From NCBI RefSeq assembly GCF_030649675.1, contig NZ_JAUTDR010000001.1, positions 1-64,000 on the forward strand: a DNA stretch of 64,000 nucleotides, given 5' to 3'. The stretch comes from Haliea sp. E1-2-M8. GTDB taxonomy: Bacteria; Pseudomonadota; Gammaproteobacteria; Pseudomonadales; Halieaceae. Below the pieces are notes generated by a model that worked only from the letters and a program-made list of their open reading frames with translations, was not told the origin of the DNA and searched no databases. The position numbers and the translations under genes are program-made. This document shows positions 1 through 64,000 of the stretch, in pieces; position 1 is the first letter of the stretch, and the number at the start of each line of letters is the position of its first letter.

Positions 1-113
1 AACTCCTCGTCATGGGGTGGATATGAAGCAGTATAAACTATGTTTCGATATTTATGTGTTTAAATACTAGTCTCCGGACTCCTCAAAATTGCAAAGACAG
101 GCAGCACAATAAC

Positions 114-1346
114 GTGACGACTTGCCCCTTCAGCAGCAGCTTGCTGCATCTCGACAACTTCACCCACGGCACCCCGCGTGAGGCCATCGCCCAGTTGCGT
201 GCTGAGCAGCGTATTGCCTGGCAGGAAGACGAATTCGCAGCCGGCGGCCACTGGCTGGTGTTGCACAAGCCGGATATCGACGCGGTCCTGCGCGACCCCG
301 CCACGTTCTCCAGCAGCTATGGTCCGCTGCTGGAGGATTTCCCCGAGGAGCTGCTGGCACTGCAGCGCCAGGCCATGACCTTCCTCGACCCGCCGGAGCA
401 CCGCTCCAGGCGTGCCCTGGTGGATTACGCCTTCCGCCCGGGTGTGCTGGAAGCGCGCCGCGCAATGATGCAGGCCAAAGTCAGCGCCATCATTGACGCG
501 ATTATCGACCGCGGTGAGTGCGAATTTGTCAGCGACGTCGCCATGCACCTGCCGATCCATGTGATGTTTACCCTGCTCGGCGTGCCCGAGGAGGACTACG
601 CCTACCTGGTGCCAACGATCAACACGGTAACCCTGGCCAACGACCCCGACTATGCCGGCAGCCGCGAGGAGGGCTGGACGGCCTCGGCGCAGATGGTGGG
701 CTGGGCCGCGTCATTCGCCAGCAAACGGCGCCAGCAGCCCGCCGCCAACGACATGACCAACGAACTGCTCAGCGCCGAGATTGACGGGCGTCGGCTCAGC
801 GACGAGGAATACGGGGTTATCTTCCAGGGCCTGATGATCGGCGGCACGGAAACCACGCGCAACACCCTGTCCTGGCTGGTCTACGAACTGATTCACCACC
901 CCCGGCAACTGGCGCTGCTGCAGGCCAACCCGGACCTCGTGCCCGCCGCCGTGGAAGAAATCCTGCGCTACCGCAATACCGTGGTCTACACCCGCCGCAC
1001 GGCGATGCGCGATGTAGAGCTCGCCGGGGAGCAGATCAAGCAGGGGAGCAAGGTGGTCTGCCTGCTGGCCTCTGTCAACCGGGACCCCGCCTGCTTCGAC
1101 AACCCCGACAGCTTTGACATCACCCGCGATCCGGCGCAGACCCGGCGCCAGATGCGCACCTTTGGCTTTGGTGTGCATGTCTGCCCTGGCCAGCACCAGG
1201 CGCGGATGAACCTGGACATGATGACGCGTGAAATCCTCGCGCGCATGGATGACCTGCGCCTGCTGGAGGAACCGACCCACTTCCGTTCCAACTTCATGGA
1301 CGGCTTCAAGCGCATGCCGCTGGCGTTCACCCGCGGCGGGGAATGA
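114..1346 (+). CDS. cytochrome P450
   Basis: Heme-thiolate monooxygenase of the soluble bacterial class, needing a ferredoxin/reductase partner that is not in this window. The I-helix oxygen-activation motif GGTETT, the K-helix ExxR (EEILRYR) and the heme-binding loop FGFGVHVCPG with its cysteine ligand are all present, so it should be catalytically intact. With the GTG start at 114 the protein is about 410 aa, normal for the family. An in-frame ATG at 54 would add 20 residues encoded by AT-richer DNA that look unlike the family, so 114 is preferred; neither start has a strong ribosome-binding site. The substrate cannot be read from sequence; a hydroxylase for fatty acid, terpene or sterol-type compounds is only a guess. 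It converges with the YheV-like gene 3 bp downstream. Confidence 0.93.
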   Translation: MTTCPFSSSLLHLDNFTHGTPREAIAQLRAEQRIAWQEDEFAAGGHWLVLHKPDIDAVLRDPATFSSSYGPLLEDFPEELLALQRQAMTFLDPPEHRSRRALVDYAFRPGVLEARRAMMQAKVSAIIDAIIDRGECEFVSDVAMHLPIHVMFTLLGVPEEDYAYLVPTINTVTLANDPDYAGSREEGWTASAQMVGWAASFASKRRQQPAANDMTNELLSAEIDGRRLSDEEYGVIFQGLMIGGTETTRNTLSWLVYELIHHPRQLALLQANPDLVPAAVEEILRYRNTVVYTRRTAMRDVELAGEQIKQGSKVVCLLASVNRDPACFDNPDSFDITRDPAQTRRQMRTFGFGVHVCPGQHQARMNLDMMTREILARMDDLRLLEEPTHFRSNFMDGFKRMPLAFTRGGE

Positions 1347-1349
1347 GCC

Positions 1350-1634
1350 TCAGTCCTTCGGTTTCGGCGGCGGCGGCGGCTCCAGGATACGCACCACGTC
1401 GGCCGCTGTTTCCACCCGGCGGGCAGCGGGTCGGCTGACCCGGGTGGCGGGCTCTGCCGTTGCGGAGAGCTTGTCCTTCGGGCGCGGATCACTGAAGCCG
1501 CAGACCACGCACTCGCGCAAATCCGTCTCGCGATCCACCACGATGGTGTCCATGGCGCTGCAGCGGGGACACACCGCACCGGCAATGAAGCGCCTGCTCG
1601 GCGGTGATTTTGGCGTATTGTCTTCCGGTGCCAT
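1350..1634 (-). CDS. YheV-like zinc-ribbon protein
   Basis: A 94-aa protein with two cysteine pairs, CPRC near residue 22 and CVVC near residue 42, in the spacing of a zinc ribbon; this resembles the YheV/DUF2387 family of putative metal-binding proteins of unknown function. The C-terminal half is low-complexity and ends in a run of prolines followed by KPKD. It is divergent from the carbonic anhydrase gene and convergent with the P450. Family assignment rests on length and cysteine pattern; the role is unknown. Confidence 0.75.
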   Translation of the reverse strand: MAPEDNTPKSPPSRRFIAGAVCPRCSAMDTIVVDRETDLRECVVCGFSDPRPKDKLSATAEPATRVSRPAARRVETAADVVRILEPPPPPKPKD

Positions 1635-1695
1635 CGGCTATTGGCCAGTTGGGGTGAAGGCCGTTATTGTAGCAGGATCAGACAGGGAGCCCCGT

Positions 1696-2256
1696 ATGCA
1701 GCATTACACCGCAACCAGCGTTCGCAGCTTTGATGGCATTCGGCCAGTAATGGGGCAGCGGGTGCTGGTAGACCCCAGCGCCGTGGTGCTGGGAGACGTC
1801 GAACTGGGAGACGATGCCTCGGTCTGGCCCCAGGCCGTGATCCGCGGTGATATGCACCGCATCCGTATCGGTGCCCGCACCAGCGTGCAGGACGGCAGCG
1901 TGCTGCATATTACCCACGCCGGCCCCTTTAACCCGGAGGGCTGGCCGCTACTGATCGGGGCGGAGGTCACCATCGGGCACAACGCCACCCTGCACGGCTG
2001 CAGCGTTGGCCACCGGGTGCTGGTGGGCATGGGTGCCACCATCATGGACGGTGCAGTGGTAGAGGACGAAGTCGTGATCGGGGCCTGCGCCCTGGTGACG
2101 CCCGGGAAAATACTGCGCAGCGGCCATCTCTACGCGGGCAGCCCGGCCCGGGAAGTGCGCCCGCTGACCCCGGCGGAGCGCGACTATTTCAGTTACAGCG
2201 CGACCAATTATGTCCGCCTCAAAGACCGCCATCTGGCGGAGCTGGAGCCGGGGTAG
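1696..2256 (+). CDS. gamma-class carbonic anhydrase family protein
   Basis: A 186-aa left-handed beta-helix protein (YrdA/CaiE-like hexapeptide repeats, visible as recurring [LIV]GxxxxV units). The residues expected to bind the catalytic metal are present: a histidine in LHITHAG and the pair in IGHNATLHGC. Members are trimeric, cytoplasmic and annotated as gamma-carbonic anhydrases, although many have not been shown to hydrate CO2. The ATG at 1696 is chosen because AGGGAG lies 7 bases upstream; the open frame continues upstream without family similarity. In E. coli yrdA is also near aroE and tsaC, and the same neighbourhood is seen here, with aroE converging 27 bp downstream. Confidence 0.88.
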   Translation: MQHYTATSVRSFDGIRPVMGQRVLVDPSAVVLGDVELGDDASVWPQAVIRGDMHRIRIGARTSVQDGSVLHITHAGPFNPEGWPLLIGAEVTIGHNATLHGCSVGHRVLVGMGATIMDGAVVEDEVVIGACALVTPGKILRSGHLYAGSPAREVRPLTPAERDYFSYSATNYVRLKDRHLAELEPG

Positions 2257-2283
2257 TGTCTTGTCACCGAAGGTGACATGACA

Positions 2284-4106
<1,823 letters not shown>

Positions 4107-4664
4107 TCAGGATCGCAGCACCTGATCAGTGAGCAGGTCGCGAATAATGGTGGGCCTGCTGGCGCCCCCGAGCGCACCGGGCAACACTGCATCGAGCTGG
4201 CCGTGGAAGTAGCGCTGCACCTGGAACTGCGCGGTGGCGGGTTGGCTGCCGGCCGGGTTGGCGGAGGTCGAGACCAGCGCACCACCCCAGGCTCGGCACA
4301 GGGCAGCGACCAATTTGTGAGCACTTACTCTCACCGCGACCTTTGTATTTCCGCCATGAATCCAGGGAGGCACGCGGTCATGGTGGGGCACAAGCCAGGT
4401 CGAGGGCCCGGGCCAGGACAATGCGAGCTTGCTGCGCTGGACTTCGGTGAGCCCCTCCAGCAGGGGGGCAAGCTGATCGATGTCCGCCGCTACCAGAATC
4501 AATCCCTTTTCTACCGGGCGCTGCTTGAGGTACAGCAGGCGCGTTACGGCATCGGGATTGTCGGGGTCGCAACTCAGGCCCCAGACAGCCTCGGTCGGGC
4601 AGGCGATAACGCCGCCTTCGGCCAGGGCGTGTACCGCGGCACGCAGTTGCAGGGTGGAAGCCAA
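4107..4664 (-). CDS. tsaC: threonylcarbamoyl-AMP synthase
   Basis: YrdC/Sua5-family enzyme making threonylcarbamoyl-AMP from threonine, bicarbonate and ATP, the first step in t6A37 modification of ANN-decoding tRNAs. The 185-aa single-domain form lacks the Sua5 extension. Motifs CPTEAVWGL, KQRPVEKGL and STSANPAG match the family. The start is a TTG two bases after the purE stop, so translation is probably coupled to purE. It lies between purE and hemF in a minus-strand run that also holds dprA. Confidence 0.94.
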   Translation of the reverse strand: MASTLQLRAAVHALAEGGVIACPTEAVWGLSCDPDNPDAVTRLLYLKQRPVEKGLILVAADIDQLAPLLEGLTEVQRSKLALSWPGPSTWLVPHHDRVPPWIHGGNTKVAVRVSAHKLVAALCRAWGGALVSTSANPAGSQPATAQFQVQRYFHGQLDAVLPGALGGASRPTIIRDLLTDQVLRS

Positions 4665-4666
4665 AC

Positions 4667-5170
4667 TCAGCTCCGCAGGGATTCCTGCAGGGCCTCGTCC
4701 TTGACCCGGATCGCCTCGGCATTGGCCGCGCGCTCTTCCCGCAGCCGGCGCTCGAGGTCCGGGTCTGCAACCGCAAGTATCTGCGCCGCCAGGTAGGCGG
4801 CATTCTTTGCCCCCGCCTTGCCGATGGCGACCGAGGCCACCGGAATCCCCGCGGGCATCTGCACCGTGGACAGCAGGGCGTCGAGACCGTCCAGGGAGGA
4901 ATTCATCGGCACACCGATAACCGGCTTGACCGTAGTGGCGGACACCGCGCCCGCCAGATGAGCGGCCATACCTGCCGCGGCGATAAACACCGCGCAGCCT
5001 CGCGCCTCGGCATCCTTGATGAACGCCTTGGTTACTTCAGGGGTACGGTGAGCGGAGGTGATACGCGCCTCGAAGGGAATGCCAAAAGACCGGAGTACGG
5101 CAAAGCTGGCTTCCATGACGGGCAGGTCCGAATCCGATCCCATGACGATGGCGACAAAGGGTTTGCTCAT
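4667..5170 (-). CDS. purE: N5-carboxyaminoimidazole ribonucleotide mutase
   Basis: Class I PurE of de novo purine synthesis, converting N5-CAIR to CAIR. The 167-aa length and motifs [16 protein letters not shown] and [10 protein letters not shown] identify it, and the internal [14 protein letters not shown] helix is also typical. Class I PurE needs PurK to make its substrate; purK, often the next gene, is not here, where tsaC follows directly instead. purK is expected elsewhere on the chromosome. Confidence 0.96.
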
Positions 5171-5242
5171 GGCTGGCTCCTGTTGCGCGACGCGCAGTGG
5201 CTGAAAGAGCGCGAAATTTACCGGCTTGGCCCGCCCATGGCA

Positions 5243-5270
5243 AGCTCGGGGCGCGCAGCTCGGGGCGCGC
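5243..5270. repeat. 14-bp tandem duplication
   Basis: Two exact copies of AGCTCGGGGCGCGC (5243-5256 and 5257-5270) followed by a partial third (AGCCCGG) lie in the short gap between dprA and purE. It contains no gene and looks like a replication-slippage duplication; it could form GC-rich structure in the purE leader. No function is claimed. Confidence 0.8.
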
Positions 5271-5278
5271 AGCCCGGT

Positions 5279-6391
5279 TCAGCGGCGGATGTAGCCGCCG
5301 CCGTGGCGGACGATACTCCGCTCGAGCTCAAGCGAGGACAGCGCCGCCAGGACTTCGGCCACGGTCCGGCCCGAAGCTGCCACCAGAGCTTCCACCGTCA
5401 CCACCTCAAAGCCCACCAGGGGCAGGAGCCAGGACCGGGAGGTACCGGCCGCGGTGGTCTCCCGGGGGGCAGGTGCGAGTTCCAGCTGGCATTGAAACAG
5501 CGCGCCCAGCTCCGCCAGGATGTCGTCAATGCTCTCGACCATGGCGGCGCCGTCACGCAGCAGGCGCAGGCAGCCGCGGCCTCCGGCGTGGCCGGGAAAC
5601 CAGGGCACGGCAAAGACTTCCCGGCCCTGTTCCAGGGCCGTACCCGCAGTGATCAGCGAGCCGCTGGGCACGGCCGCCTCCACCACCAGCACACCGAGCG
5701 CGAGCCCGCTGATGATCCGGTTGCGGGCGGGAAAGTGCTCGGGCAGCGCCGGGGTCAGGGGCGCGAATTCGCTGACCAGGCAACCCTTTTCCAGCAGCTG
5801 CCGGGCCAGGCCGTCGTGGCGTCGCGGGTAGATGGTGTCGACCCCGGTGGCCATCACCGCAACGCTGGTGCCCCCCGCTTCGAGCGCGCCGCGATGGGCA
5901 GCGCCGTCGATGCCCAGCGCCAGACCGCTGGTGACAGCCAGACCAACCCGGACCGCAGCAGCGGCCAGTTCCTGCGCAAAGCGGATGCCGGGGGGACTGG
6001 CCTTGCGACTGCCCACCATGGCGAGCTGGGGCGCCTGCAACAGACCGGCATTGCCGCGCAGATACAGCAGGGGCGGAGGATCGTGGATAGCCGCCAGCAG
6101 CAGCGGGTAATCCGGGGCACCGAGGGCGATTACGCGGCCATCAACGGCGAGCAAGGCATCGACCTGGCGGTCGATGTCCCGTGGCGCGTCGGGGTGTCGG
6201 CCGCGACGGCGGGCAGTGGCCAGATCCGCCCGCGCACCTGCGCCGGCACCGGCCTCGCCCAGGGCCCGGGGCTCTGCCTGCCACAGCGCTTCGGGGGAGC
6301 CAAAGTGCTGCAGCAGGCGCCGCAGTTGGGACTTCTCGAGACGGGGAAGGCTGTGCAACAACAGGCACAGCCGGGCGTGGGCGGCATCCAT
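5279..6391 (-). CDS. dprA: DNA processing protein, natural transformation
   Basis: DprA/Smf loads RecA on incoming single-stranded DNA during transformation. The 370-aa protein has an N-terminal helix-hairpin region, the Rossmann-like core with GSRKASPPG, SGLALGIDGAAH and the conserved FPARNRIISGL segment near the middle, and a C-terminal winged-helix domain (last about 70 residues). It is intact in all conserved blocks. It lies downstream of the LysM gene, as in Pseudomonas. Presence of dprA alone does not prove competence, because it is widely conserved. Confidence 0.96.
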   Translation of the reverse strand: MDAAHARLCLLLHSLPRLEKSQLRRLLQHFGSPEALWQAEPRALGEAGAGAGARADLATARRRGRHPDAPRDIDRQVDALLAVDGRVIALGAPDYPLLLAAIHDPPPLLYLRGNAGLLQAPQLAMVGSRKASPPGIRFAQELAAAAVRVGLAVTSGLALGIDGAAHRGALEAGGTSVAVMATGVDTIYPRRHDGLARQLLEKGCLVSEFAPLTPALPEHFPARNRIISGLALGVLVVEAAVPSGSLITAGTALEQGREVFAVPWFPGHAGGRGCLRLLRDGAAMVESIDDILAELGALFQCQLELAPAPRETTAAGTSRSWLLPLVGFEVVTVEALVAASGRTVAEVLAALSSLELERSIVRHGGGYIRR

Positions 6392-6466
6392 ACATCATCC
6401 TTGACGTCATGTCTGTTCCGTTTACGTTGTGCAGGCAACGGCCGTTCCGTGGCCGCCGCGGTCCTG

Positions 6467-7501
6467 TCAGGGGTTCTTTACCTTGTCCAGCACCTTGAGT
6501 GGACGGCTGGCTCTCAACACCAGCCCGTAGCTGGCTTTCTCGAATACCTCGAATATCATCATCAGGCCGGCGCGGGTATCTGGCAGCGTCACGTTCTGAC
6601 GTGCAACCTGGTCGAAGACGACCTCACCGGCCTGGTAGATGGCCAGCACATGGCCAACTTCGAAGCCCTCGCGCTCACCGCGGTTCAGCACCACGATATT
6701 GCCCGGGCCAATCTGGTTGACACCGCCGTCCACCGCAATCATCAAGCCGCCGCTGACCTCCACCGCCGGTGCCCGGGGCTGGAACGTCGCATCCAGGACC
6801 CGCTCCCTCTCGGGCAGCAGACGATCCGCAATCCGCACCTCCTCGGTCACCCGGGTGACGTTGAGCTCGGTGACTTCATCGCGATTGCTGCTGACGAGTC
6901 GTGCATTGCCGATGTCCATGGCCTGGTAGCCGAGCAGCTCACTGGTTACCGGATCGCGGTAGGTGTCCCCGGCCCGGAAAATACCATAGCTGCGCTCTCC
7001 ATCGGGGAACGGCCCGCGGCCAAAAACGCGGTCACCGGGAGCGGCGATCAGGCGACCCTGGTCGCCTGCCACTACATAGGCTGAATTGTTCAACTCCTCG
7101 GCCGCGAGGATCCGGTGACGCTTGAGGAAGGAGCCGATCTGGTCCAGCGGAATCACGGGAATGGCCAGGTCCAGGGAGCTGACCCGCATGCCGGGCTCGA
7201 GCTTGACGTCCCGCCCGCGGCGCACCCCCAGGCGCGGCTGACCGTCGACCCAGGTAAGGTACAGTTCATCGCCGGGATAGATCAGGTGGGGATTGTCTAT
7301 CTGCGGGTTGACGTCCCAGAGTTCTGGCCAGCGCCAGGGCTCGCGCAGATACATGCCGGAAATGCCCCAGAGCGTGTCGCCCTGCTTGACGACATAGGTA
7401 TCCGGGACATCCTCATTGAGCTCTACGGCAGCCTGCAGCCAGGAACTGAGCAGCAAGCTCACAACTAATACCAGGTAAACCGAAAAAGACTTCGCTCTCA
7501 T
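6467..7501 (-). CDS. LysM peptidoglycan-binding exported protein
   Basis: Exported 344-aa protein. Residues 1 to about 24 form a signal peptide with a long hydrophobic core (VYLVLVVSLLLSSWLQA). A single LysM domain follows at about residues 35-85 (YVVKQGDTLWGISG to GDELYLTW), predicted to bind peptidoglycan glycan chains. The remaining 250 residues have no domain I can name. The frame stays open upstream to 7660, but the ATG at 7501 gives the signal peptide directly and is preferred. It is divergent from def and upstream of dprA, the standard Pseudomonas-type arrangement. Confidence 0.9.
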   Translation of the reverse strand: MRAKSFSVYLVLVVSLLLSSWLQAAVELNEDVPDTYVVKQGDTLWGISGMYLREPWRWPELWDVNPQIDNPHLIYPGDELYLTWVDGQPRLGVRRGRDVKLEPGMRVSSLDLAIPVIPLDQIGSFLKRHRILAAEELNNSAYVVAGDQGRLIAAPGDRVFGRGPFPDGERSYGIFRAGDTYRDPVTSELLGYQAMDIGNARLVSSNRDEVTELNVTRVTEEVRIADRLLPERERVLDATFQPRAPAVEVSGGLMIAVDGGVNQIGPGNIVVLNRGEREGFEVGHVLAIYQAGEVVFDQVARQNVTLPDTRAGLMMIFEVFEKASYGLVLRASRPLKVLDKVKNP

Positions 7502-7595
7502 GATTCCGTCCAGCCTGCCCCTAAAATCGCCCGCCGGCCAAACCCGCTCCAGCGGCCTCCCCGTGCAGACAAGTGCGCAGCCAATGGACCAGCGC

Positions 7596-7625
7596 TGGGC
7601 ACTACCTTGCCAGCAGTTATATAAT
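7596..7625 (+). promoter_or_regulatory. candidate sigma-70 promoter for def-fmt-rsmB
   Basis: A perfect -10 TATAAT at 7620-7625 with a weaker -35 (TGGGCA, 4 of 6) at 7596-7601, spacing 18, about 90 bp upstream of def. The -10 is convincing; the -35 is not strong. Confidence 0.45.
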
Positions 7626-7716
7626 AGCCACAGTTTGCGGTGGGCATTGGCCCGTGGCAAGCCCCAATGTGACTAATTCACCATCGGCCGGCAGAGCCCT
7701 GAAGGCAGCTAACATC

Positions 7717-8223
7717 ATGGCAGTACTCGACATTCTCGAATTTCCCGACCCCCGACTGCGCACCCGGGCAGCGCCGGTGGAAACGGTCACGGACGCCACC
7801 CGCGCGTTGATCGACGACATGTTTGCGACCATGTATGCGGCGCCGGGAATCGGACTCGCGGCCACCCAGGTCAACGTCCACCAGCGGCTGCTGGTGATAG
7901 ACATCAGCGAAGATCACAGCGAACCGCTGGTCTTCATCAATCCCGAAATCACCGTCCTCGACCCCGCTCTCGGCGAATATGACGAGGGCTGCCTCTCCGT
8001 ACCGGGTTTTTATGAGACCGTGGAGCGGCCGCAGCAGATCTCGGTCACCGCGCTGGACCGCAACGGCGAACCCTTCGACCGCGAACTGCAGGGTCTGCTG
8101 GCGATCTGCCTGCAGCATGAAGTCGACCACCTCGACGGCAAACTGTTCGTGGACTACATTTCCCCGCTCAAGCGCCAGCGCATCCGCAGGAAGCTGGAGA
8201 AAGAACAGCGGCGCCAGGCCTGA
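7717..8223 (+). CDS. def: peptide deformylase
   Basis: Metal-dependent removal of the N-formyl group from nascent proteins. The 168-aa protein has all three motifs: [13 protein letters not shown] (cysteine metal ligand) and QHEVDHLDG (two histidine ligands and catalytic glutamate). The ATG at 7717 gives the family-typical N-terminus [15 protein letters not shown]; the upstream extension in the same frame is not conserved. fmt begins at the next codon, so the formylation and deformylation enzymes are co-transcribed. Confidence 0.97.
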
Positions 8224-9210
8224 GTGGTGGCCATTGACCCGTTACGCCTTGTTTTTGCCGGCACCCCCGACTTTGCCGCCAGCCACCTCCGGGCCCTGCT
8301 GACCAGCCGCCACGAGATCATCGCGGCCTACACCCAGCCGGACCGCCCCGCCGGGCGCGGCAAAAAGCTGCACGCCAGCCCGGTCAAGGAGCTGGCCCTG
8401 GGGGCCGGAATCCCGGTATTGCAGCCGGCCAGGCTGCGCGACGCCGAAGCCCAGGCCGAGCTTGCGGCATTGCGGGCTGATGCCATGGTGGTGGTCGCCT
8501 ACGGCCTGATCCTGCCCCAGCCTGTGCTGGATGCTCCGCGCCTGGGCTGTATCAACGTCCACGCCTCGTTGCTGCCGCGCTGGCGCGGCGCGGCGCCCAT
8601 TCAGCGGGCAATCGAAGCGGGGGACAGCGCCACCGGTATCACCATCATGCAGATGGACGCGGGGCTGGACACCGGTGCCATGCTGGCGCGGGAGAGCCTG
8701 CCGATCACGCCCGGCACCAGCGCCGGCACGCTCCACGACCAACTCGCCGAGCTGGGGCCGCCGCTGTTGCTGCGGGTACTCGACAGCCTGCCTGCGTACC
8801 TCGAAGCCGCGACGCCGCAGGATGACGCCGGCGCCACCTACGCCCACAAGATTGACAAGTCCGAAGCGGCCCTGGACTGGAACCGCGGCGCAGCGGAGCT
8901 GGCCAGGGCGGTCGCCGCCTTCAACCCGTTCCCGGTCTGCTACGGCATGCTCGCGGGGGAGCGGGTGCGGATCTGGCAGGCGAGCGCGGAAAGCCCGACC
9001 GCTGCGGCGGGCAGGGCTGGCCCGGGCACGGTCATCAGCGCCGATCGCGACGGCATTCTGGTCGCCTGTGGCGAGGGGGCCCTGCGTATTCGGCAGTTGC
9101 AGTTGCCGGGCGGCAGGGCCCTGCCCGCAACCGACATTCTCAATGCCCGGGGTGCCCTGTTCGCACCCGGCAGCCGATTCGAGCCCGGCACCCCTCGGGA
9201 TGCCCACTGA
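8224..9210 (+). CDS. fmt: methionyl-tRNA formyltransferase
   Basis: Transfers a formyl group from 10-formyl-THF to initiator Met-tRNA. The 328-aa protein begins with FAGTPDFAA after a short leader and has the catalytic segment INVHASLLPRWRGAAPIQ and the aspartate-bearing MDAGLDTGAML. The C-terminal OB-fold domain is complete. Two consecutive GTG codons at 8224 and 8227 could both start it. It abuts def and overlaps rsmB by one base (TGATG). Confidence 0.97.
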   Translation: MVAIDPLRLVFAGTPDFAASHLRALLTSRHEIIAAYTQPDRPAGRGKKLHASPVKELALGAGIPVLQPARLRDAEAQAELAALRADAMVVVAYGLILPQPVLDAPRLGCINVHASLLPRWRGAAPIQRAIEAGDSATGITIMQMDAGLDTGAMLARESLPITPGTSAGTLHDQLAELGPPLLLRVLDSLPAYLEAATPQDDAGATYAHKIDKSEAALDWNRGAAELARAVAAFNPFPVCYGMLAGERVRIWQASAESPTAAAGRAGPGTVISADRDGILVACGEGALRIRQLQLPGGRALPATDILNARGALFAPGSRFEPGTPRDAH

Positions 9211-10499
9211 TGGCCACCGATACGCGCGCGGCGGCAGCCCTCGCAATCGCCGGCGTACTGGAGGGCGGGTCCCTGAACCAGCTGCTGCCGGCCGCATTGG
9301 AAACCGTTGGCGCGCGGGACCGCGGGCTGCTGCAACAGCTTTGCTACGGAACCCTGCGCTATTACCCCCGGCTGCAACCGCAGCTACAGCAGCTGCTGAG
9401 CAAGCCGCTGAAGAATCGCGACCGGGACATCGAGGCGCTGCTGCTGCTGGGCCTGTACCAGCTGGAGGAAACCCGGGTGCCGGACCACGCCGCGGTGGCC
9501 GCCACCGTCGCCGCCACCAGGGCCTTGAACAAGGTGTGGGCCAAAGGGCTGTGCAACGCGGTGCTGCGCAGCTACCTGCGGCAGCGGGAAGAGCTGGTCC
9601 GAAAGCTGTCTCCCGCCGCTGTTGCGGCACACCCGGACTGGCTGTTTGAAGCCCTGCAGCGGGACTGGCCGGAGCAGGCTGCAGCCATCATGGCGGCGAA
9701 CAACGAGCAGCCGCCGATGGTCCTCAGGGTCAACCGCCGGCACGGCAGCCGCGAGGCCTATCTGGAAACACTGGCGGCAGCAGACATTGCGGCCACGGCG
9801 GGGCAGCTGGCGCCGGAGGCGATCTACCTGCAGCAACCGGTGGATGTCGCGGCCTTGCCGGGTTTCGCCGCGGGCTGGGCCAGCGTGCAGGATGAAGCTG
9901 CGCAACTGGCGGCACATCTGCTGGGCGCCCGGGCCGGCGAGCGGGTGCTGGACGCCTGTGCCGCCCCCGGTGGCAAGGCCTGCCACCTGCTGGAACTGGA
10001 GCCTGCGATCGCCCTGACAGCAATGGATGTCGATGCCTCGCGGCTGCAGCGGGTTCGCGACAACCTGCAGCGGCTGACACTGCAGGCAGAGGTACTGCAG
10101 GGCAATGCCGCCGCACCGCCCGCACCCCTGCAGGAGCAGCGGTTTGACCGGATTCTGGTGGATGCACCCTGTTCCGCCAGCGGCGTCATCCGCCGCCATC
10201 CGGACGTAAAGCTGCTGCGCCGGGAGGATGACATCGCCGCGTTGGCAGCACAGCAGCAGTGGATTCTGCAGGGCCTCTGGCCCCTGTTGCGGCCCGGAGG
10301 CTCTCTGCTCTACGTCACCTGCTCGGTGCTGGAGGCAGAGAACAGCGCGGTGGTGCAGCGTTTTCTCGCCGCCACCGGGGACGCTGCCCTGGAGCCCGTT
10401 GCGCTACCCGGCGAGCAGCGCACACACGGCGTACAATTGCTGCCTGCGAGCGGGGGGCCGGACGGGCTGTTTTTCAGCCTGCTGCAACGGCGCCGCTGA
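9210..10499 (+). CDS. rsmB: 16S rRNA m5C967 methyltransferase
   Basis: SAM-dependent methylation of cytosine 967 of 16S rRNA. The 429-aa protein has an N-terminal NusB-like helical RNA-binding domain (about residues 1-140) and a C-terminal Rossmann methyltransferase with SAM loop DACAAPGGKA and both active-site cysteines in DAPCSASG and VTCSV. Its start overlaps the fmt stop. The def-fmt-rsmB-trkA order is conserved in gammaproteobacteria. Confidence 0.96.
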   Translation: MATDTRAAAALAIAGVLEGGSLNQLLPAALETVGARDRGLLQQLCYGTLRYYPRLQPQLQQLLSKPLKNRDRDIEALLLLGLYQLEETRVPDHAAVAATVAATRALNKVWAKGLCNAVLRSYLRQREELVRKLSPAAVAAHPDWLFEALQRDWPEQAAAIMAANNEQPPMVLRVNRRHGSREAYLETLAAADIAATAGQLAPEAIYLQQPVDVAALPGFAAGWASVQDEAAQLAAHLLGARAGERVLDACAAPGGKACHLLELEPAIALTAMDVDASRLQRVRDNLQRLTLQAEVLQGNAAAPPAPLQEQRFDRILVDAPCSASGVIRRHPDVKLLRREDDIAALAAQQQWILQGLWPLLRPGGSLLYVTCSVLEAENSAVVQRFLAATGDAALEPVALPGEQRTHGVQLLPASGGPDGLFFSLLQRRR

Positions 10500-10595
10500 G
10501 GCCAGCCGCGCAGTGCACTATTTCGCGTACCGCCACTTACATTCCCGCGGCCTTTTCATTAAGGTGCAGGAAATCTCAGGGGAAGCACCCCAGCA

Positions 10596-11972
10596 ATGAA
10601 AATTATCATTCTCGGCGCGGGACAGGTCGGGGGCACCCTCGCGGAACACCTGGCCAACGAGCAGAACGACATCACCGTGGTAGACACGGATGCCGATCGC
10701 CTGCGGGAGCTGCAGGACCGCCTCGATATCGGCACGGTAACCGGCAGCGCATCGCATCCTGACACCCTGTACCAGGCGGGCGCCGAGGACGCCGACATGC
10801 TGATTGCGGTCACCAACAGCGACGAAATCAACATGATGGCCTGCCAGATTGCCCACTCGCTGTTCAACACCCCGACCAAGATCTCCCGGGTGCGCTCGCC
10901 CAACTACCTCGCCTACCAGGAGCGGCTGTTCACCCCTGACAACGTCCCGGTAGACGTCATCATTGGCCCCGAGCAATTGGTCACCAAGGCCATCGTCGAG
11001 CTTATCGCCAACCCCGGTGCCCTGCAGGTGCTCGACTTCGCCGAGGGCCGGATTCAGCTGGTGGCCGTGCGCGCCTACCACGGCGGCCCCATCGTCGGCC
11101 ATGAGTTGCAGGATATTCGCAAGCACATGCCCAAGGTCGACACCCGGGTCGCCGCCATCTTCCGCCGCGACCGCGCCATCATCCCCGAGGGCAATACGGT
11201 GGTGGAGGCAGATGACGAGGTATTCTTTATCGCCGCACGCAAGGACATCCGCAAGGTGATGTCGGAGCTGCGCAAGGTCGACAAGCCCTACCACAAGGTG
11301 ATGATCGCCGGCGGTGGCAACATCGGCGCCACCCTGGCCCAGAGTATCGAGGGGCGCTACCAGGTCAAGGTCATCGAGCAGTCCTACCCACGCTGCCGGG
11401 TGCTGTCGGAATCTCTCAAGCACACTATCGTCCTGCACGGCAGTGCCTCCGAGCCCCAGTTGCTGTCCTCGGAGAACATTGAGGCCACCGATGTTTTCTG
11501 CGCCCTGACCAACAACGACGAATCCAACATCATGATGTCGATGCTGGCCAAGCGCATGGGCGCGAAAAAGGTCATCACCCTGATTACCAACCCCGCCTAT
11601 GCCGACCTGGTCGGGGATGAGATCGATATCGCCATTTCGCCCCAGCAAATCACCATTGGCAGCCTGCTGACCCACGTGCGGCGCGGCGATATCAGCAACG
11701 TGCACTCCCTGCGCCGCGGTGCGGCGGAGGCCATCGAAGTCACCGCCCGCGGAGACACCTACTCCTCCAGAGTAGTGGGGCGGCGCCTGGACGAGATCAC
11801 GCTCCCGGACGGGGTCACCATCGGCGCCATTGTCCGCGGCGACGAAGTGCTGATCGCGCACCGGCAAGTGGTAGTGGAAGCAGGGGACCATGTGGTGCTG
11901 TTCCTGCTCGACCGCAACAAGATCTCGGCCGTGGAGAAACTGTTCGCGGTCGGCTTCGGCTTCTTTTCCTGA
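10596..11972 (+). CDS. trkA: Trk potassium uptake regulatory subunit
   Basis: Cytoplasmic NAD-binding gating ring of the Trk K+ uptake system. The 458-aa protein is two tandem RCK units: one dinucleotide fold at the N-terminus ([15 protein letters not shown]) and a second near residue 235 ([12 protein letters not shown]), each followed by a TrkA-C domain. GGGGAAG precedes the ATG. trkH follows 10 bp downstream, giving both subunits from one transcript. Confidence 0.97.
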
Positions 11973-11982
11973 TCCCGCCGCC

Positions 11983-13431
11983 ATGCACCTGACCATCTCG
12001 ATGCGTATCCTCGGGCTGCTGCTGATGTTATTCAGCAGTACCATGGTGGTGCCCCTGGGATTTGCCCTGCTGGATGACGACCATACCGTCACCAGTTTCT
12101 CCAGCGCCCTGGGGCTGACCTTCCTCGCCGGCTTGCTGCTCTGGCTGCCGGTGCAGCATGTACGCCACGAGCTGCGGATTCGCGACGGCTTCCTGGTCAC
12201 CTCGCTGTTCTGGACCGTCCTCGGCATGGCCGGTTCGCTGCCGTTCATCCTCACCGAAGGGCTTGCACTCAGCCCCATGGACGCGATTTTCGAGTCCATC
12301 TCCGGGCTGACCACAACCGGCGCCACGGTAATCACCGGCCTCGACGACTTGCCCCGCTCGATCCTGATCTACCGGCAGTTATTGCAGTGGTTGGGCGGCA
12401 TCGGGATCATCGTGATCGCGGTGGCGGTGCTGCCCATGCTCGGTATCGGCGGCATGCAGCTGTACCGGGCGGAAATCCCCGGGCCCACCAAGGACCGCAA
12501 ACTCACACCGCGCATTGCCGAGACCGCCAAGGCGCTGTTCTTTGTTTATCTGGCCCTGACCGTCGCCTGCGCCGTGGCTTACTGGGCGGCAGGCATGAGT
12601 GGCTTCGACGCGGTGGCCCACGCCTTTTCCACCGTCGCCATCGGCGGTTTCTCCACCCATGATGCCAGCATGGGCTACTTCGAGAGCAACACGGTGCTTC
12701 TGATCTGCAGCCTGTTCATGGTGATCTCCGGCCTCAACTTTGGCCTGCATTTCCTGTCCTGGCGTCGGCGCAGCCTGAGCGGCTACCGGCAGGACTCCGA
12801 ATCGCGCTTCTTCCTCGGCGTGCTGTTGATCGGCATCGCCATCACCTGCAGCTACCTGATCCTGAGCGATGCCCTGTCGGTAGAGGACAGCCTGATCCAC
12901 GGCCTGTTCATGACCATATCCATCGCCACCACCAGCGGTTTTGCTACCCAGGACTTCAGCGCCTGGCCCACATTCCTGCCGGTGATGCTGATCATGTTTT
13001 CCTTCATGGGGGGCTGTGTGGGTTCTACTGCGGGGGGCATGAAATCCGTGCGCCTGATGCTGATCGCCAAGCAGGGGGTCCGCGAGCTCAAGCAGCTGGT
13101 GCACCCGAAGGCGGTTATTCCGCTGAAGATCGGCCGCCACCGGGTCGAAGCCACGGTGGTGAGTGCGGTGTGGAGCTTTTTCGCCGTCTACATGTTTGTG
13201 TTCGTGTTCGTGATGCTGGCCCTGCTCGGCACCGGCCTGGACTTCACCACCGCCTTCTCGGCGGTGGCCGCCTGCCTCAACAACCTCGGCCCCGGGCTGG
13301 GCGAAGTGGCCGCCAACTACGCCGGTATCGGCGCCGTTGCCAAGGGACTGCTGTGCCTGGCGATGCTGCTGGGGCGGCTGGAGATCTTTACCCTGCTGGT
13401 GCTGTTCACGCCGATGTTCTGGCGGCTGTAG
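11983..13431 (+). CDS. trkH: Trk potassium uptake transmembrane subunit
   Basis: Inner-membrane K+ translocation subunit, 482 aa. Four pore-loop repeats with filter-like glycines are visible (GLTTTGATV, STVAIGGFST, ATTSGFATQ and CLNNLGPGLG), separated by hydrophobic helices. The ATG at 11983 is chosen because it gives the normal N-terminal helix; the frame is open upstream inside trkA but without homology. It works with TrkA; other trk components are not seen. It converges with djlA 9 bp downstream. Confidence 0.96.
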   Translation: MHLTISMRILGLLLMLFSSTMVVPLGFALLDDDHTVTSFSSALGLTFLAGLLLWLPVQHVRHELRIRDGFLVTSLFWTVLGMAGSLPFILTEGLALSPMDAIFESISGLTTTGATVITGLDDLPRSILIYRQLLQWLGGIGIIVIAVAVLPMLGIGGMQLYRAEIPGPTKDRKLTPRIAETAKALFFVYLALTVACAVAYWAAGMSGFDAVAHAFSTVAIGGFSTHDASMGYFESNTVLLICSLFMVISGLNFGLHFLSWRRRSLSGYRQDSESRFFLGVLLIGIAITCSYLILSDALSVEDSLIHGLFMTISIATTSGFATQDFSAWPTFLPVMLIMFSFMGGCVGSTAGGMKSVRLMLIAKQGVRELKQLVHPKAVIPLKIGRHRVEATVVSAVWSFFAVYMFVFVFVMLALLGTGLDFTTAFSAVAACLNNLGPGLGEVAANYAGIGAVAKGLLCLAMLLGRLEIFTLLVLFTPMFWRL

Positions 13432-13440
13432 CAGTCGCCC

Positions 13441-14238
13441 TTACTTGCGGTACTTGCTGACCAGTTCGTAGGCCGCGGTAATCTCCTGGGATTTTTCCGT
13501 GGCCACCTTGAGCATGTCGTCGGGCACACCCCGCGCGATCAGCTTGTCCGGGTGGTTTTCGCTCATCAGCTTGCGGTAGGCCTTCTTCAGGTCGCGGTCG
13601 GACACGTCCGGGCTGACCCCGAGGGCAGCGTAGGCGGCCTGCAGCCGGTCGGGGCCCGCGGCAGCGCCAGCGCCCCCGCCGGGGCGGTGGTGGAACTGCT
13701 CCTGGGCCTGGGCCATGCGCAGCAGGTGCTCCAGCTGCATCGGGTTGAAACCCAGCAATGCGGCGATGTGGTCCAGCACCCGGCGCTCTTCCGGCTCGAT
13801 CCCGTGGTCCACCAGCGCCAGCGATACCAGAAACAGGAGCAGGGTCTGGCGCAGTTGCGGCTGGCGCCCGCAGAGCTCGAGAAAGGCCGCAACCGTCACC
13901 TGCACGTCGAACTCCGGGGTGGCGCCCTGCTTGAACAGATCGATGGCGCGCTGCCGCTGGCCCGCATCCAGCCCCATCTGGCGTATGAGCATTTCGGTGT
14001 GCTCGACTTCCTGCTGCGAGATGCGGCCGTCCGCCTTGGCCATGTGGCCCAGCAGCAGGAAGATGGTTTCGAAGAAGCGCTCTTTCAGGCGGGCGATATT
14101 TTCCGGCGAGTTGGCCTCCATGGTCCGGCGCAGGCCGCGGTCGAACTGGTGGCCGATAAAGACACCGATTATCAGGCCGAGGAGTCCGCCCACCACCAGG
14201 CCGATAAGGCCCGCCACCAGTTTGCCGTAGAAGAACAT
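13441..14238 (-). CDS. djlA: DjlA-type membrane-anchored J-domain co-chaperone
   Basis: A 265-aa inner-membrane protein with one glycine-rich transmembrane helix at about residues 6-30, a central TerB-like helical domain (about 55-170, LLGHMAKADGRI) and a C-terminal J domain (about 200-265) with the HPD tripeptide in NHPDKL that stimulates DnaK. Length and order match E. coli DjlA. It is divergent from glyQ. Confidence 0.95.
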   Translation of the reverse strand: MFFYGKLVAGLIGLVVGGLLGLIIGVFIGHQFDRGLRRTMEANSPENIARLKERFFETIFLLLGHMAKADGRISQQEVEHTEMLIRQMGLDAGQRQRAIDLFKQGATPEFDVQVTVAAFLELCGRQPQLRQTLLLFLVSLALVDHGIEPEERRVLDHIAALLGFNPMQLEHLLRMAQAQEQFHHRPGGGAGAAAGPDRLQAAYAALGVSPDVSDRDLKKAYRKLMSENHPDKLIARGVPDDMLKVATEKSQEITAAYELVSKYRK

Positions 14239-14324
14239 GACGCTCCTGTCGCCGGCGCGTGCCGGACCGTTGATTCGATAGGGGGAAGACTGGTCCGCGC
14301 ATACAATGCGAACCGAAGTGCCTG

Positions 14325-14330
14325 TATACT
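14325..14330 (+). promoter_or_regulatory. candidate -10 element for glyQS
   Basis: TATACT directly preceded by TG sits about 30 bp upstream of the glyQ start. No convincing -35 hexamer is visible at the proper distance, so this may act as an extended -10-like promoter. It is the best candidate in the djlA-glyQ gap. Confidence 0.35.
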
Positions 14331-14360
14331 ACCCAGCTTTTTTGCAAACCGCGAACAGGT

Positions 14361-15311
14361 GTGACCGTGTCCACAGCCGCTACGACTTTCCAGGATCTGA
14401 TTCTCACCCTGCAACAATTCTGGGCAGGGCAGGGCTGCGTGATCCTGCAGCCCCTGGACATGGAAGTTGGCGCCGGCACCTTTCATCCGGCCACGTTCCT
14501 CCGCGCCATCGGCCCGGAGAGCTGGAATGCCGCCTATGTCCAGCCCAGCCGCCGGCCCACTGACGGCCGCTACGGCGAGAATCCCAACCGCCTGCAGCAC
14601 TACTACCAGTTCCAGGTGGTGATGAAGCCGTCCCCGCCGGAGTTCCAGGAGCTGTACCTGCAATCCCTGCAGGCGCTGGGTATCGACAGCGCCGTGCACG
14701 ACATCCGCTTCGTCGAGGACAACTGGGAGTCGCCCACCCTGGGCGCCTGGGGCCTGGGCTGGGAGGTGTGGCTGAACGGTATGGAAGTCACCCAGTTCAC
14801 CTATTTCCAGCAGGCCGGCGGTCTGGAATGCTACCCGGTAACCGGCGAGATTACCTACGGCCTGGAGCGCATCGCCATGTACCTGCAGGCGGTGGACAGC
14901 ATCTACGACCTGGTCTGGGCCCGCGGCCCCTCGGGCACAGTCACCTACGGCGATGTCTATCACCAGAACGAAGTGGAAATGTCGCGCTACAACTTCGAGG
15001 AGGCCGACACGGACTGGCTGTTTGGCCAGTTCGACTACTGTGAGCGGGAAGCCCTGCGGCTGGTCGAACTCAACCTGCCCCTGCCCGCCTATGAGATGGT
15101 GATGAAGGCGTCCCACACCTTCAACCTGCTGGATGCGCGCCACGCCATCTCGGTCACCGAGCGCCAGCGCTACATCCTGCGGGTCCGCACCCTGGCGCGT
15201 GGCGTAGCGCAGGCCTATTTCGATGCCCGGGCGGCACTCGGCTTCCCCATGGCGGAGGAACGCCTGCGGCAGGAAGTCCTGGCAACAGCAGGCAAGGAGG
15301 CAAGCGCGTGA
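14361..15311 (+). CDS. glyQ: glycyl-tRNA synthetase alpha subunit
   Basis: Catalytic subunit of the bacterial alpha2-beta2 glycyl-tRNA synthetase, 316 aa. The N-terminal segment [17 protein letters not shown] and the block around [17 protein letters not shown], which is nearly invariant in the family, are present. The start is GTG at 14361 or GTG at 14367. Its stop overlaps the glyS start by 4 bases (GTGA), coupling the two subunits. Confidence 0.97.
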
Positions 15312-17389
15312 GCAGCACCGAGACCCTGCTGGTAGAACTGGGAACCGAAGAGCTCCCGCCCCGGTCCCTGAAGGCCTTGGGGCTGGCTTTCCGCGACGGC
15401 ATTGTCGCCGGCCTCGGCCAGCGGCAGCTGGGCCACGGCGAGGTGGAATGGTTTGCCGCGCCCCGGCGCCTCGCGGTGCTGATCCGCGATGTCACCCTGC
15501 AGGCCCCGGATCGGGAGCAGGAGATTCAGGGCCCCCCCGCCGACAAGGCCCGAAACGAACAGGGCGAGTGGACGCCCGCGGCCATCGGCTTTGCCCGCAA
15601 GCAGGGCCTGGAGCCCGAGGCGCTGAGCGTGGTCGACACGCCCAAGGGCCCGCGCCTGTGCCTGCGCAGCACCGTTCGCGGTGCCGCTGCCCGCGACTGT
15701 CTGAACGAGATCATTCACGACAGCATCCGCGACCTGCCAATTGCCAAGCGCATGCGCTGGGGCGCGTCCCGGGTCGAGTTTGTGCGCCCGGTACACTGGG
15801 TCGTCGCCATGCTCGGCCAGGACTGCGACCACGGCGAAATCCTGGGCCTGGCCACCGGCAACACCACCCGCGGCCACCGGTTCCACTGTTCCGGCAGCAT
15901 CACCCTGCGGCGGCCGGAGGACTACGCCCGCGTCCTGACCGAGGCCCACGTCATCGCCAGCTTCGACGAGCGTCGGGACATGATTCGCGCCCAGGTCGAA
16001 GTGGAGGCCAGCGCGCTGAAAGCCACGGCGGTGATAGACCCCGATTTACTGGATGAAGTCACCGGCCTGGTGGAGTGGCCCGTGGCCCTGACCGGCAATT
16101 TCGAGGAGCGCTTCCTGGCGGTACCCGCGGAGGCCCTGGTGTCCTCGATGAAGGAGCACCAGAAGTATTTCCACCTGGTGGACGAAAAAGGCCGTCTGCT
16201 GCCGCACTTCATCACCATCTGCAATATCGAGAGCACGGACCCGATACAGGTGATTCGCGGCAATGAGCGGGTCATCCGTCCGCGTTTGAGCGACGCCGCA
16301 TTCTTCTTCGAAAACGACAAGAAGCGGCCGCTGCACAGCCGGGTCGACGGCCTGCGCAATATCGTGTTCCAGCAAAAACTGGGGACGGTGTACGACAAGT
16401 CGCGGCGGATTTCTGCTCTGGCGGGCAAACTGGCGGAGATGCTGGGCAGCCCCGCTGCAGCCGCCGAGCGCGCCGGACTGCTCTGCAAGGCCGACCTCGG
16501 CACGGAGATGGTTCTCGAATTTGCTGATATGCAGGGAATAGCGGGCGCTTACTACGCCAGGCACGATGGCGAACCCGACAGCGTCGCAGACGCCCTGGAA
16601 CAGCAGTACTGGCCGCGCTTTGCCGGCGACCGTCTGCCCGAACACCTGACCGCCGTTACCGTGGGTCTCGCCGATCGGCTGGACACGCTGGTCGGCATTT
16701 TCGGCATCGGCCAGCCGCCCACGGGCTCCCGGGATCCCTTTGCACTGCGCCGGGCCTCCCTCGCCGTGCTGCGCATCCTGGTGGAGAAATCGCTGGACCT
16801 GGATCTGCGCGACTGCCTGGCCGAGGCCGTCGCGGGCTATGCCCCGGACACGCTGGCAGCCGGCACCGCGGCACAGGTGCTGGATTACATGCTGGAAAGG
16901 TTCCGCGCCTGGTACGAGGAGGAGTCCATTCCGGTCGAGGTTTTCCGCGCGGTAAGCGCCAACAGCCCGAGCCGGCCGCTGGACATCCAGCGCCGGGTCT
17001 ACGCGGTGCACGCTTTCAGCCAACTACCCGAGGCCGCGGCACTGGCGGCGGCCAACAAGCGGGTGAGTAACATCCTGGACAAGCTCGATGCCGGCTTCGA
17101 ATTCGGCGAGGTCGAGGTCCAACTACTGACAGATCCCGCGGAGCGAGCCCTGGCAGCCCGCATGGCGGACCTGGCAAGCGTCAGCAGCGGCCATCTCAGG
17201 CACGGCGCCTACACGGAAGCCCTGAGCTGTCTGGCGGAATTGCAGGCGCCTGTGGACGCCTTTTTCGAGCAGGTAATGGTGAACACGGATGACGACGCCC
17301 TGCGCCGCAACCGGCTCAACCTGCTCTACACCCTGCGGCAAATGTTCCTGCAGGTTGCGGATATCTCCCAACTGGTGGTCGCCCGCTGA
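15308..17389 (+). CDS. glyS: glycyl-tRNA synthetase beta subunit
   Basis: tRNA-recognition subunit of the alpha2-beta2 enzyme, 693 aa. The N-terminus [15 protein letters not shown] and the internal [16 protein letters not shown] block are characteristic, and a C-terminal anticodon-binding (DALR-like) domain covers about the last 120 residues. GTG start overlapping glyQ. rmuC follows 48 bp later with its own AGGAG site. Confidence 0.97.
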
Positions 17390-17437
17390 GCTGCTGCCCT
17401 CGTCTATACGTTACACTGACGAGTCACAGGAGACAGC

Positions 17438-18790
17438 ATGCCAGAAATCCCGATTGCGGCTATCGATCCGTCCTGGATACTGCCGGTGGCAGCCCTGGTC
17501 GCGGGTCTGGCGCTGGGTGGCGCCACGGCACTGATTCTGCGGCTGCGCCAGCTACAACGCCACAGCAGCGAACAGGCGCAGCGGCTGGCACAGCTCGGCC
17601 ACCGGCACCAGGCCCTGCGCAGCGAATACGACCGGCTGCTGGCGCGCCAACGCGAGCATGAGCGCCAACACAAGGCGCAGCTACGGCTGCTCAACGAAAA
17701 CCGCGAGCACCTGAAACTGGAGTTCGAAAACCTGGCCAATCGCATTTTCGAAGCCCGCGGCCGGCAGTTCAACGACAGCAGTCGGGCCACGCTCAACGAC
17801 CTGCTGCAGCCGTTTCGCGAGCAGATCACCGGCTTTCAGCAGCGCATCGACCAGGTTCACTCGGAATCTCTGAAAGGCCACGCCCTGCTGGAGGGAGAGC
17901 TGCGCAAGGTGCTGGAGGTCGGGCTGCAGATGAGCTCGCAGGCCAGCAACCTGGCCAGTGCCCTGAAAGGCGACAAGAAAACCACCGGCAACTGGGGCGA
18001 AGCGCAGCTGGAGCGGACCCTGGAACTGGCCGGGCTGCTGCCCGGGGAACACTATGAAACCCAGGCCGCCTTTCGCGATGAACAGGGCAAGCGGCGGCTG
18101 CCGGATGTGCTGATCAAGCTGCCGGACAATCGCCACCTGGTGATCGACAGCAAGGTATCCCTGGTGGATTACGAGGGCGCCGTCGCCGCGGAATCGGAAG
18201 AACAGCGCCTGGCGCTGCTGGAGGGCCACGCCCGTGCCGTGCGCCAGCACATCGACGACCTGGCCGGCAAGGCCTACGCCAACCTGCCGGGCCTGGGCAG
18301 CCCCGACTTCGTCCTCATGTTCATGCCGGTGGAGCCCGCCTGGATCGAGGCCATGCGGCACAACCGCGACCTGTTCAACTACGGCTACCAGCGCGGCGTG
18401 GTGCTGGTGTCACACTCAACCCTGATGCCCGTGCTGCGTACCGTGGCCAACCTGTGGATTGTGGAGCGCAGCAACCGGGAGGCCCAGGAAATCAGTCGCA
18501 GCGCCGGCGACCTCTACAACCAGGTCTGCACCGTGGCCGAGCGCCTGCAGCGGCTGGGCAACACCCTGCAGGCGGCGGCCAACCACTACAACAGTACGGT
18601 CATCAGTTTGAGCGGCAAGCAGGGGCTGGCAGGCAAGGTCGACCGCTTTCAGCAGCTATCCACCGCCACCAGTAAAAGCATGCCGACGCTGGAGCCCCTG
18701 CACCTGGACATAGACACCGAGCGCCTCGCCTTCGGCGCCGACAGTGGCGGAGAAGAGGACCCCGTTGATTCGGTCCGGGTTCCCGGTTGA
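17438..18790 (+). CDS. rmuC: RmuC-family DNA recombination protein
   Basis: A 450-aa protein with one N-terminal membrane helix (about residues 10-32), a long charged coiled coil (about 35-110) and the RmuC nuclease-like domain (about 170-380) with GNWGEAQLERTLE and VIDSKVSLVDYE. E. coli RmuC limits rearrangements at inverted repeats; the biochemical activity is poorly defined. AGGAG precedes the ATG. It converges with the small unknown gene at 18794. Confidence 0.93.
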   Translation: MPEIPIAAIDPSWILPVAALVAGLALGGATALILRLRQLQRHSSEQAQRLAQLGHRHQALRSEYDRLLARQREHERQHKAQLRLLNENREHLKLEFENLANRIFEARGRQFNDSSRATLNDLLQPFREQITGFQQRIDQVHSESLKGHALLEGELRKVLEVGLQMSSQASNLASALKGDKKTTGNWGEAQLERTLELAGLLPGEHYETQAAFRDEQGKRRLPDVLIKLPDNRHLVIDSKVSLVDYEGAVAAESEEQRLALLEGHARAVRQHIDDLAGKAYANLPGLGSPDFVLMFMPVEPAWIEAMRHNRDLFNYGYQRGVVLVSHSTLMPVLRTVANLWIVERSNREAQEISRSAGDLYNQVCTVAERLQRLGNTLQAAANHYNSTVISLSGKQGLAGKVDRFQQLSTATSKSMPTLEPLHLDIDTERLAFGADSGGEEDPVDSVRVPG

Positions 18791-18793
18791 ATA

Positions 18794-19129
18794 TCAGGCC
18801 GCGTCTTCCGCGGGGCGCCGCTGCCCATCCCGGGCCACCATGCGGATCGTGCGCTGGCAGGTCTCCAGCCAGGTGGCAGCGGGCTCGGTTTGCAATACCC
18901 GCACGCAACCGCGGTCGGTGACGCAGGCAATACTGGTCTTGTTCGGAGTCCAGTCGCCTTCGGACAGGCGCGGTTTGCGCTTGCTGTAAAACCACAGGCC
19001 GCGCCGGTCCTGCATCACGTAGTGTGCGTCCTCGGGCAGGAAAACCTTGCGCCCGTCGATAACTGCAAAGACTTCCAGGTCTTCGCTCAGGCTGCGCCCC
19101 AGCACAGCGGTAGGAGTAATGGTCAGCAT
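18794..19129 (-). CDS. small protein of unknown function
   Basis: A 111-aa protein without signal peptide or membrane segment. It is basic in the middle and contains DGRKVFLPEDAHYVMQ; two cysteines lie in the second half. The ATG at 19129 is chosen because AAGGGGG lies 6-7 bases upstream; a TTG at 19168 is possible but has no such site. It is downstream of the chemosensory cluster on the same strand but separated from it by about 190 bp containing a hairpin, so it is probably a separate unit. I do not recognise the family. Confidence 0.65.
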   Translation of the reverse strand: MLTITPTAVLGRSLSEDLEVFAVIDGRKVFLPEDAHYVMQDRRGLWFYSKRKPRLSEGDWTPNKTSIACVTDRGCVRVLQTEPAATWLETCQRTIRMVARDGQRRPAEDAA

Positions 19130-19292
19130 GGCAGCCCCCTTGATATCCCCGGTCCGTTTCCTGCCCAATGACAGTAGCCCCAGTTAAGGGCAGCACCGGG
19201 TGGCTGACAATCCAGGGCCAAGTGTTTTTCGGGGAAGATTCACCAGGCAGGCGCCTGAATGACCATTTTTTTACAAGAGCAGGAAGTTTGTC

Positions 19293-19329
19293 GCCGGTAT
19301 TCTGGCGGTCCTGCCAGAATTTTACCGGC
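19293..19329 (-). terminator. strong hairpin at the end of the chemosensory operon
   Basis: Arms GCCGGTA (19293-19299) and TACCGGC (19323-19329) enclose a second perfect stem TTCTGGC (19300-19306) and GCCAGAA (19313-19319), with a 6-base loop and a TTT bulge. It overlaps the stop codon of the last minus-strand gene of the cluster. There is no T-run directly after it on the minus strand, so it may be a Rho-assisted or 3'-end-stabilising structure rather than a classical terminator. Confidence 0.55.
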
Positions 19330-19750
19330 AGGGATCCGCAGCCGCGGCGGCGAGACTCACCTGCAGGGCACCGAGATCTGGTATTACACAGCTATTCCCA
19401 GCCAGCGCAAAGACTGCGAGGGTATAGTCCGTGACGCCGACGTCCTCGTCCTGGCCGGCGAGATCGGTCTCGGCTAGCGGCAGGTATCCCAGCCGGCGAT
19501 TCTGCAAACAGATCGCCCAGTAATCGCCGGCCAGGTCCCGCAACCCCAGCATCACGGCGTACATTCCGCCGCTACGCTCCGCACCAGTTTCCGGGGGATA
19601 CAGGGGCAGCTCGCGACCGCGCCAGTAAAGCCGCCCGGAACGCAATTCACCGGCGACTACCACCTCGGCGACGCTGTTCACGGGTACCGCCCAGGTTTCC
19701 CCGTTACTGCAAGGCAGCAGCACGCAGTGCACCTGTGGCTGGGCGGACAT
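19322..19750 (-). CDS. CheW-like protein, ChpC position
   Basis: A 142-aa single-domain CheW-fold protein (WAVPVNSVAEVV, then the LRDLAGDYWAI segment), expected to link receptor and kinase or act as a second adaptor. It is the last gene of the cluster, the position ChpC holds in Pseudomonas. The ATG at 19750 is preferred over the upstream GTG because GAGGTGG lies 5 bases before it. The sequence is divergent; the assignment rests on fold-like pattern plus position. Confidence 0.7.
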   Translation of the reverse strand: MSAQPQVHCVLLPCSNGETWAVPVNSVAEVVVAGELRSGRLYWRGRELPLYPPETGAERSGGMYAVMLGLRDLAGDYWAICLQNRRLGYLPLAETDLAGQDEDVGVTDYTLAVFALAGNSCVIPDLGALQVSLAAAAADPCR

Positions 19751-19760
19751 TGAATCCACC

Positions 19761-22937
<3,177 letters not shown>

Positions 22938-22963
22938 GTCTGTGCCCTCCATCTGCGCGGCCT

Positions 22964-25129
22964 CTACCGCAAACCGGCGCAGCGGCTGCGGAGGCTGCGT
23001 ACAGTGGTCAGGTTGAAGTCACCGCCACCGCCACCGCCAGAGGTGGCGACCAGTTCCGGCAGGGCGGCGACAAGTTCACGCAGCAGCGCGGGTAATTCGG
23101 TGTTGACCGGGCCCTGACTTTCCAGCACCCGGTCCAGCATGTCCTGCACGTCGCGTCCGAGCTCTGCCAGGGTGTAGAGACCCACGGCGTTGCCATTGCC
23201 CTTGAAGGTATGGAAGTGGCGCCGAATCTCCCGCAGCTGCTCATCCCTGGCGGCGCCCCGTTCCCACTCCGGCAGTAACGCCTGCAGACGGTCGATGATC
23301 TGCGCCGACTCCTCCAGAAACACTTGCCGAAACTCCTGCGGGATATTTTCGCCCGCCGGCGCGGCTGCCTCCGGCTCCTCCTCCTGCTGCAGTGGCTGCA
23401 GGTCCGACCGCGGCACCGCCGGACGTGGTACCGCCGCTTGCGGTGCTGCCGGGGCGAATGCGGCAAGCCGTGCGGCATGTTGCTCTGCCGTCAGCAACAG
23501 GGTCGAGAAATCTTCCACCGGATCGAGCAAACGGCTTTCCAGGTAAAGCGTGAGCCAAACCAGGGCGTCAGCCAGGGCTTGCAGCGCAGGGGTATCGCTG
23601 GCGACTTCACCACTGCGGCTGGCATTCCGCAGCCAGTCATGACATGAGCTCACCACAGCGGCTTCCCGCGCCAGACAGGCAAACGACAGCGCCTCCCTGA
23701 TCCCGGCCAGAGCTGCGCAACAGTCATCCAGGGATTGCTCATCCCGGGGCTGCTGCTGCAATTGACCCTGAATCTGGTTCAGCTGATTGCAGGTCGCGGC
23801 AACGAGACCTTCAAGATGGTCGAACGCCTGTACTGCTGGCGGAATAAAACCGTTGTGGCGGAGCCTGTTGCTGAGCGCAATTTCGGTTTCGACCATGGCT
23901 CCGGCAATGGACATGACCACCTGTTTGCCGCGCCGCACATCCTGGCTGAAGCGGCCGCTGAATACTTGCTGCAACATGTCGCGCGCGGCCTGAATGTCCT
24001 CTGCGTGATCAATCTCCTCCGCGGCGATCAGGCGCAACCGGATTTCCTCAAAAACCGTGGCGGCATCGGGCAACGGTGTAGAACCTCCCTCGACCGCGGC
24101 CAGGAGGTCGGCAGCCTGCAGGCGATCCACCAGAGCGTTGAGCAGCGAGTGCGCGCCCTCCAGGGCGGCGATCAGCGCGTCGTTGTGAATAAGACCGCGC
24201 TCGGCATCGTGCAGAGTGTTGCCGTCGATGCCGAAAACCTGCCAGATGTGCCCGACGTACAGGGGTCGAGCCTTGCAGGAAGCCATGTAGTACAGCATCT
24301 GCTGCAGGTAGCTGTGGTAATCCATGGCGGGGTCGGCAACGCTGCCGTGTTCGCGCGCATACTTGATCATGAACGCGCCCGCCTTGAAGAGCTGCGCCAC
24401 GCACTCATCGGGTTCCACCAGCCCGGCGGCGATGGCCTCACACAGACCCACCAATAGCAGCCAGAACCTCTCCTGTTCGGTGCCGCGGAACAGGCCGTGC
24501 ATCTTGTGCGCGATGCGCGCCACGGTGCGCACATTTTCCACACTCGGGGCGGCGCCGAGAGCGGATTTCGCGCCCTGCAGGTAGGGCGCCAGCAGCACAT
24601 CCGCGCTGCGACGGATCGTTTCAGCTGCGGGCTCGGGAGCGGCGCCGCTGATACCGCAGCCCGCTGGTAGCTGCAGGTAAAAAAAGAGTGCCGGTGGCCG
24701 CACGCGCTCGCCTTCCCAGCGGCGCAAATTGTTGACACAGGGTTCCAGGCCCCTGCCGGTGTCGATCCGCGACCGCTGCACATGGTCCAGGTAGGCCGGC
24801 AGTGTCTTGATGGCCCGCATCAAACCGCCCATGGTGAGGTTGCGGCGCTCGGCAACCACCTGTTCCCGCAGTAGCCGCAGAAACCCGCGCTCCATCTCCA
24901 GCGCCAGCATTTCCGCCTTGTGCAGCCTGAGAGTGCCGAGGGCCGCGGTGATATGGTGCACGGCCCAGAGACTTTCCAGTAGCGGTTGCCTGCACGCGGT
25001 CTCCCGACTGTATGCAATCAGGCCTGCCTCTACCTGGTCGAGCGACGCCAGCAGCGGCCGCAACAGGCTGCGCAGCCCGATGACATCTATCGACCCGGCC
25101 TCGGGCCGGGCTGCCAACTGCCTAGACAT
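22964..25129 (-). CDS. ChpA N-terminal-like Hpt protein
   Basis: A 721-aa mostly helical protein resembling the N-terminal multi-Hpt region of ChpA. Residues about 45-90 (LWAVHHITAALGTLRLHKAEML) look like a degenerate Hpt helix. A C-terminal Hpt near residue 640 keeps a histidine in FHTFKGNGNAVGL and is the likely phospho-acceptor. There is no ATPase domain. The protein ends 11 bases before the CheA-like gene begins its first possible start. The ATG at 25129 overlaps the receptor gene stop by 8 bases; a TTG at 25153 is possible. Together with the next gene it equals one split ChpA. Confidence 0.8.
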   Translation of the reverse strand: MSRQLAARPEAGSIDVIGLRSLLRPLLASLDQVEAGLIAYSRETACRQPLLESLWAVHHITAALGTLRLHKAEMLALEMERGFLRLLREQVVAERRNLTMGGLMRAIKTLPAYLDHVQRSRIDTGRGLEPCVNNLRRWEGERVRPPALFFYLQLPAGCGISGAAPEPAAETIRRSADVLLAPYLQGAKSALGAAPSVENVRTVARIAHKMHGLFRGTEQERFWLLLVGLCEAIAAGLVEPDECVAQLFKAGAFMIKYAREHGSVADPAMDYHSYLQQMLYYMASCKARPLYVGHIWQVFGIDGNTLHDAERGLIHNDALIAALEGAHSLLNALVDRLQAADLLAAVEGGSTPLPDAATVFEEIRLRLIAAEEIDHAEDIQAARDMLQQVFSGRFSQDVRRGKQVVMSIAGAMVETEIALSNRLRHNGFIPPAVQAFDHLEGLVAATCNQLNQIQGQLQQQPRDEQSLDDCCAALAGIREALSFACLAREAAVVSSCHDWLRNASRSGEVASDTPALQALADALVWLTLYLESRLLDPVEDFSTLLLTAEQHAARLAAFAPAAPQAAVPRPAVPRSDLQPLQQEEEPEAAAPAGENIPQEFRQVFLEESAQIIDRLQALLPEWERGAARDEQLREIRRHFHTFKGNGNAVGLYTLAELGRDVQDMLDRVLESQGPVNTELPALLRELVAALPELVATSGGGGGGDFNLTTVRSLRSRCAGLR

Positions 25130-26369
25130 CGGTGACACTGCCGCCGCTGCCAACGCTTGTGGCGCCGTGGCTGTCTATCCGGAAGCGGGCCAGGCTCCGC
25201 CCCAGGGTGGAGAGGGTCTGCTGCAGGGCCGCAACTCCCTGTTGCATCAGCTCGGCGCTGTCACTGAGGCCACAATTCTGCTCACGAACGCTTTTCAGCA
25301 GGGCATCCATCCTGCGCACGGCTTCCGCGGACTGCTGCGTCGTCGTGGCCATGGAATCCACCATGTCCAGCAGTTTCCCCGCACCCCGACCGATGTCCTC
25401 CAGGGAACCGTCGATGCGCTCGACGAAGTCCAGCACGGTGACCACGGCGCCCACCGTATGCTCGAGGCTGTTGAGATTCTCCGCCGACAGGTTTTGCAGC
25501 AGACGAACTTCGCTGGTGATTTTCCGCCCTTCCTCTTCCGCTTCCCGCAGCAGGTCACCAATGGCCTCGGCAATGCCCAGAAAAGGACGGCCGTGTTCAC
25601 CCGCGCGCTCTGCCTCGATGCGGGTATTGATGGCGACCACGGAAATTTTCGTGTTCAGTGACTGGATGTACTCGGCTGCCGTGGTCACCGACTGGATCAA
25701 CTCGCCCTGGCGCTTGGCGGACTTTGAGGTCTCCTGGATGGACTCGCGGACATCGGTGGACGCCCTGGACATATCCGCGGCCAGACCCTGGCCCCGATTC
25801 ACCAGCTGGCGGTGCTGGCTCATCGCCTCCCTCGCCTGTTGACTCACCGTGGTCAGGTTGTCCGCACCACGCAAGTCCTGGGCCAGGGAGACACCCGCGT
25901 CCTGCAGCTCCCGGCCCAGCGCAGCACTGCGCTCGCCGCCGCTGCTGCCGTTTTTACCGAGTTTGTGCAGCTCGGTAACCAGCCCCTCAAAGGGGCTGCG
26001 AATGCTGGCCACCAACTCCCGCTGTCGCTCAAGTGCCGTATTCAGCTGTTCAGCAATGGCCCCGGTCGCCGGCGAATCACTGCTCGCAACCGCGGTGAGA
26101 TCTCCCTCCGCGAGCCGGCTGAGAGCCGTGGTGATACCGGCGGAGTCAGCCGTGCGACTGTCGTTGGCCCGGGCCTGCCAGAGCAACACGGCGACCACAG
26201 CCAGCAGCAAAACCAGCACCGCGATCACCAGCAGCAGCACGCTGCGCGCGGCGGATGCTTCTGCAACACTGCCCAGCGTGATCGCCAGGCCGACAATGGA
26301 ACCCAGCAGCCCAACCAGGAGTGCGACCAGGCCCGCGGCCACAGGTACGGAGGGAGTGGTCTTGCTCAT
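25122..26369 (-). CDS. PilJ-like chemoreceptor without periplasmic domain
   Basis: A 415-aa methyl-accepting-type protein. Two hydrophobic helices (about residues 10-33 and 43-66) are separated by only about 10 residues, so there is almost nothing outside the membrane. A short HAMP-like segment and a long coiled coil follow. The receptor hairpin tip is recognisable but altered: TKISVVAINTRIEAERAGEHG against the usual NLLALNAAIEAARAGE. ATGA overlap with the CheW-like gene. It occupies the pilJ position; absence of the PilJ sensor domain suggests cytoplasmic or membrane-state sensing. Confidence 0.85.
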   Translation of the reverse strand: MSKTTPSVPVAAGLVALLVGLLGSIVGLAITLGSVAEASAARSVLLLVIAVLVLLLAVVAVLLWQARANDSRTADSAGITTALSRLAEGDLTAVASSDSPATGAIAEQLNTALERQRELVASIRSPFEGLVTELHKLGKNGSSGGERSAALGRELQDAGVSLAQDLRGADNLTTVSQQAREAMSQHRQLVNRGQGLAADMSRASTDVRESIQETSKSAKRQGELIQSVTTAAEYIQSLNTKISVVAINTRIEAERAGEHGRPFLGIAEAIGDLLREAEEEGRKITSEVRLLQNLSAENLNSLEHTVGAVVTVLDFVERIDGSLEDIGRGAGKLLDMVDSMATTTQQSAEAVRRMDALLKSVREQNCGLSDSAELMQQGVAALQQTLSTLGRSLARFRIDSHGATSVGSGGSVTDV

Positions 26370-26926
26370 GATGCTGAATCCTCGGCAATCGCTTCCGGCC
26401 GTGCAGCCGTGTCTGAGAGGGCGCCGACTGTCGCCAGCCGGCTGCTATCGAGCAGCCCCAGAAATCGTTCTCCCTGCCAGAATCCCCCGTCGCAGCAGGC
26501 CGCAAGGGGGCCCTCAATTCGGGTCTCCGTAGCACGCTGTGCCATCGGCAGTTTGATATTACCCTCGACCCGGCTCAGGGTAATGCCGACGTAGAGGCCG
26601 GGGCGCTTGATTACCAGGCAGTACTCCCGTCGCCGCCCCGGAGGTAACGGTTGGCCAAACAGGCTGTCACCACAGCAAACCGGCAACAACCCACCATGGT
26701 GACTGGCAATCCCCAGCACCCAGTTCCGCGTGCCGGGGATCGGTGTCAGGACCGGCACGGCAATAACGGCCTCGATGTCCCGCGCCGCGACCAGGAGCGG
26801 TACGCCCGCAATACCGACCACCCCTCCCCGCCAGTATTCCGGATCTGGCAACGCCGGGGGCAAGCCGCACCCGGTACTGGCATAGCGATTCTGCAGAGCC
26901 GTCAGCGCGGCAAAGGCGGCCGTCAC
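26366..26926 (-). CDS. CheW-like adaptor, PilI position
   Basis: A 186-aa protein with a single CheW-type domain (VVGIAGVPLLVAARDIEAVI, then TRNWVLGIASHHGGLLPV) expected to couple the PilJ-like receptor to the CheA-like kinase. GTG start directly after the stop of the response regulator gene and 4-base overlap with the receptor gene, so strongly coupled translation. It is placed exactly as pilI is between pilG/H and pilJ. Confidence 0.82.
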   Translation of the reverse strand: MTAAFAALTALQNRYASTGCGLPPALPDPEYWRGGVVGIAGVPLLVAARDIEAVIAVPVLTPIPGTRNWVLGIASHHGGLLPVCCGDSLFGQPLPPGRRREYCLVIKRPGLYVGITLSRVEGNIKLPMAQRATETRIEGPLAACCDGGFWQGERFLGLLDSSRLATVGALSDTAARPEAIAEDSAS

Positions 26927-27337
26927 TTACGCCTCCTCGCTCGCCCGGGTATTTTCGTAGATAAGCTGGCGCAGGACCGGGTCCGGGGGGATCTTGCTGA
27001 CGTGGGCCGTGGCGCCTCGCGCCTGGCCGCGGGCGATGTCAAATACACCGTCCGAGGATGAAAGCAGGACCACCGGCAGGTCACGGGTATCCTCGCCGTG
27101 GCGGATCAGGCTGCAGGTCTGGTAGCCGTCGAGCTCCGGCATGCTGATATCCAGAAAGACAATGTCCGGCTTGAACCGGCGCAACAGCGCCAGCGCCTTG
27201 TAGCCGTCCTCTGCCGTCTCGACCTCGCAGCCCATCTGCTTCAGCGTGTGCGACATCATCATGCGGATGGTTTTGGCGTCATCGACAATCGCGACACGAA
27301 TACCGGAGACGTCCTGCACTTCTGTTGGTTCACTCAT
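26927..27337 (-). CDS. PilG-like response regulator
   Basis: A single-domain receiver of 136 aa. The acidic pocket (IVDDAKTIRMMM), phospho-acceptor aspartate in FLDISMPELDGYQTC and a lysine in the VSK segment are present. The DGYQTC-LI segment closely resembles PilG, the CheY-like regulator of twitching motility in Pseudomonas. No output domain, so it should act by protein contact. GGGGAAGAGG precedes the ATG. The 101-bp gap upstream may carry an internal promoter, but I see no clear one. Confidence 0.85.
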   Translation of the reverse strand: MSEPTEVQDVSGIRVAIVDDAKTIRMMMSHTLKQMGCEVETAEDGYKALALLRRFKPDIVFLDISMPELDGYQTCSLIRHGEDTRDLPVVLLSSSDGVFDIARGQARGATAHVSKIPPDPVLRQLIYENTRASEEA

Positions 27338-27438
27338 CGTCAGCCTCTTCCCCTACTGCGGGTAACAGTATTTTGGTAGTAGCACAGGCTCTGCAAGCAC
27401 TAATTGCCGTTTTCCCGAATTGCCGGCATCGCGCGTAC

Positions 27439-28023
27439 TCAGGGTTCTGCCGGAAACAGCACGCTGCGGAACGGCTCCAAATGCCCTGCCTGAAAGTCCT
27501 GCCACTCGTAGATGTTGAACTGCTGCATCAACTGCAGGCAGCGCTGGAAAACCACATCGGCCTCATAGCTTGAAGGCGGAATGTCGTAGCGCTCCGTGAG
27601 CCGGGCAAAAATCCGCGCGGCGATATCCCTGCGAGCGCGGTCCTCACGGTACAGCAGGTGCTCTACGGGAGAGGCTACTACCGGGGTGCCGTAAACCAGA
27701 AAAGCCTCCCAGCGCTGGGGATCATGGCCCGCTCCCAGGCGGGCGGCCAGCAAACGCACCAGCGCCTGCAGATCCCGCCGCGGAGGCAGGTGGTCCTGCT
27801 GCAGCCAGCGGCGAACCTCCGCTTCCTTCCACTCCGGGTTGATGGCGAGCACCCCCAGGACACGTCCTTCGATGCGCGAGGGCACAATCGCCGCAAGATC
27901 CAGCAACAGGTTGAGGCGAGCGGAGAAACCAAGCGGCTCCAGATCCGCTGCATCGAGCAGAGTCTTGTACTCCGCCGCCAGCTGCGCGGGGCTCGGGCTG
28001 CCTGCTGATTGATCTTCAGCCAT
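27439..28023 (-). CDS. conserved-looking cytoplasmic protein of unknown function
   Basis: A 194-aa protein without signal peptide or membrane segment, rich in Leu, Arg and Ala and predicted mostly helical. Aromatic residues cluster near the C-terminus (NIYEWQDF). Its ATG overlaps the stop of the AAA+-like gene by 8 bases, so the two are translationally coupled. It lies just upstream of the chemosensory genes on the same strand. I do not recognise a family or motif. Confidence 0.75.
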   Translation of the reverse strand: MAEDQSAGSPSPAQLAAEYKTLLDAADLEPLGFSARLNLLLDLAAIVPSRIEGRVLGVLAINPEWKEAEVRRWLQQDHLPPRRDLQALVRLLAARLGAGHDPQRWEAFLVYGTPVVASPVEHLLYREDRARRDIAARIFARLTERYDIPPSSYEADVVFQRCLQLMQQFNIYEWQDFQAGHLEPFRSVLFPAEP

Positions 28024-29293
28024 GAGCCTCAGCCTGCCCGGCGGGCCAGGTCAGTGCCCGCCACTCGCGCAGGCGTCTGCCGTAGGTGGGCCTCGATACT
28101 CCCAGCAGCTGCGCCCGCAACTCCACCGTCGCGACCTCACGCTGGGCCTCCAGAAGTTCCAGTAACAGCTCCTGGCCCGCGAGCAACGGACTGGCGCCCG
28201 CACTGCCGAGGCCGCGAACCCAGTCGGCCACCAGGCGCGCAGGTTCCTGCCACAGAGCAGAGCCATCGCGCGCGGACTGGCGCTTGGCGATCACCGGAAG
28301 CCAGCGGACGATATTGCGACGGCTGGTCTGCAGGAACTCAGCACTGGGGCCGTGCCGCCCCTGATAACGGACCAGCGCCGCGAGCACGATCTCATCCTCC
28401 AGCCAGGTACCGAGGGGCAGCGGTGTCTGGGCCAGCAACAGCTGGTTAACCCGCTCGCCCAGCGCCAGTTCGAGCTCTTCCCAGGCACTGGGACTGTACC
28501 CGCCGCTGGTAAACTCCTGGCCGGCTAACGCCTGCAGCGGAGGCTCCAGGCTGCCGCTGGTCGCCCGGTCACCGAGATAGAGCTTGAGATCCACCGGGGT
28601 CAACCATTCGCCCCCCGGCTTCTGCTCCAGGGCTCTCACCACGCGCTGCCGAATCTCGCTGATATTGCCGTGCCAGGGATGCTGGCGCATGGCCTGCTCC
28701 GCTTCCGGTGTGAAGCCCTTGACGACGATACTGCGGCTTGCACATTCCTGGGACAAAATTTTATGGGCCCAGCGCAGCACGGCCCGCTGGCGGTGGCGCA
28801 TTGGCGGCACCCGGATCGGGTAGGCAGCAAACGCGCTCGCCAGTTTGCGTTGCAACAGTCCCTGGGCAACCAGCGCTTGCAAGGTCTCGGGAAACAGCGC
28901 AACGAAGCGCACGGCGGGCAGGTAGGTGGGTGTGTCGGTGTCCGCGAGCAGCCGGGTCGCCATTTGTCGCGCCAGCTTCAACTGGGCATCAGCACTCATC
29001 AATTGCGGTGATTTGAATACCAGGGTCTTGCCAGCGCCGGTCAGCAGAGCCTGGCGAATGCGGCGGTTGGCGTCGTCGCGGCTGCGGAATTCCCGGCAGT
29101 CAACGGCGACCAGGCTGTCGGCGCAGCCCCCGGCCTGGGTGTGAAGAATACGGGCAATGTACATTTTGCCGGTGCCGCGTGCACCAATGATGGCCACGGG
29201 AGTCTCGGTCCGCGCCAGGAACGCCGCCTGGTCTACCGCCCCCTCCATATTGTCGAGGACATAGCCTTCCAGCTTGTCTGCGGTTGTCAGCAA
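28016..29293 (-). CDS. degenerate sigma-54-activator-like AAA+ protein
   Basis: A 425-aa protein with the layout of a bacterial enhancer-binding protein but without a receiver. Walker A is kept (GARGTGK, residues 37-43). Where GAFTGA and Walker B should be, the sequence is short and reads LLTGAGKTLVFKSP (83-96), lacking the sigma-54-contacting loop and the acidic pair of LFLDE. A C-terminal lid-like segment (HPWHGNISEIRQRV) resembles the activator HPWPGN-motif, and two Fis-like helix-turn-helix segments follow (about 310-345 and 385-412). It may bind DNA or protein rather than activate sigma-54. TTG start 4 bases after the nrdJb stop; an ATG at 29248 is an alternative. Confidence 0.75.
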   Translation of the reverse strand: MLTTADKLEGYVLDNMEGAVDQAAFLARTETPVAIIGARGTGKMYIARILHTQAGGCADSLVAVDCREFRSRDDANRRIRQALLTGAGKTLVFKSPQLMSADAQLKLARQMATRLLADTDTPTYLPAVRFVALFPETLQALVAQGLLQRKLASAFAAYPIRVPPMRHRQRAVLRWAHKILSQECASRSIVVKGFTPEAEQAMRQHPWHGNISEIRQRVVRALEQKPGGEWLTPVDLKLYLGDRATSGSLEPPLQALAGQEFTSGGYSPSAWEELELALGERVNQLLLAQTPLPLGTWLEDEIVLAALVRYQGRHGPSAEFLQTSRRNIVRWLPVIAKRQSARDGSALWQEPARLVADWVRGLGSAGASPLLAGQELLLELLEAQREVATVELRAQLLGVSRPTYGRRLREWRALTWPAGQAEAHG

Positions 29294-29297
29294 GTAT

Positions 29298-30014
29298 CTA
29301 CCCGCACTTGGAATCTGCGCAGTTCAGGCAGGTCATGCAGCCGTCCAGCAGCACCACAGCGCGGGTGCTGCACTTGTAGCAGAGACTGGCGCCCGGGGGA
29401 AACGGCGAGTCGTCACTCTCGGTGGGCTCGCCTTCAGCGGTGTCAGTATTGCTCGCACTGCCCATGATTTCCCGACGCTTGTCGTCGATGAACTTCCGCT
29501 GGTGCTCGTCCAGCTTCGACTCGATCAGGCCTATGTGCTTCATGTGATCTTCAATCGCGTAGCCGATTTCCGCCACGATCGAGGGCATGAAAACGCCGCC
29601 CTTCTTGAAATAGCCGCCGCGGGGGTCGAACACCGCCTTCAGCTCTTCAACCAGGAAGGTGGCATCACCACCCTTGCGGAACACTGCCGAGATCAGCCGG
29701 GTCAGGGCCACCACCCACTGGAAGTGTTCCATATTCTTGGAGTTGATAAAGACCTCGAACGGGCGCCGCAGCTCGTGCTCGGTGCCCTCGTTGAGGATGA
29801 CATCGTTGACCGTGATGTAGAGGGCGTGCTCCGACATGGGCGTCTTGACCTTGTAGGTCGAGCCCACGAGCCGCTCCGGCCGCTGGAAGGATTCGTGCAT
29901 GTGCACCACATTACTGGCGGGCACCGCCTCCTGCTCCCCTGCGACAGGGTCCGGGACCGCGCCCGGTTGCACCACCTTGTAGCTGACAATCTTGCTGCCG
30001 ATCTTTACCGTCAT
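29298..30014 (-). CDS. nrdJb: class II ribonucleotide reductase, C-terminal subunit NrdJb
   Basis: A 238-aa protein equal to the C-terminal part of long NrdJ enzymes, encoded separately as in Pseudomonas. It ends in a zinc-ribbon/redox segment with CYKC, CMTC and further cysteines, the region thought to deliver reducing equivalents to the active site. The central region (YITVNDVILNEGTEHELRRPFEVF) matches the domain conserved in this group. ATG start, 14 bases after the nrdJa stop, so one operon. Confidence 0.9.
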   Translation of the reverse strand: MTVKIGSKIVSYKVVQPGAVPDPVAGEQEAVPASNVVHMHESFQRPERLVGSTYKVKTPMSEHALYITVNDVILNEGTEHELRRPFEVFINSKNMEHFQWVVALTRLISAVFRKGGDATFLVEELKAVFDPRGGYFKKGGVFMPSIVAEIGYAIEDHMKHIGLIESKLDEHQRKFIDDKRREIMGSASNTDTAEGEPTESDDSPFPPGASLCYKCSTRAVVLLDGCMTCLNCADSKCG

Positions 30015-30028
30015 TGCTGTCTCCAGGC

Positions 30029-33000
30029 TCAGAACTTGCCGTAGTAGCCTTCTTTAAGGGCATCGAACAGGTTCGCCGCCGTGTGCATTTCACCGTCGTA
30101 TTCCACCTCCTGATTGCCCTTGAGTTCCACTACGGAACCATCCTCGAGAGTGAACTGGTACACAGTGTTTTCAAGGTCCTGCTCCTTGACCAAAACCCCC
30201 TGGAACGCCTCCGGATTGAAGCGGAAGGTGGTGCAGCCCTTGAGGCCCTTGGCGTGGGCGTAGAGGTAGATGTCCTTGAAATCCTCGAACGGATAGTCCG
30301 TGGGCACGTTGGCCGTCTTGGATATGGAGGAATCCACCCACTTCTGGGCGGCGGCCTGGATATCCACGTGCTGCTTCGGTGTCACGCTGTCGGCAACGAT
30401 GAAGTAGTCGGGCAGTTTTTCCTCTTCGCGTTCACTGTAGGGCATGGCACGCGGGTTCACCAGGCTGCGGTAGGCCAGCAGCTCAAAGGAAAACACGTCC
30501 ACCTTCTCCTTGCTCTTGCGCCCCTCGCGAATCACGTTGCGCGCATAGTGGTGGGCAAAACTGGGCTCGATGCCATTGCTGGCATTGTTGGCCAGGGACA
30601 GGGAGATGGTGCCGGTGGGCGCGATGGAAGAGTGGTGGGTGAAGCGGGCCCCCTTGGCCTCCAGTTCGGCCACCAGTTCCGGCGCCACCTCCGCCACCCG
30701 CTGCATGTAGCGGCTGTAGCGCGCGTGCAACACCCTGCCGGGCAGGCGGTCGCCGACGTCGACCCCGTCCCGCGTCATTTCCGGGCGCGCGGCCAGCATT
30801 TCCGGGGTAACCTCAAACAGCTCCTCCATGATCGGGGCCGGGCCCTTCTCTTCGGCCAGGGCGATGCCCTGCTGCCAGCCCACCAGAGCCATTTCCCGGG
30901 ACACTTCCTCGGTGAACTCCACCGAAGCTTCGTCGCCATAACACATGCCCAGCATGGTGATGGTAGAGCCCAGGCCCAGGAAGCCCATGCCGTGTCGGCG
31001 CTTGTGCACAATTTCGTGGCGCTGCTGCTCCAGCGGCAGCCCGTTGATTTCCACCACGTTGTCGAGCATGCGGGTGAATACCGCTACCATCTCGCGGTAG
31101 CGCTCCCAGTCGAAGCGGGCCTTGTCGGTGAACGGGTCCAGCACCAGGCGGGTAAGGTTGATGGAGCCCAGCAGGCAGCTGCCATAGGGGGGGAGGGGTT
31201 GTTCGCCGCAGTTGTGGGCGTGCAGACCATTGGCGTCGAAGGTATTGATGCCGGGAACCTGTACATCGTAGACATCCTCGACGCCGTCCGGTTCGACAGA
31301 GGCTACCGTGGCCACAAACCGCTCCCGGTTCAGGCTGCGGGAGTAACCCGCCAACGCGTCGCTCAGTTGCGCCTGCTTGGCGGTGTCGGCAAAACCTATG
31401 CGTTCGGCAAATACAGCCAGATTGGCACCGCTGATGACCAGCTCGTGCTGCGCACGGGTGGCGTAGGTCGCTCTGCCGCCGCGGCCATCGGGCAGCAGTG
31501 TTGCACCGGCCTTGCGCCGCTCGCGGTACACGGTCGAGTTGATGCCCAGGCGCAGCAACATCCGCTGTGCCGCCTCAAGAGTCCCAAGGTCGGACTGTGC
31601 AAGACGCACGCTGACGCCTTTCTCCTGCGAGCCCTGGACCGATCCGTCGGCATCGAACAGCCCCCGCAGCAGGCCACAGTGGAATTCGCTGGAGGACGCC
31701 TCCGCCTGCGGCGTGATGGTCTTTTTCCCCGGCGCCATGCCAAGGCCGAGCGCCAGCTGGCGCAGGGCACCGGTGGCCAGGCGGTATTCGTCGCGCCCGG
31801 CCACTTTTTGCCAGCCGGCAAAGTCGGCGCGATGTGGCAGGCAACGGGCGGCCGCAAGAGCCCCCGCCATAACACCTTCGACACCGTCTACCGTACCACC
31901 CTCATTGACCGCCAGACGCCGCGGCCAGACCGACAGTACTGCCTTGTCTGCCTTCAGCGTGCCATCACCAAGCAGCAGGCCGATCAGATAGCCCTCGTCC
32001 CGGGAGTATGCGCCCTGCCATGTGGAGCCGCTGCGATGGTCGTTGAGCAAAACCTGGTCGCCGGCTCGCAGCGCGCCCGCCTCGCACCACTCGGTTTCCA
32101 GGCGCCAGCGGGTGAGGGCGGATACCCTCCGCACGCGATGGTCAGCGGTAAGCCGCAGGGCGGGGCCTTCGCGGGTCTGCAGGCGCAGGACGGGTTTGCT
32201 TGCAGTGCGAAAGAAGCCTTCGTTGCCGGTGGCATGATCGCGGCCATCAACACGGGCCAGAAAGGCGCGGCCGATAAGATCCATAACCTGCTGCGGACCA
32301 GCGGCGGTCTGGACCCAGGTGTCGGCAGTCACACAGGGGTTGGTAGCGCGGATATTTTCCAGCCACCAGTTGTTGTTCATCTGGTTGACCCGGTCGATCA
32401 GGATAAACCCGGGCTCGGCAAAGTCGTAGGTGGAGGCCATGATCATGTCCCACAGCCTGCGCGCGGGCAGCGTCTTGTAGACACGGCAGGCGACCTCGCC
32501 GCGTTCGTTGCTGACATAGCCCCTGGTAACCGGGAACGAGCGCCAGAGCACCAACGGGTCATTGGCGAGATCCATGGCGGCTTCTTCCACCTCCCTGGCA
32601 GTCACCGGGAAGCTCAGCGACCAGTCCGCGTCGCTCTTGACCGCTTCGATGAATTCATCGGTAATCAACAGGCTCAGGTTGAACTGCCGCAGGCGGCCGT
32701 CCTCGCGCTTGGCGCGAATGAAGTCCATGACATCGGGGTGATGGATATCAAAGGTGCCCATCTGGGCGCCGCGGCGGCCACCGGCCGAGGACACGGTGAA
32801 ACACATCTTGTCGTAGATATCCATGAACGACAGCGGGCCCGAGGTATAGGCGCCGGCACCACTGACGTAGGCCCCCCGCGGCCGCAGGGTAGAGAATTCA
32901 TAGCCGATGCCACAGCCGGCCTTGAGAGTCATCCCTGCTTCGTGATTCTTCTGCAGGATATCGTCCATGGAATCAGTGATGGTACCCGAGACCGTGCAGT

Positions 33001-33301
33001 TGATCGTCGAGGTGGACGGTTTATAAGCCTCTGCCCCGGCATTGGAAATGATCCGGCCCGCGGGCAGGGCACCGTTCTGAAGGGCCCAGAGAAAACGCTG
33101 GTACCACTGCTTGCGGGCGCTGTCCGTGTCCTCGACCTCGGATAGCGCGCGGGCAACCCGTTTCAGGGTGTCCGCGATATCGCGGTCTACCGGCTTGCCG
33201 GCGCGATCCTGCAGGCGATATTTCCGGTCCCAGATATCCAGAGAGGCATCCTGCAGGCCTATCTCAACTACCGAGTGCAAAGCCTTGACGACTTCTCCCA
33301 T
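30029..33301 (-). CDS. nrdJa: class II ribonucleotide reductase, catalytic subunit NrdJa, with intein
   Basis: Adenosylcobalamin-dependent reduction of ribonucleotides, oxygen-independent. The precursor is 1090 aa; removing the intein (residues 323-697) leaves about 715 aa, the usual NrdJa length. Extein landmarks include GRIISNAGAEAYKPSTSTINC, GCGIGYEFSTLRPRGA and the NPCGEQPLPPYG active-site loop, which the intein splits just before the cysteine. C-terminal blocks SIAPTGTISL and KGCTTFR are intact. The ATG at 33301 is preferred (AGGAG 9 bases upstream) over a TTG at 33364 whose added residues look unconserved. It heads a minus-strand run through nrdJb and the AAA+-like gene. Confidence 0.95.
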   Translation of the reverse strand: MGEVVKALHSVVEIGLQDASLDIWDRKYRLQDRAGKPVDRDIADTLKRVARALSEVEDTDSARKQWYQRFLWALQNGALPAGRIISNAGAEAYKPSTSTINCTVSGTITDSMDDILQKNHEAGMTLKAGCGIGYEFSTLRPRGAYVSGAGAYTSGPLSFMDIYDKMCFTVSSAGGRRGAQMGTFDIHHPDVMDFIRAKREDGRLRQFNLSLLITDEFIEAVKSDADWSLSFPVTAREVEEAAMDLANDPLVLWRSFPVTRGYVSNERGEVACRVYKTLPARRLWDMIMASTYDFAEPGFILIDRVNQMNNNWWLENIRATNPCVTADTWVQTAAGPQQVMDLIGRAFLARVDGRDHATGNEGFFRTASKPVLRLQTREGPALRLTADHRVRRVSALTRWRLETEWCEAGALRAGDQVLLNDHRSGSTWQGAYSRDEGYLIGLLLGDGTLKADKAVLSVWPRRLAVNEGGTVDGVEGVMAGALAAARCLPHRADFAGWQKVAGRDEYRLATGALRQLALGLGMAPGKKTITPQAEASSSEFHCGLLRGLFDADGSVQGSQEKGVSVRLAQSDLGTLEAAQRMLLRLGINSTVYRERRKAGATLLPDGRGGRATYATRAQHELVISGANLAVFAERIGFADTAKQAQLSDALAGYSRSLNRERFVATVASVEPDGVEDVYDVQVPGINTFDANGLHAHNCGEQPLPPYGSCLLGSINLTRLVLDPFTDKARFDWERYREMVAVFTRMLDNVVEINGLPLEQQRHEIVHKRRHGMGFLGLGSTITMLGMCYGDEASVEFTEEVSREMALVGWQQGIALAEEKGPAPIMEELFEVTPEMLAARPEMTRDGVDVGDRLPGRVLHARYSRYMQRVAEVAPELVAELEAKGARFTHHSSIAPTGTISLSLANNASNGIEPSFAHHYARNVIREGRKSKEKVDVFSFELLAYRSLVNPRAMPYSEREEEKLPDYFIVADSVTPKQHVDIQAAAQKWVDSSISKTANVPTDYPFEDFKDIYLYAHAKGLKGCTTFRFNPEAFQGVLVKEQDLENTVYQFTLEDGSVVELKGNQEVEYDGEMHTAANLFDALKEGYYGKF
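31211..32335 (-). mobile_element. LAGLIDADG-type intein in NrdJa
   Basis: In-frame insertion of 375 codons. It starts with Cys (block A CVTADTWVQTAAG), has block B with TADH, two dodecapeptide endonuclease motifs (GYLIGLLLGDG near precursor residue 437 and LFDADGS near 548), block F (DVYDVQVPGINTFDANG) and ends HAHN, followed by Cys as first C-extein residue. All residues needed for class 1 splicing are present, and both endonuclease acidic residues are kept, so homing activity is possible. Confidence 0.95.
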
Positions 33302-33380
33302 GACCCTTGCTCCTGTGACCTGCGGACCCGGGGTAGTGTGCGCGCAGGTCGCCGTCTCAGGCAAGCCAAAACGATATAGG

Positions 33381-33394
33381 CGGTAAGTTTACCG
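33381..33394. promoter_or_regulatory. palindrome upstream of nrdJa
   Basis: CGGTAA-GT-TTACCG, perfect 6-base arms, about 80 bp upstream of the nrdJa start and just downstream of the NrdR-like box. It has operator-like form; the binding protein is unknown. Confidence 0.4.
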
Positions 33395-33399
33395 GTTAT

Positions 33400-33415
33400 A
33401 TACCAGATATTGTGT
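33400..33415 (-). promoter_or_regulatory. NrdR-box-like site
   Basis: On the minus strand the 16-mer ACACAATATCTGGTAT matches 13 of 16 positions of the NrdR-box consensus (acaCwAtATaTwGtgt), and it precedes a ribonucleotide reductase gene. A much weaker second match lies at 33367-33382, 33 bp away, close to the usual three-turn box spacing. NrdR would repress nrdJab when dATP is high. Confidence 0.5.
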
Positions 33416-33663
33416 CTGCTACGCGTGCAAGCCCCGCCCGTCATCTGCCTGGAGTAACAGCGACAGCAATCACCGCCATGCGCCAGATCAAGGAACCCCG
33501 CTACCACGCCGTAACCAGGGTTTTCAGGTTCTGTGGTTTACCCCGCCAAGCCGCGGCGCGATTTCGGTCACCCGGTGTGGGGCAGGGGTTCTGAGCGGGA
33601 ACTATCTGGTCCATTATCGTCAACCCGCACAAACTGCGTCAGCCAAGGAGCGCCTGTGGGCCT

Positions 33664-34677
33664 GTGGGCCTGAGAGGAGAGGCAGCCATCGCCGGCCAGG
33701 CCCTGGCCGATGCCGGCCTGGTGTTGCAGGATCTGGATGGACTGGCGGTCAACGGCGCGCATTTCAACGAAGCCTCGGCGTTTGTGCCTGCGGTTGTCGC
33801 GGAATACCTCGGGATCAAGGTCAGTTTTGCCGAAGTGGTCGATTTGGGTGGCACCAGCGCAGTGGCCATGGGTTACGGCGCCCACAGTAACTCTTACGGC
33901 GCCCCCGAAGCCGAATTCGATATTCCTTACGGACACCTGGGCCAGAATACCGGCTACGCAATGATTGCGCAGCAATATGCCCACCGCTATGGCTACGATC
34001 CCGCCGCCATGGCCAGGATCGCTGTCGACCAGCGCAGCAACGCGCAGGCCAATCCCCAGGCGCTGTTTCATGGCCATCCACTGACAGTCGACGATGTACT
34101 GGCGAGCAAAATGGTGGCGGATCCCCTGCGCCTGCTGGAGATTGTCATGCCGGTGGCCGGGGGCGCCGCCTTCATCGTCGCCGCCAGTGATATCGACCGC
34201 AACTGCCTACAGCGGTCGGTCACGATTCGCGGCTGCGGTGAACAGCTGGATTTCAAGTCCCCGAGCTATGCCCGGGACATGACCGTGACCCAGATCGCGG
34301 CGGCGGCGCGGCGGGCCTTTGCCATGTCGGGCCTGAACCCCGCCGACATGCACATGGCCCAGATCTATGACTGCTATACCATCACCGTATTGCTGAGCCT
34401 GGAAGATGCCGGTTTCTGCGCCAAGGGGGAGGGCATGGCCTTTCTGCGCGAGCACGACCTGACCTGGCGCGGTGACTTTCCCCTCAACACCCACGGCGGG
34501 CAACTCTCGTTCGGACAGTCGGGCACCGCCGGGGGCATGTCGCAATTGATAGAGGCGGTCGCCCAGATTCGTGGCTGCGCCGGAGAACGGCAGCTGCGCA
34601 AGCACGATACCGCTTTCGTATCCGGAACCGGGGGGGTCATGAGTGAGCAGGGCGCCCTGGTCCTGACAGGAGCCTGA
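33664..34677 (+). CDS. thiolase-fold (lipid-transfer/acetyl-CoA acetyltransferase-like) protein, apparently shortened
   Basis: A 337-aa member of the SCP-x-type thiolase-like family that usually pairs with a DUF35 protein and acts on steroid or fatty acyl-CoA side chains. The C-terminal two thirds look normal (GYGAHSNSYGAPEAEFDIPYG, then MAQIYDCYTITVLLSLED and NTHGGQLSFGQSGTAGG). The N-terminal third seems to lack two pieces: about 25 residues between AAIAG and QALADAGL, and about 30 between GGTSAVAM and GYGAHSN. Typical members are 380-395 aa. A 7-bp tandem duplication (CCTGTGG at 33654-33667) sits between the ribosome-binding site and the GTG start. It may be non-functional. The DUF35 gene starts 2 bases downstream. 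Confidence 0.75.
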   Translation: MGLRGEAAIAGQALADAGLVLQDLDGLAVNGAHFNEASAFVPAVVAEYLGIKVSFAEVVDLGGTSAVAMGYGAHSNSYGAPEAEFDIPYGHLGQNTGYAMIAQQYAHRYGYDPAAMARIAVDQRSNAQANPQALFHGHPLTVDDVLASKMVADPLRLLEIVMPVAGGAAFIVAASDIDRNCLQRSVTIRGCGEQLDFKSPSYARDMTVTQIAAAARRAFAMSGLNPADMHMAQIYDCYTITVLLSLEDAGFCAKGEGMAFLREHDLTWRGDFPLNTHGGQLSFGQSGTAGGMSQLIEAVAQIRGCAGERQLRKHDTAFVSGTGGVMSEQGALVLTGA

Positions 34678-34679
34678 TC

Positions 34680-35111
34680 ATGCAGCAGCCCGTGCCTCGC
34701 CCGACCGCCATCAGCAAGCCTTTTTGGGACGCCCTGCGGGAGCGGCGTATCGTTGTACCCCGTTGTGACCGCTGCGGCTGGTGGATCTTCTACCCGCGCC
34801 GGCACTGCCCGCGTTGCTGCTCAGAAAGACTCACCTGGACAGCGATTTCGGGGCAGGCGACCCTGTGCAGTTACACCATCGCGCGAATCCCGACCCTGGC
34901 CGGGTTTGCCCAGCCGGCTCCGCAGAACCTGGCGATCGTGACGCTGGCAGAGGGGTTCAACATGAACAGCGCGCTGGCAGGGGTGGAGCCAGAAGCCATG
35001 CGCATCGGCATGGAATTGCGGCCGGTATTCAATGTGATCGACCACACCGGCGCCACCCGCCTGTTGTTTACTGCGGCAGACTCCTGTGACGGAGACAACT
35101 CACGCCACTAA
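34680..35111 (+). CDS. DUF35 OB-fold protein, acyl-CoA-associated
   Basis: A 143-aa protein with an N-terminal zinc-ribbon (CDRCGWWIFYPRRHCPRCC) followed by an OB-fold (CSYTIARIP to the C-terminus). These proteins partner thiolase-like or MaoC-like enzymes; in steroid side-chain degradation they form stable complexes with them. Its position right after the thiolase-like gene supports the same pairing. It overlaps the 3' end of the convergent TauE/SafE gene by 12 bases. Confidence 0.88.
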   Translation: MQQPVPRPTAISKPFWDALRERRIVVPRCDRCGWWIFYPRRHCPRCCSERLTWTAISGQATLCSYTIARIPTLAGFAQPAPQNLAIVTLAEGFNMNSALAGVEPEAMRIGMELRPVFNVIDHTGATRLLFTAADSCDGDNSRH

Positions 35112-35867
35112 CTCCACCGCAGCCTGCCACAGCAGGCGCAGGGCCAACAGCGTCAGCAGGATGTTCAAGGTCAGGGCAAAGCGGCGATCACTGATCTGTC
35201 GCAACAGGCGGATGCCGATCCAGGTACCCACCAGCCCGGCCGTAATCATCGCCGCGATAAAGCCCAGCCAGTCCAGGAAAACAAAGCCCGCAAAACCGAA
35301 CACCAGTGCCTTCGGCGCGTGCTGCAGGGTCATCGCCGCGGCGAAAGTCGCCACAGTGGCAAAGCGGTCGCGCTGGATCTGTTTGACGAAAGCCGCCACC
35401 AGTGGCCCGGTGGCGCCAACAAACATGCTGGCGAAGCTGGTCAGTGCCGCTGCGACAAAGGTACCGGGCACCCCCAGGGCCAGACCGGGCAGGCGCGGTC
35501 CCCAGCACAGATATAGAACGAAAGTCGCGATAATGGACTGCCAGAGCCAAACGGGCAGTTCCACCAGCAGCCACGCAGCGAGCAGCGCGCCAACGAGGAC
35601 TCCGGGCGCAAAAGCCGCTATCAGGCGCCAGTCAATACTGCGCCAGGTAAGCAGTGCCCTGCCGCCGTTGGAACCAAGCTGGATCATGCCGTGAACCGGA
35701 ATGAGCGCCGCCGGCGGCAACCAGAACGCCATCAACAACAGCAGCAACACGCCGCCTCCCGCCCCCAGGCTGGCGGTTATCATTGAGGTGAGCAGCGAAC
35801 ACAGAACCAGCACCAGAGCCGCAAAAGGTTCCAGGGCGGGCGGGAGCAGCGAGTCCAGCAGGGCCAT
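35100..35867 (-). CDS. TauE/SafE family membrane transporter
   Basis: A 255-aa polytopic membrane protein with about eight hydrophobic helices in two repeats. The N-terminal repeat has LGAGGGVLLLLLM and the second GVPGTFVAAALTSFASM, typical of TauE/SafE (sulfite/sulfonate or organic anion exporters). The substrate is not deducible. It is divergent from the metal-handling cluster and convergent with the DUF35 gene. Confidence 0.88.
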   Translation of the reverse strand: MALLDSLLPPALEPFAALVLVLCSLLTSMITASLGAGGGVLLLLLMAFWLPPAALIPVHGMIQLGSNGGRALLTWRSIDWRLIAAFAPGVLVGALLAAWLLVELPVWLWQSIIATFVLYLCWGPRLPGLALGVPGTFVAAALTSFASMFVGATGPLVAAFVKQIQRDRFATVATFAAAMTLQHAPKALVFGFAGFVFLDWLGFIAAMITAGLVGTWIGIRLLRQISDRRFALTLNILLTLLALRLLWQAAVELVA

Positions 35868-35936
35868 GTGCTAAGCGCCCGGGGCCGTATGCCGAGCCAG
35901 CTGGGAGAGTAGCGGGCAATATGCTAGCATGCGCGC

Positions 35937-36317
35937 ATGATACTCCGTCTGCTACTTGCGTTGTTACTGGTTCTGCCTGCCGGTCTTTCGGCGGGGCAAG
36001 CGCAACGCTGTGAGCCGACGCCTGGCGCAGTGGCCATCGATGGCGGCCCGGCGCCGCACCATGAGAACAGGGAAGGCCATCATGCCAGCCACGGCGCCAG
36101 CGGCGAGCTGAGCGCTGCGGACGCAGAGCCGACCAATAGCTGTGACGGTAGCGACCTGGCCTGCAAGGTAAGCTGTGCAGCAGTCGCACTGCCCCTGGGA
36201 ATGCAACAGTCTGAATTACCGCCACGCACGGCTGTCGTCCCCGGCAATGTCGTTGCCGGCCTGCGCAATCCGCATCCTTTCCCATTGCTCAGACCCCCGG
36301 CCCACACTCCAGCCTGA
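35937..36317 (+). CDS. small secreted His/Cys-containing protein, probable metal-cluster member
   Basis: A 126-aa protein with a clear signal peptide (about residues 1-22, LLLALLLVLPAGLSAGQA). The mature part has a histidine-rich stretch (HHENREGHHASHG) and four cysteines, and a Pro-rich tail. The pattern suggests periplasmic metal binding; location directly upstream of a TolC-family gene and a multicopper oxidase points to copper. No ribosome-binding site is visible before the ATG at 35937 and a TATGCT ends 11 bases upstream, so a leaderless transcript is possible. Confidence 0.65.
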   Translation: MILRLLLALLLVLPAGLSAGQAQRCEPTPGAVAIDGGPAPHHENREGHHASHGASGELSAADAEPTNSCDGSDLACKVSCAAVALPLGMQQSELPPRTAVVPGNVVAGLRNPHPFPLLRPPAHTPA

Positions 36318-36375
36318 ATTCCCGACCACCTCTGGCACACGCAGGGGCTACTCTCTATAGCTGGAGAACTTACAG

Positions 36376-37782
36376 ATGAAATACTCAGACTGCGCCCGCC
36401 GTATCGGGCTGGCGCTGGTACTGGTGAGCCTGGCGGCGTGCGTCAGCCAGCCGCCGGACCACGGGGCGGAACAGGCGCAGGCGGCATTGCTGGCCCGCGG
36501 GCTGGATACCAGCCTCCAGCAGGACCAGTTCGCCGGTGAACTGTCGCGACAGCAGGCGGTCCAGGCCGCTGTCCTTAACCATCCCTCCGTCAGGGCAGAA
36601 TATGCCCGCCTCAATATCGCGGCTGCAGATGTCGTGCGCGCCAGCGAACTGCTCAACCCGCGCCTGTCCCTGAGCTGGCTCGATGTCAGTGGCGGCAGCA
36701 ACGAGCTGACGCTGGGCCTGGCCCAGAGCCTGGCAGCCGTTATGCTGCGGCCCGCCCGCCAGCGCATTGCCGCCGCCGACTACGAGCTCGCGACACTGGC
36801 GCTGGCGGACAATTTGCAGGAACTGGCGCTGGCAACAGAGTCGGCCTGGTATGCGCTGGTGGCCGCGGAGCAGGGTCTACAGGTGCAGGCCCGCGCTTCC
36901 GACACGGCTCTGTGGGCGGACGAGCTGGGCTCACGCTTTGCCGCTGCGGGCAATATGGCACCGCTGCAGCGCGCTGAGCTGGCACGCAGCGCAGCGGAGG
37001 CCCGGCTGGAACTGCTCGACGCGGAGCGGCAGCGCGACCAGGCTCGTGCCCGGCTCGAGCAGCAGCTGGCACTGCACCATGAAGACTGGTCGGTGCCGAC
37101 GACACTGCCGCTTCCTGCCACTGACGCACCAGACCCCGAGCAACTGGTAGCGCAAGCGCTGGACGCCCATCCGGCGCTACAGACTCTGGCCTGGGAACGG
37201 CGGCGTCTGTTGAGCGTCGGGGACAACGCCAGGAGAGAGAGCTGGCTGGACGAGGCGGAAGTGGGCGTGGAGCACGAGCGCTCGGGCGAGGAACGGGCAA
37301 CCGGCCCGGAACTCGCTTTCCGCCTGCCACTCTGGCACCGCAATGCCGGTACCCGGCTGGCACTTGCCGCTGAACTGGAGCTGCTGGAAGCGCGCGAGGC
37401 CTCCCTGCGCGGCCAACTTCCGCGGCGACTGCGCCTGCAGTTGGGGGAGCTATCCCGCCTGCGTGAAGCGCTGGAGGTTAGGGAGCGCTTACTATTACCA
37501 GCCCTGGCGGCAGAGGTGGAAGCCCGCCAGGATCGGGTCAACTTCATGCTCGACGGGGTATTCAATCTGCTTGGCAGCAAACAGTCCGAACTCCGGGCCT
37601 GGCGCGATCACGTTGCAACCCTGGCCGAATACTGGCAGCAGCAAGTGGAGCTTGCCGACACTGCTGGACGCGCTGCAACTCCCGCGGGCGAGGGCCTGCT
37701 GGACGTGTCCGCAGTCGCACCTCCGGAAAGCAACAGCCAGGCCCCTGAGCAACAGGAACAACACCACGGGAGACACCACTGA
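36376..37782 (+). CDS. TolC-family outer-membrane lipoprotein
   Basis: A 468-aa outer-membrane efflux-type protein. The N-terminus has a lipoprotein signal with lipobox LAAC (cysteine about residue 22). Two long helical repeats of the TolC fold follow (about 60-250 and 260-440), rich in Ala, Leu, Glu and Arg. It resembles the CusC/CopB-adjacent TolC-like proteins of copper clusters, but no periplasmic adaptor or RND pump gene is next to it. GGAG lies 9 bases before the ATG. The multicopper oxidase start overlaps its stop (TGATG). Confidence 0.85.
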   Translation: MKYSDCARRIGLALVLVSLAACVSQPPDHGAEQAQAALLARGLDTSLQQDQFAGELSRQQAVQAAVLNHPSVRAEYARLNIAAADVVRASELLNPRLSLSWLDVSGGSNELTLGLAQSLAAVMLRPARQRIAAADYELATLALADNLQELALATESAWYALVAAEQGLQVQARASDTALWADELGSRFAAAGNMAPLQRAELARSAAEARLELLDAERQRDQARARLEQQLALHHEDWSVPTTLPLPATDAPDPEQLVAQALDAHPALQTLAWERRRLLSVGDNARRESWLDEAEVGVEHERSGEERATGPELAFRLPLWHRNAGTRLALAAELELLEAREASLRGQLPRRLRLQLGELSRLREALEVRERLLLPALAAEVEARQDRVNFMLDGVFNLLGSKQSELRAWRDHVATLAEYWQQQVELADTAGRAATPAGEGLLDVSAVAPPESNSQAPEQQEQHHGRHH

Positions 37783-39149
37783 TGAAGCGCAGAGACTTCC
37801 TTGTGGCCAGCGGCAGCGTTCTGCCGGCACTGGCCATCACCCGGGCGATGGCCAACAGCGGCCACGTCCACACCAATCAGGGCGAGCCCACAGCGGGCCG
37901 TCGCGATCCACAGGGCTACATGCCAGTACAGACCCCCAACGGCTGGACGCTACCTCATCGCATGGTCGACGGGGTCAAGGAATTCCACCTGGTGGCGGAA
38001 GAGATTGAGCACGAGTTCGCCCCCGGGTCCAGGGCCAAGTGCTGGGGCTACAATGGCACCAGCCCGGGGCCGACCCTGGAAGCCGTGGAAGGCGACAAAG
38101 TGCGAATCTTTGTCACCAACCGGCTTCCCGAGCACACCAGTATCCACTGGCACGGCCTGATCCTGCCTTCCGGCATGGACGGCGTTTCCGGCCTTACCCA
38201 GCCGGCCATCCAGCCGGGTGACACCTTCGTCTACGAGTTCACCCTGCAGCAGCACGGCACCCACATGTACCACCCCCACGCGGATGAAATGGTGCAGCTG
38301 GCCATGGGCATGATGGGCATGTTCATCATCCATCCCCGGGACGGTGAACCCGAACACATAGACCGCGACTACGCCATACTCCTGCACAACTGGGCAATGC
38401 ATCCCGGTACGTCGCGGCCGGACCCGGCGGTGATGGTGGAGTTCGATCTGTGGACCATGAACTCGAAGGTGTTCCCGGCCATCGACAGCCTGGTAGCCGG
38501 CAGTGGCGAACGGGTTCGGATCCGGCTGGGCAACCTCTCCATGTGGAACCACCCGATCCACCTGCACGGAGTACAGTTCCTGGTCACCGGTAGCGACGGC
38601 GGCCGCTGGCCCCGGGAGCAGTGGCGCAGCGAGGTCACGGAAATCATCGGCGTCGGCCAGATGCGGGATATCGAGTTTGTCGGGGTACCAGGTGACTGGG
38701 CCTTCCATTGCCACATGGCCCATCACACCATGAACCCGATGGGGCACGAGATTCCCAACACCCTGGGGGTGAATCAGGATGGGGTAGAAGAGAAGATACG
38801 CACGCTGCTACCGCGCTATATGGCCATGGGCGAGCACGGCATGGGCGAACATCAGGACCATACTGACAGTGGGCACATGACCGGGCCGCCCAACACCCTG
38901 CCGATGATGATGGGCGAGGGGCAATTCGGGAACATCGAAATGGGCGGCATGTTCACTGTGGTCAAGGTCCGGGATGGCCTGGCGGCAGGGGACTTCCGTG
39001 ATCCGGGCTGGTATCGGCACCCCGAGGGTGAGGTTGCGCGGCGGGTCAGCGCCGATCCGGACTACGGCCAACCGGCCCGACGCGGTAAACTGGCGGGGCC
39101 GAACAGCTCGGATTTGCCGGTGCCGAAACGGCAGGGCCACCAGCACTGA
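37782..39149 (+). CDS. multicopper oxidase, CopA-like
   Basis: A 455-aa Tat-exported copper oxidase (N-terminal MKRRDFLVASG). All four copper-ligand motifs are present: HWHGLILPSG, HGTHMYHPHADE, HPIHLHG and HCHMAHHTMNPM (type 1 and trinuclear sites). The C-terminal part carries a Met/His-rich segment (about residues 345-390) as in periplasmic Cu(I) oxidases that protect against copper. It is shorter than the 600-aa CopA. Start overlaps the TolC-family stop, so the two are co-translated. Confidence 0.92.
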   Translation: MKRRDFLVASGSVLPALAITRAMANSGHVHTNQGEPTAGRRDPQGYMPVQTPNGWTLPHRMVDGVKEFHLVAEEIEHEFAPGSRAKCWGYNGTSPGPTLEAVEGDKVRIFVTNRLPEHTSIHWHGLILPSGMDGVSGLTQPAIQPGDTFVYEFTLQQHGTHMYHPHADEMVQLAMGMMGMFIIHPRDGEPEHIDRDYAILLHNWAMHPGTSRPDPAVMVEFDLWTMNSKVFPAIDSLVAGSGERVRIRLGNLSMWNHPIHLHGVQFLVTGSDGGRWPREQWRSEVTEIIGVGQMRDIEFVGVPGDWAFHCHMAHHTMNPMGHEIPNTLGVNQDGVEEKIRTLLPRYMAMGEHGMGEHQDHTDSGHMTGPPNTLPMMMGEGQFGNIEMGGMFTVVKVRDGLAAGDFRDPGWYRHPEGEVARRVSADPDYGQPARRGKLAGPNSSDLPVPKRQGHQH

Positions 39150-39160
39150 TACAGGAAGCG

Positions 39161-40450
39161 ATGGAAACAGCAGATTACAGCCACTTGCTCAGTCAGTTCA
39201 GCAGTCTGGCCATGGCACTGGGTATCGGCCTGCTGGTCGGGAGTGAGCGCGGCTGGCACCATCGGGGCCACTCGGAGGGAGGTCGGGTCGCGGGTATCCG
39301 GACCTTTACCCTGGTTGCCCTGCTCGGGGGCGTGGTCGCGGTGGTTGCCCAGGCGCTGGTCCCGGGACGGGCGGCGCTGATCTGTGCCCTGGTGTTCATC
39401 CCGCTGGGCTTGCTGTTGACCGCCGGCTACGTCCAGGAATCCCGCCGCGACGGGGATGTGAGTATCACCACGGCAGTAGCGGCGATGGCCACCTACTGGC
39501 TGGGGACCATGCCAGCGTTTGCCCTGGCGTTGCCGGCGGCGGCCAGTGCCGTGCTGTTGACGCTGCTGTTACACCAGAAGGAAACGCTACACCGGTGGGT
39601 CGAGGTTCTGGATCGCCAGGAGCTGACCGGTACGCTACAGTTTCTGGTGGTCTCAGTGGTCGTGCTGCCGCTGCTGCCAGATCAGGATTTCGGCCCCTGG
39701 GGTGCCCTCAACCCGTGGCGCCTGTGGTGGATGGTGGTCCTGATCTCGGGTTTGTCGCTGGCGGGTTACTTCGCCATGCGCCTTGCCGGAACCCGGCGCG
39801 GGATTCTGGTGACCTCGCTGGCGGGCGGCCTCGCCTCCTCTACGGCGGTGACCATCAGTCTGTCACGCCTGCACCAGCACGACAGCCAAACCAGGCTGCT
39901 CAGTGCCGGCATACTTATCGCCTGCAGCACCATGTTCAGCCGGGTGCTGGTGGTCATTTTCGTGCTCAAGCGCGAACTGCTGTTGCCCGCCCTGCTGCCT
40001 CTCGGCGGCGGCATGCTACTGCTGCTGGGCGTGGCCCTGTGGCAGTTACGCCATTCCGGGGAGGGGGAGGTCAAGCCGCCGAACGTAAGTAACCCGTTTC
40101 AGCTGTTGCCGGCACTGCAATTCGGGGCGCTGCTGGCCGTGGTCATGGTGGCGGTAGAGGGCCTGCTGGACTGGTTCGGCGAACAGGGCCTCTACCTGCT
40201 GTCGATCGTGACCGGAATTGCCGATGTCGACCCCATAGTGCTGTCGCTGGCGCCGAAAGCGGACGCGGAGCTGTCTACCGCTCTGGTATTGATGTGTGTC
40301 TGCCTGGCTGCGGCAACCAACACTGTGATGAAAGGGATTTACTGTCGCATACTGGGCGGAGCAAAACTTGGCAACCGGGTGTTGTTGCCAGCAATCGCGT
40401 GCGCGACCTTTGTCATCGGTCTGGCGGCTGCGGTCACGGCGCTGCGCTGA
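39161..40450 (+). CDS. MgtC/SapB and DUF4010 domain membrane protein
   Basis: A 429-aa inner-membrane protein. The N-terminal MgtC/SapB-like part (about 10-140) has the ALGIGLLVGSERG motif and about four helices; the C-terminal DUF4010 part (about 180-420) has further helices including SLAGGLASSTAVTISLS. Function unknown; related proteins are linked to metal or ion stress. Eleven bases separate it from the multicopper oxidase, with a GGAAG site, so it belongs to the same operon. Its end overlaps the convergent MOSC gene by 17 bases. Confidence 0.88.
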   Translation: METADYSHLLSQFSSLAMALGIGLLVGSERGWHHRGHSEGGRVAGIRTFTLVALLGGVVAVVAQALVPGRAALICALVFIPLGLLLTAGYVQESRRDGDVSITTAVAAMATYWLGTMPAFALALPAAASAVLLTLLLHQKETLHRWVEVLDRQELTGTLQFLVVSVVVLPLLPDQDFGPWGALNPWRLWWMVVLISGLSLAGYFAMRLAGTRRGILVTSLAGGLASSTAVTISLSRLHQHDSQTRLLSAGILIACSTMFSRVLVVIFVLKRELLLPALLPLGGGMLLLLGVALWQLRHSGEGEVKPPNVSNPFQLLPALQFGALLAVVMVAVEGLLDWFGEQGLYLLSIVTGIADVDPIVLSLAPKADAELSTALVLMCVCLAAATNTVMKGIYCRILGGAKLGNRVLLPAIACATFVIGLAAAVTALR

Positions 40451-40883
40451 GCAAATCCACGCGCTGGCCGAGACTGATTTCACCACCGGCGATGACGCGG
40501 CAGCAGACTCCACCACGCCAATCCGGATCGAGTGCGGCCCGCAATCCGGGCCGGGCCTGATCCATACGCTTACAGGGGTCGGTTTCGCAGGTAATTTGCA
40601 GCACCAGGTCACCCAGATGCAGGGTGTTCCCGACATCATCCGGAGTAAACTCTATCCCGCTGATAAACAGATTGGCCCGGCGTGTCATCCAGGGCAAGTC
40701 TTCGCCCAGCTCGGCACAGACCCTGGTCCAACTCTGCCGGCTCATCACTGTCACCTGACGTTTGCCTGGCCTGCCGCGAAAATCGCCTTCGACGCCCCTC
40801 TCCGGGGTTACCCGCGCCCATTCTTGGGTTTCCATCGGCGCCTTGGGGCGGGCGCGGATGGCGATCCCACACAGCTCAATCAT
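40434..40883 (-). CDS. MOSC-domain protein
   Basis: A 149-aa single MOSC domain protein: ERGVEGDFRG near the N-terminus, RRANLFISGIEF in the middle, and a cysteine in CETDPCKRMDQ at the position of the proposed sulfur-carrying/molybdenum-cofactor contact. MOSC proteins bind or sulfurate molybdopterin-type cofactors; this short form is of uncertain role. The ATG at 40883 is selected for the G-rich site upstream; the frame remains open into gyrB. It lies 22 bp after gyrB. Confidence 0.82.
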   Translation of the reverse strand: MIELCGIAIRARPKAPMETQEWARVTPERGVEGDFRGRPGKRQVTVMSRQSWTRVCAELGEDLPWMTRRANLFISGIEFTPDDVGNTLHLGDLVLQITCETDPCKRMDQARPGLRAALDPDWRGGVCCRVIAGGEISLGQRVDLLSAAP

Positions 40884-40905
40884 CTCACTCACCCCCCGGC
40901 AGGCG

Positions 40906-43338
<2,433 letters not shown>

Positions 43339-43378
43339 TCAGCTTTCAGGTAGTCAACCCTTTGATTACGCGGCTTTT

Positions 43379-44548
43379 TTACGGGAGCGGCATGAAACCC
43401 GTTACCAAGTCCGGCCCTTCCTGGCCCGGAACCGGTGTTTCTTCACTCTCTCTCAGCTCTACCACAGCGCCACGTTCCACGTGGAACAGCGCCGGCTTCA
43501 GCCCCGCAGGCCACATGTGCTCAAGGTCGGCTTTGGCCACACAGGTGATAAAAACCTGTGCCTGCAGTCCGGCGAGCGCATCACACACCAAGCCACAATG
43601 CCTCGCATCCAGTTCTGCGGGCAGGTCGTCCACAAGATAGACACACGAGCCCTGACGCTTTTGTGACATCAACTGGCCCTGCGCGAGTTTCAACCCGCAG
43701 ACCACCAGTTTCTGCTGGCCCCTGGACAAGGTCTCAGCCGCTGAATGCCCACTGGCTGTGACCTTGATGTCCGCACGCTGGGGGCCTGTATGTGTATACC
43801 CCTGGTCTGTATCGGCCTGAACACTGGCAGCCAACGCCTCGCTAAAATTCAGCGATCTGTCCCAGCCCTTGCGGTACCTGAGTTCCAACCCCCCAAGTGA
43901 AGGCGAGAGTTGCTCCATCATCGTTCTGAACCTCGGCGCCAAAGCTTCAAAGTACTGCAGCCGAAACTCATGGATCCTCTCGCCACTCTTCGCCAGGTCC
44001 CGTGTCCATACTGATAGTTCTGAGTGGTCAAGTTTACCATGCCGGAGCAGCTTGTTGCGCTGTTTCAAACACCGCTGAAACCTCTGCCACTCAGCAAAGA
44101 AGCGCTGTTCCACGTGGAACACACCCCAGTTGAGAAACTGTCGACGCGCGGCAGGTGCGCCGGTAAGCAGTTCAAAGCTCGCTGCGTTCAGGACCTGCAG
44201 CGGCAGATGCTCCACGAGTTCCGCGACAGAGCGAATCGTTTGCCCCCCCAGCTTGATCTGCACCTCTCCGGTCAAGGTCCGCTGCACAGCCACCGGAACC
44301 CGGCTCGCGCTGCCTGTGCCGGTATCGGCTGTCATGCCGTACACCGTGCAGTCTCGCTGACCGTGCTGAATCAAGGTTCGGGTTGCACCCTGACGAAAGC
44401 TGCGCGCCATGCCCAGCATATGCACCGATTCCAGAACACTGGTCTTGCCGCTACCGTTGGCGCCGAAGAAGATATTTATGCGCGACAGATCCTGCAGCGT
44501 TACCTGCTGCAGGTTCCGGACATGATGGATCTGGAGCTGGGTTAACAA
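43379..44548 (-). CDS. recF: DNA replication and repair protein RecF
   Basis: SMC-like ATPase that helps load RecA at gapped DNA, 389 aa. Walker A GANGSGKTS, the ABC signature LSRGQQKLV and Walker B-type YLVDDLPAELD are present. Translation appears to start at a TTG (44548), 9 bases after the dnaN stop, because no ATG or GTG gives the conserved N-terminus LTQLQIHHVRNL. The gene body contains two parS sites, which it must encode without loss of function. Confidence 0.96.
   Translation of the reverse strand: MLTQLQIHHVRNLQQVTLQDLSRINIFFGANGSGKTSVLESVHMLGMARSFRQGATRTLIQHGQRDCTVYGMTADTGTGSASRVPVAVQRTLTGEVQIKLGGQTIRSVAELVEHLPLQVLNAASFELLTGAPAARRQFLNWGVFHVEQRFFAEWQRFQRCLKQRNKLLRHGKLDHSELSVWTRDLAKSGERIHEFRLQYFEALAPRFRTMMEQLSPSLGGLELRYRKGWDRSLNFSEALAASVQADTDQGYTHTGPQRADIKVTASGHSAAETLSRGQQKLVVCGLKLAQGQLMSQKRQGSCVYLVDDLPAELDARHCGLVCDALAGLQAQVFITCVAKADLEHMWPAGLKPALFHVERGAVVELRESEETPVPGQEGPDLVTGFMPLP
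43473..43488. promoter_or_regulatory. parS site, 15 of 16 match
   Basis: CGTTCCACGTGGAACA, differing from the palindromic consensus TGTTCCACGTGGAACA only at the first base. Located inside recF. Expected ParB-binding and nucleation site for chromosome segregation. Confidence 0.9.
44106..44121. promoter_or_regulatory. parS site, perfect
   Basis: TGTTCCACGTGGAACA, an exact match to the 16-bp palindromic ParB site known from Pseudomonas and other bacteria. Located inside recF, 633 bp from the second site and about 11 kb from parB. Confidence 0.95.
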
Positions 44549-44557
44549 GACACCCCG

Positions 44558-45664
44558 TCAGAGTCGCATGGGCATGACGACATACAGCGAATCGCCATCA
44601 ACAGACTCTTCCAGCAGGGCACTGCTATTGGGATCGGACATGGACAACTTGACCTGCTCCCCACTGAGCACGCCCAATACGTCGAGGAGGTAACTCACGT
44701 TAAAGCCAATCTCCACCGAATCACCCTGGTATTCGACTGACACCTGCTCCTCGGCCTGCTCTTGCTCGGGGTTGTTGGCGACGATCTCAATAACATCAGG
44801 CGCCAGCTTGAGACGCACGCCGCGATATTTTTCATTGGACAGGATAGCCGTGCGGGTAAAAGCCTGACGCAGGTCCAGCCGCGAACCGATGATAATCTTG
44901 TCCGCTGCCCGCGGCAGGACACGCTCGTAATCGGGAAACTTGCCGTCTACCAGCTTGGAAGTAAAGGTAAAGTCCGTAGTAGTAGCACGTAGATGGTTGG
45001 TACCGAGAACCACGGCTATGTCTTCGCTTTCATCCAGCAGCAGGCGGGCCAGTTCCAGCACACCTTTCCGCGGCAGTATGACCTGAGTATCATCCTCCAC
45101 GGGTACCGGGTCGGGGAGGGTGCACATCGCCAACCGGTGGCCATCGGTAGCAACCACCCGCAACCGACCAGCCTTGATCTCCAGCAGCATGCCGTTCAGG
45201 TAATAACGAACATCCTGCTGCGCCATGGCAAACCCGGTGCGCTCGATCAGACGCTTGAGCTGGCCCTGCTTGATGGTAAAACGGTGGGTGCCTGCACCTT
45301 CCTCGACGCTGGGAAAATCCCGGGCGGGCAGGGTAGAGAGGGTAAACCGGCTACGGCCAGAGCGCACCGTCACCTTGCTTTCTTCGACCGTGAAATCTAT
45401 ATCGCTGCCTTCCGGGAGCGATTTGCAGATGTCCACCAGTTTGCGTGCCGGCACCGTGACCTCACCCGGTGATGTCGCGGGCTTGGCGAGCTTGACCCGG
45501 CCAACGAGTTCTACCTCAAGGTCTGTACCCGAAAGCGAGAGCTGATCCCCCTCCAATACCAACAGCACATTGGAAAGAATCGGCAGCGTCTGCCGCCGCT
45601 CCACCACGCCCGCCACCAGATTGAGCGGCCTCAGCAATGCATCCCGTGAAATCGAGAACTTCAT
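44558..45664 (-). CDS. dnaN: DNA polymerase III beta sliding clamp
   Basis: Ring-forming processivity factor, 368 aa, three clamp domains of about 120 residues. N-terminus MKFSISRDALLRPLNLVAGVV and the conserved C-terminal SLYVVMPMRL are typical. It starts 25 bp after dnaA and is followed by recF. Confidence 0.98.
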   Translation of the reverse strand: MKFSISRDALLRPLNLVAGVVERRQTLPILSNVLLVLEGDQLSLSGTDLEVELVGRVKLAKPATSPGEVTVPARKLVDICKSLPEGSDIDFTVEESKVTVRSGRSRFTLSTLPARDFPSVEEGAGTHRFTIKQGQLKRLIERTGFAMAQQDVRYYLNGMLLEIKAGRLRVVATDGHRLAMCTLPDPVPVEDDTQVILPRKGVLELARLLLDESEDIAVVLGTNHLRATTTDFTFTSKLVDGKFPDYERVLPRAADKIIIGSRLDLRQAFTRTAILSNEKYRGVRLKLAPDVIEIVANNPEQEQAEEQVSVEYQGDSVEIGFNVSYLLDVLGVLSGEQVKLSMSDPNSSALLEESVDGDSLYVVMPMRL

Positions 45665-45689
45665 AGATCCAGGTTCCTTCCGTACGTGC

Positions 45690-47192
45690 CTACGTCGTCA
45701 GCGAGCGCAGCAAATTTTTGTAGTCTTCCCGAATATCGGAATTGGTTTCGCGAAGCTCCTTTATTTTACGGCATGCATGTAACACTGTCGTGTGGTCTCT
45801 GCCGCCAAAACTGTCCCCGATTTCCGGCAGGCTGTGGTTGGTCAATTCCTTGGCGAGCGCCATCGCAACCTGCCGCGGTCGGGCGACCGAACGACTGCGG
45901 CGACGGGACATAAGGTCTGCCACCTTGATCTTGTAATACTCCGCCACGGTCCGCTGGATATTGTCGAGGCTGACCTGCTTGTCCTGCAGTGCCAGCAGGT
46001 CCTTCAGGCTTTCCTTGATCAGATCAACATCCACGGGTTTTCCAGTGAAGTGAGCGCTCGCTATCACCCGCTTTAGCGCCCCCTCTAGCTCGCGCACATT
46101 GGAGCGGATTCGTTGGGCAATAAAGAAGGCGGCATCCGGTGGCAGATCAATCCTTGCCTGACTGGCCTTGTTCATGAGAATGGCCACCCGGGTTTCCAGC
46201 TCCGGTGGCTCTACCGCGACTGTCAGGCCCCAGCCAAACCGCGATTTCAGCCGCTCTTCCAGGCCGTCGATTTCCTTCGGGTAGCGGTCGCAGGTGAGGA
46301 TCATCTGCTGACCGCCCTCAAGCAGCGCATTAAAGGTGTGGAAGAACTCTTCCTGGGAGCGGTCTTTTTTGGCAAAAAACTGGATATCGTCGATCAACAG
46401 GGCATCGACCGAGCGATAGTAGCGCTTGAAATCACTGATCGCATTGAGCTGTAGCGCCTTGACCATATCGGCGACGAAGCGTTCCGAGTGCAGATAGACC
46501 ACCTTGGCTTCGGGATTCTGCTGCTTCAGCGCATTGCCCACTGCATGCATCAGGTGGGTCTTGCCCAAACCCACGCCGCCATACAGGAACAGGGGGTTAT
46601 AGGACTCGCCCGGATTTTCGGCAACCTGTCGCGCCGCTGCCAGCGCCAACTGGTTGGATTTGCCCTCCACGAAATTGTCGAACGTATAGTGCTCTACCAG
46701 ATGGTGCTGTTGCCCCAGCTCATCCGCTGCTCTGGCCCGTGGCGGAGGCGCTTCGCGACCGGCTGCTGTGCCGGCAAACCGCTCCCGGTTGGGCATTGCT
46801 GAGGCCATGGCATGCATGGGGACGGCGGGGCGCAATTCCGCCACATTGCCCCCACTGACAGCATAGCCCGATACGGCGGGGGCCATTGAGACTGCCTGGC
46901 CCTGGGAAACTGTACGCTGCAGAGCCTGGCCGCCCAGCTCTGCACCCTGCTGAACACCGATTTCCAGCACCAGGCTCAGAGAGACACCTGCGCCAAGCTC
47001 CTGCAACAACTGGTGTATACGCGGCGCAAACTTGTCGCTGACGAAGTCCTTGATGAAACGATTTGGCGCAAACAAGGTGAGCTGCTGCCCGGTTTGGCTC
47101 GCCTGCAGCGGACGTATCCAGGTATTGAATTGCTGCGAGGGCAATTCGTCCTGAAGTCTGCTCATGCATTGCTGCCATATTACATCAGGCAA
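45690..47192 (-). CDS. dnaA: chromosomal replication initiator DnaA
   Basis: Origin-binding AAA+ initiator, 500 aa. Domain I (residues 1-90, [20 protein letters not shown]), a variable linker (about 90-165), AAA+ domain with Walker [10 protein letters not shown] and Walker B LLIDDIQF, and the C-terminal DnaA-box-binding domain with the signature [15 protein letters not shown]. The start is a TTG at 47192 with a strong GAGGGGAG site 6 bases upstream; no ATG or GTG fits. It is longer than E. coli DnaA because of the linker. Transcribed away from oriC. Confidence 0.98.
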
Positions 47193-47324
47193 AACACTCC
47201 CCTCGGGGCCTTTGATAACACCGGCCCTGCTCCAAATTCGGTCTGTTGACGTTCGAATACCTTGGTTATTAGGAACCCGGCTTTCTGCTGGCCGGTTGAG
47301 CGATCATACTCCCCTCGCGGCGAG

Positions 47325-47333
47325 TTATCCACA
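47325..47333 (+). promoter_or_regulatory. DnaA box, perfect
   Basis: TTATCCACA, exact consensus, left of the AT-rich stretch in the dnaA-rpmH gap. Confidence 0.85.
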
Positions 47334-47443
47334 CCTCTGGCAAATTTAATTGAGATTTAAATATCCTTACATATCAATCACTTAAATTGCATCTGCACGT
47401 TTTTTGACCAACGGCCCAATAGACCCACAGGAACATGTTTTTC

Positions 47444-47452
47444 TGTGGATAA
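47444..47452 (-). promoter_or_regulatory. DnaA box, perfect, inverted
   Basis: TGTGGATAA, reverse complement of the consensus, right of the AT-rich stretch. Confidence 0.85.
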
Positions 47453-47601
47453 CCTGTTAATATGTTTTGTGAAACATGTGTGCTGTTGGCTACAGCCCGC
47501 GCCACTGCTCGCTTTTACAGCGCCGGGATAAATGGCAGGCGAGGGTTCCGCAGCAGCACCCGGGCTCCCTCGGGGCACACAAATAAAGACCTGCGCGCGC
47601 A

Positions 47602-47630
47602 TTGAATTACGCGCGGCGTTTCTCTAGAAT
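47602..47630 (+). promoter_or_regulatory. sigma-70 promoter of rpmH
   Basis: TTGAAT (47602-47607), 17-base spacer, TAGAAT (47625-47630); transcription should begin near 47637, about 93 bases before rpmH. Confidence 0.8.
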
Positions 47631-47729
47631 ACCCAACCTTTTTTGCAGTCTGCCTTTCCGCACCCGCAAGCAACTCGGAGCGGCAACTCAGGTCTGCCTT
47701 CTATTTATTCCTACTACTGGATTTAAGTC

Positions 47730-47864
47730 ATGAAAAGAACATTTCAGCCCAGCGTCATCAAGCGCAAGCGCACCCACGGTTTCCGTTCGCGGATGGCCAC
47801 CAAGAGTGGTCGCCTGGTCCTGAGCCGCCGCCGGGCCAAAGGTCGCAAGCGTCTCGCCGCCTGA
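47730..47864 (+). CDS. rpmH: 50S ribosomal protein L34
   Basis: A 44-aa, highly basic ribosomal protein: [19 protein letters not shown] at the start and GRKRLAA at the end, as in nearly all bacterial L34. Followed 15 bp later by rnpA, the conserved rpmH-rnpA pair. Confidence 0.98.
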
Positions 47865-47879
47865 TGAGCTGTCTGCTGC

Positions 47880-48284
47880 GTGGGCGCTATCGCTGATCGC
47901 GACGGGACTTCTGCCTCCTTTGGCAAGTCCAGGCGCCTGCTCACTGCAACCCAGTACCGGGCCGTTTTCGATGACGCTACTGTCAAGGCATCACACCGGA
48001 ACCTGCTGCTGCTGGCGCGAATCAGTGAGACTTCGCAGTCCCGGTTAGGCCTGGTCATTGCCAAGAAAAACGTGCGCAAGGCCGTACAGCGCAATCGTAT
48101 CAAGCGCGTGGCCCGTGAGCTGTTCCGACAGCTACCCCCGGCAGAACCACCGCTGGACGTTGTTCTGCTAGCTCGCCGGGGCCTGGATCAACTCGACAAT
48201 ACCGCGCTGTTCGCAGCCCTGGGGGAACAATGGCAGACGTTGCACCGGAAAGCTGCCAGAACCCAGCAACCGCGAGACAACTGA
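47880..48284 (+). CDS. rnpA: ribonuclease P protein component
   Basis: Protein subunit of RNase P, which matures tRNA 5' ends. 134 aa from the GTG at 47880. The RNA-binding motif [13 protein letters not shown] is intact, and [12 protein letters not shown] matches the N-terminal fold. The first dozen residues are not conserved, so the start is uncertain; no ATG is available in frame. Its stop overlaps the yidD start. Confidence 0.93.
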
Positions 48285-48511
48285 TGCGCAAGCTCCTGAT
48301 CGTCATCATTTCCCTTTATCGCTACACTGTCAGCCCCTTCCTCGGGGACAACTGCCGTTTCTACCCCAGCTGCTCCCACTACGCCCAGGATGCGATTGCC
48401 CTGCACGGAATATTCAGAGGCAGTTACCTGACACTGCGGCGCATCGGCAAGTGCCATCCCTGGCACGAAGGTGGAGCCGACCCGGTACCGCCCTGCAACC
48501 ACACTCACTGA
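48284..48511 (+). CDS. yidD: membrane protein insertion efficiency factor
   Basis: A 75-aa YidD protein with the [11 protein letters not shown] and CHPWHEGG motifs; assists YidC/Sec insertion. The ATG at 48284 shares its A with the rnpA stop TGA and begins [18 protein letters not shown], as in the family. An upstream ATG at 48230 is inside rnpA and adds unconserved residues. Confidence 0.94.
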
Positions 48512-48529
48512 CAAAGCTGACCACTGATT

Positions 48530-50257
48530 ATGGATTTGCAACGCACTTTGCTGATCGGCGCTTTCGCCCTCCTGTCATTCATGTTGCTGACCGAATGGGT
48601 CGCGTTCAAGGACGCGAGCACCACCGCCTCCCAACCGACCGCGACGCGCTTGCTCAATGGCACTGAGAGCACTGTCGCAACCCTGCCGGAACTGCCTGCC
48701 GCAGACAGCCAGGCCGCCGTCAGCGGCGACAATGAGGATCTGCCCAGGGCGCCGCAATCCGCTGACGACGAGCCGATTACCAGCGTCGATGCGACCGCCG
48801 CGGACACGGAACAGCGTATCGTCCTGGTGCGCACCGATGTATTGCAACTGGCTATTGATCTGGTCGGTGGCGATATCATTGAACTGGCCCTGCCGGAGCA
48901 CCTGGAAGAAATCGACCAGCCCGATCAGCCCTTTGTCTTGCTGGAACAGAACGACCGGCGCACCTATGTTGCCCAGAGCGGGTTGATTGGCCCCGATGGC
49001 ATAGACAGTGATGCCAGGGCTCGCTACACCGCCGGCAGCCAGCACTACGAGCTTGCCCCTGACCAGGATACGCTGGTTGTTGACCTTCTCTGGCAGGGAT
49101 CCAACGGGGTCAAGGTCAGCAAACGCTTCACCCTGCGTCGGGGCGATTACCTGATGGACGTCAGCTATATCATCGACAACGGCGGTAGCGAGCGCTGGCA
49201 GGGCAACCTGTTCGGGCAGATCAAGCGCGACAACAGTAAGGACCCAACCGCTGATACCAGTGGCATGGGCATGCAGCCCTTCCTCGGCGCTGCCATCACC
49301 CAGCCAGATGAGCGCTTTACCAAGTTCAGCTTCGATGACATGCGCGAAGAACCCTTCCGCGAGCAATTGCCGGGAGGCTGGATTGCCATGATCCAGCACT
49401 ATTTCCTCAGTGCCTGGATACCCAACCCCGACCAGAGCCACACTTACAGTACCCGGGTCACGGCCAGTGGCTTCAATATTGCGGGCTTCACCAGCCCCGC
49501 CCTGGTGCTGGACCCGGGCCAGCAGGGTTCGGTGGGCGCGAGTTTCTATGCCGGGCCGAAGGATCAGTATCGGCTCCAGGAGATATCCCCCTATCTCGAG
49601 CTGAGCGTCGACTATGGCTGGCTGTGGTGGATTGCCCAGCCGCTGTTCTGGCTACTGACCAAGATCCACGGCCTGGTAGGCAATTGGGGTGTCGCCATTA
49701 TTGCGCTCACGGTGCTGATCAAGGCCGCCTTTTTCAAACTGTCCGCCACCAGCTACCGCTCCATGGCCAATATGCGCCGGGTTGCACCCAAGATGCAGGA
49801 TATCCGCGAGCAGTACTCGGACGACAAGACGAAACAGTCCCAGGCAATGATGGAGTTGTATCGGAAGGAGAAGATCAACCCGATGGGCGGCTGTCTGCCC
49901 GTGCTGGTGCAGATGCCCGTATTCATCGCCCTGTACTGGGTGCTGATGGAAAGTGTGGAACTGCGTCACGCACCCTTCGCCCTGTGGATCAACGACCTCT
50001 CGGTCATGGACCCCTATTTTGTGCTGCCGCTGCTGATGGGCGCCAGCATGTGGTTCATGCAAAAACTCAACCCGCCGCCAGCGGACCCGATGCAAGCCAA
50101 GATCATGCAGTGGCTGCCGGTCATCTTCACGTTCTTTTTCCTCTGGTTCCCGGCCGGGCTGGTACTGTACTGGGTGGTCAACAACCTGCTGTCGATGACG
50201 CAGCAGTACGTGGTCACGAAGCAGATCGAGAAAGGAGCCGCCAAGCCCAAGGCCTGA
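48530..50257 (+). CDS. yidC: membrane protein insertase
   Basis: Inner-membrane insertase, 575 aa. First transmembrane helix at about residues 5-22, large periplasmic domain (about 30-355) rich in acidic residues at its start, then the conserved five-helix core beginning near residue 360 ([19 protein letters not shown]), with the [19 protein letters not shown] helix and C-terminal helices. Works with YidD and Sec. The rnpA-yidD-yidC order is standard. Confidence 0.98.
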
Positions 50258-50300
50258 CGCAGCGGTACCCCGCCAACCCGGGCCAGCCTATACTGGCGCC

Positions 50301-51680
50301 ATGAGCTCTGCCCTCAGCATGGATGAAGATACCATCGCCGCTGTCGCGACCGCCCCCGGCCGTGGCGGCATCGGCATCATCCGCCTGTCGGGACCGGCTG
50401 CCAGACGCATTGCGGAGGAACTTGCCAACACCCTGCTGCAGCCCCGACACGCGCATTTCTGTACCTTCCGCGGCGCCGGCGGCGACCCTCTCGACACCGG
50501 CATAGCCCTGTTTTTCCCCGGCCCTCACTCCTTCACCGGCGAAGATGTCGTGGAGCTGCAGGGCCATGGCGGGCCGGTGATCATGGACCTCCTGCTCCGG
50601 GCCTGCCTTGCCGCCGGTGCCCGCCAGGCACGGCCAGGGGAGTTCTCCGAGCGCGCCTATCTCAACGACAAGCTGGACCTCGCCCAGGCAGAGGCCATCG
50701 CGGATCTGATCAACAGCACAACGGAGCAGGCGGCGCGCAATGCTCACCGTTCTCTGCAGGGGGATTTTTCCCGCCTGGTAAACGAGCTGGTAGAGGGCGT
50801 CACCCGGCTTCGAATCTATGTCGAGGCGGCCATCGACTTTCCCGAAGAGGAGATTGATTTCCTCGCTGATGGCCGTGTTGCAGGAGAATTGCAGGTGCTG
50901 ACCGAGAGGTTGCAGGCAGTCCTGGACAGCGCCCGTCAGGGCAGCCTGTTGCGGGAGGGTATGAAGGTGGTGATTGCCGGCCGGCCCAATGCCGGCAAAT
51001 CCAGCCTGCTCAATGCGTTGGCCGGACAGGATACTGCCATCGTAACCCCGGTCGCCGGAACCACCCGCGATGTGCTGCGGGAATATATCCAGCTCGACGG
51101 CATGCCCCTGCACATAGTCGATACCGCGGGCCTGCGCGACAGTACCGACGCGGTCGAACAGGAGGGGATACGCCGCGCGCAGGCTGAAATCGCCAGCGCT
51201 GACCGGGTCTTGCTGGTGCTGGATATGACCCGGGAGGATCTGAATGTACCTCCTTCCGAGCTGTGGCCGACGGAGGCAGGCACCCAGCCCGCAACCATCC
51301 CCGTCACCGTAATCCACAATAAATGTGACCTGGCTGCGTTGCCCCCAACCCTCGAGAAAGCGGGCACGCACACGATGATCCGGCTGTCTGCCAGGCAGGG
51401 AGACGGCCTTGATTTGCTGCGCCAGCATCTCAAGGACAGCATGGGCTACCACGAGGGTGACAGCGGCACCTTCAGCGCCAGACGCCGTCACCTGCAGGCT
51501 CTGCAGCAGGCTGCCGATTTTCTGGACAGCGGCCGCAGACAACTCGAAGAGGCCGGAGCCGGAGAATTGCTGGCAGAGGACCTCCGGGCCTGCCACGACG
51601 CACTCGGCACGATTACCGGAAAAATCAGCAGCGACGAATTGCTCGGTGAAATTTTTTCCAGTTTCTGCATCGGGAAGTAG
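50301..51680 (+). CDS. mnmE: tRNA modification GTPase
   Basis: Acts with MnmG to put cmnm5 on wobble U34 of tRNAs. The 459-aa protein has the N-terminal tetrahydrofolate-binding domain, a central G domain (G1 [10 protein letters not shown]2 [10 protein letters not shown]3 DTAGLRD, G4 NKCD) and ends with FCIGK carrying the catalytic cysteine. Two starts are possible: ATG 50301, or ATG 50319 which gives the family-typical [17 protein letters not shown]. Neither has a clear ribosome-binding site; a TATACT lies at 50288-50293. Confidence 0.97.
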
Positions 51681-52103
51681 CAAAAACGATTCCCCACAGC
51701 TTACTCACAGCTTGGCGACTAATTCCCCACAGGTTCTCCCCACATGACAGTGCATAAACCTGCACCTGCATAACACTGTGGATAGCCCGGTGGTCAAAGC
51801 GGTAGTGACATCGGGGTAACCCTGCCACCTGAGCAAGGTGCGGCCGTGACCGGCAATTCCCTCCCCAGCCCGCGCACCGCTTGCGGGCGCCAGAAACAGT
51901 GCTTTCAAACAGGGTTACAGGGTTCGCAAGCTACTGATTCAAAAGACTTAAAAATGGATACCCACAGAAGCCTCCGGCACCATCAGTAACTACATTAAAT
52001 ATATATATCTATATACAAGATATAAGTAATACCTGACTGTGAATGGCCTGGCACCACTCCTGCAAATAATCCACCGGCCGACAATCAATTAACGGAACAT
52101 ATT
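51681..52103. other. origin-like mnmE-mnmG gap
   Basis: About 500 bp without a gene. DnaA-like 9-mers cluster in its left part: TTCCCCACA (51690-51698 and 51723-51731, two mismatches each), TTACTCACA (51701-51709, one mismatch), and inverted TGTGGATAG (51777-51785, one mismatch). A very AT-rich tract with TATATATATCTATATACAAG lies at about 51990-52032. This is the position of oriC in E. coli (next to mnmG), but the boxes are imperfect here. Confidence 0.45.
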
Positions 52104-52132
52104 TTGAACAAGTAGCGTTGCGGCCGTATAAT
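52104..52132 (+). promoter_or_regulatory. sigma-70 promoter of the mnmG-rsmG-parAB operon
   Basis: TTGAAC (52104-52109), 17-base spacer, perfect TATAAT (52127-52132), about 46 bases before the mnmG start. Confidence 0.85.
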
Positions 52133-52178
52133 CCGTCGCCCGGCCAACCAGATCCGGGTTAACCAGAGGCAGGCAGGC

Positions 52179-54077
52179 GTGGAATACCAGCAAACATACG
52201 ACGTGATCGTGATCGGCGGAGGCCACGCCGGGACCGAGGCATGCCTTGCTGCTGCACGCATGGGCTGCCGTACCCTGCTGCTCACCCACAGTGTCGACAC
52301 CCTGGGCCAGATGTCCTGCAATCCCGCCATCGGCGGCATCGGCAAGAGCCACCTGGTGCGCGAGGTGGACGCTTTGGGTGGCGCCATGGCACGGGCCACT
52401 GACCGGGCCGGTATCCAGTTCCGGGTGCTCAATGCGCGCAAGGGCCCAGCGGTCCGCGCCACCCGCGCCCAGGCGGACCGGGTGCTGTACCGCAACGCCA
52501 TCCGCGAAATACTCGAATCCCAGCCCGGCCTGGCGATTTTCCAGCAGCCCGTGGACGACCTGCTGATCGAAAACGGGCGTGTCGCGGGTGCCATCACCCA
52601 GATGGGCCTGACGTTCCGGGCTCCTGCCGTGGTGTTGACCACCGGAACGTTCCTCGGCGGCAAGATCCATATCGGGCTCGAGAATAGTGCCGGAGGCCGC
52701 GCCGGGGATCCGCCGTCCATAACCCTGGCCCGGCGTCTGCGGGAGTTGCCTCTGCGGGTGGAACGGCTGAAAACCGGCACCCCGCCACGGCTTGACGCGC
52801 GCAGCGTCGATTTCAGCCAATTGGAAGAGCAGTGGGGTGACCCGGACGCGCCGCCGATGTCCTTCCTCGGCAACACCGGCCAGCGCCCGGAACAGCGTTG
52901 CTGCTGGATTACCCATACCAACGCTGCCACCCATGACATCATCCGCGGCGGCCTGGATCGATCGCCCATGTATTCCGGTGTTATCGAGGGCATCGGGCCG
53001 CGCTATTGTCCCAGTATCGAGGACAAGATCCACCGCTTTGCCGACAAGACCTCACACCAGGTGTTTGTTGAACCGGAAGGGCTAACCACCAGCGAGTTGT
53101 ACCCCAACGGTATTTCCACCAGCCTGCCGTTCGATGTTCAGTACGCCCTGGTTCGCTCCATTCGCGGGTTCGAGAACGCCCACATTACGCGGCCCGGCTA
53201 CGCCATCGAGTACGATTTTTTCGATCCCCGGGACCTGGACTATTCCCTGCAGACCCGAGCCGTACCCGGCCTCTACTTTGCCGGCCAGATCAATGGTACT
53301 ACCGGCTACGAAGAGGCCGCTGCACAGGGTTTGCTGGCGGGTCTCAACGCGGCGCTTGCGGTGCGGGGCCAGGAACCCTGGTGCCCGCGCCGGGATGAGG
53401 CCTACATCGGCGTACTGGTGGACGATCTCATCACCATGGGCACCCTTGAGCCCTATCGCATGTTCACCTCACGCGCGGAGTACCGGCTGCTGCTGCGGGA
53501 AGACAACGCCGACCTGCGCCTGACCGGCAAGGCCCGTGAACTGGGCCTGGTGGATGATGTACGCTGGGACCGCTTCGCCCGCAAGCGCGATGCCATCGAG
53601 CGGGAAACCCGGCGCCTGGCCACCACCTGGCTGCACCCGGCAACCCCGGAAGCGGCAAGCCTGGAACCGAAACTAAAGGCCCCGCTGACCCGTGAATATT
53701 CGCTGGCCGACCTGTTGAAACGCCCGGGGATCAATTATCGCGATATCGCCGGGCTCAAGGGCGAGCCGCTGGCTGATCAGCAGGCGGCCGAGCAGGTGGA
53801 GATTCAGGCCAAGTACGCAGGCTATATCGATCGCCAGCAGGACGAGGTAGAGCGCTTGCGCCGTTTTGAAAACACCATACTACCTGCATCACTGGATTAC
53901 GCCGGGGTCGACGGTCTGTCGCACGAGGTGCGGCAAAAGCTGAGCGAGTCCCGGCCCGATACCCTCGCCCGCGCGGGGCGCATACCCGGGGTCACCCCAG
54001 CGGCGCTGTCGCTGCTGCTGATCTATCTGAAGAAGCGCGGTGCCCTGGACCGTGCGACTGACCGCAAATCTGCCTGA
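52179..54077 (+). CDS. mnmG: tRNA uridine-5-carboxymethylaminomethyl modification enzyme
   Basis: FAD-dependent partner of MnmE (GidA), 632 aa. N-terminal FAD loop [19 protein letters not shown], central [11 protein letters not shown] and KTGTPPR motifs, and the conserved [16 protein letters not shown] block are present. GTG start at 52179. It is the first gene after a strong promoter and overlaps rsmG by 38 bp. Confidence 0.97.
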
Positions 54078-54732
54078 TTTGGATACCGCACTCGCTACCC
54101 TGCTGTACCGGGGAACAGCAGCGTTGGAGCTGACCCCCACAAGCGGGCAGCAGACGCAATTGCTGGCTTATCTCGCTCTGCTGTGCAAGTGGAACCAGGC
54201 CTACAACCTGACCGCGGTCCGCGATCCTGCCGCCATGGTAACCCGCCACCTGCTCGACAGCCTGGCGGTAGCCCCCTGGCTGCGCGGGTCGTATTGCATC
54301 GATGTCGGTACAGGCGCGGGACTGCCCGGAGTACCGCTAGCCATCATGTTTCCCGAGCGCGAGTTCCATTTGCTGGACAGCAACGGCAAAAAGACCCGGT
54401 TCCTGTTTCAGGTGCAAACCGCACTGCCCCTGCCCAATATCACTATCCACCATGCAAGGGTGGAGGATTTCCGGCCCCAACGGCGTTTTGACGCGGTGCT
54501 GTCCCGAGCCTTTGCCTCGCTGGCGGATATGATTGCCGGTACCCGGCATTTACTGCGGCCGGAGGGTGTGTTCCTTGCCATGAAAGGCGCGCGCCCGGAT
54601 CATGAGCTCGAGGCAGTCGCGGAGCAGTGCCGCGTGCGGGGTGTGCACCCGCTGGCGGTCCCCGGGCTGGATGAACAGCGTCATCTGGTGGAGCTTTCCC
54701 TCGCCGCCACTGATATCCTCAACCCGCATTAG
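54040..54732 (+). CDS. rsmG: 16S rRNA m7G527 methyltransferase
   Basis: SAM-dependent methyltransferase (GidB), 230 aa from the GTG at 54040. SAM loop [14 protein letters not shown] and the [14 protein letters not shown] segment are typical. The start lies inside mnmG; GTG at 54052 and TTG at 54079 are alternatives. Member of the mnmG-rsmG-parA-parB unit. Confidence 0.96.
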
Positions 54733-54754
54733 CCGATCAACCGGGGAAAGTGTT

Positions 54755-55570
54755 TTGGCCAGAATTATCGCAATTGCAAACCAGAAGGGCGGTGTTGGTA
54801 AAACCACCAGCTGTGTAAACCTGGCCGCATCCCTGGCAGCCATGAAAAAACGCCTGCTGCTGGTGGACCTAGACCCCCAGGGTAATGCCACCATGGGCAG
54901 CGGCGTGGACAAACATGCCGTCGAGCGCAGCGTCTATGATGTGCTGGTGCATCGCGCGCCGGTACACCTGATCACCCAGCGCGCGCCGGAGGGGGAATTC
55001 GATGTGCTCCCAGCCAACAGCGACCTCACCGCGGCCGAGGTTGAACTGATCGAAATTGAACACCGGGAGCGTCGCTTGAGCGCCGCGCTGCAGGAAGTCC
55101 GTGAGCGCTACGACTACATCCTGATCGACTGCCCGCCATCGTTGAACATGCTGACGTTGAACGCTCTGGTGGCTGCGGACGGCGTGCTGATCGCCATGCA
55201 GTGCGAGTATTTTGCGCTGGAGGGCCTGTCCGCGCTGATGGGCACTATCCGGCGGATCGGTGAATCAGTGAACCGGGAGCTGCAGGTCGAGGGGATCCTG
55301 CGCACCATGTATGATCCTCGCAACAGCCTGACCAACGAGGTATCGAGCCAGCTGCACCAGCATTTCGGCGACGCCGTCTATCGCACGGTGATCCCGCGCA
55401 ACGTACGGCTGGCCGAAGCCCCCAGTCACGGTCTCCCGGCGATGTACTATGATCGCTACTCCCGCGGCGCCAAAGCCTACATGGCGCTGGCGGGTGAAAT
55501 TATCCGGCGTGAAGAGAAACGCCTGCAGCTTCCTGCCAGTGCACTGGCGGCGGACGAGGGGACAGCCTGA
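54755..55570 (+). CDS. parA: chromosome partitioning ATPase ParA/Soj
   Basis: Deviant-Walker ATPase that moves ParB-parS complexes. 271 aa from a TTG at 54755, with GGGGAAAG about 6 bases upstream; the N-terminus then reads MARIIAIANQKGGVGKTT, with the signature lysines. DLDPQGNATMG and YILIDCPPSLNMLT are also present. No ATG or GTG fits this start. Overlaps parB by one base (TGATG). Confidence 0.96.
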   Translation: MARIIAIANQKGGVGKTTSCVNLAASLAAMKKRLLLVDLDPQGNATMGSGVDKHAVERSVYDVLVHRAPVHLITQRAPEGEFDVLPANSDLTAAEVELIEIEHRERRLSAALQEVRERYDYILIDCPPSLNMLTLNALVAADGVLIAMQCEYFALEGLSALMGTIRRIGESVNRELQVEGILRTMYDPRNSLTNEVSSQLHQHFGDAVYRTVIPRNVRLAEAPSHGLPAMYYDRYSRGAKAYMALAGEIIRREEKRLQLPASALAADEGTA

Positions 55571-56451
55571 TGTCGGCAAGAAAAAAGGGTCTTGGCCGCG
55601 GTCTGGATGCGCTGCTTGGGGCCGGTAATGTCAGCCAGGCGTCGGGTGATGCCGCTGCGGGGGCCGACGAGCACCATATTCTGAAAGAAATCCCTGTCGA
55701 CCTTATCCAGCGCGGCAAGTACCAGCCACGCCGTGATATCGACCCCGAATCCCTGCAGGAGCTGGCCGAGAGTATCCGCGCCCAGGGCGTCATGCAGCCG
55801 ATCGTGGTGCGGCCGATTTCCGATCGCAAGTACGAGATCATTGCCGGGGAGCGGCGCTGGCGTGCCGCCCAGCTTGCCGGCCTGGATCAGGTGCCGGCGG
55901 TGATCCGCGACGTCAGCGACGAGTCGGCGATCGCCATGGCCCTGATTGAAAATATCCAGCGGGAAGATCTCAACCCCATCGAGGAGGCAGTCTCCCTGCA
56001 GCGGCTGCAGCAGGAGTTTGAACTGACCCAGCAGGAAGTCGCCGACGCAGTCGGCAAGTCCCGCTCCACGATCGCCAACCTGTTGCGGCTGATGTCGCTG
56101 CAGGAAGACGTACGTCTGCTGCTGGAGCGGGGGGATATGGAGATGGGCCATGCCCGGGCACTGCTGGCACTCACCGGAATGCAGCAGTCACAGGCCGCGC
56201 GTACGGTGGTGGGCAAGGGGATGTCGGTACGACAGACGGAAGCCCTGGTGCGCAACCTGCTGGTGCGGCAGGAGTCGCCAACCGAGGCGCCGGCACAGCT
56301 GGATCCAAATATCCGTCAGCTGCAGGACGATCTGTCCCAGAGACTTGGCGCCAGGGTCCAGATCCAGCACACCGCCAAAGGCAAGGGCAAGCTGGTGCTG
56401 AACTATAACAGCCTGGATGAGCTGGATGGCATCCTCGGCCATATAAAATAG
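55570..56451 (+). CDS. parB: chromosome partitioning CTPase ParB/Spo0J
   Basis: Binds parS and spreads as a CTP-dependent clamp. 293 aa: N-terminal RKKGLGRGLDALLG, the CTP-binding boxes (QPRRDIDPESLQELAESI, GERRWRAAQLAGL), ENIQREDLNPIEEA, a helix-turn-helix (about 145-175) and C-terminal dimerisation domain. Its likely sites are the two parS motifs in recF. Confidence 0.97.
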   Translation: MSARKKGLGRGLDALLGAGNVSQASGDAAAGADEHHILKEIPVDLIQRGKYQPRRDIDPESLQELAESIRAQGVMQPIVVRPISDRKYEIIAGERRWRAAQLAGLDQVPAVIRDVSDESAIAMALIENIQREDLNPIEEAVSLQRLQQEFELTQQEVADAVGKSRSTIANLLRLMSLQEDVRLLLERGDMEMGHARALLALTGMQQSQAARTVVGKGMSVRQTEALVRNLLVRQESPTEAPAQLDPNIRQLQDDLSQRLGARVQIQHTAKGKGKLVLNYNSLDELDGILGHIK

Positions 56452-56470
56452 TCCGGACCAGAGGCCACCA

Positions 56471-56511
56471 CAGTATCTTGTGGTTCAGTGGGTGGCCACT
56501 ACCAGATACTG
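56471..56511. repeat. inverted repeat between parB and atpI
   Basis: Perfect arms CAGTATCT (56471-56478) and AGATACTG (56504-56511) enclose a second GC-rich palindromic core with GGTGGCC. It follows the parB stop by 20 bp. There is no T-run, so it may be a Rho-independent-like end, an attenuator or a protein site. Confidence 0.5.
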
Positions 56512-56607
56512 TGCAGATCGGGGTCAAGGGTGCAAAAATAGGTAAATATGTCGCAATCTTGCCGGCAACTACAGCGAAATATCGGCAGTCCATGCCTTGC
56601 GTTGCGG

Positions 56608-56636
56608 TTGAACCTGCCCGCTATTACTCCTATAAT
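56608..56636 (+). promoter_or_regulatory. sigma-70 promoter of the atp operon
   Basis: TTGAAC (56608-56613), 17-base spacer, perfect TATAAT (56631-56636). Transcription should start near 56643, upstream of atpI, which also shows that the long open frame beginning at 56478 is not the real start. Confidence 0.88.
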
Positions 56637-56705
56637 GCGCGCGCCCAAAACGAGGAACTGTCGCGTGGCAAATGGTGCGGGGTCCGGCCAGTGGTTCGCA
56701 GGAAT

Positions 56706-57080
56706 GTGAGCGCATATCCGGTCCCTCCGGTCCATCGCGTAACCCTGGCTCAACTGGCCACGCTTGTTCCCTTATGCCTGCTGGTATGGCTGGCCCTGGA
56801 TCAGACAGTGGCACTGTCGGTCCTGTGTGGAGGTGTTGTGGCCGTGGCGCCGCAGGTGTGGTTTGCCGACAGACTGTTTCGCTCCAGGGGAGCGCGGTCT
56901 GCGCCGGAATTGGCGCGTTCGGCACTGGGTGGAGCAATCGGTAAGTTCCTCTTGAGCGTGGCGGGGTTCGCCGCGGTGTTCGCCCTGCTGAGACCGGTCG
57001 CCCCGGTCGCCGTGTTTGCCGGGTATGTCGCCATGTTGGCGGTACAAATGACAGGAAGCTGGCTGCTGTTGAAGCTGTAG
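56706..57080 (+). CDS. atpI: ATP synthase subunit I
   Basis: A 124-aa membrane protein with four hydrophobic helices and the glycine-rich GGAIGKFLLSVAGF stretch typical of AtpI; assists c-ring assembly. It is the first gene of the ATP synthase operon. The GTG at 56706 (AGGA close upstream) is chosen; a GTG at 56691 is possible. The sequence is poorly conserved; position is the main support. Confidence 0.75.
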   Translation: MSAYPVPPVHRVTLAQLATLVPLCLLVWLALDQTVALSVLCGGVVAVAPQVWFADRLFRSRGARSAPELARSALGGAIGKFLLSVAGFAAVFALLRPVAPVAVFAGYVAMLAVQMTGSWLLLKL

Positions 57081-57112
57081 CCCGCAGAAACGAACCGAAA
57101 CAAGAGTTGTGA

Positions 57113-57994
<882 letters not shown>

Positions 57995-58023
57995 TTCACT
58001 TAAACTTTGCCTTTTAACGCTAG

Positions 58024-58269
<246 letters not shown>

Positions 58270-58343
58270 GCAAGAGCCCCGCAACAATATCGTGAGCGGG
58301 GCGGCCACACCGGCTGCCCCTTCATATCTGTGAGGAGTACGGC

Positions 58344-58814
58344 GTGAACATCAACCTTACGCTTATCGGACAGGTAATCGCCTTCTTTGGCTTCGTGTGG
58401 TTCTGCATGAAGTTTGTCTGGCCGCCGATCATTGCGGCCATGCATGAGCGCGAAAAGAAAATCGCAGACGGCCTGGCTGCAGCGGACCGCGCCAGCCACG
58501 ATCTCGAGCTGGCGCAGGAAAAGGCACTTGAGCGCCTGAAAGAAGCCAAGCACGAAGCCTCCGGCATCGTCGATTCCGCCAACAAGCGCGCCAACCAGAT
58601 CGTGGAAGAGGCCAAGGTCGCTGCCAAGACCGAAGCGGAACGGGTGAAGGCCTCGGCGCAGGCGGAGATCGACCAGGAAACCAACCGTGCGCGGGAAGCC
58701 CTGCGTTCACAGGTCGCGGCCCTGACGATGGCCGGCGCCGAGAAAGTACTGGGCGCCACCATTGACCACGACGCACACGCGGACCTGGTCGAAAAGCTGG
58801 CTGCAGAACTCTGA
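58344..58814 (+). CDS. atpF: ATP synthase F0 subunit b
   Basis: Peripheral stalk subunit, 156 aa: one N-terminal membrane helix (about 5-25) and a long charged helix. Matches the family in length and in [20 protein letters not shown]. Confidence 0.96.
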
Positions 58815-58827
58815 TGGTGAGGACCTT

Positions 58828-59364
58828 ATGGCGGAACTGACCACACTGGCTCGTCCCTATGCCAAGGCGGCCTTCGCATATGCCCGCGACAACCAGGCTT
58901 TGGCTGAATGGCACGCGCAGTTGCAAACGGTCGCGGCGGTGGTTGCAGACAGGCGCATGCAGGCGCTGCTGCGGGATCCGTCCCGGGACGGGCACGAACT
59001 GGCTACGATGCTGGCGGATGTGTGTGGCGACGCCATCGGCGATCCGGTGCACAACTTCCTTGCAGTGCTCTCGGAAAACAAGCGGCTGAGCCTGCTACCC
59101 CAGATCACCGTGCTGTTTGCCGGCTACAAGGCCAACTTCGAGAAATCGGTGGATGTAGAAGTAGTGTCCGCCTTTGAGCTCGCGGATGAAATGACGCAGA
59201 AGCTGGCGGCCGCACTGGGCAAGCGCCTGCAGCGGGAAGTGAACGTGCACAACACAACTGACGCAAGCCTGTTGGGTGGTGTGTTAATCAGAGCCGGCGA
59301 TCTGGTGATCGATGGCTCCGTGCGTGGCCGGCTGAACAAGCTGGCGACGGCGATGAATTTGTAG
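58828..59364 (+). CDS. atpH: ATP synthase F1 subunit delta
   Basis: Links the b stalk to the F1 head, 178 aa. N-terminus [19 protein letters not shown] and C-terminal [20 protein letters not shown] are diagnostic. The ATG at 58828 fits; the frame is open upstream inside atpF without homology. Confidence 0.97.
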
Positions 59365-59380
59365 GATTGAGGAACAGAGC

Positions 59381-60925
59381 ATGCAGCAACTGAATCCGTC
59401 AGAAATCAGCGAGATGATCAAGCAGCGAATTGACCAGCTTGATATCTCTTCTGAAGCGCGCAACGAAGGCACCGTGGTGTCGGTCAGCGATGGTATTATC
59501 CGCATCTATGGCCTTACCGACGTCATGTACGGTGAGATGATAGAGTTCGAGGGCGGCCTCTTCGGCATGGCGCTGAACCTCGAGCGCGACTCCGTAGGCG
59601 CAGTGGTCCTGGGGGACTACAAGACGCTGGCGGAAGGGCAGTCCTGCCGCTGCACCGGCCGTATTCTGGAAGTGCCGGTTGGCCCCGAACTGCAGGGCCG
59701 CGTAGTTGACGCCCTGGGTTCGCCGATCGACGGCAAGGGGCCCATTAATGCTGCCCTGACTGACGCCCTGGAAAAGGTTGCCCCCGGCGTTATCGCTCGC
59801 CAATCGGTTGATCAGCCGGTGCAAATCGGCCTCAAGGCGATCGATGCGATGGTGCCGATTGGCCGCGGCCAGCGCGAGTTGATTATTGGCGACCGCCAGG
59901 TGGGCAAGACCGCCATCGCGGTGGACGCGATCATTAACCAGAAGGGTTCGGGCATCAAGTGTATTTATGTCGCCATCGGCCAGAAGGCGTCCTCGGTCGC
60001 TTCCGTGGTGCGCAAACTGGAAGAACACGGCGCCATGGAGCACACTATCGTGGTTGCGGCCACGGCGGCCGATCCGGCGGCGATGCAGTATCTGGCGCCC
60101 TTTGCCGGCTGCACCATGGGCGAGTACTACCGCGACCGCGGCGAGGATGCCCTGATCATTTATGACGACCTCACCAAGCAGGCCTGGGCCTATCGCCAGA
60201 TCTCCCTGCTGCTGCGCCGTCCCCCGGGCCGGGAAGCTTATCCCGGTGACGTGTTCTACCTGCACTCACGCCTGCTGGAACGTGCAGCCCGGGTCAACGT
60301 CGCTTATGTAGAGGAGTTCACCAAGGGTGAGGTGAAGGGCAAGACAGGCTCCCTGACGGCATTGCCGGTGATCGAGACCCAGGCCGGTGACGTCTCCGCC
60401 TTCGTCCCGACCAACGTGATCTCCATTACCGACGGCCAGATCTTCCTGGAAGCTGACATGTTCAACGCCGGTGTGCGTCCAGCGATGAACGCCGGTATCT
60501 CCGTATCCCGGGTCGGCGGCGCTGCCCAGACCAAGATCATCAAAAAGCTGTCCGGCGGTATTCGTACCGCACTGGCCCAGTACCGGGAACTGGCGGCATT
60601 TTCCCAGTTCGCCTCTGACCTCGACGAAGCGACCAAGGCCCAGCTGGATCAGGGTGCGCGCGTCACCGAGCTGATGAAGCAGGGCCAGTATGATCCGCTC
60701 AGCATCGCCGAGATGGGTATCGTGCTGTACGCGGCGAACGAAGGTTTCCTGAGCGATATCGAAGTCGACAAGATCGGTGACTTTGAATCCGCGCTGCTTT
60801 CCTACATGCACGCCGAGCACGCCGACCTGATGCAGAACATCGTCGATACCGGCGACTACAACGACGAAATCGGGGCGAGTTTCAAAGCAGCGCTGGAGAA
60901 GTTCAAAGCCACGCAAACCTGGTAA
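59381..60925 (+). CDS. atpA: ATP synthase F1 subunit alpha
   Basis: Non-catalytic nucleotide-binding subunit, 514 aa. Walker A GDRQVGKT, and the family signature around the conserved [20 protein letters not shown] block. Normal length. Confidence 0.98.
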
Positions 60926-60941
60926 GCCCGAGGACAACCAG

Positions 60942-61805
60942 ATGGCAGTCGGAAAAGAAATCCGGACCAAGATCACCAGTATCCGGAGCACGCAGAAGAT
61001 CACCAGCGCCATGGAAATGGTCGCGGCGAGCAAAATGCGCAAGGCCCAGGAGCGTATGGCGCTGGGCAAGCCTTACGCGCGTCGCATGCGTTCGGTAGTT
61101 GGGCACATTGCCAACTCCGCGCCGGAGTATCGCCACGCCTACATGGTGGAGCGCGAGGTCAAGCGTGTCGGCTTCATCGTCGTTTCTACTGACCGCGGCC
61201 TCTGTGGCGGCCTGAACATCAACCTGTTCAAGGCCACCGTAAAGGCCATGAAGGGCTGGGCCGACCAGGACGTTGGTATTGACCTGTGCCTGATCGGCGC
61301 CAAGGCAGCCGCTTTCTTCAAAAGCTATGGCGGCAACGTTACCGCTGCGGTGCGGGATATCGGTGAAGATCCCACCCTGGCGGCCCTGATCGGCAGCGTG
61401 AAAACGATGCTGGATGCCTACGAGAACGGGCACATCGACCGCCTGTTCCTGGTCAGCAACGAGTTCGTCAACACGATGACCCAGACCCCCGCTGTGGAGC
61501 AGCTGCTGCCGCTGGAGGCCGAAGACAACGCCGAGATGAAGCACCACTGGGACTACATCTACGAGCCCGACGCGATGGTGCTGCTTGAGCGTCTCCTGAC
61601 CCGCTACATCGAGTCCCAGGTGTACCAGGCAGTGGTTGAAAACGGCGCCTGTGAACAGGCGGCACGGATGCTGGCAATGAAGAACGCGACGGACAACGCC
61701 GGCGACCTGATCGACGACTTGCAGCTGGTCTACAACAAGGCGCGCCAGGCATCGATTACCCAGGAGCTGTCGGAAATCGTCAGCGGCGCCGCGGCTATCA
61801 GCTAA
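60942..61805 (+). CDS. atpG: ATP synthase F1 subunit gamma
   Basis: Central rotor stalk, 287 aa. N-terminal helix [20 protein letters not shown] and the C-terminal [20 protein letters not shown] helix, which lines the alpha3-beta3 core, are intact. Confidence 0.98.
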
Positions 61806-63287
<1,482 letters not shown>

Positions 63288-63311
63288 GGCACTGCTGAAG
63301 AGGGTCTGGAG

Positions 63312-63740
63312 ATGGTAATGACAATTCACTGCGACATCGTCAGCGCGGAAGAGGAAATCTTTTCCGGGCTGGTGGAAATGCTGGTGGCCACCGCCGACCT
63401 CGGTGAAATGGGTGTGACCTACGGCCACGCCCCGCTGCTGTCAGCCCTGATCCCGGGCCCGGTTCGCATCGTCAAGCAGGGCGGCGAGGAAGAGGTGTAC
63501 TACGTGTCGGGCGGCTTTATTGAAGTGCAGCCCGGGGTGGTCTCCATCCTTGCCGACGCTGCTCTGCGTGCCGGTGACGTCGACGAGGCCGCTGCGGAGG
63601 AGGCCCGCCGTGAAGCGGTCCATACCCTGACCAACCAGTCGGGCGATTTCGACTACGGCCGGGCCTCAGCGCAGCTCGCCGAAGCCGCCGCTCAGCTCGC
63701 CACCTTGCGCAAGATGCGCAATCGCGCTGGACGCGGCTGA
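63312..63740 (+). CDS. atpC: ATP synthase F1 subunit epsilon
   Basis: Regulatory rotor subunit, 142 aa: N-terminal beta-sandwich (IHCDIVSAEEEIFSGLVEML, GHAPLLSALIPGP) and C-terminal two-helix inhibitory domain. ATG at 63312 or 63318. Last atp gene. Confidence 0.96.
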   Translation: MVMTIHCDIVSAEEEIFSGLVEMLVATADLGEMGVTYGHAPLLSALIPGPVRIVKQGGEEEVYYVSGGFIEVQPGVVSILADAALRAGDVDEAAAEEARREAVHTLTNQSGDFDYGRASAQLAEAAAQLATLRKMRNRAGRG

Positions 63741-63759
63741 GTCGAGAGATTCGCCTCCG

Positions 63760-63779
63760 GGCCTCGGATTCCCGGGGCC
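63760..63779 (+). terminator. hairpin after the atp operon
   Basis: GGCCTCGG, loop ATTC, CCGGGGCC (one G-T wobble pair) 20 bp after atpC. There is no T-run after it, so termination is only suggested. Confidence 0.4.
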
Positions 63780-63827
63780 GAATGGGTTATCCTGCGCTTC
63801 AGGTTTTCCTGAGAACGGGGCACCGCA

Positions 63828-64000
63828 ATGTCTCTAGAAGTCGTCATCCTGGCAGCGGGCCAGGGCTCGCGCATGCGTTCAAGCCTGCCCAAGGTGCTGC
63901 ACCTGTTGGCGGGCAAGCCACTGCTTGCGCATGTCATCGACAGCGCGCAACAGCTGTCCCCCACCGCCATTCATGTGGTTGTCGGCCACGGTGCCGAACA
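63828..64000 (+). CDS. glmU: bifunctional N-acetylglucosamine-1-phosphate uridyltransferase/glucosamine-1-phosphate acetyltransferase, 5' part
   Basis: Only the first 57 codons are in the window. [20 protein letters not shown] carries the nucleotidyltransferase signature LAAGxGxRM, followed by [13 protein letters not shown], as in GlmU, which makes UDP-GlcNAc for peptidoglycan and LPS. atpC-glmU adjacency is conserved in gammaproteobacteria. Confidence 0.93.

Follow-up and report, generated by a model that had tools for sequence, protein, structure and literature searches.

In Haliea sp. E1-2-M8, the gene for the catalytic subunit of a split class II ribonucleotide reductase (nrdJa) is interrupted by an intein of 375 residues, which lies directly before the cysteine predicted to carry the thiyl radical. 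We analysed the first 64,000 nucleotides of contig NZ_JAUTDR010000001.1 (the window) and consider this insert very probably to be an active homing intein, removed by class 1 splicing, that exploits a residue which the host cannot change. The basis of this reading is the anatomy of the element, the exact empty sites in related genomes, the identity of the junction cysteine by alignment, the patchy presence among relatives and purifying selection. A residue doubling as splicing nucleophile and radical catalyst would explain why the host can hardly rid itself of the target: the site would persist because the host can neither freely mutate the target codons nor tolerate an imprecise deletion.

The open frame on the minus strand (30029-33364) comprises 1111 codons and is a single frame by translation; the ATG at 33301 is probably the start of nrdJa, giving a precursor of 1090 residues and a spliced protein of 715. 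NrdJa scored 545.6 bits against TIGR02504 (cut-off 399.95), in two match pieces split by 375 codons. This NrdJ barrel subunit is followed, 14 bases downstream of its stop codon, by a separate nrdJb gene, and from their domains the two products are assigned to a split class II (B12-dependent) ribonucleotide reductase with NrdJa as its catalytic half and a predicted dependence on AdoCbl. The accessible part of PMC4520616 reports the split NrdJa/NrdJb form in Pseudomonas aeruginosa and, where a class II enzyme is present, in nearly every sequenced member of the gamma-Proteobacteria. The features are as follows:

32336-33301, minus strand: N-extein of NrdJa, residues 1-322, ending in NP (TIGR02504 and PF02867 matches; likely ATG start at 33301)
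31211-32335, minus strand: intein, 375 residues, in frame and without a stop, between Pro322 and Cys323 (translation, empty-site comparison, alignment, fold)
32006-32335, minus strand: N-terminal splicing part, intein residues 1-110, with Cys1 and T63-A-D-H66 (alignment; fold match to intein splicing domains)
31322-32005, minus strand: LAGLIDADG homing endonuclease domain, intein residues 111-338
31961-31990, minus strand: LAGLIDADG motif 1, YLIGLLLGDG, residues 116-125, with D124 (alignment)
31643-31672, minus strand: LAGLIDADG motif 2, LLRGLFDADG, residues 222-231, with D228 (alignment)
31211-31321, minus strand: C-terminal splicing part, intein residues 339-375, with D357 and H374-N375 (alignment)
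31208-31210, minus strand: Cys323 codon; this residue opens the C-extein, is the +1 splicing nucleophile and is predicted to be the radical cysteine (aligned with residue 322 of 1xje; finger-loop motif)
30032-31210, minus strand: C-extein of NrdJa, 393 residues, with the stop codon at 30029-30031 (translation)
29298-30014, minus strand: nrdJb, a separate small subunit with a TSCPD domain and a cysteine-rich C terminus (PF12637; C-terminal end of NF006417)

The preliminary description of this DNA had placed an open insert of 375 codons at 31211-32335, between NP and C, and translation of the minus strand confirmed it exactly, with the junctions RATNP^CVTADTW and GLHAHN^CGEQPLPPYG (^ marks the point of insertion). 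The residues of a class 1 intein that it had listed, i.e., Cys1, the block B TxxH, the penultimate His with the C-terminal Asn, and Cys+1, were recovered in both translation and alignment, and they are invariant in all 104 distinct alleles ending in HN. The predicted fold matches intein splicing domains (the HINT fold), and the endonuclease likewise combines a matching predicted fold with two LAGLIDADG motifs; their catalytic acids are both intact, as had been stated, and the aspartate is kept in 103 of the 104 distinct HN-type alleles in motif 1 and in every one in motif 2. The boundary of the N-terminal splicing part at residue 110 is the one adopted for the dN/dS analysis. General intein models performed poorly: PF14890 gave 28.1 bits, below its cut-off of 35.8, and TIGR01445 had no match in the genome at E 0.001 (it matched in 4 of 14 control genomes). 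The family's own profile detects solved inteins at 1e-8, and we read the sub-threshold scores as a limit of the models, a warning for annotation because two general models miss the NrdJa intein at their cut-offs. The model of the precursor reached a pLDDT of 79.3 and a pTM of 0.63, with residues 319-324 and 694-703 below 50, so that the junction is unreliable in it. The GC content is 0.660 in the intein and 0.616 in the exteins (0.741 and 0.81 at third positions).

It had also been proposed that the +1 extein residue is the radical cysteine. In the alignment test, phmmer placed the junction cysteine on residue 322 of Thermotoga maritima NrdJ (1xje), within NPCGE; we take Cys322 to be the radical cysteine of that enzyme, as we take Cys439 to be that of E. 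coli NrdA, and a literature search on Cys322 returned nothing. According to the accessible text of PMC9669993, NxCxE surrounds the catalytic cysteine, and the class II finger loop reads NPCxE in 3,175 of 3,347 sequences, with which the window's motif agrees. Cys323 is thus predicted to serve two chemistries, as splicing nucleophile and as radical catalyst. No paper stating this double role was found in the literature searched, which lacked most subscription papers, and we do not claim that it is unpublished. Earlier studies of the SP-beta and Mth RIR1 inteins presumably come close to the idea.

In the proposed sequence of events, nrdJa would be translated as the 1090-residue precursor, in which Cys1 would attack the Pro322-Cys1 bond, Cys323 would take the N-extein over as a branched thioester, and Asn375 would cyclise with His374 assisting, leaving Pro322 joined to Cys323 in a NrdJa of 715 residues. 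The spliced protein would pair with NrdJb to form an AdoCbl-dependent reductase with the thiyl radical on Cys323, and the unspliced precursor is expected to be inactive. The LAGLIDADG domain would cut intein-free nrdJ at the finger-loop codons, and repair would copy the intein in.

Intein-free alleles, which the preliminary description had suggested looking for in close relatives, are common. Among 97 related genomes (including the window's own), 44 passed the family cut-off; two of these (G074 and G077; 403 and 400 bits, profile positions 4/5-592) were left out because they resemble the class I rows that score slightly under it. Loci were kept where the extein matches end at residue 322 and resume at 323, by which no nrdJ locus was lost and class I loci were excluded. 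Five of the 42 nrdJ genes compared are occupied (the window, G004, G010, G024 and G055) and 37 empty (34 of the split NrdJa type and three of another type), and in all 37 the exteins meet exactly at the junction without a base gained or lost, so that the insertion point is no product of chance. The named carriers among the Halieaceae are Haliea and Chromatocurvus; in the window's genus (eight genomes), two nrdJ genes are occupied and five empty, and no nrdJ was found in G002. When occupancy is mapped on a tree built from the 39 split-type exteins, the five occupied genes require five changes, at least four of them forced by starred branches; this count cannot separate gains from losses. Empty sisters on that tree are G006 for the window (98), G007 for H. 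salexigens (96), G021 for Chromatocurvus (99) and G068 for Haliea EAC94 (94). On the intein tree, a quick tree with one very long row and less trustworthy stars, the five Halieaceae inteins form one clade (99), and between the window and H. salexigens dS is alike in the intein (1.09-1.14) and the exteins (0.85-1.09). Descent within the genus accompanied by repeated loss is compatible with this, and part of the history of the intein may therefore be vertical descent with losses, not repeated homing. No clear co-conversion patch, which would mark recent homing, was seen around the site, near-junction identity being high in most pairs viewed. The genus, with its matched pairs of occupied and empty genes, provides a ready system for tests of homing, splicing and any cost in the same enzyme.

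By its substitution rates, the endonuclease is under purifying selection. Between the window and H. salexigens, dN/dS is 0.061-0.066 for the exteins, 0.106 for the splicing part and 0.087 for the endonuclease. Pooled over 19 pairs that share no allele, drawn from the 139 of 5671 pairs with dS of 0.03-0.7, it is 0.229 in the endonuclease, compared with 0.211 in the splicing part; the values per pair range from 0.07 to 0.63 for the endonuclease, highest in distant high-GC pairs, and in several pairs substitutions are close to saturation or high GC distorts the estimate. A dead or degenerate endonuclease was rejected for the window, and the earlier suggestion that the element may still home gains support from the intact acids, the purifying selection and the patchy occupancy in close relatives. 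Elsewhere, extra residues lie inside LAGLIDADG motif 2 in Chromatocurvus (L055), and the first catalytic Asp is lost (D124 to N) in Methylobacter marinus (L083); these two alleles show endonuclease decay in progress. Between Chromatocurvus and the window, dN/dS is 0.307 for the endonuclease and 0.077 for the splicing part, which suggests that the measure is able to see decay.

The intein family extends well beyond these relatives. A scan of genome contigs yielded 144 relatives; the 80 with the highest scores were kept (a ranking that favours full-length inteins), and 36 of 369 genomes in a class sample, the window's own included, matched at E 1e-10. The combined set, which draws on the best 80 of 144, holds 111 occupied alleles, or 108 distinct ones after removal of three identical copies between collections; L002, L134, L135, L136 and L148 had been removed beforehand as copies of other rows (L116 is on the same list), and outside the 108 stand the SP-beta-type loci, which lack the required C-extein match, L113 and L178-L185. 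All 108 distinct alleles sit at NP^C(G/A)E, with GE in 95 and AE in 13, and none of the 111 contains a stop codon. CxEQ follows the junction in all 108 distinct occupied sites, whereas the empty sites of other NrdJ types read CGEI (3 of 3); a strict CxEQ target rule was rejected, however, as L185 and L113 carry the intein before CGEI. Identities of intein and extein are correlated (Spearman 0.73; 3741 pairs from the 88 of 111 alleles with near-complete exteins, before removal of the three identical copies), which likewise allows vertical descent for part of the history; the intein tree was built from 59 of those 88, also before that removal. Some copies depart strongly from this pattern: L149 and L082 are 81.7% identical in the intein and 42.3% in the extein, the copies of Thiobacillus and Hydrogenophilus, whose NrdJ is of a different type, fall within the split-NrdJa copies on the intein tree, and in Moorella, from another phylum, the intein is 60% identical and the exteins 29-30%. 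For a distribution such as that of Moorella, horizontal transfer into the same codon is the best explanation.

A close phage carrier was rejected, as full-length matches in phage records are about 25% identical and partial ones at most 32% (20 records), and so was a close plasmid carrier, with only two plasmid records (33% and 25%). The viral contig L113 (IMGVR_UViG_3300036770_003991) has an intein 41% identical to the window's at NP^CGEI in an apparent class II reductase and is a possible carrier. In L126-L132 the match is limited to the C-terminal 32 residues, and translations inspected by eye show no adjacent reductase in L126-L128; a viral fold search returned many intein-bearing phage proteins, reductases included, at 12-23% identity.

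The genome (4.84 Mb in 94 contigs, 98.8% complete) contains a single copy of the intein and two proteins that match PF02867, NrdJa and a class I NrdA on C78, whose finger loop (SSNLCTEI) is not interrupted by an intein; no class III NrdD was detected in it. Because of this uninterrupted NrdA and the lack of a detected class III enzyme, failure of NrdJa splicing should cost the cell mainly without oxygen. The intein might accordingly be a retained regulatory switch, in which redox- or signal-dependent splicing gates the only oxygen-independent reductase detected, a reading that we regard as very improbable. Apart from the missing NrdD, it could draw on the coincidence of the +1 nucleophile with a redox-active catalytic cysteine, on the retention of intein Cys84 in 76 of the 79 distinct HN-type alleles of split NrdJa, and on the Aquifex NrdB intein as a precedent from a related enzyme, since according to the accessible part of PMC8772380 it affects iron loading. 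Against it, the intein is absent from five of the seven same-genus genomes with nrdJ and is hence dispensable, endonuclease and splicing part are under roughly equal constraint, as a selfish element would predict, and position 84 is Cys in only 2 of 25 alleles of other hosts, so that it may merely follow ancestry. The more specific proposal that the intein doubles as a post-translational gate, with Cys1, Cys84 and Cys323 as a thiol sensor, arises from the identity of the +1 nucleophile with the radical cysteine and from NrdJ being the only oxygen-independent reductase detected; if this highly improbable proposal were true, the rate of splicing would set the deoxynucleotide supply once oxygen is gone.

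It is harder still to believe that the intein no longer splices and that nrdJ is effectively dead, the cell living on its class I NrdA. The uninterrupted NrdA would permit this, and Pro at -1 slows the first splicing step in other inteins, but the gene has neither stop nor frameshift, every splicing residue is retained, dN/dS against H. salexigens is low in exteins and splicing part alike, and Pro stands at -1 in all 108 distinct alleles counted, which argues that these inteins evolved with it. That the insert lies near the active site with a junction cysteine other than the radical one, or is an assembly error, is scarcely conceivable, and nothing was found in its favour: alignment with Cys322 of 1xje speaks, as far as sequence can, against a non-radical cysteine, NPCxE is the class II finger-loop motif, and the same insert occupies the same place in 108 distinct alleles.

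The homing intein favoured here is an ordinary member of a widespread, published allele, rir1-b, and is not new: it shares the NP^C point and homology over all 375 residues with the inteins of organisms listed for that allele. The surprise implied by the preliminary description is not supported, as the site is known and the cell has a second, uninterrupted reductase of class I. For rir1-b, the accessible text of PMC4071816 gives a tally of 15 sequences from halobacteria, 55 from bacteria and 5 from other Euryarchaeota, and its Table 3 lists Arhodomonas aquaeolei, Methylobacter marinus, Acidovorax sp. CF316 and Rhodanobacter thiooxydans, which we equated by organism name, not accession, with L052, L083, L109 and L048. 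The inteins of these loci, among the best 80 of 144, share 62-69% identity with that of the window and interrupt the gene at the same NP^C, with no difference in kind; that accessible text names no Haliea. In the available part of PMC4465626, the NrdJa intein of Azotobacter chroococcum (LAGLIDADG-3 type; absent from A. vinelandii) is placed at residues 321-690; compared by description, it lies at about the same residue of a split NrdJa, with 370 residues reported and 375 in the window. The SP-beta-type NrdE intein, whose junction was read from IMG/VR contigs (L114, L116, L119 and L133) and not from the SP-beta record, also lies directly before the same cysteine (NL^C ... GN^CSEV) and is 25-27% identical over residues 1-371, but its host enzyme is class Ib and Gly, not His, precedes its last Asn. 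The Mth RIR1 intein presumably also follows Pro and precedes Cys of a ribonucleotide reductase, and we take it to be a mini-intein without an endonuclease, unlike that of the window. The split intein NrdJ-1 has native exteins NPC and SEI, one residue later and with Ser+1, according to the available text of PMC13123727. Another LAGLIDADG intein in a ribonucleotide reductase active centre, that of Aquifex aeolicus NrdB, has its splicing demonstrated in the accessible part of PMC8772380, but it interrupts the small subunit between metal-ligand residues. Inteins of more than one lineage thus flank the radical cysteine directly, some on its N-terminal and some on its C-terminal side. The available part of PMC2814812 reports a preference of inteins for conserved sites and argues the reasons for it.

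Ten of the eleven weak matches in the class sample (28-37%) belong to another intein family, which ends in Gln and interrupts nrdJ at the identical NP^C position (L174-L177 and L179-L184; about 30% identical, L184 matching only in two pieces). The eleventh, L178, interrupts a class I NrdA with its insertion point shifted to just after the radical cysteine (NLC^ ... ^TEI), and in the same genome (G235) the class II gene contains a member of the window's intein family. A second nrdJa intein, ending in IHN^C, lies between Gly129 and Cys130 (KAG^CGIGYEF) in L152, L155, L162, L174, L175, L067 and L088 and, by similarity, in L037 (= L150); the window's gene is empty there.

Beyond nrdJb, positions 19761-29293 of the window (minus strand) encode a CheA-like hybrid kinase (response regulator, Hpt, CheW, HATPase), an Hpt protein, a chemotaxis receptor domain and a sigma-54 activator-like gene. 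On the plus strand, at 36376-39146, an outer membrane efflux protein lies beside a multicopper oxidase, perhaps a copper-handling cluster.
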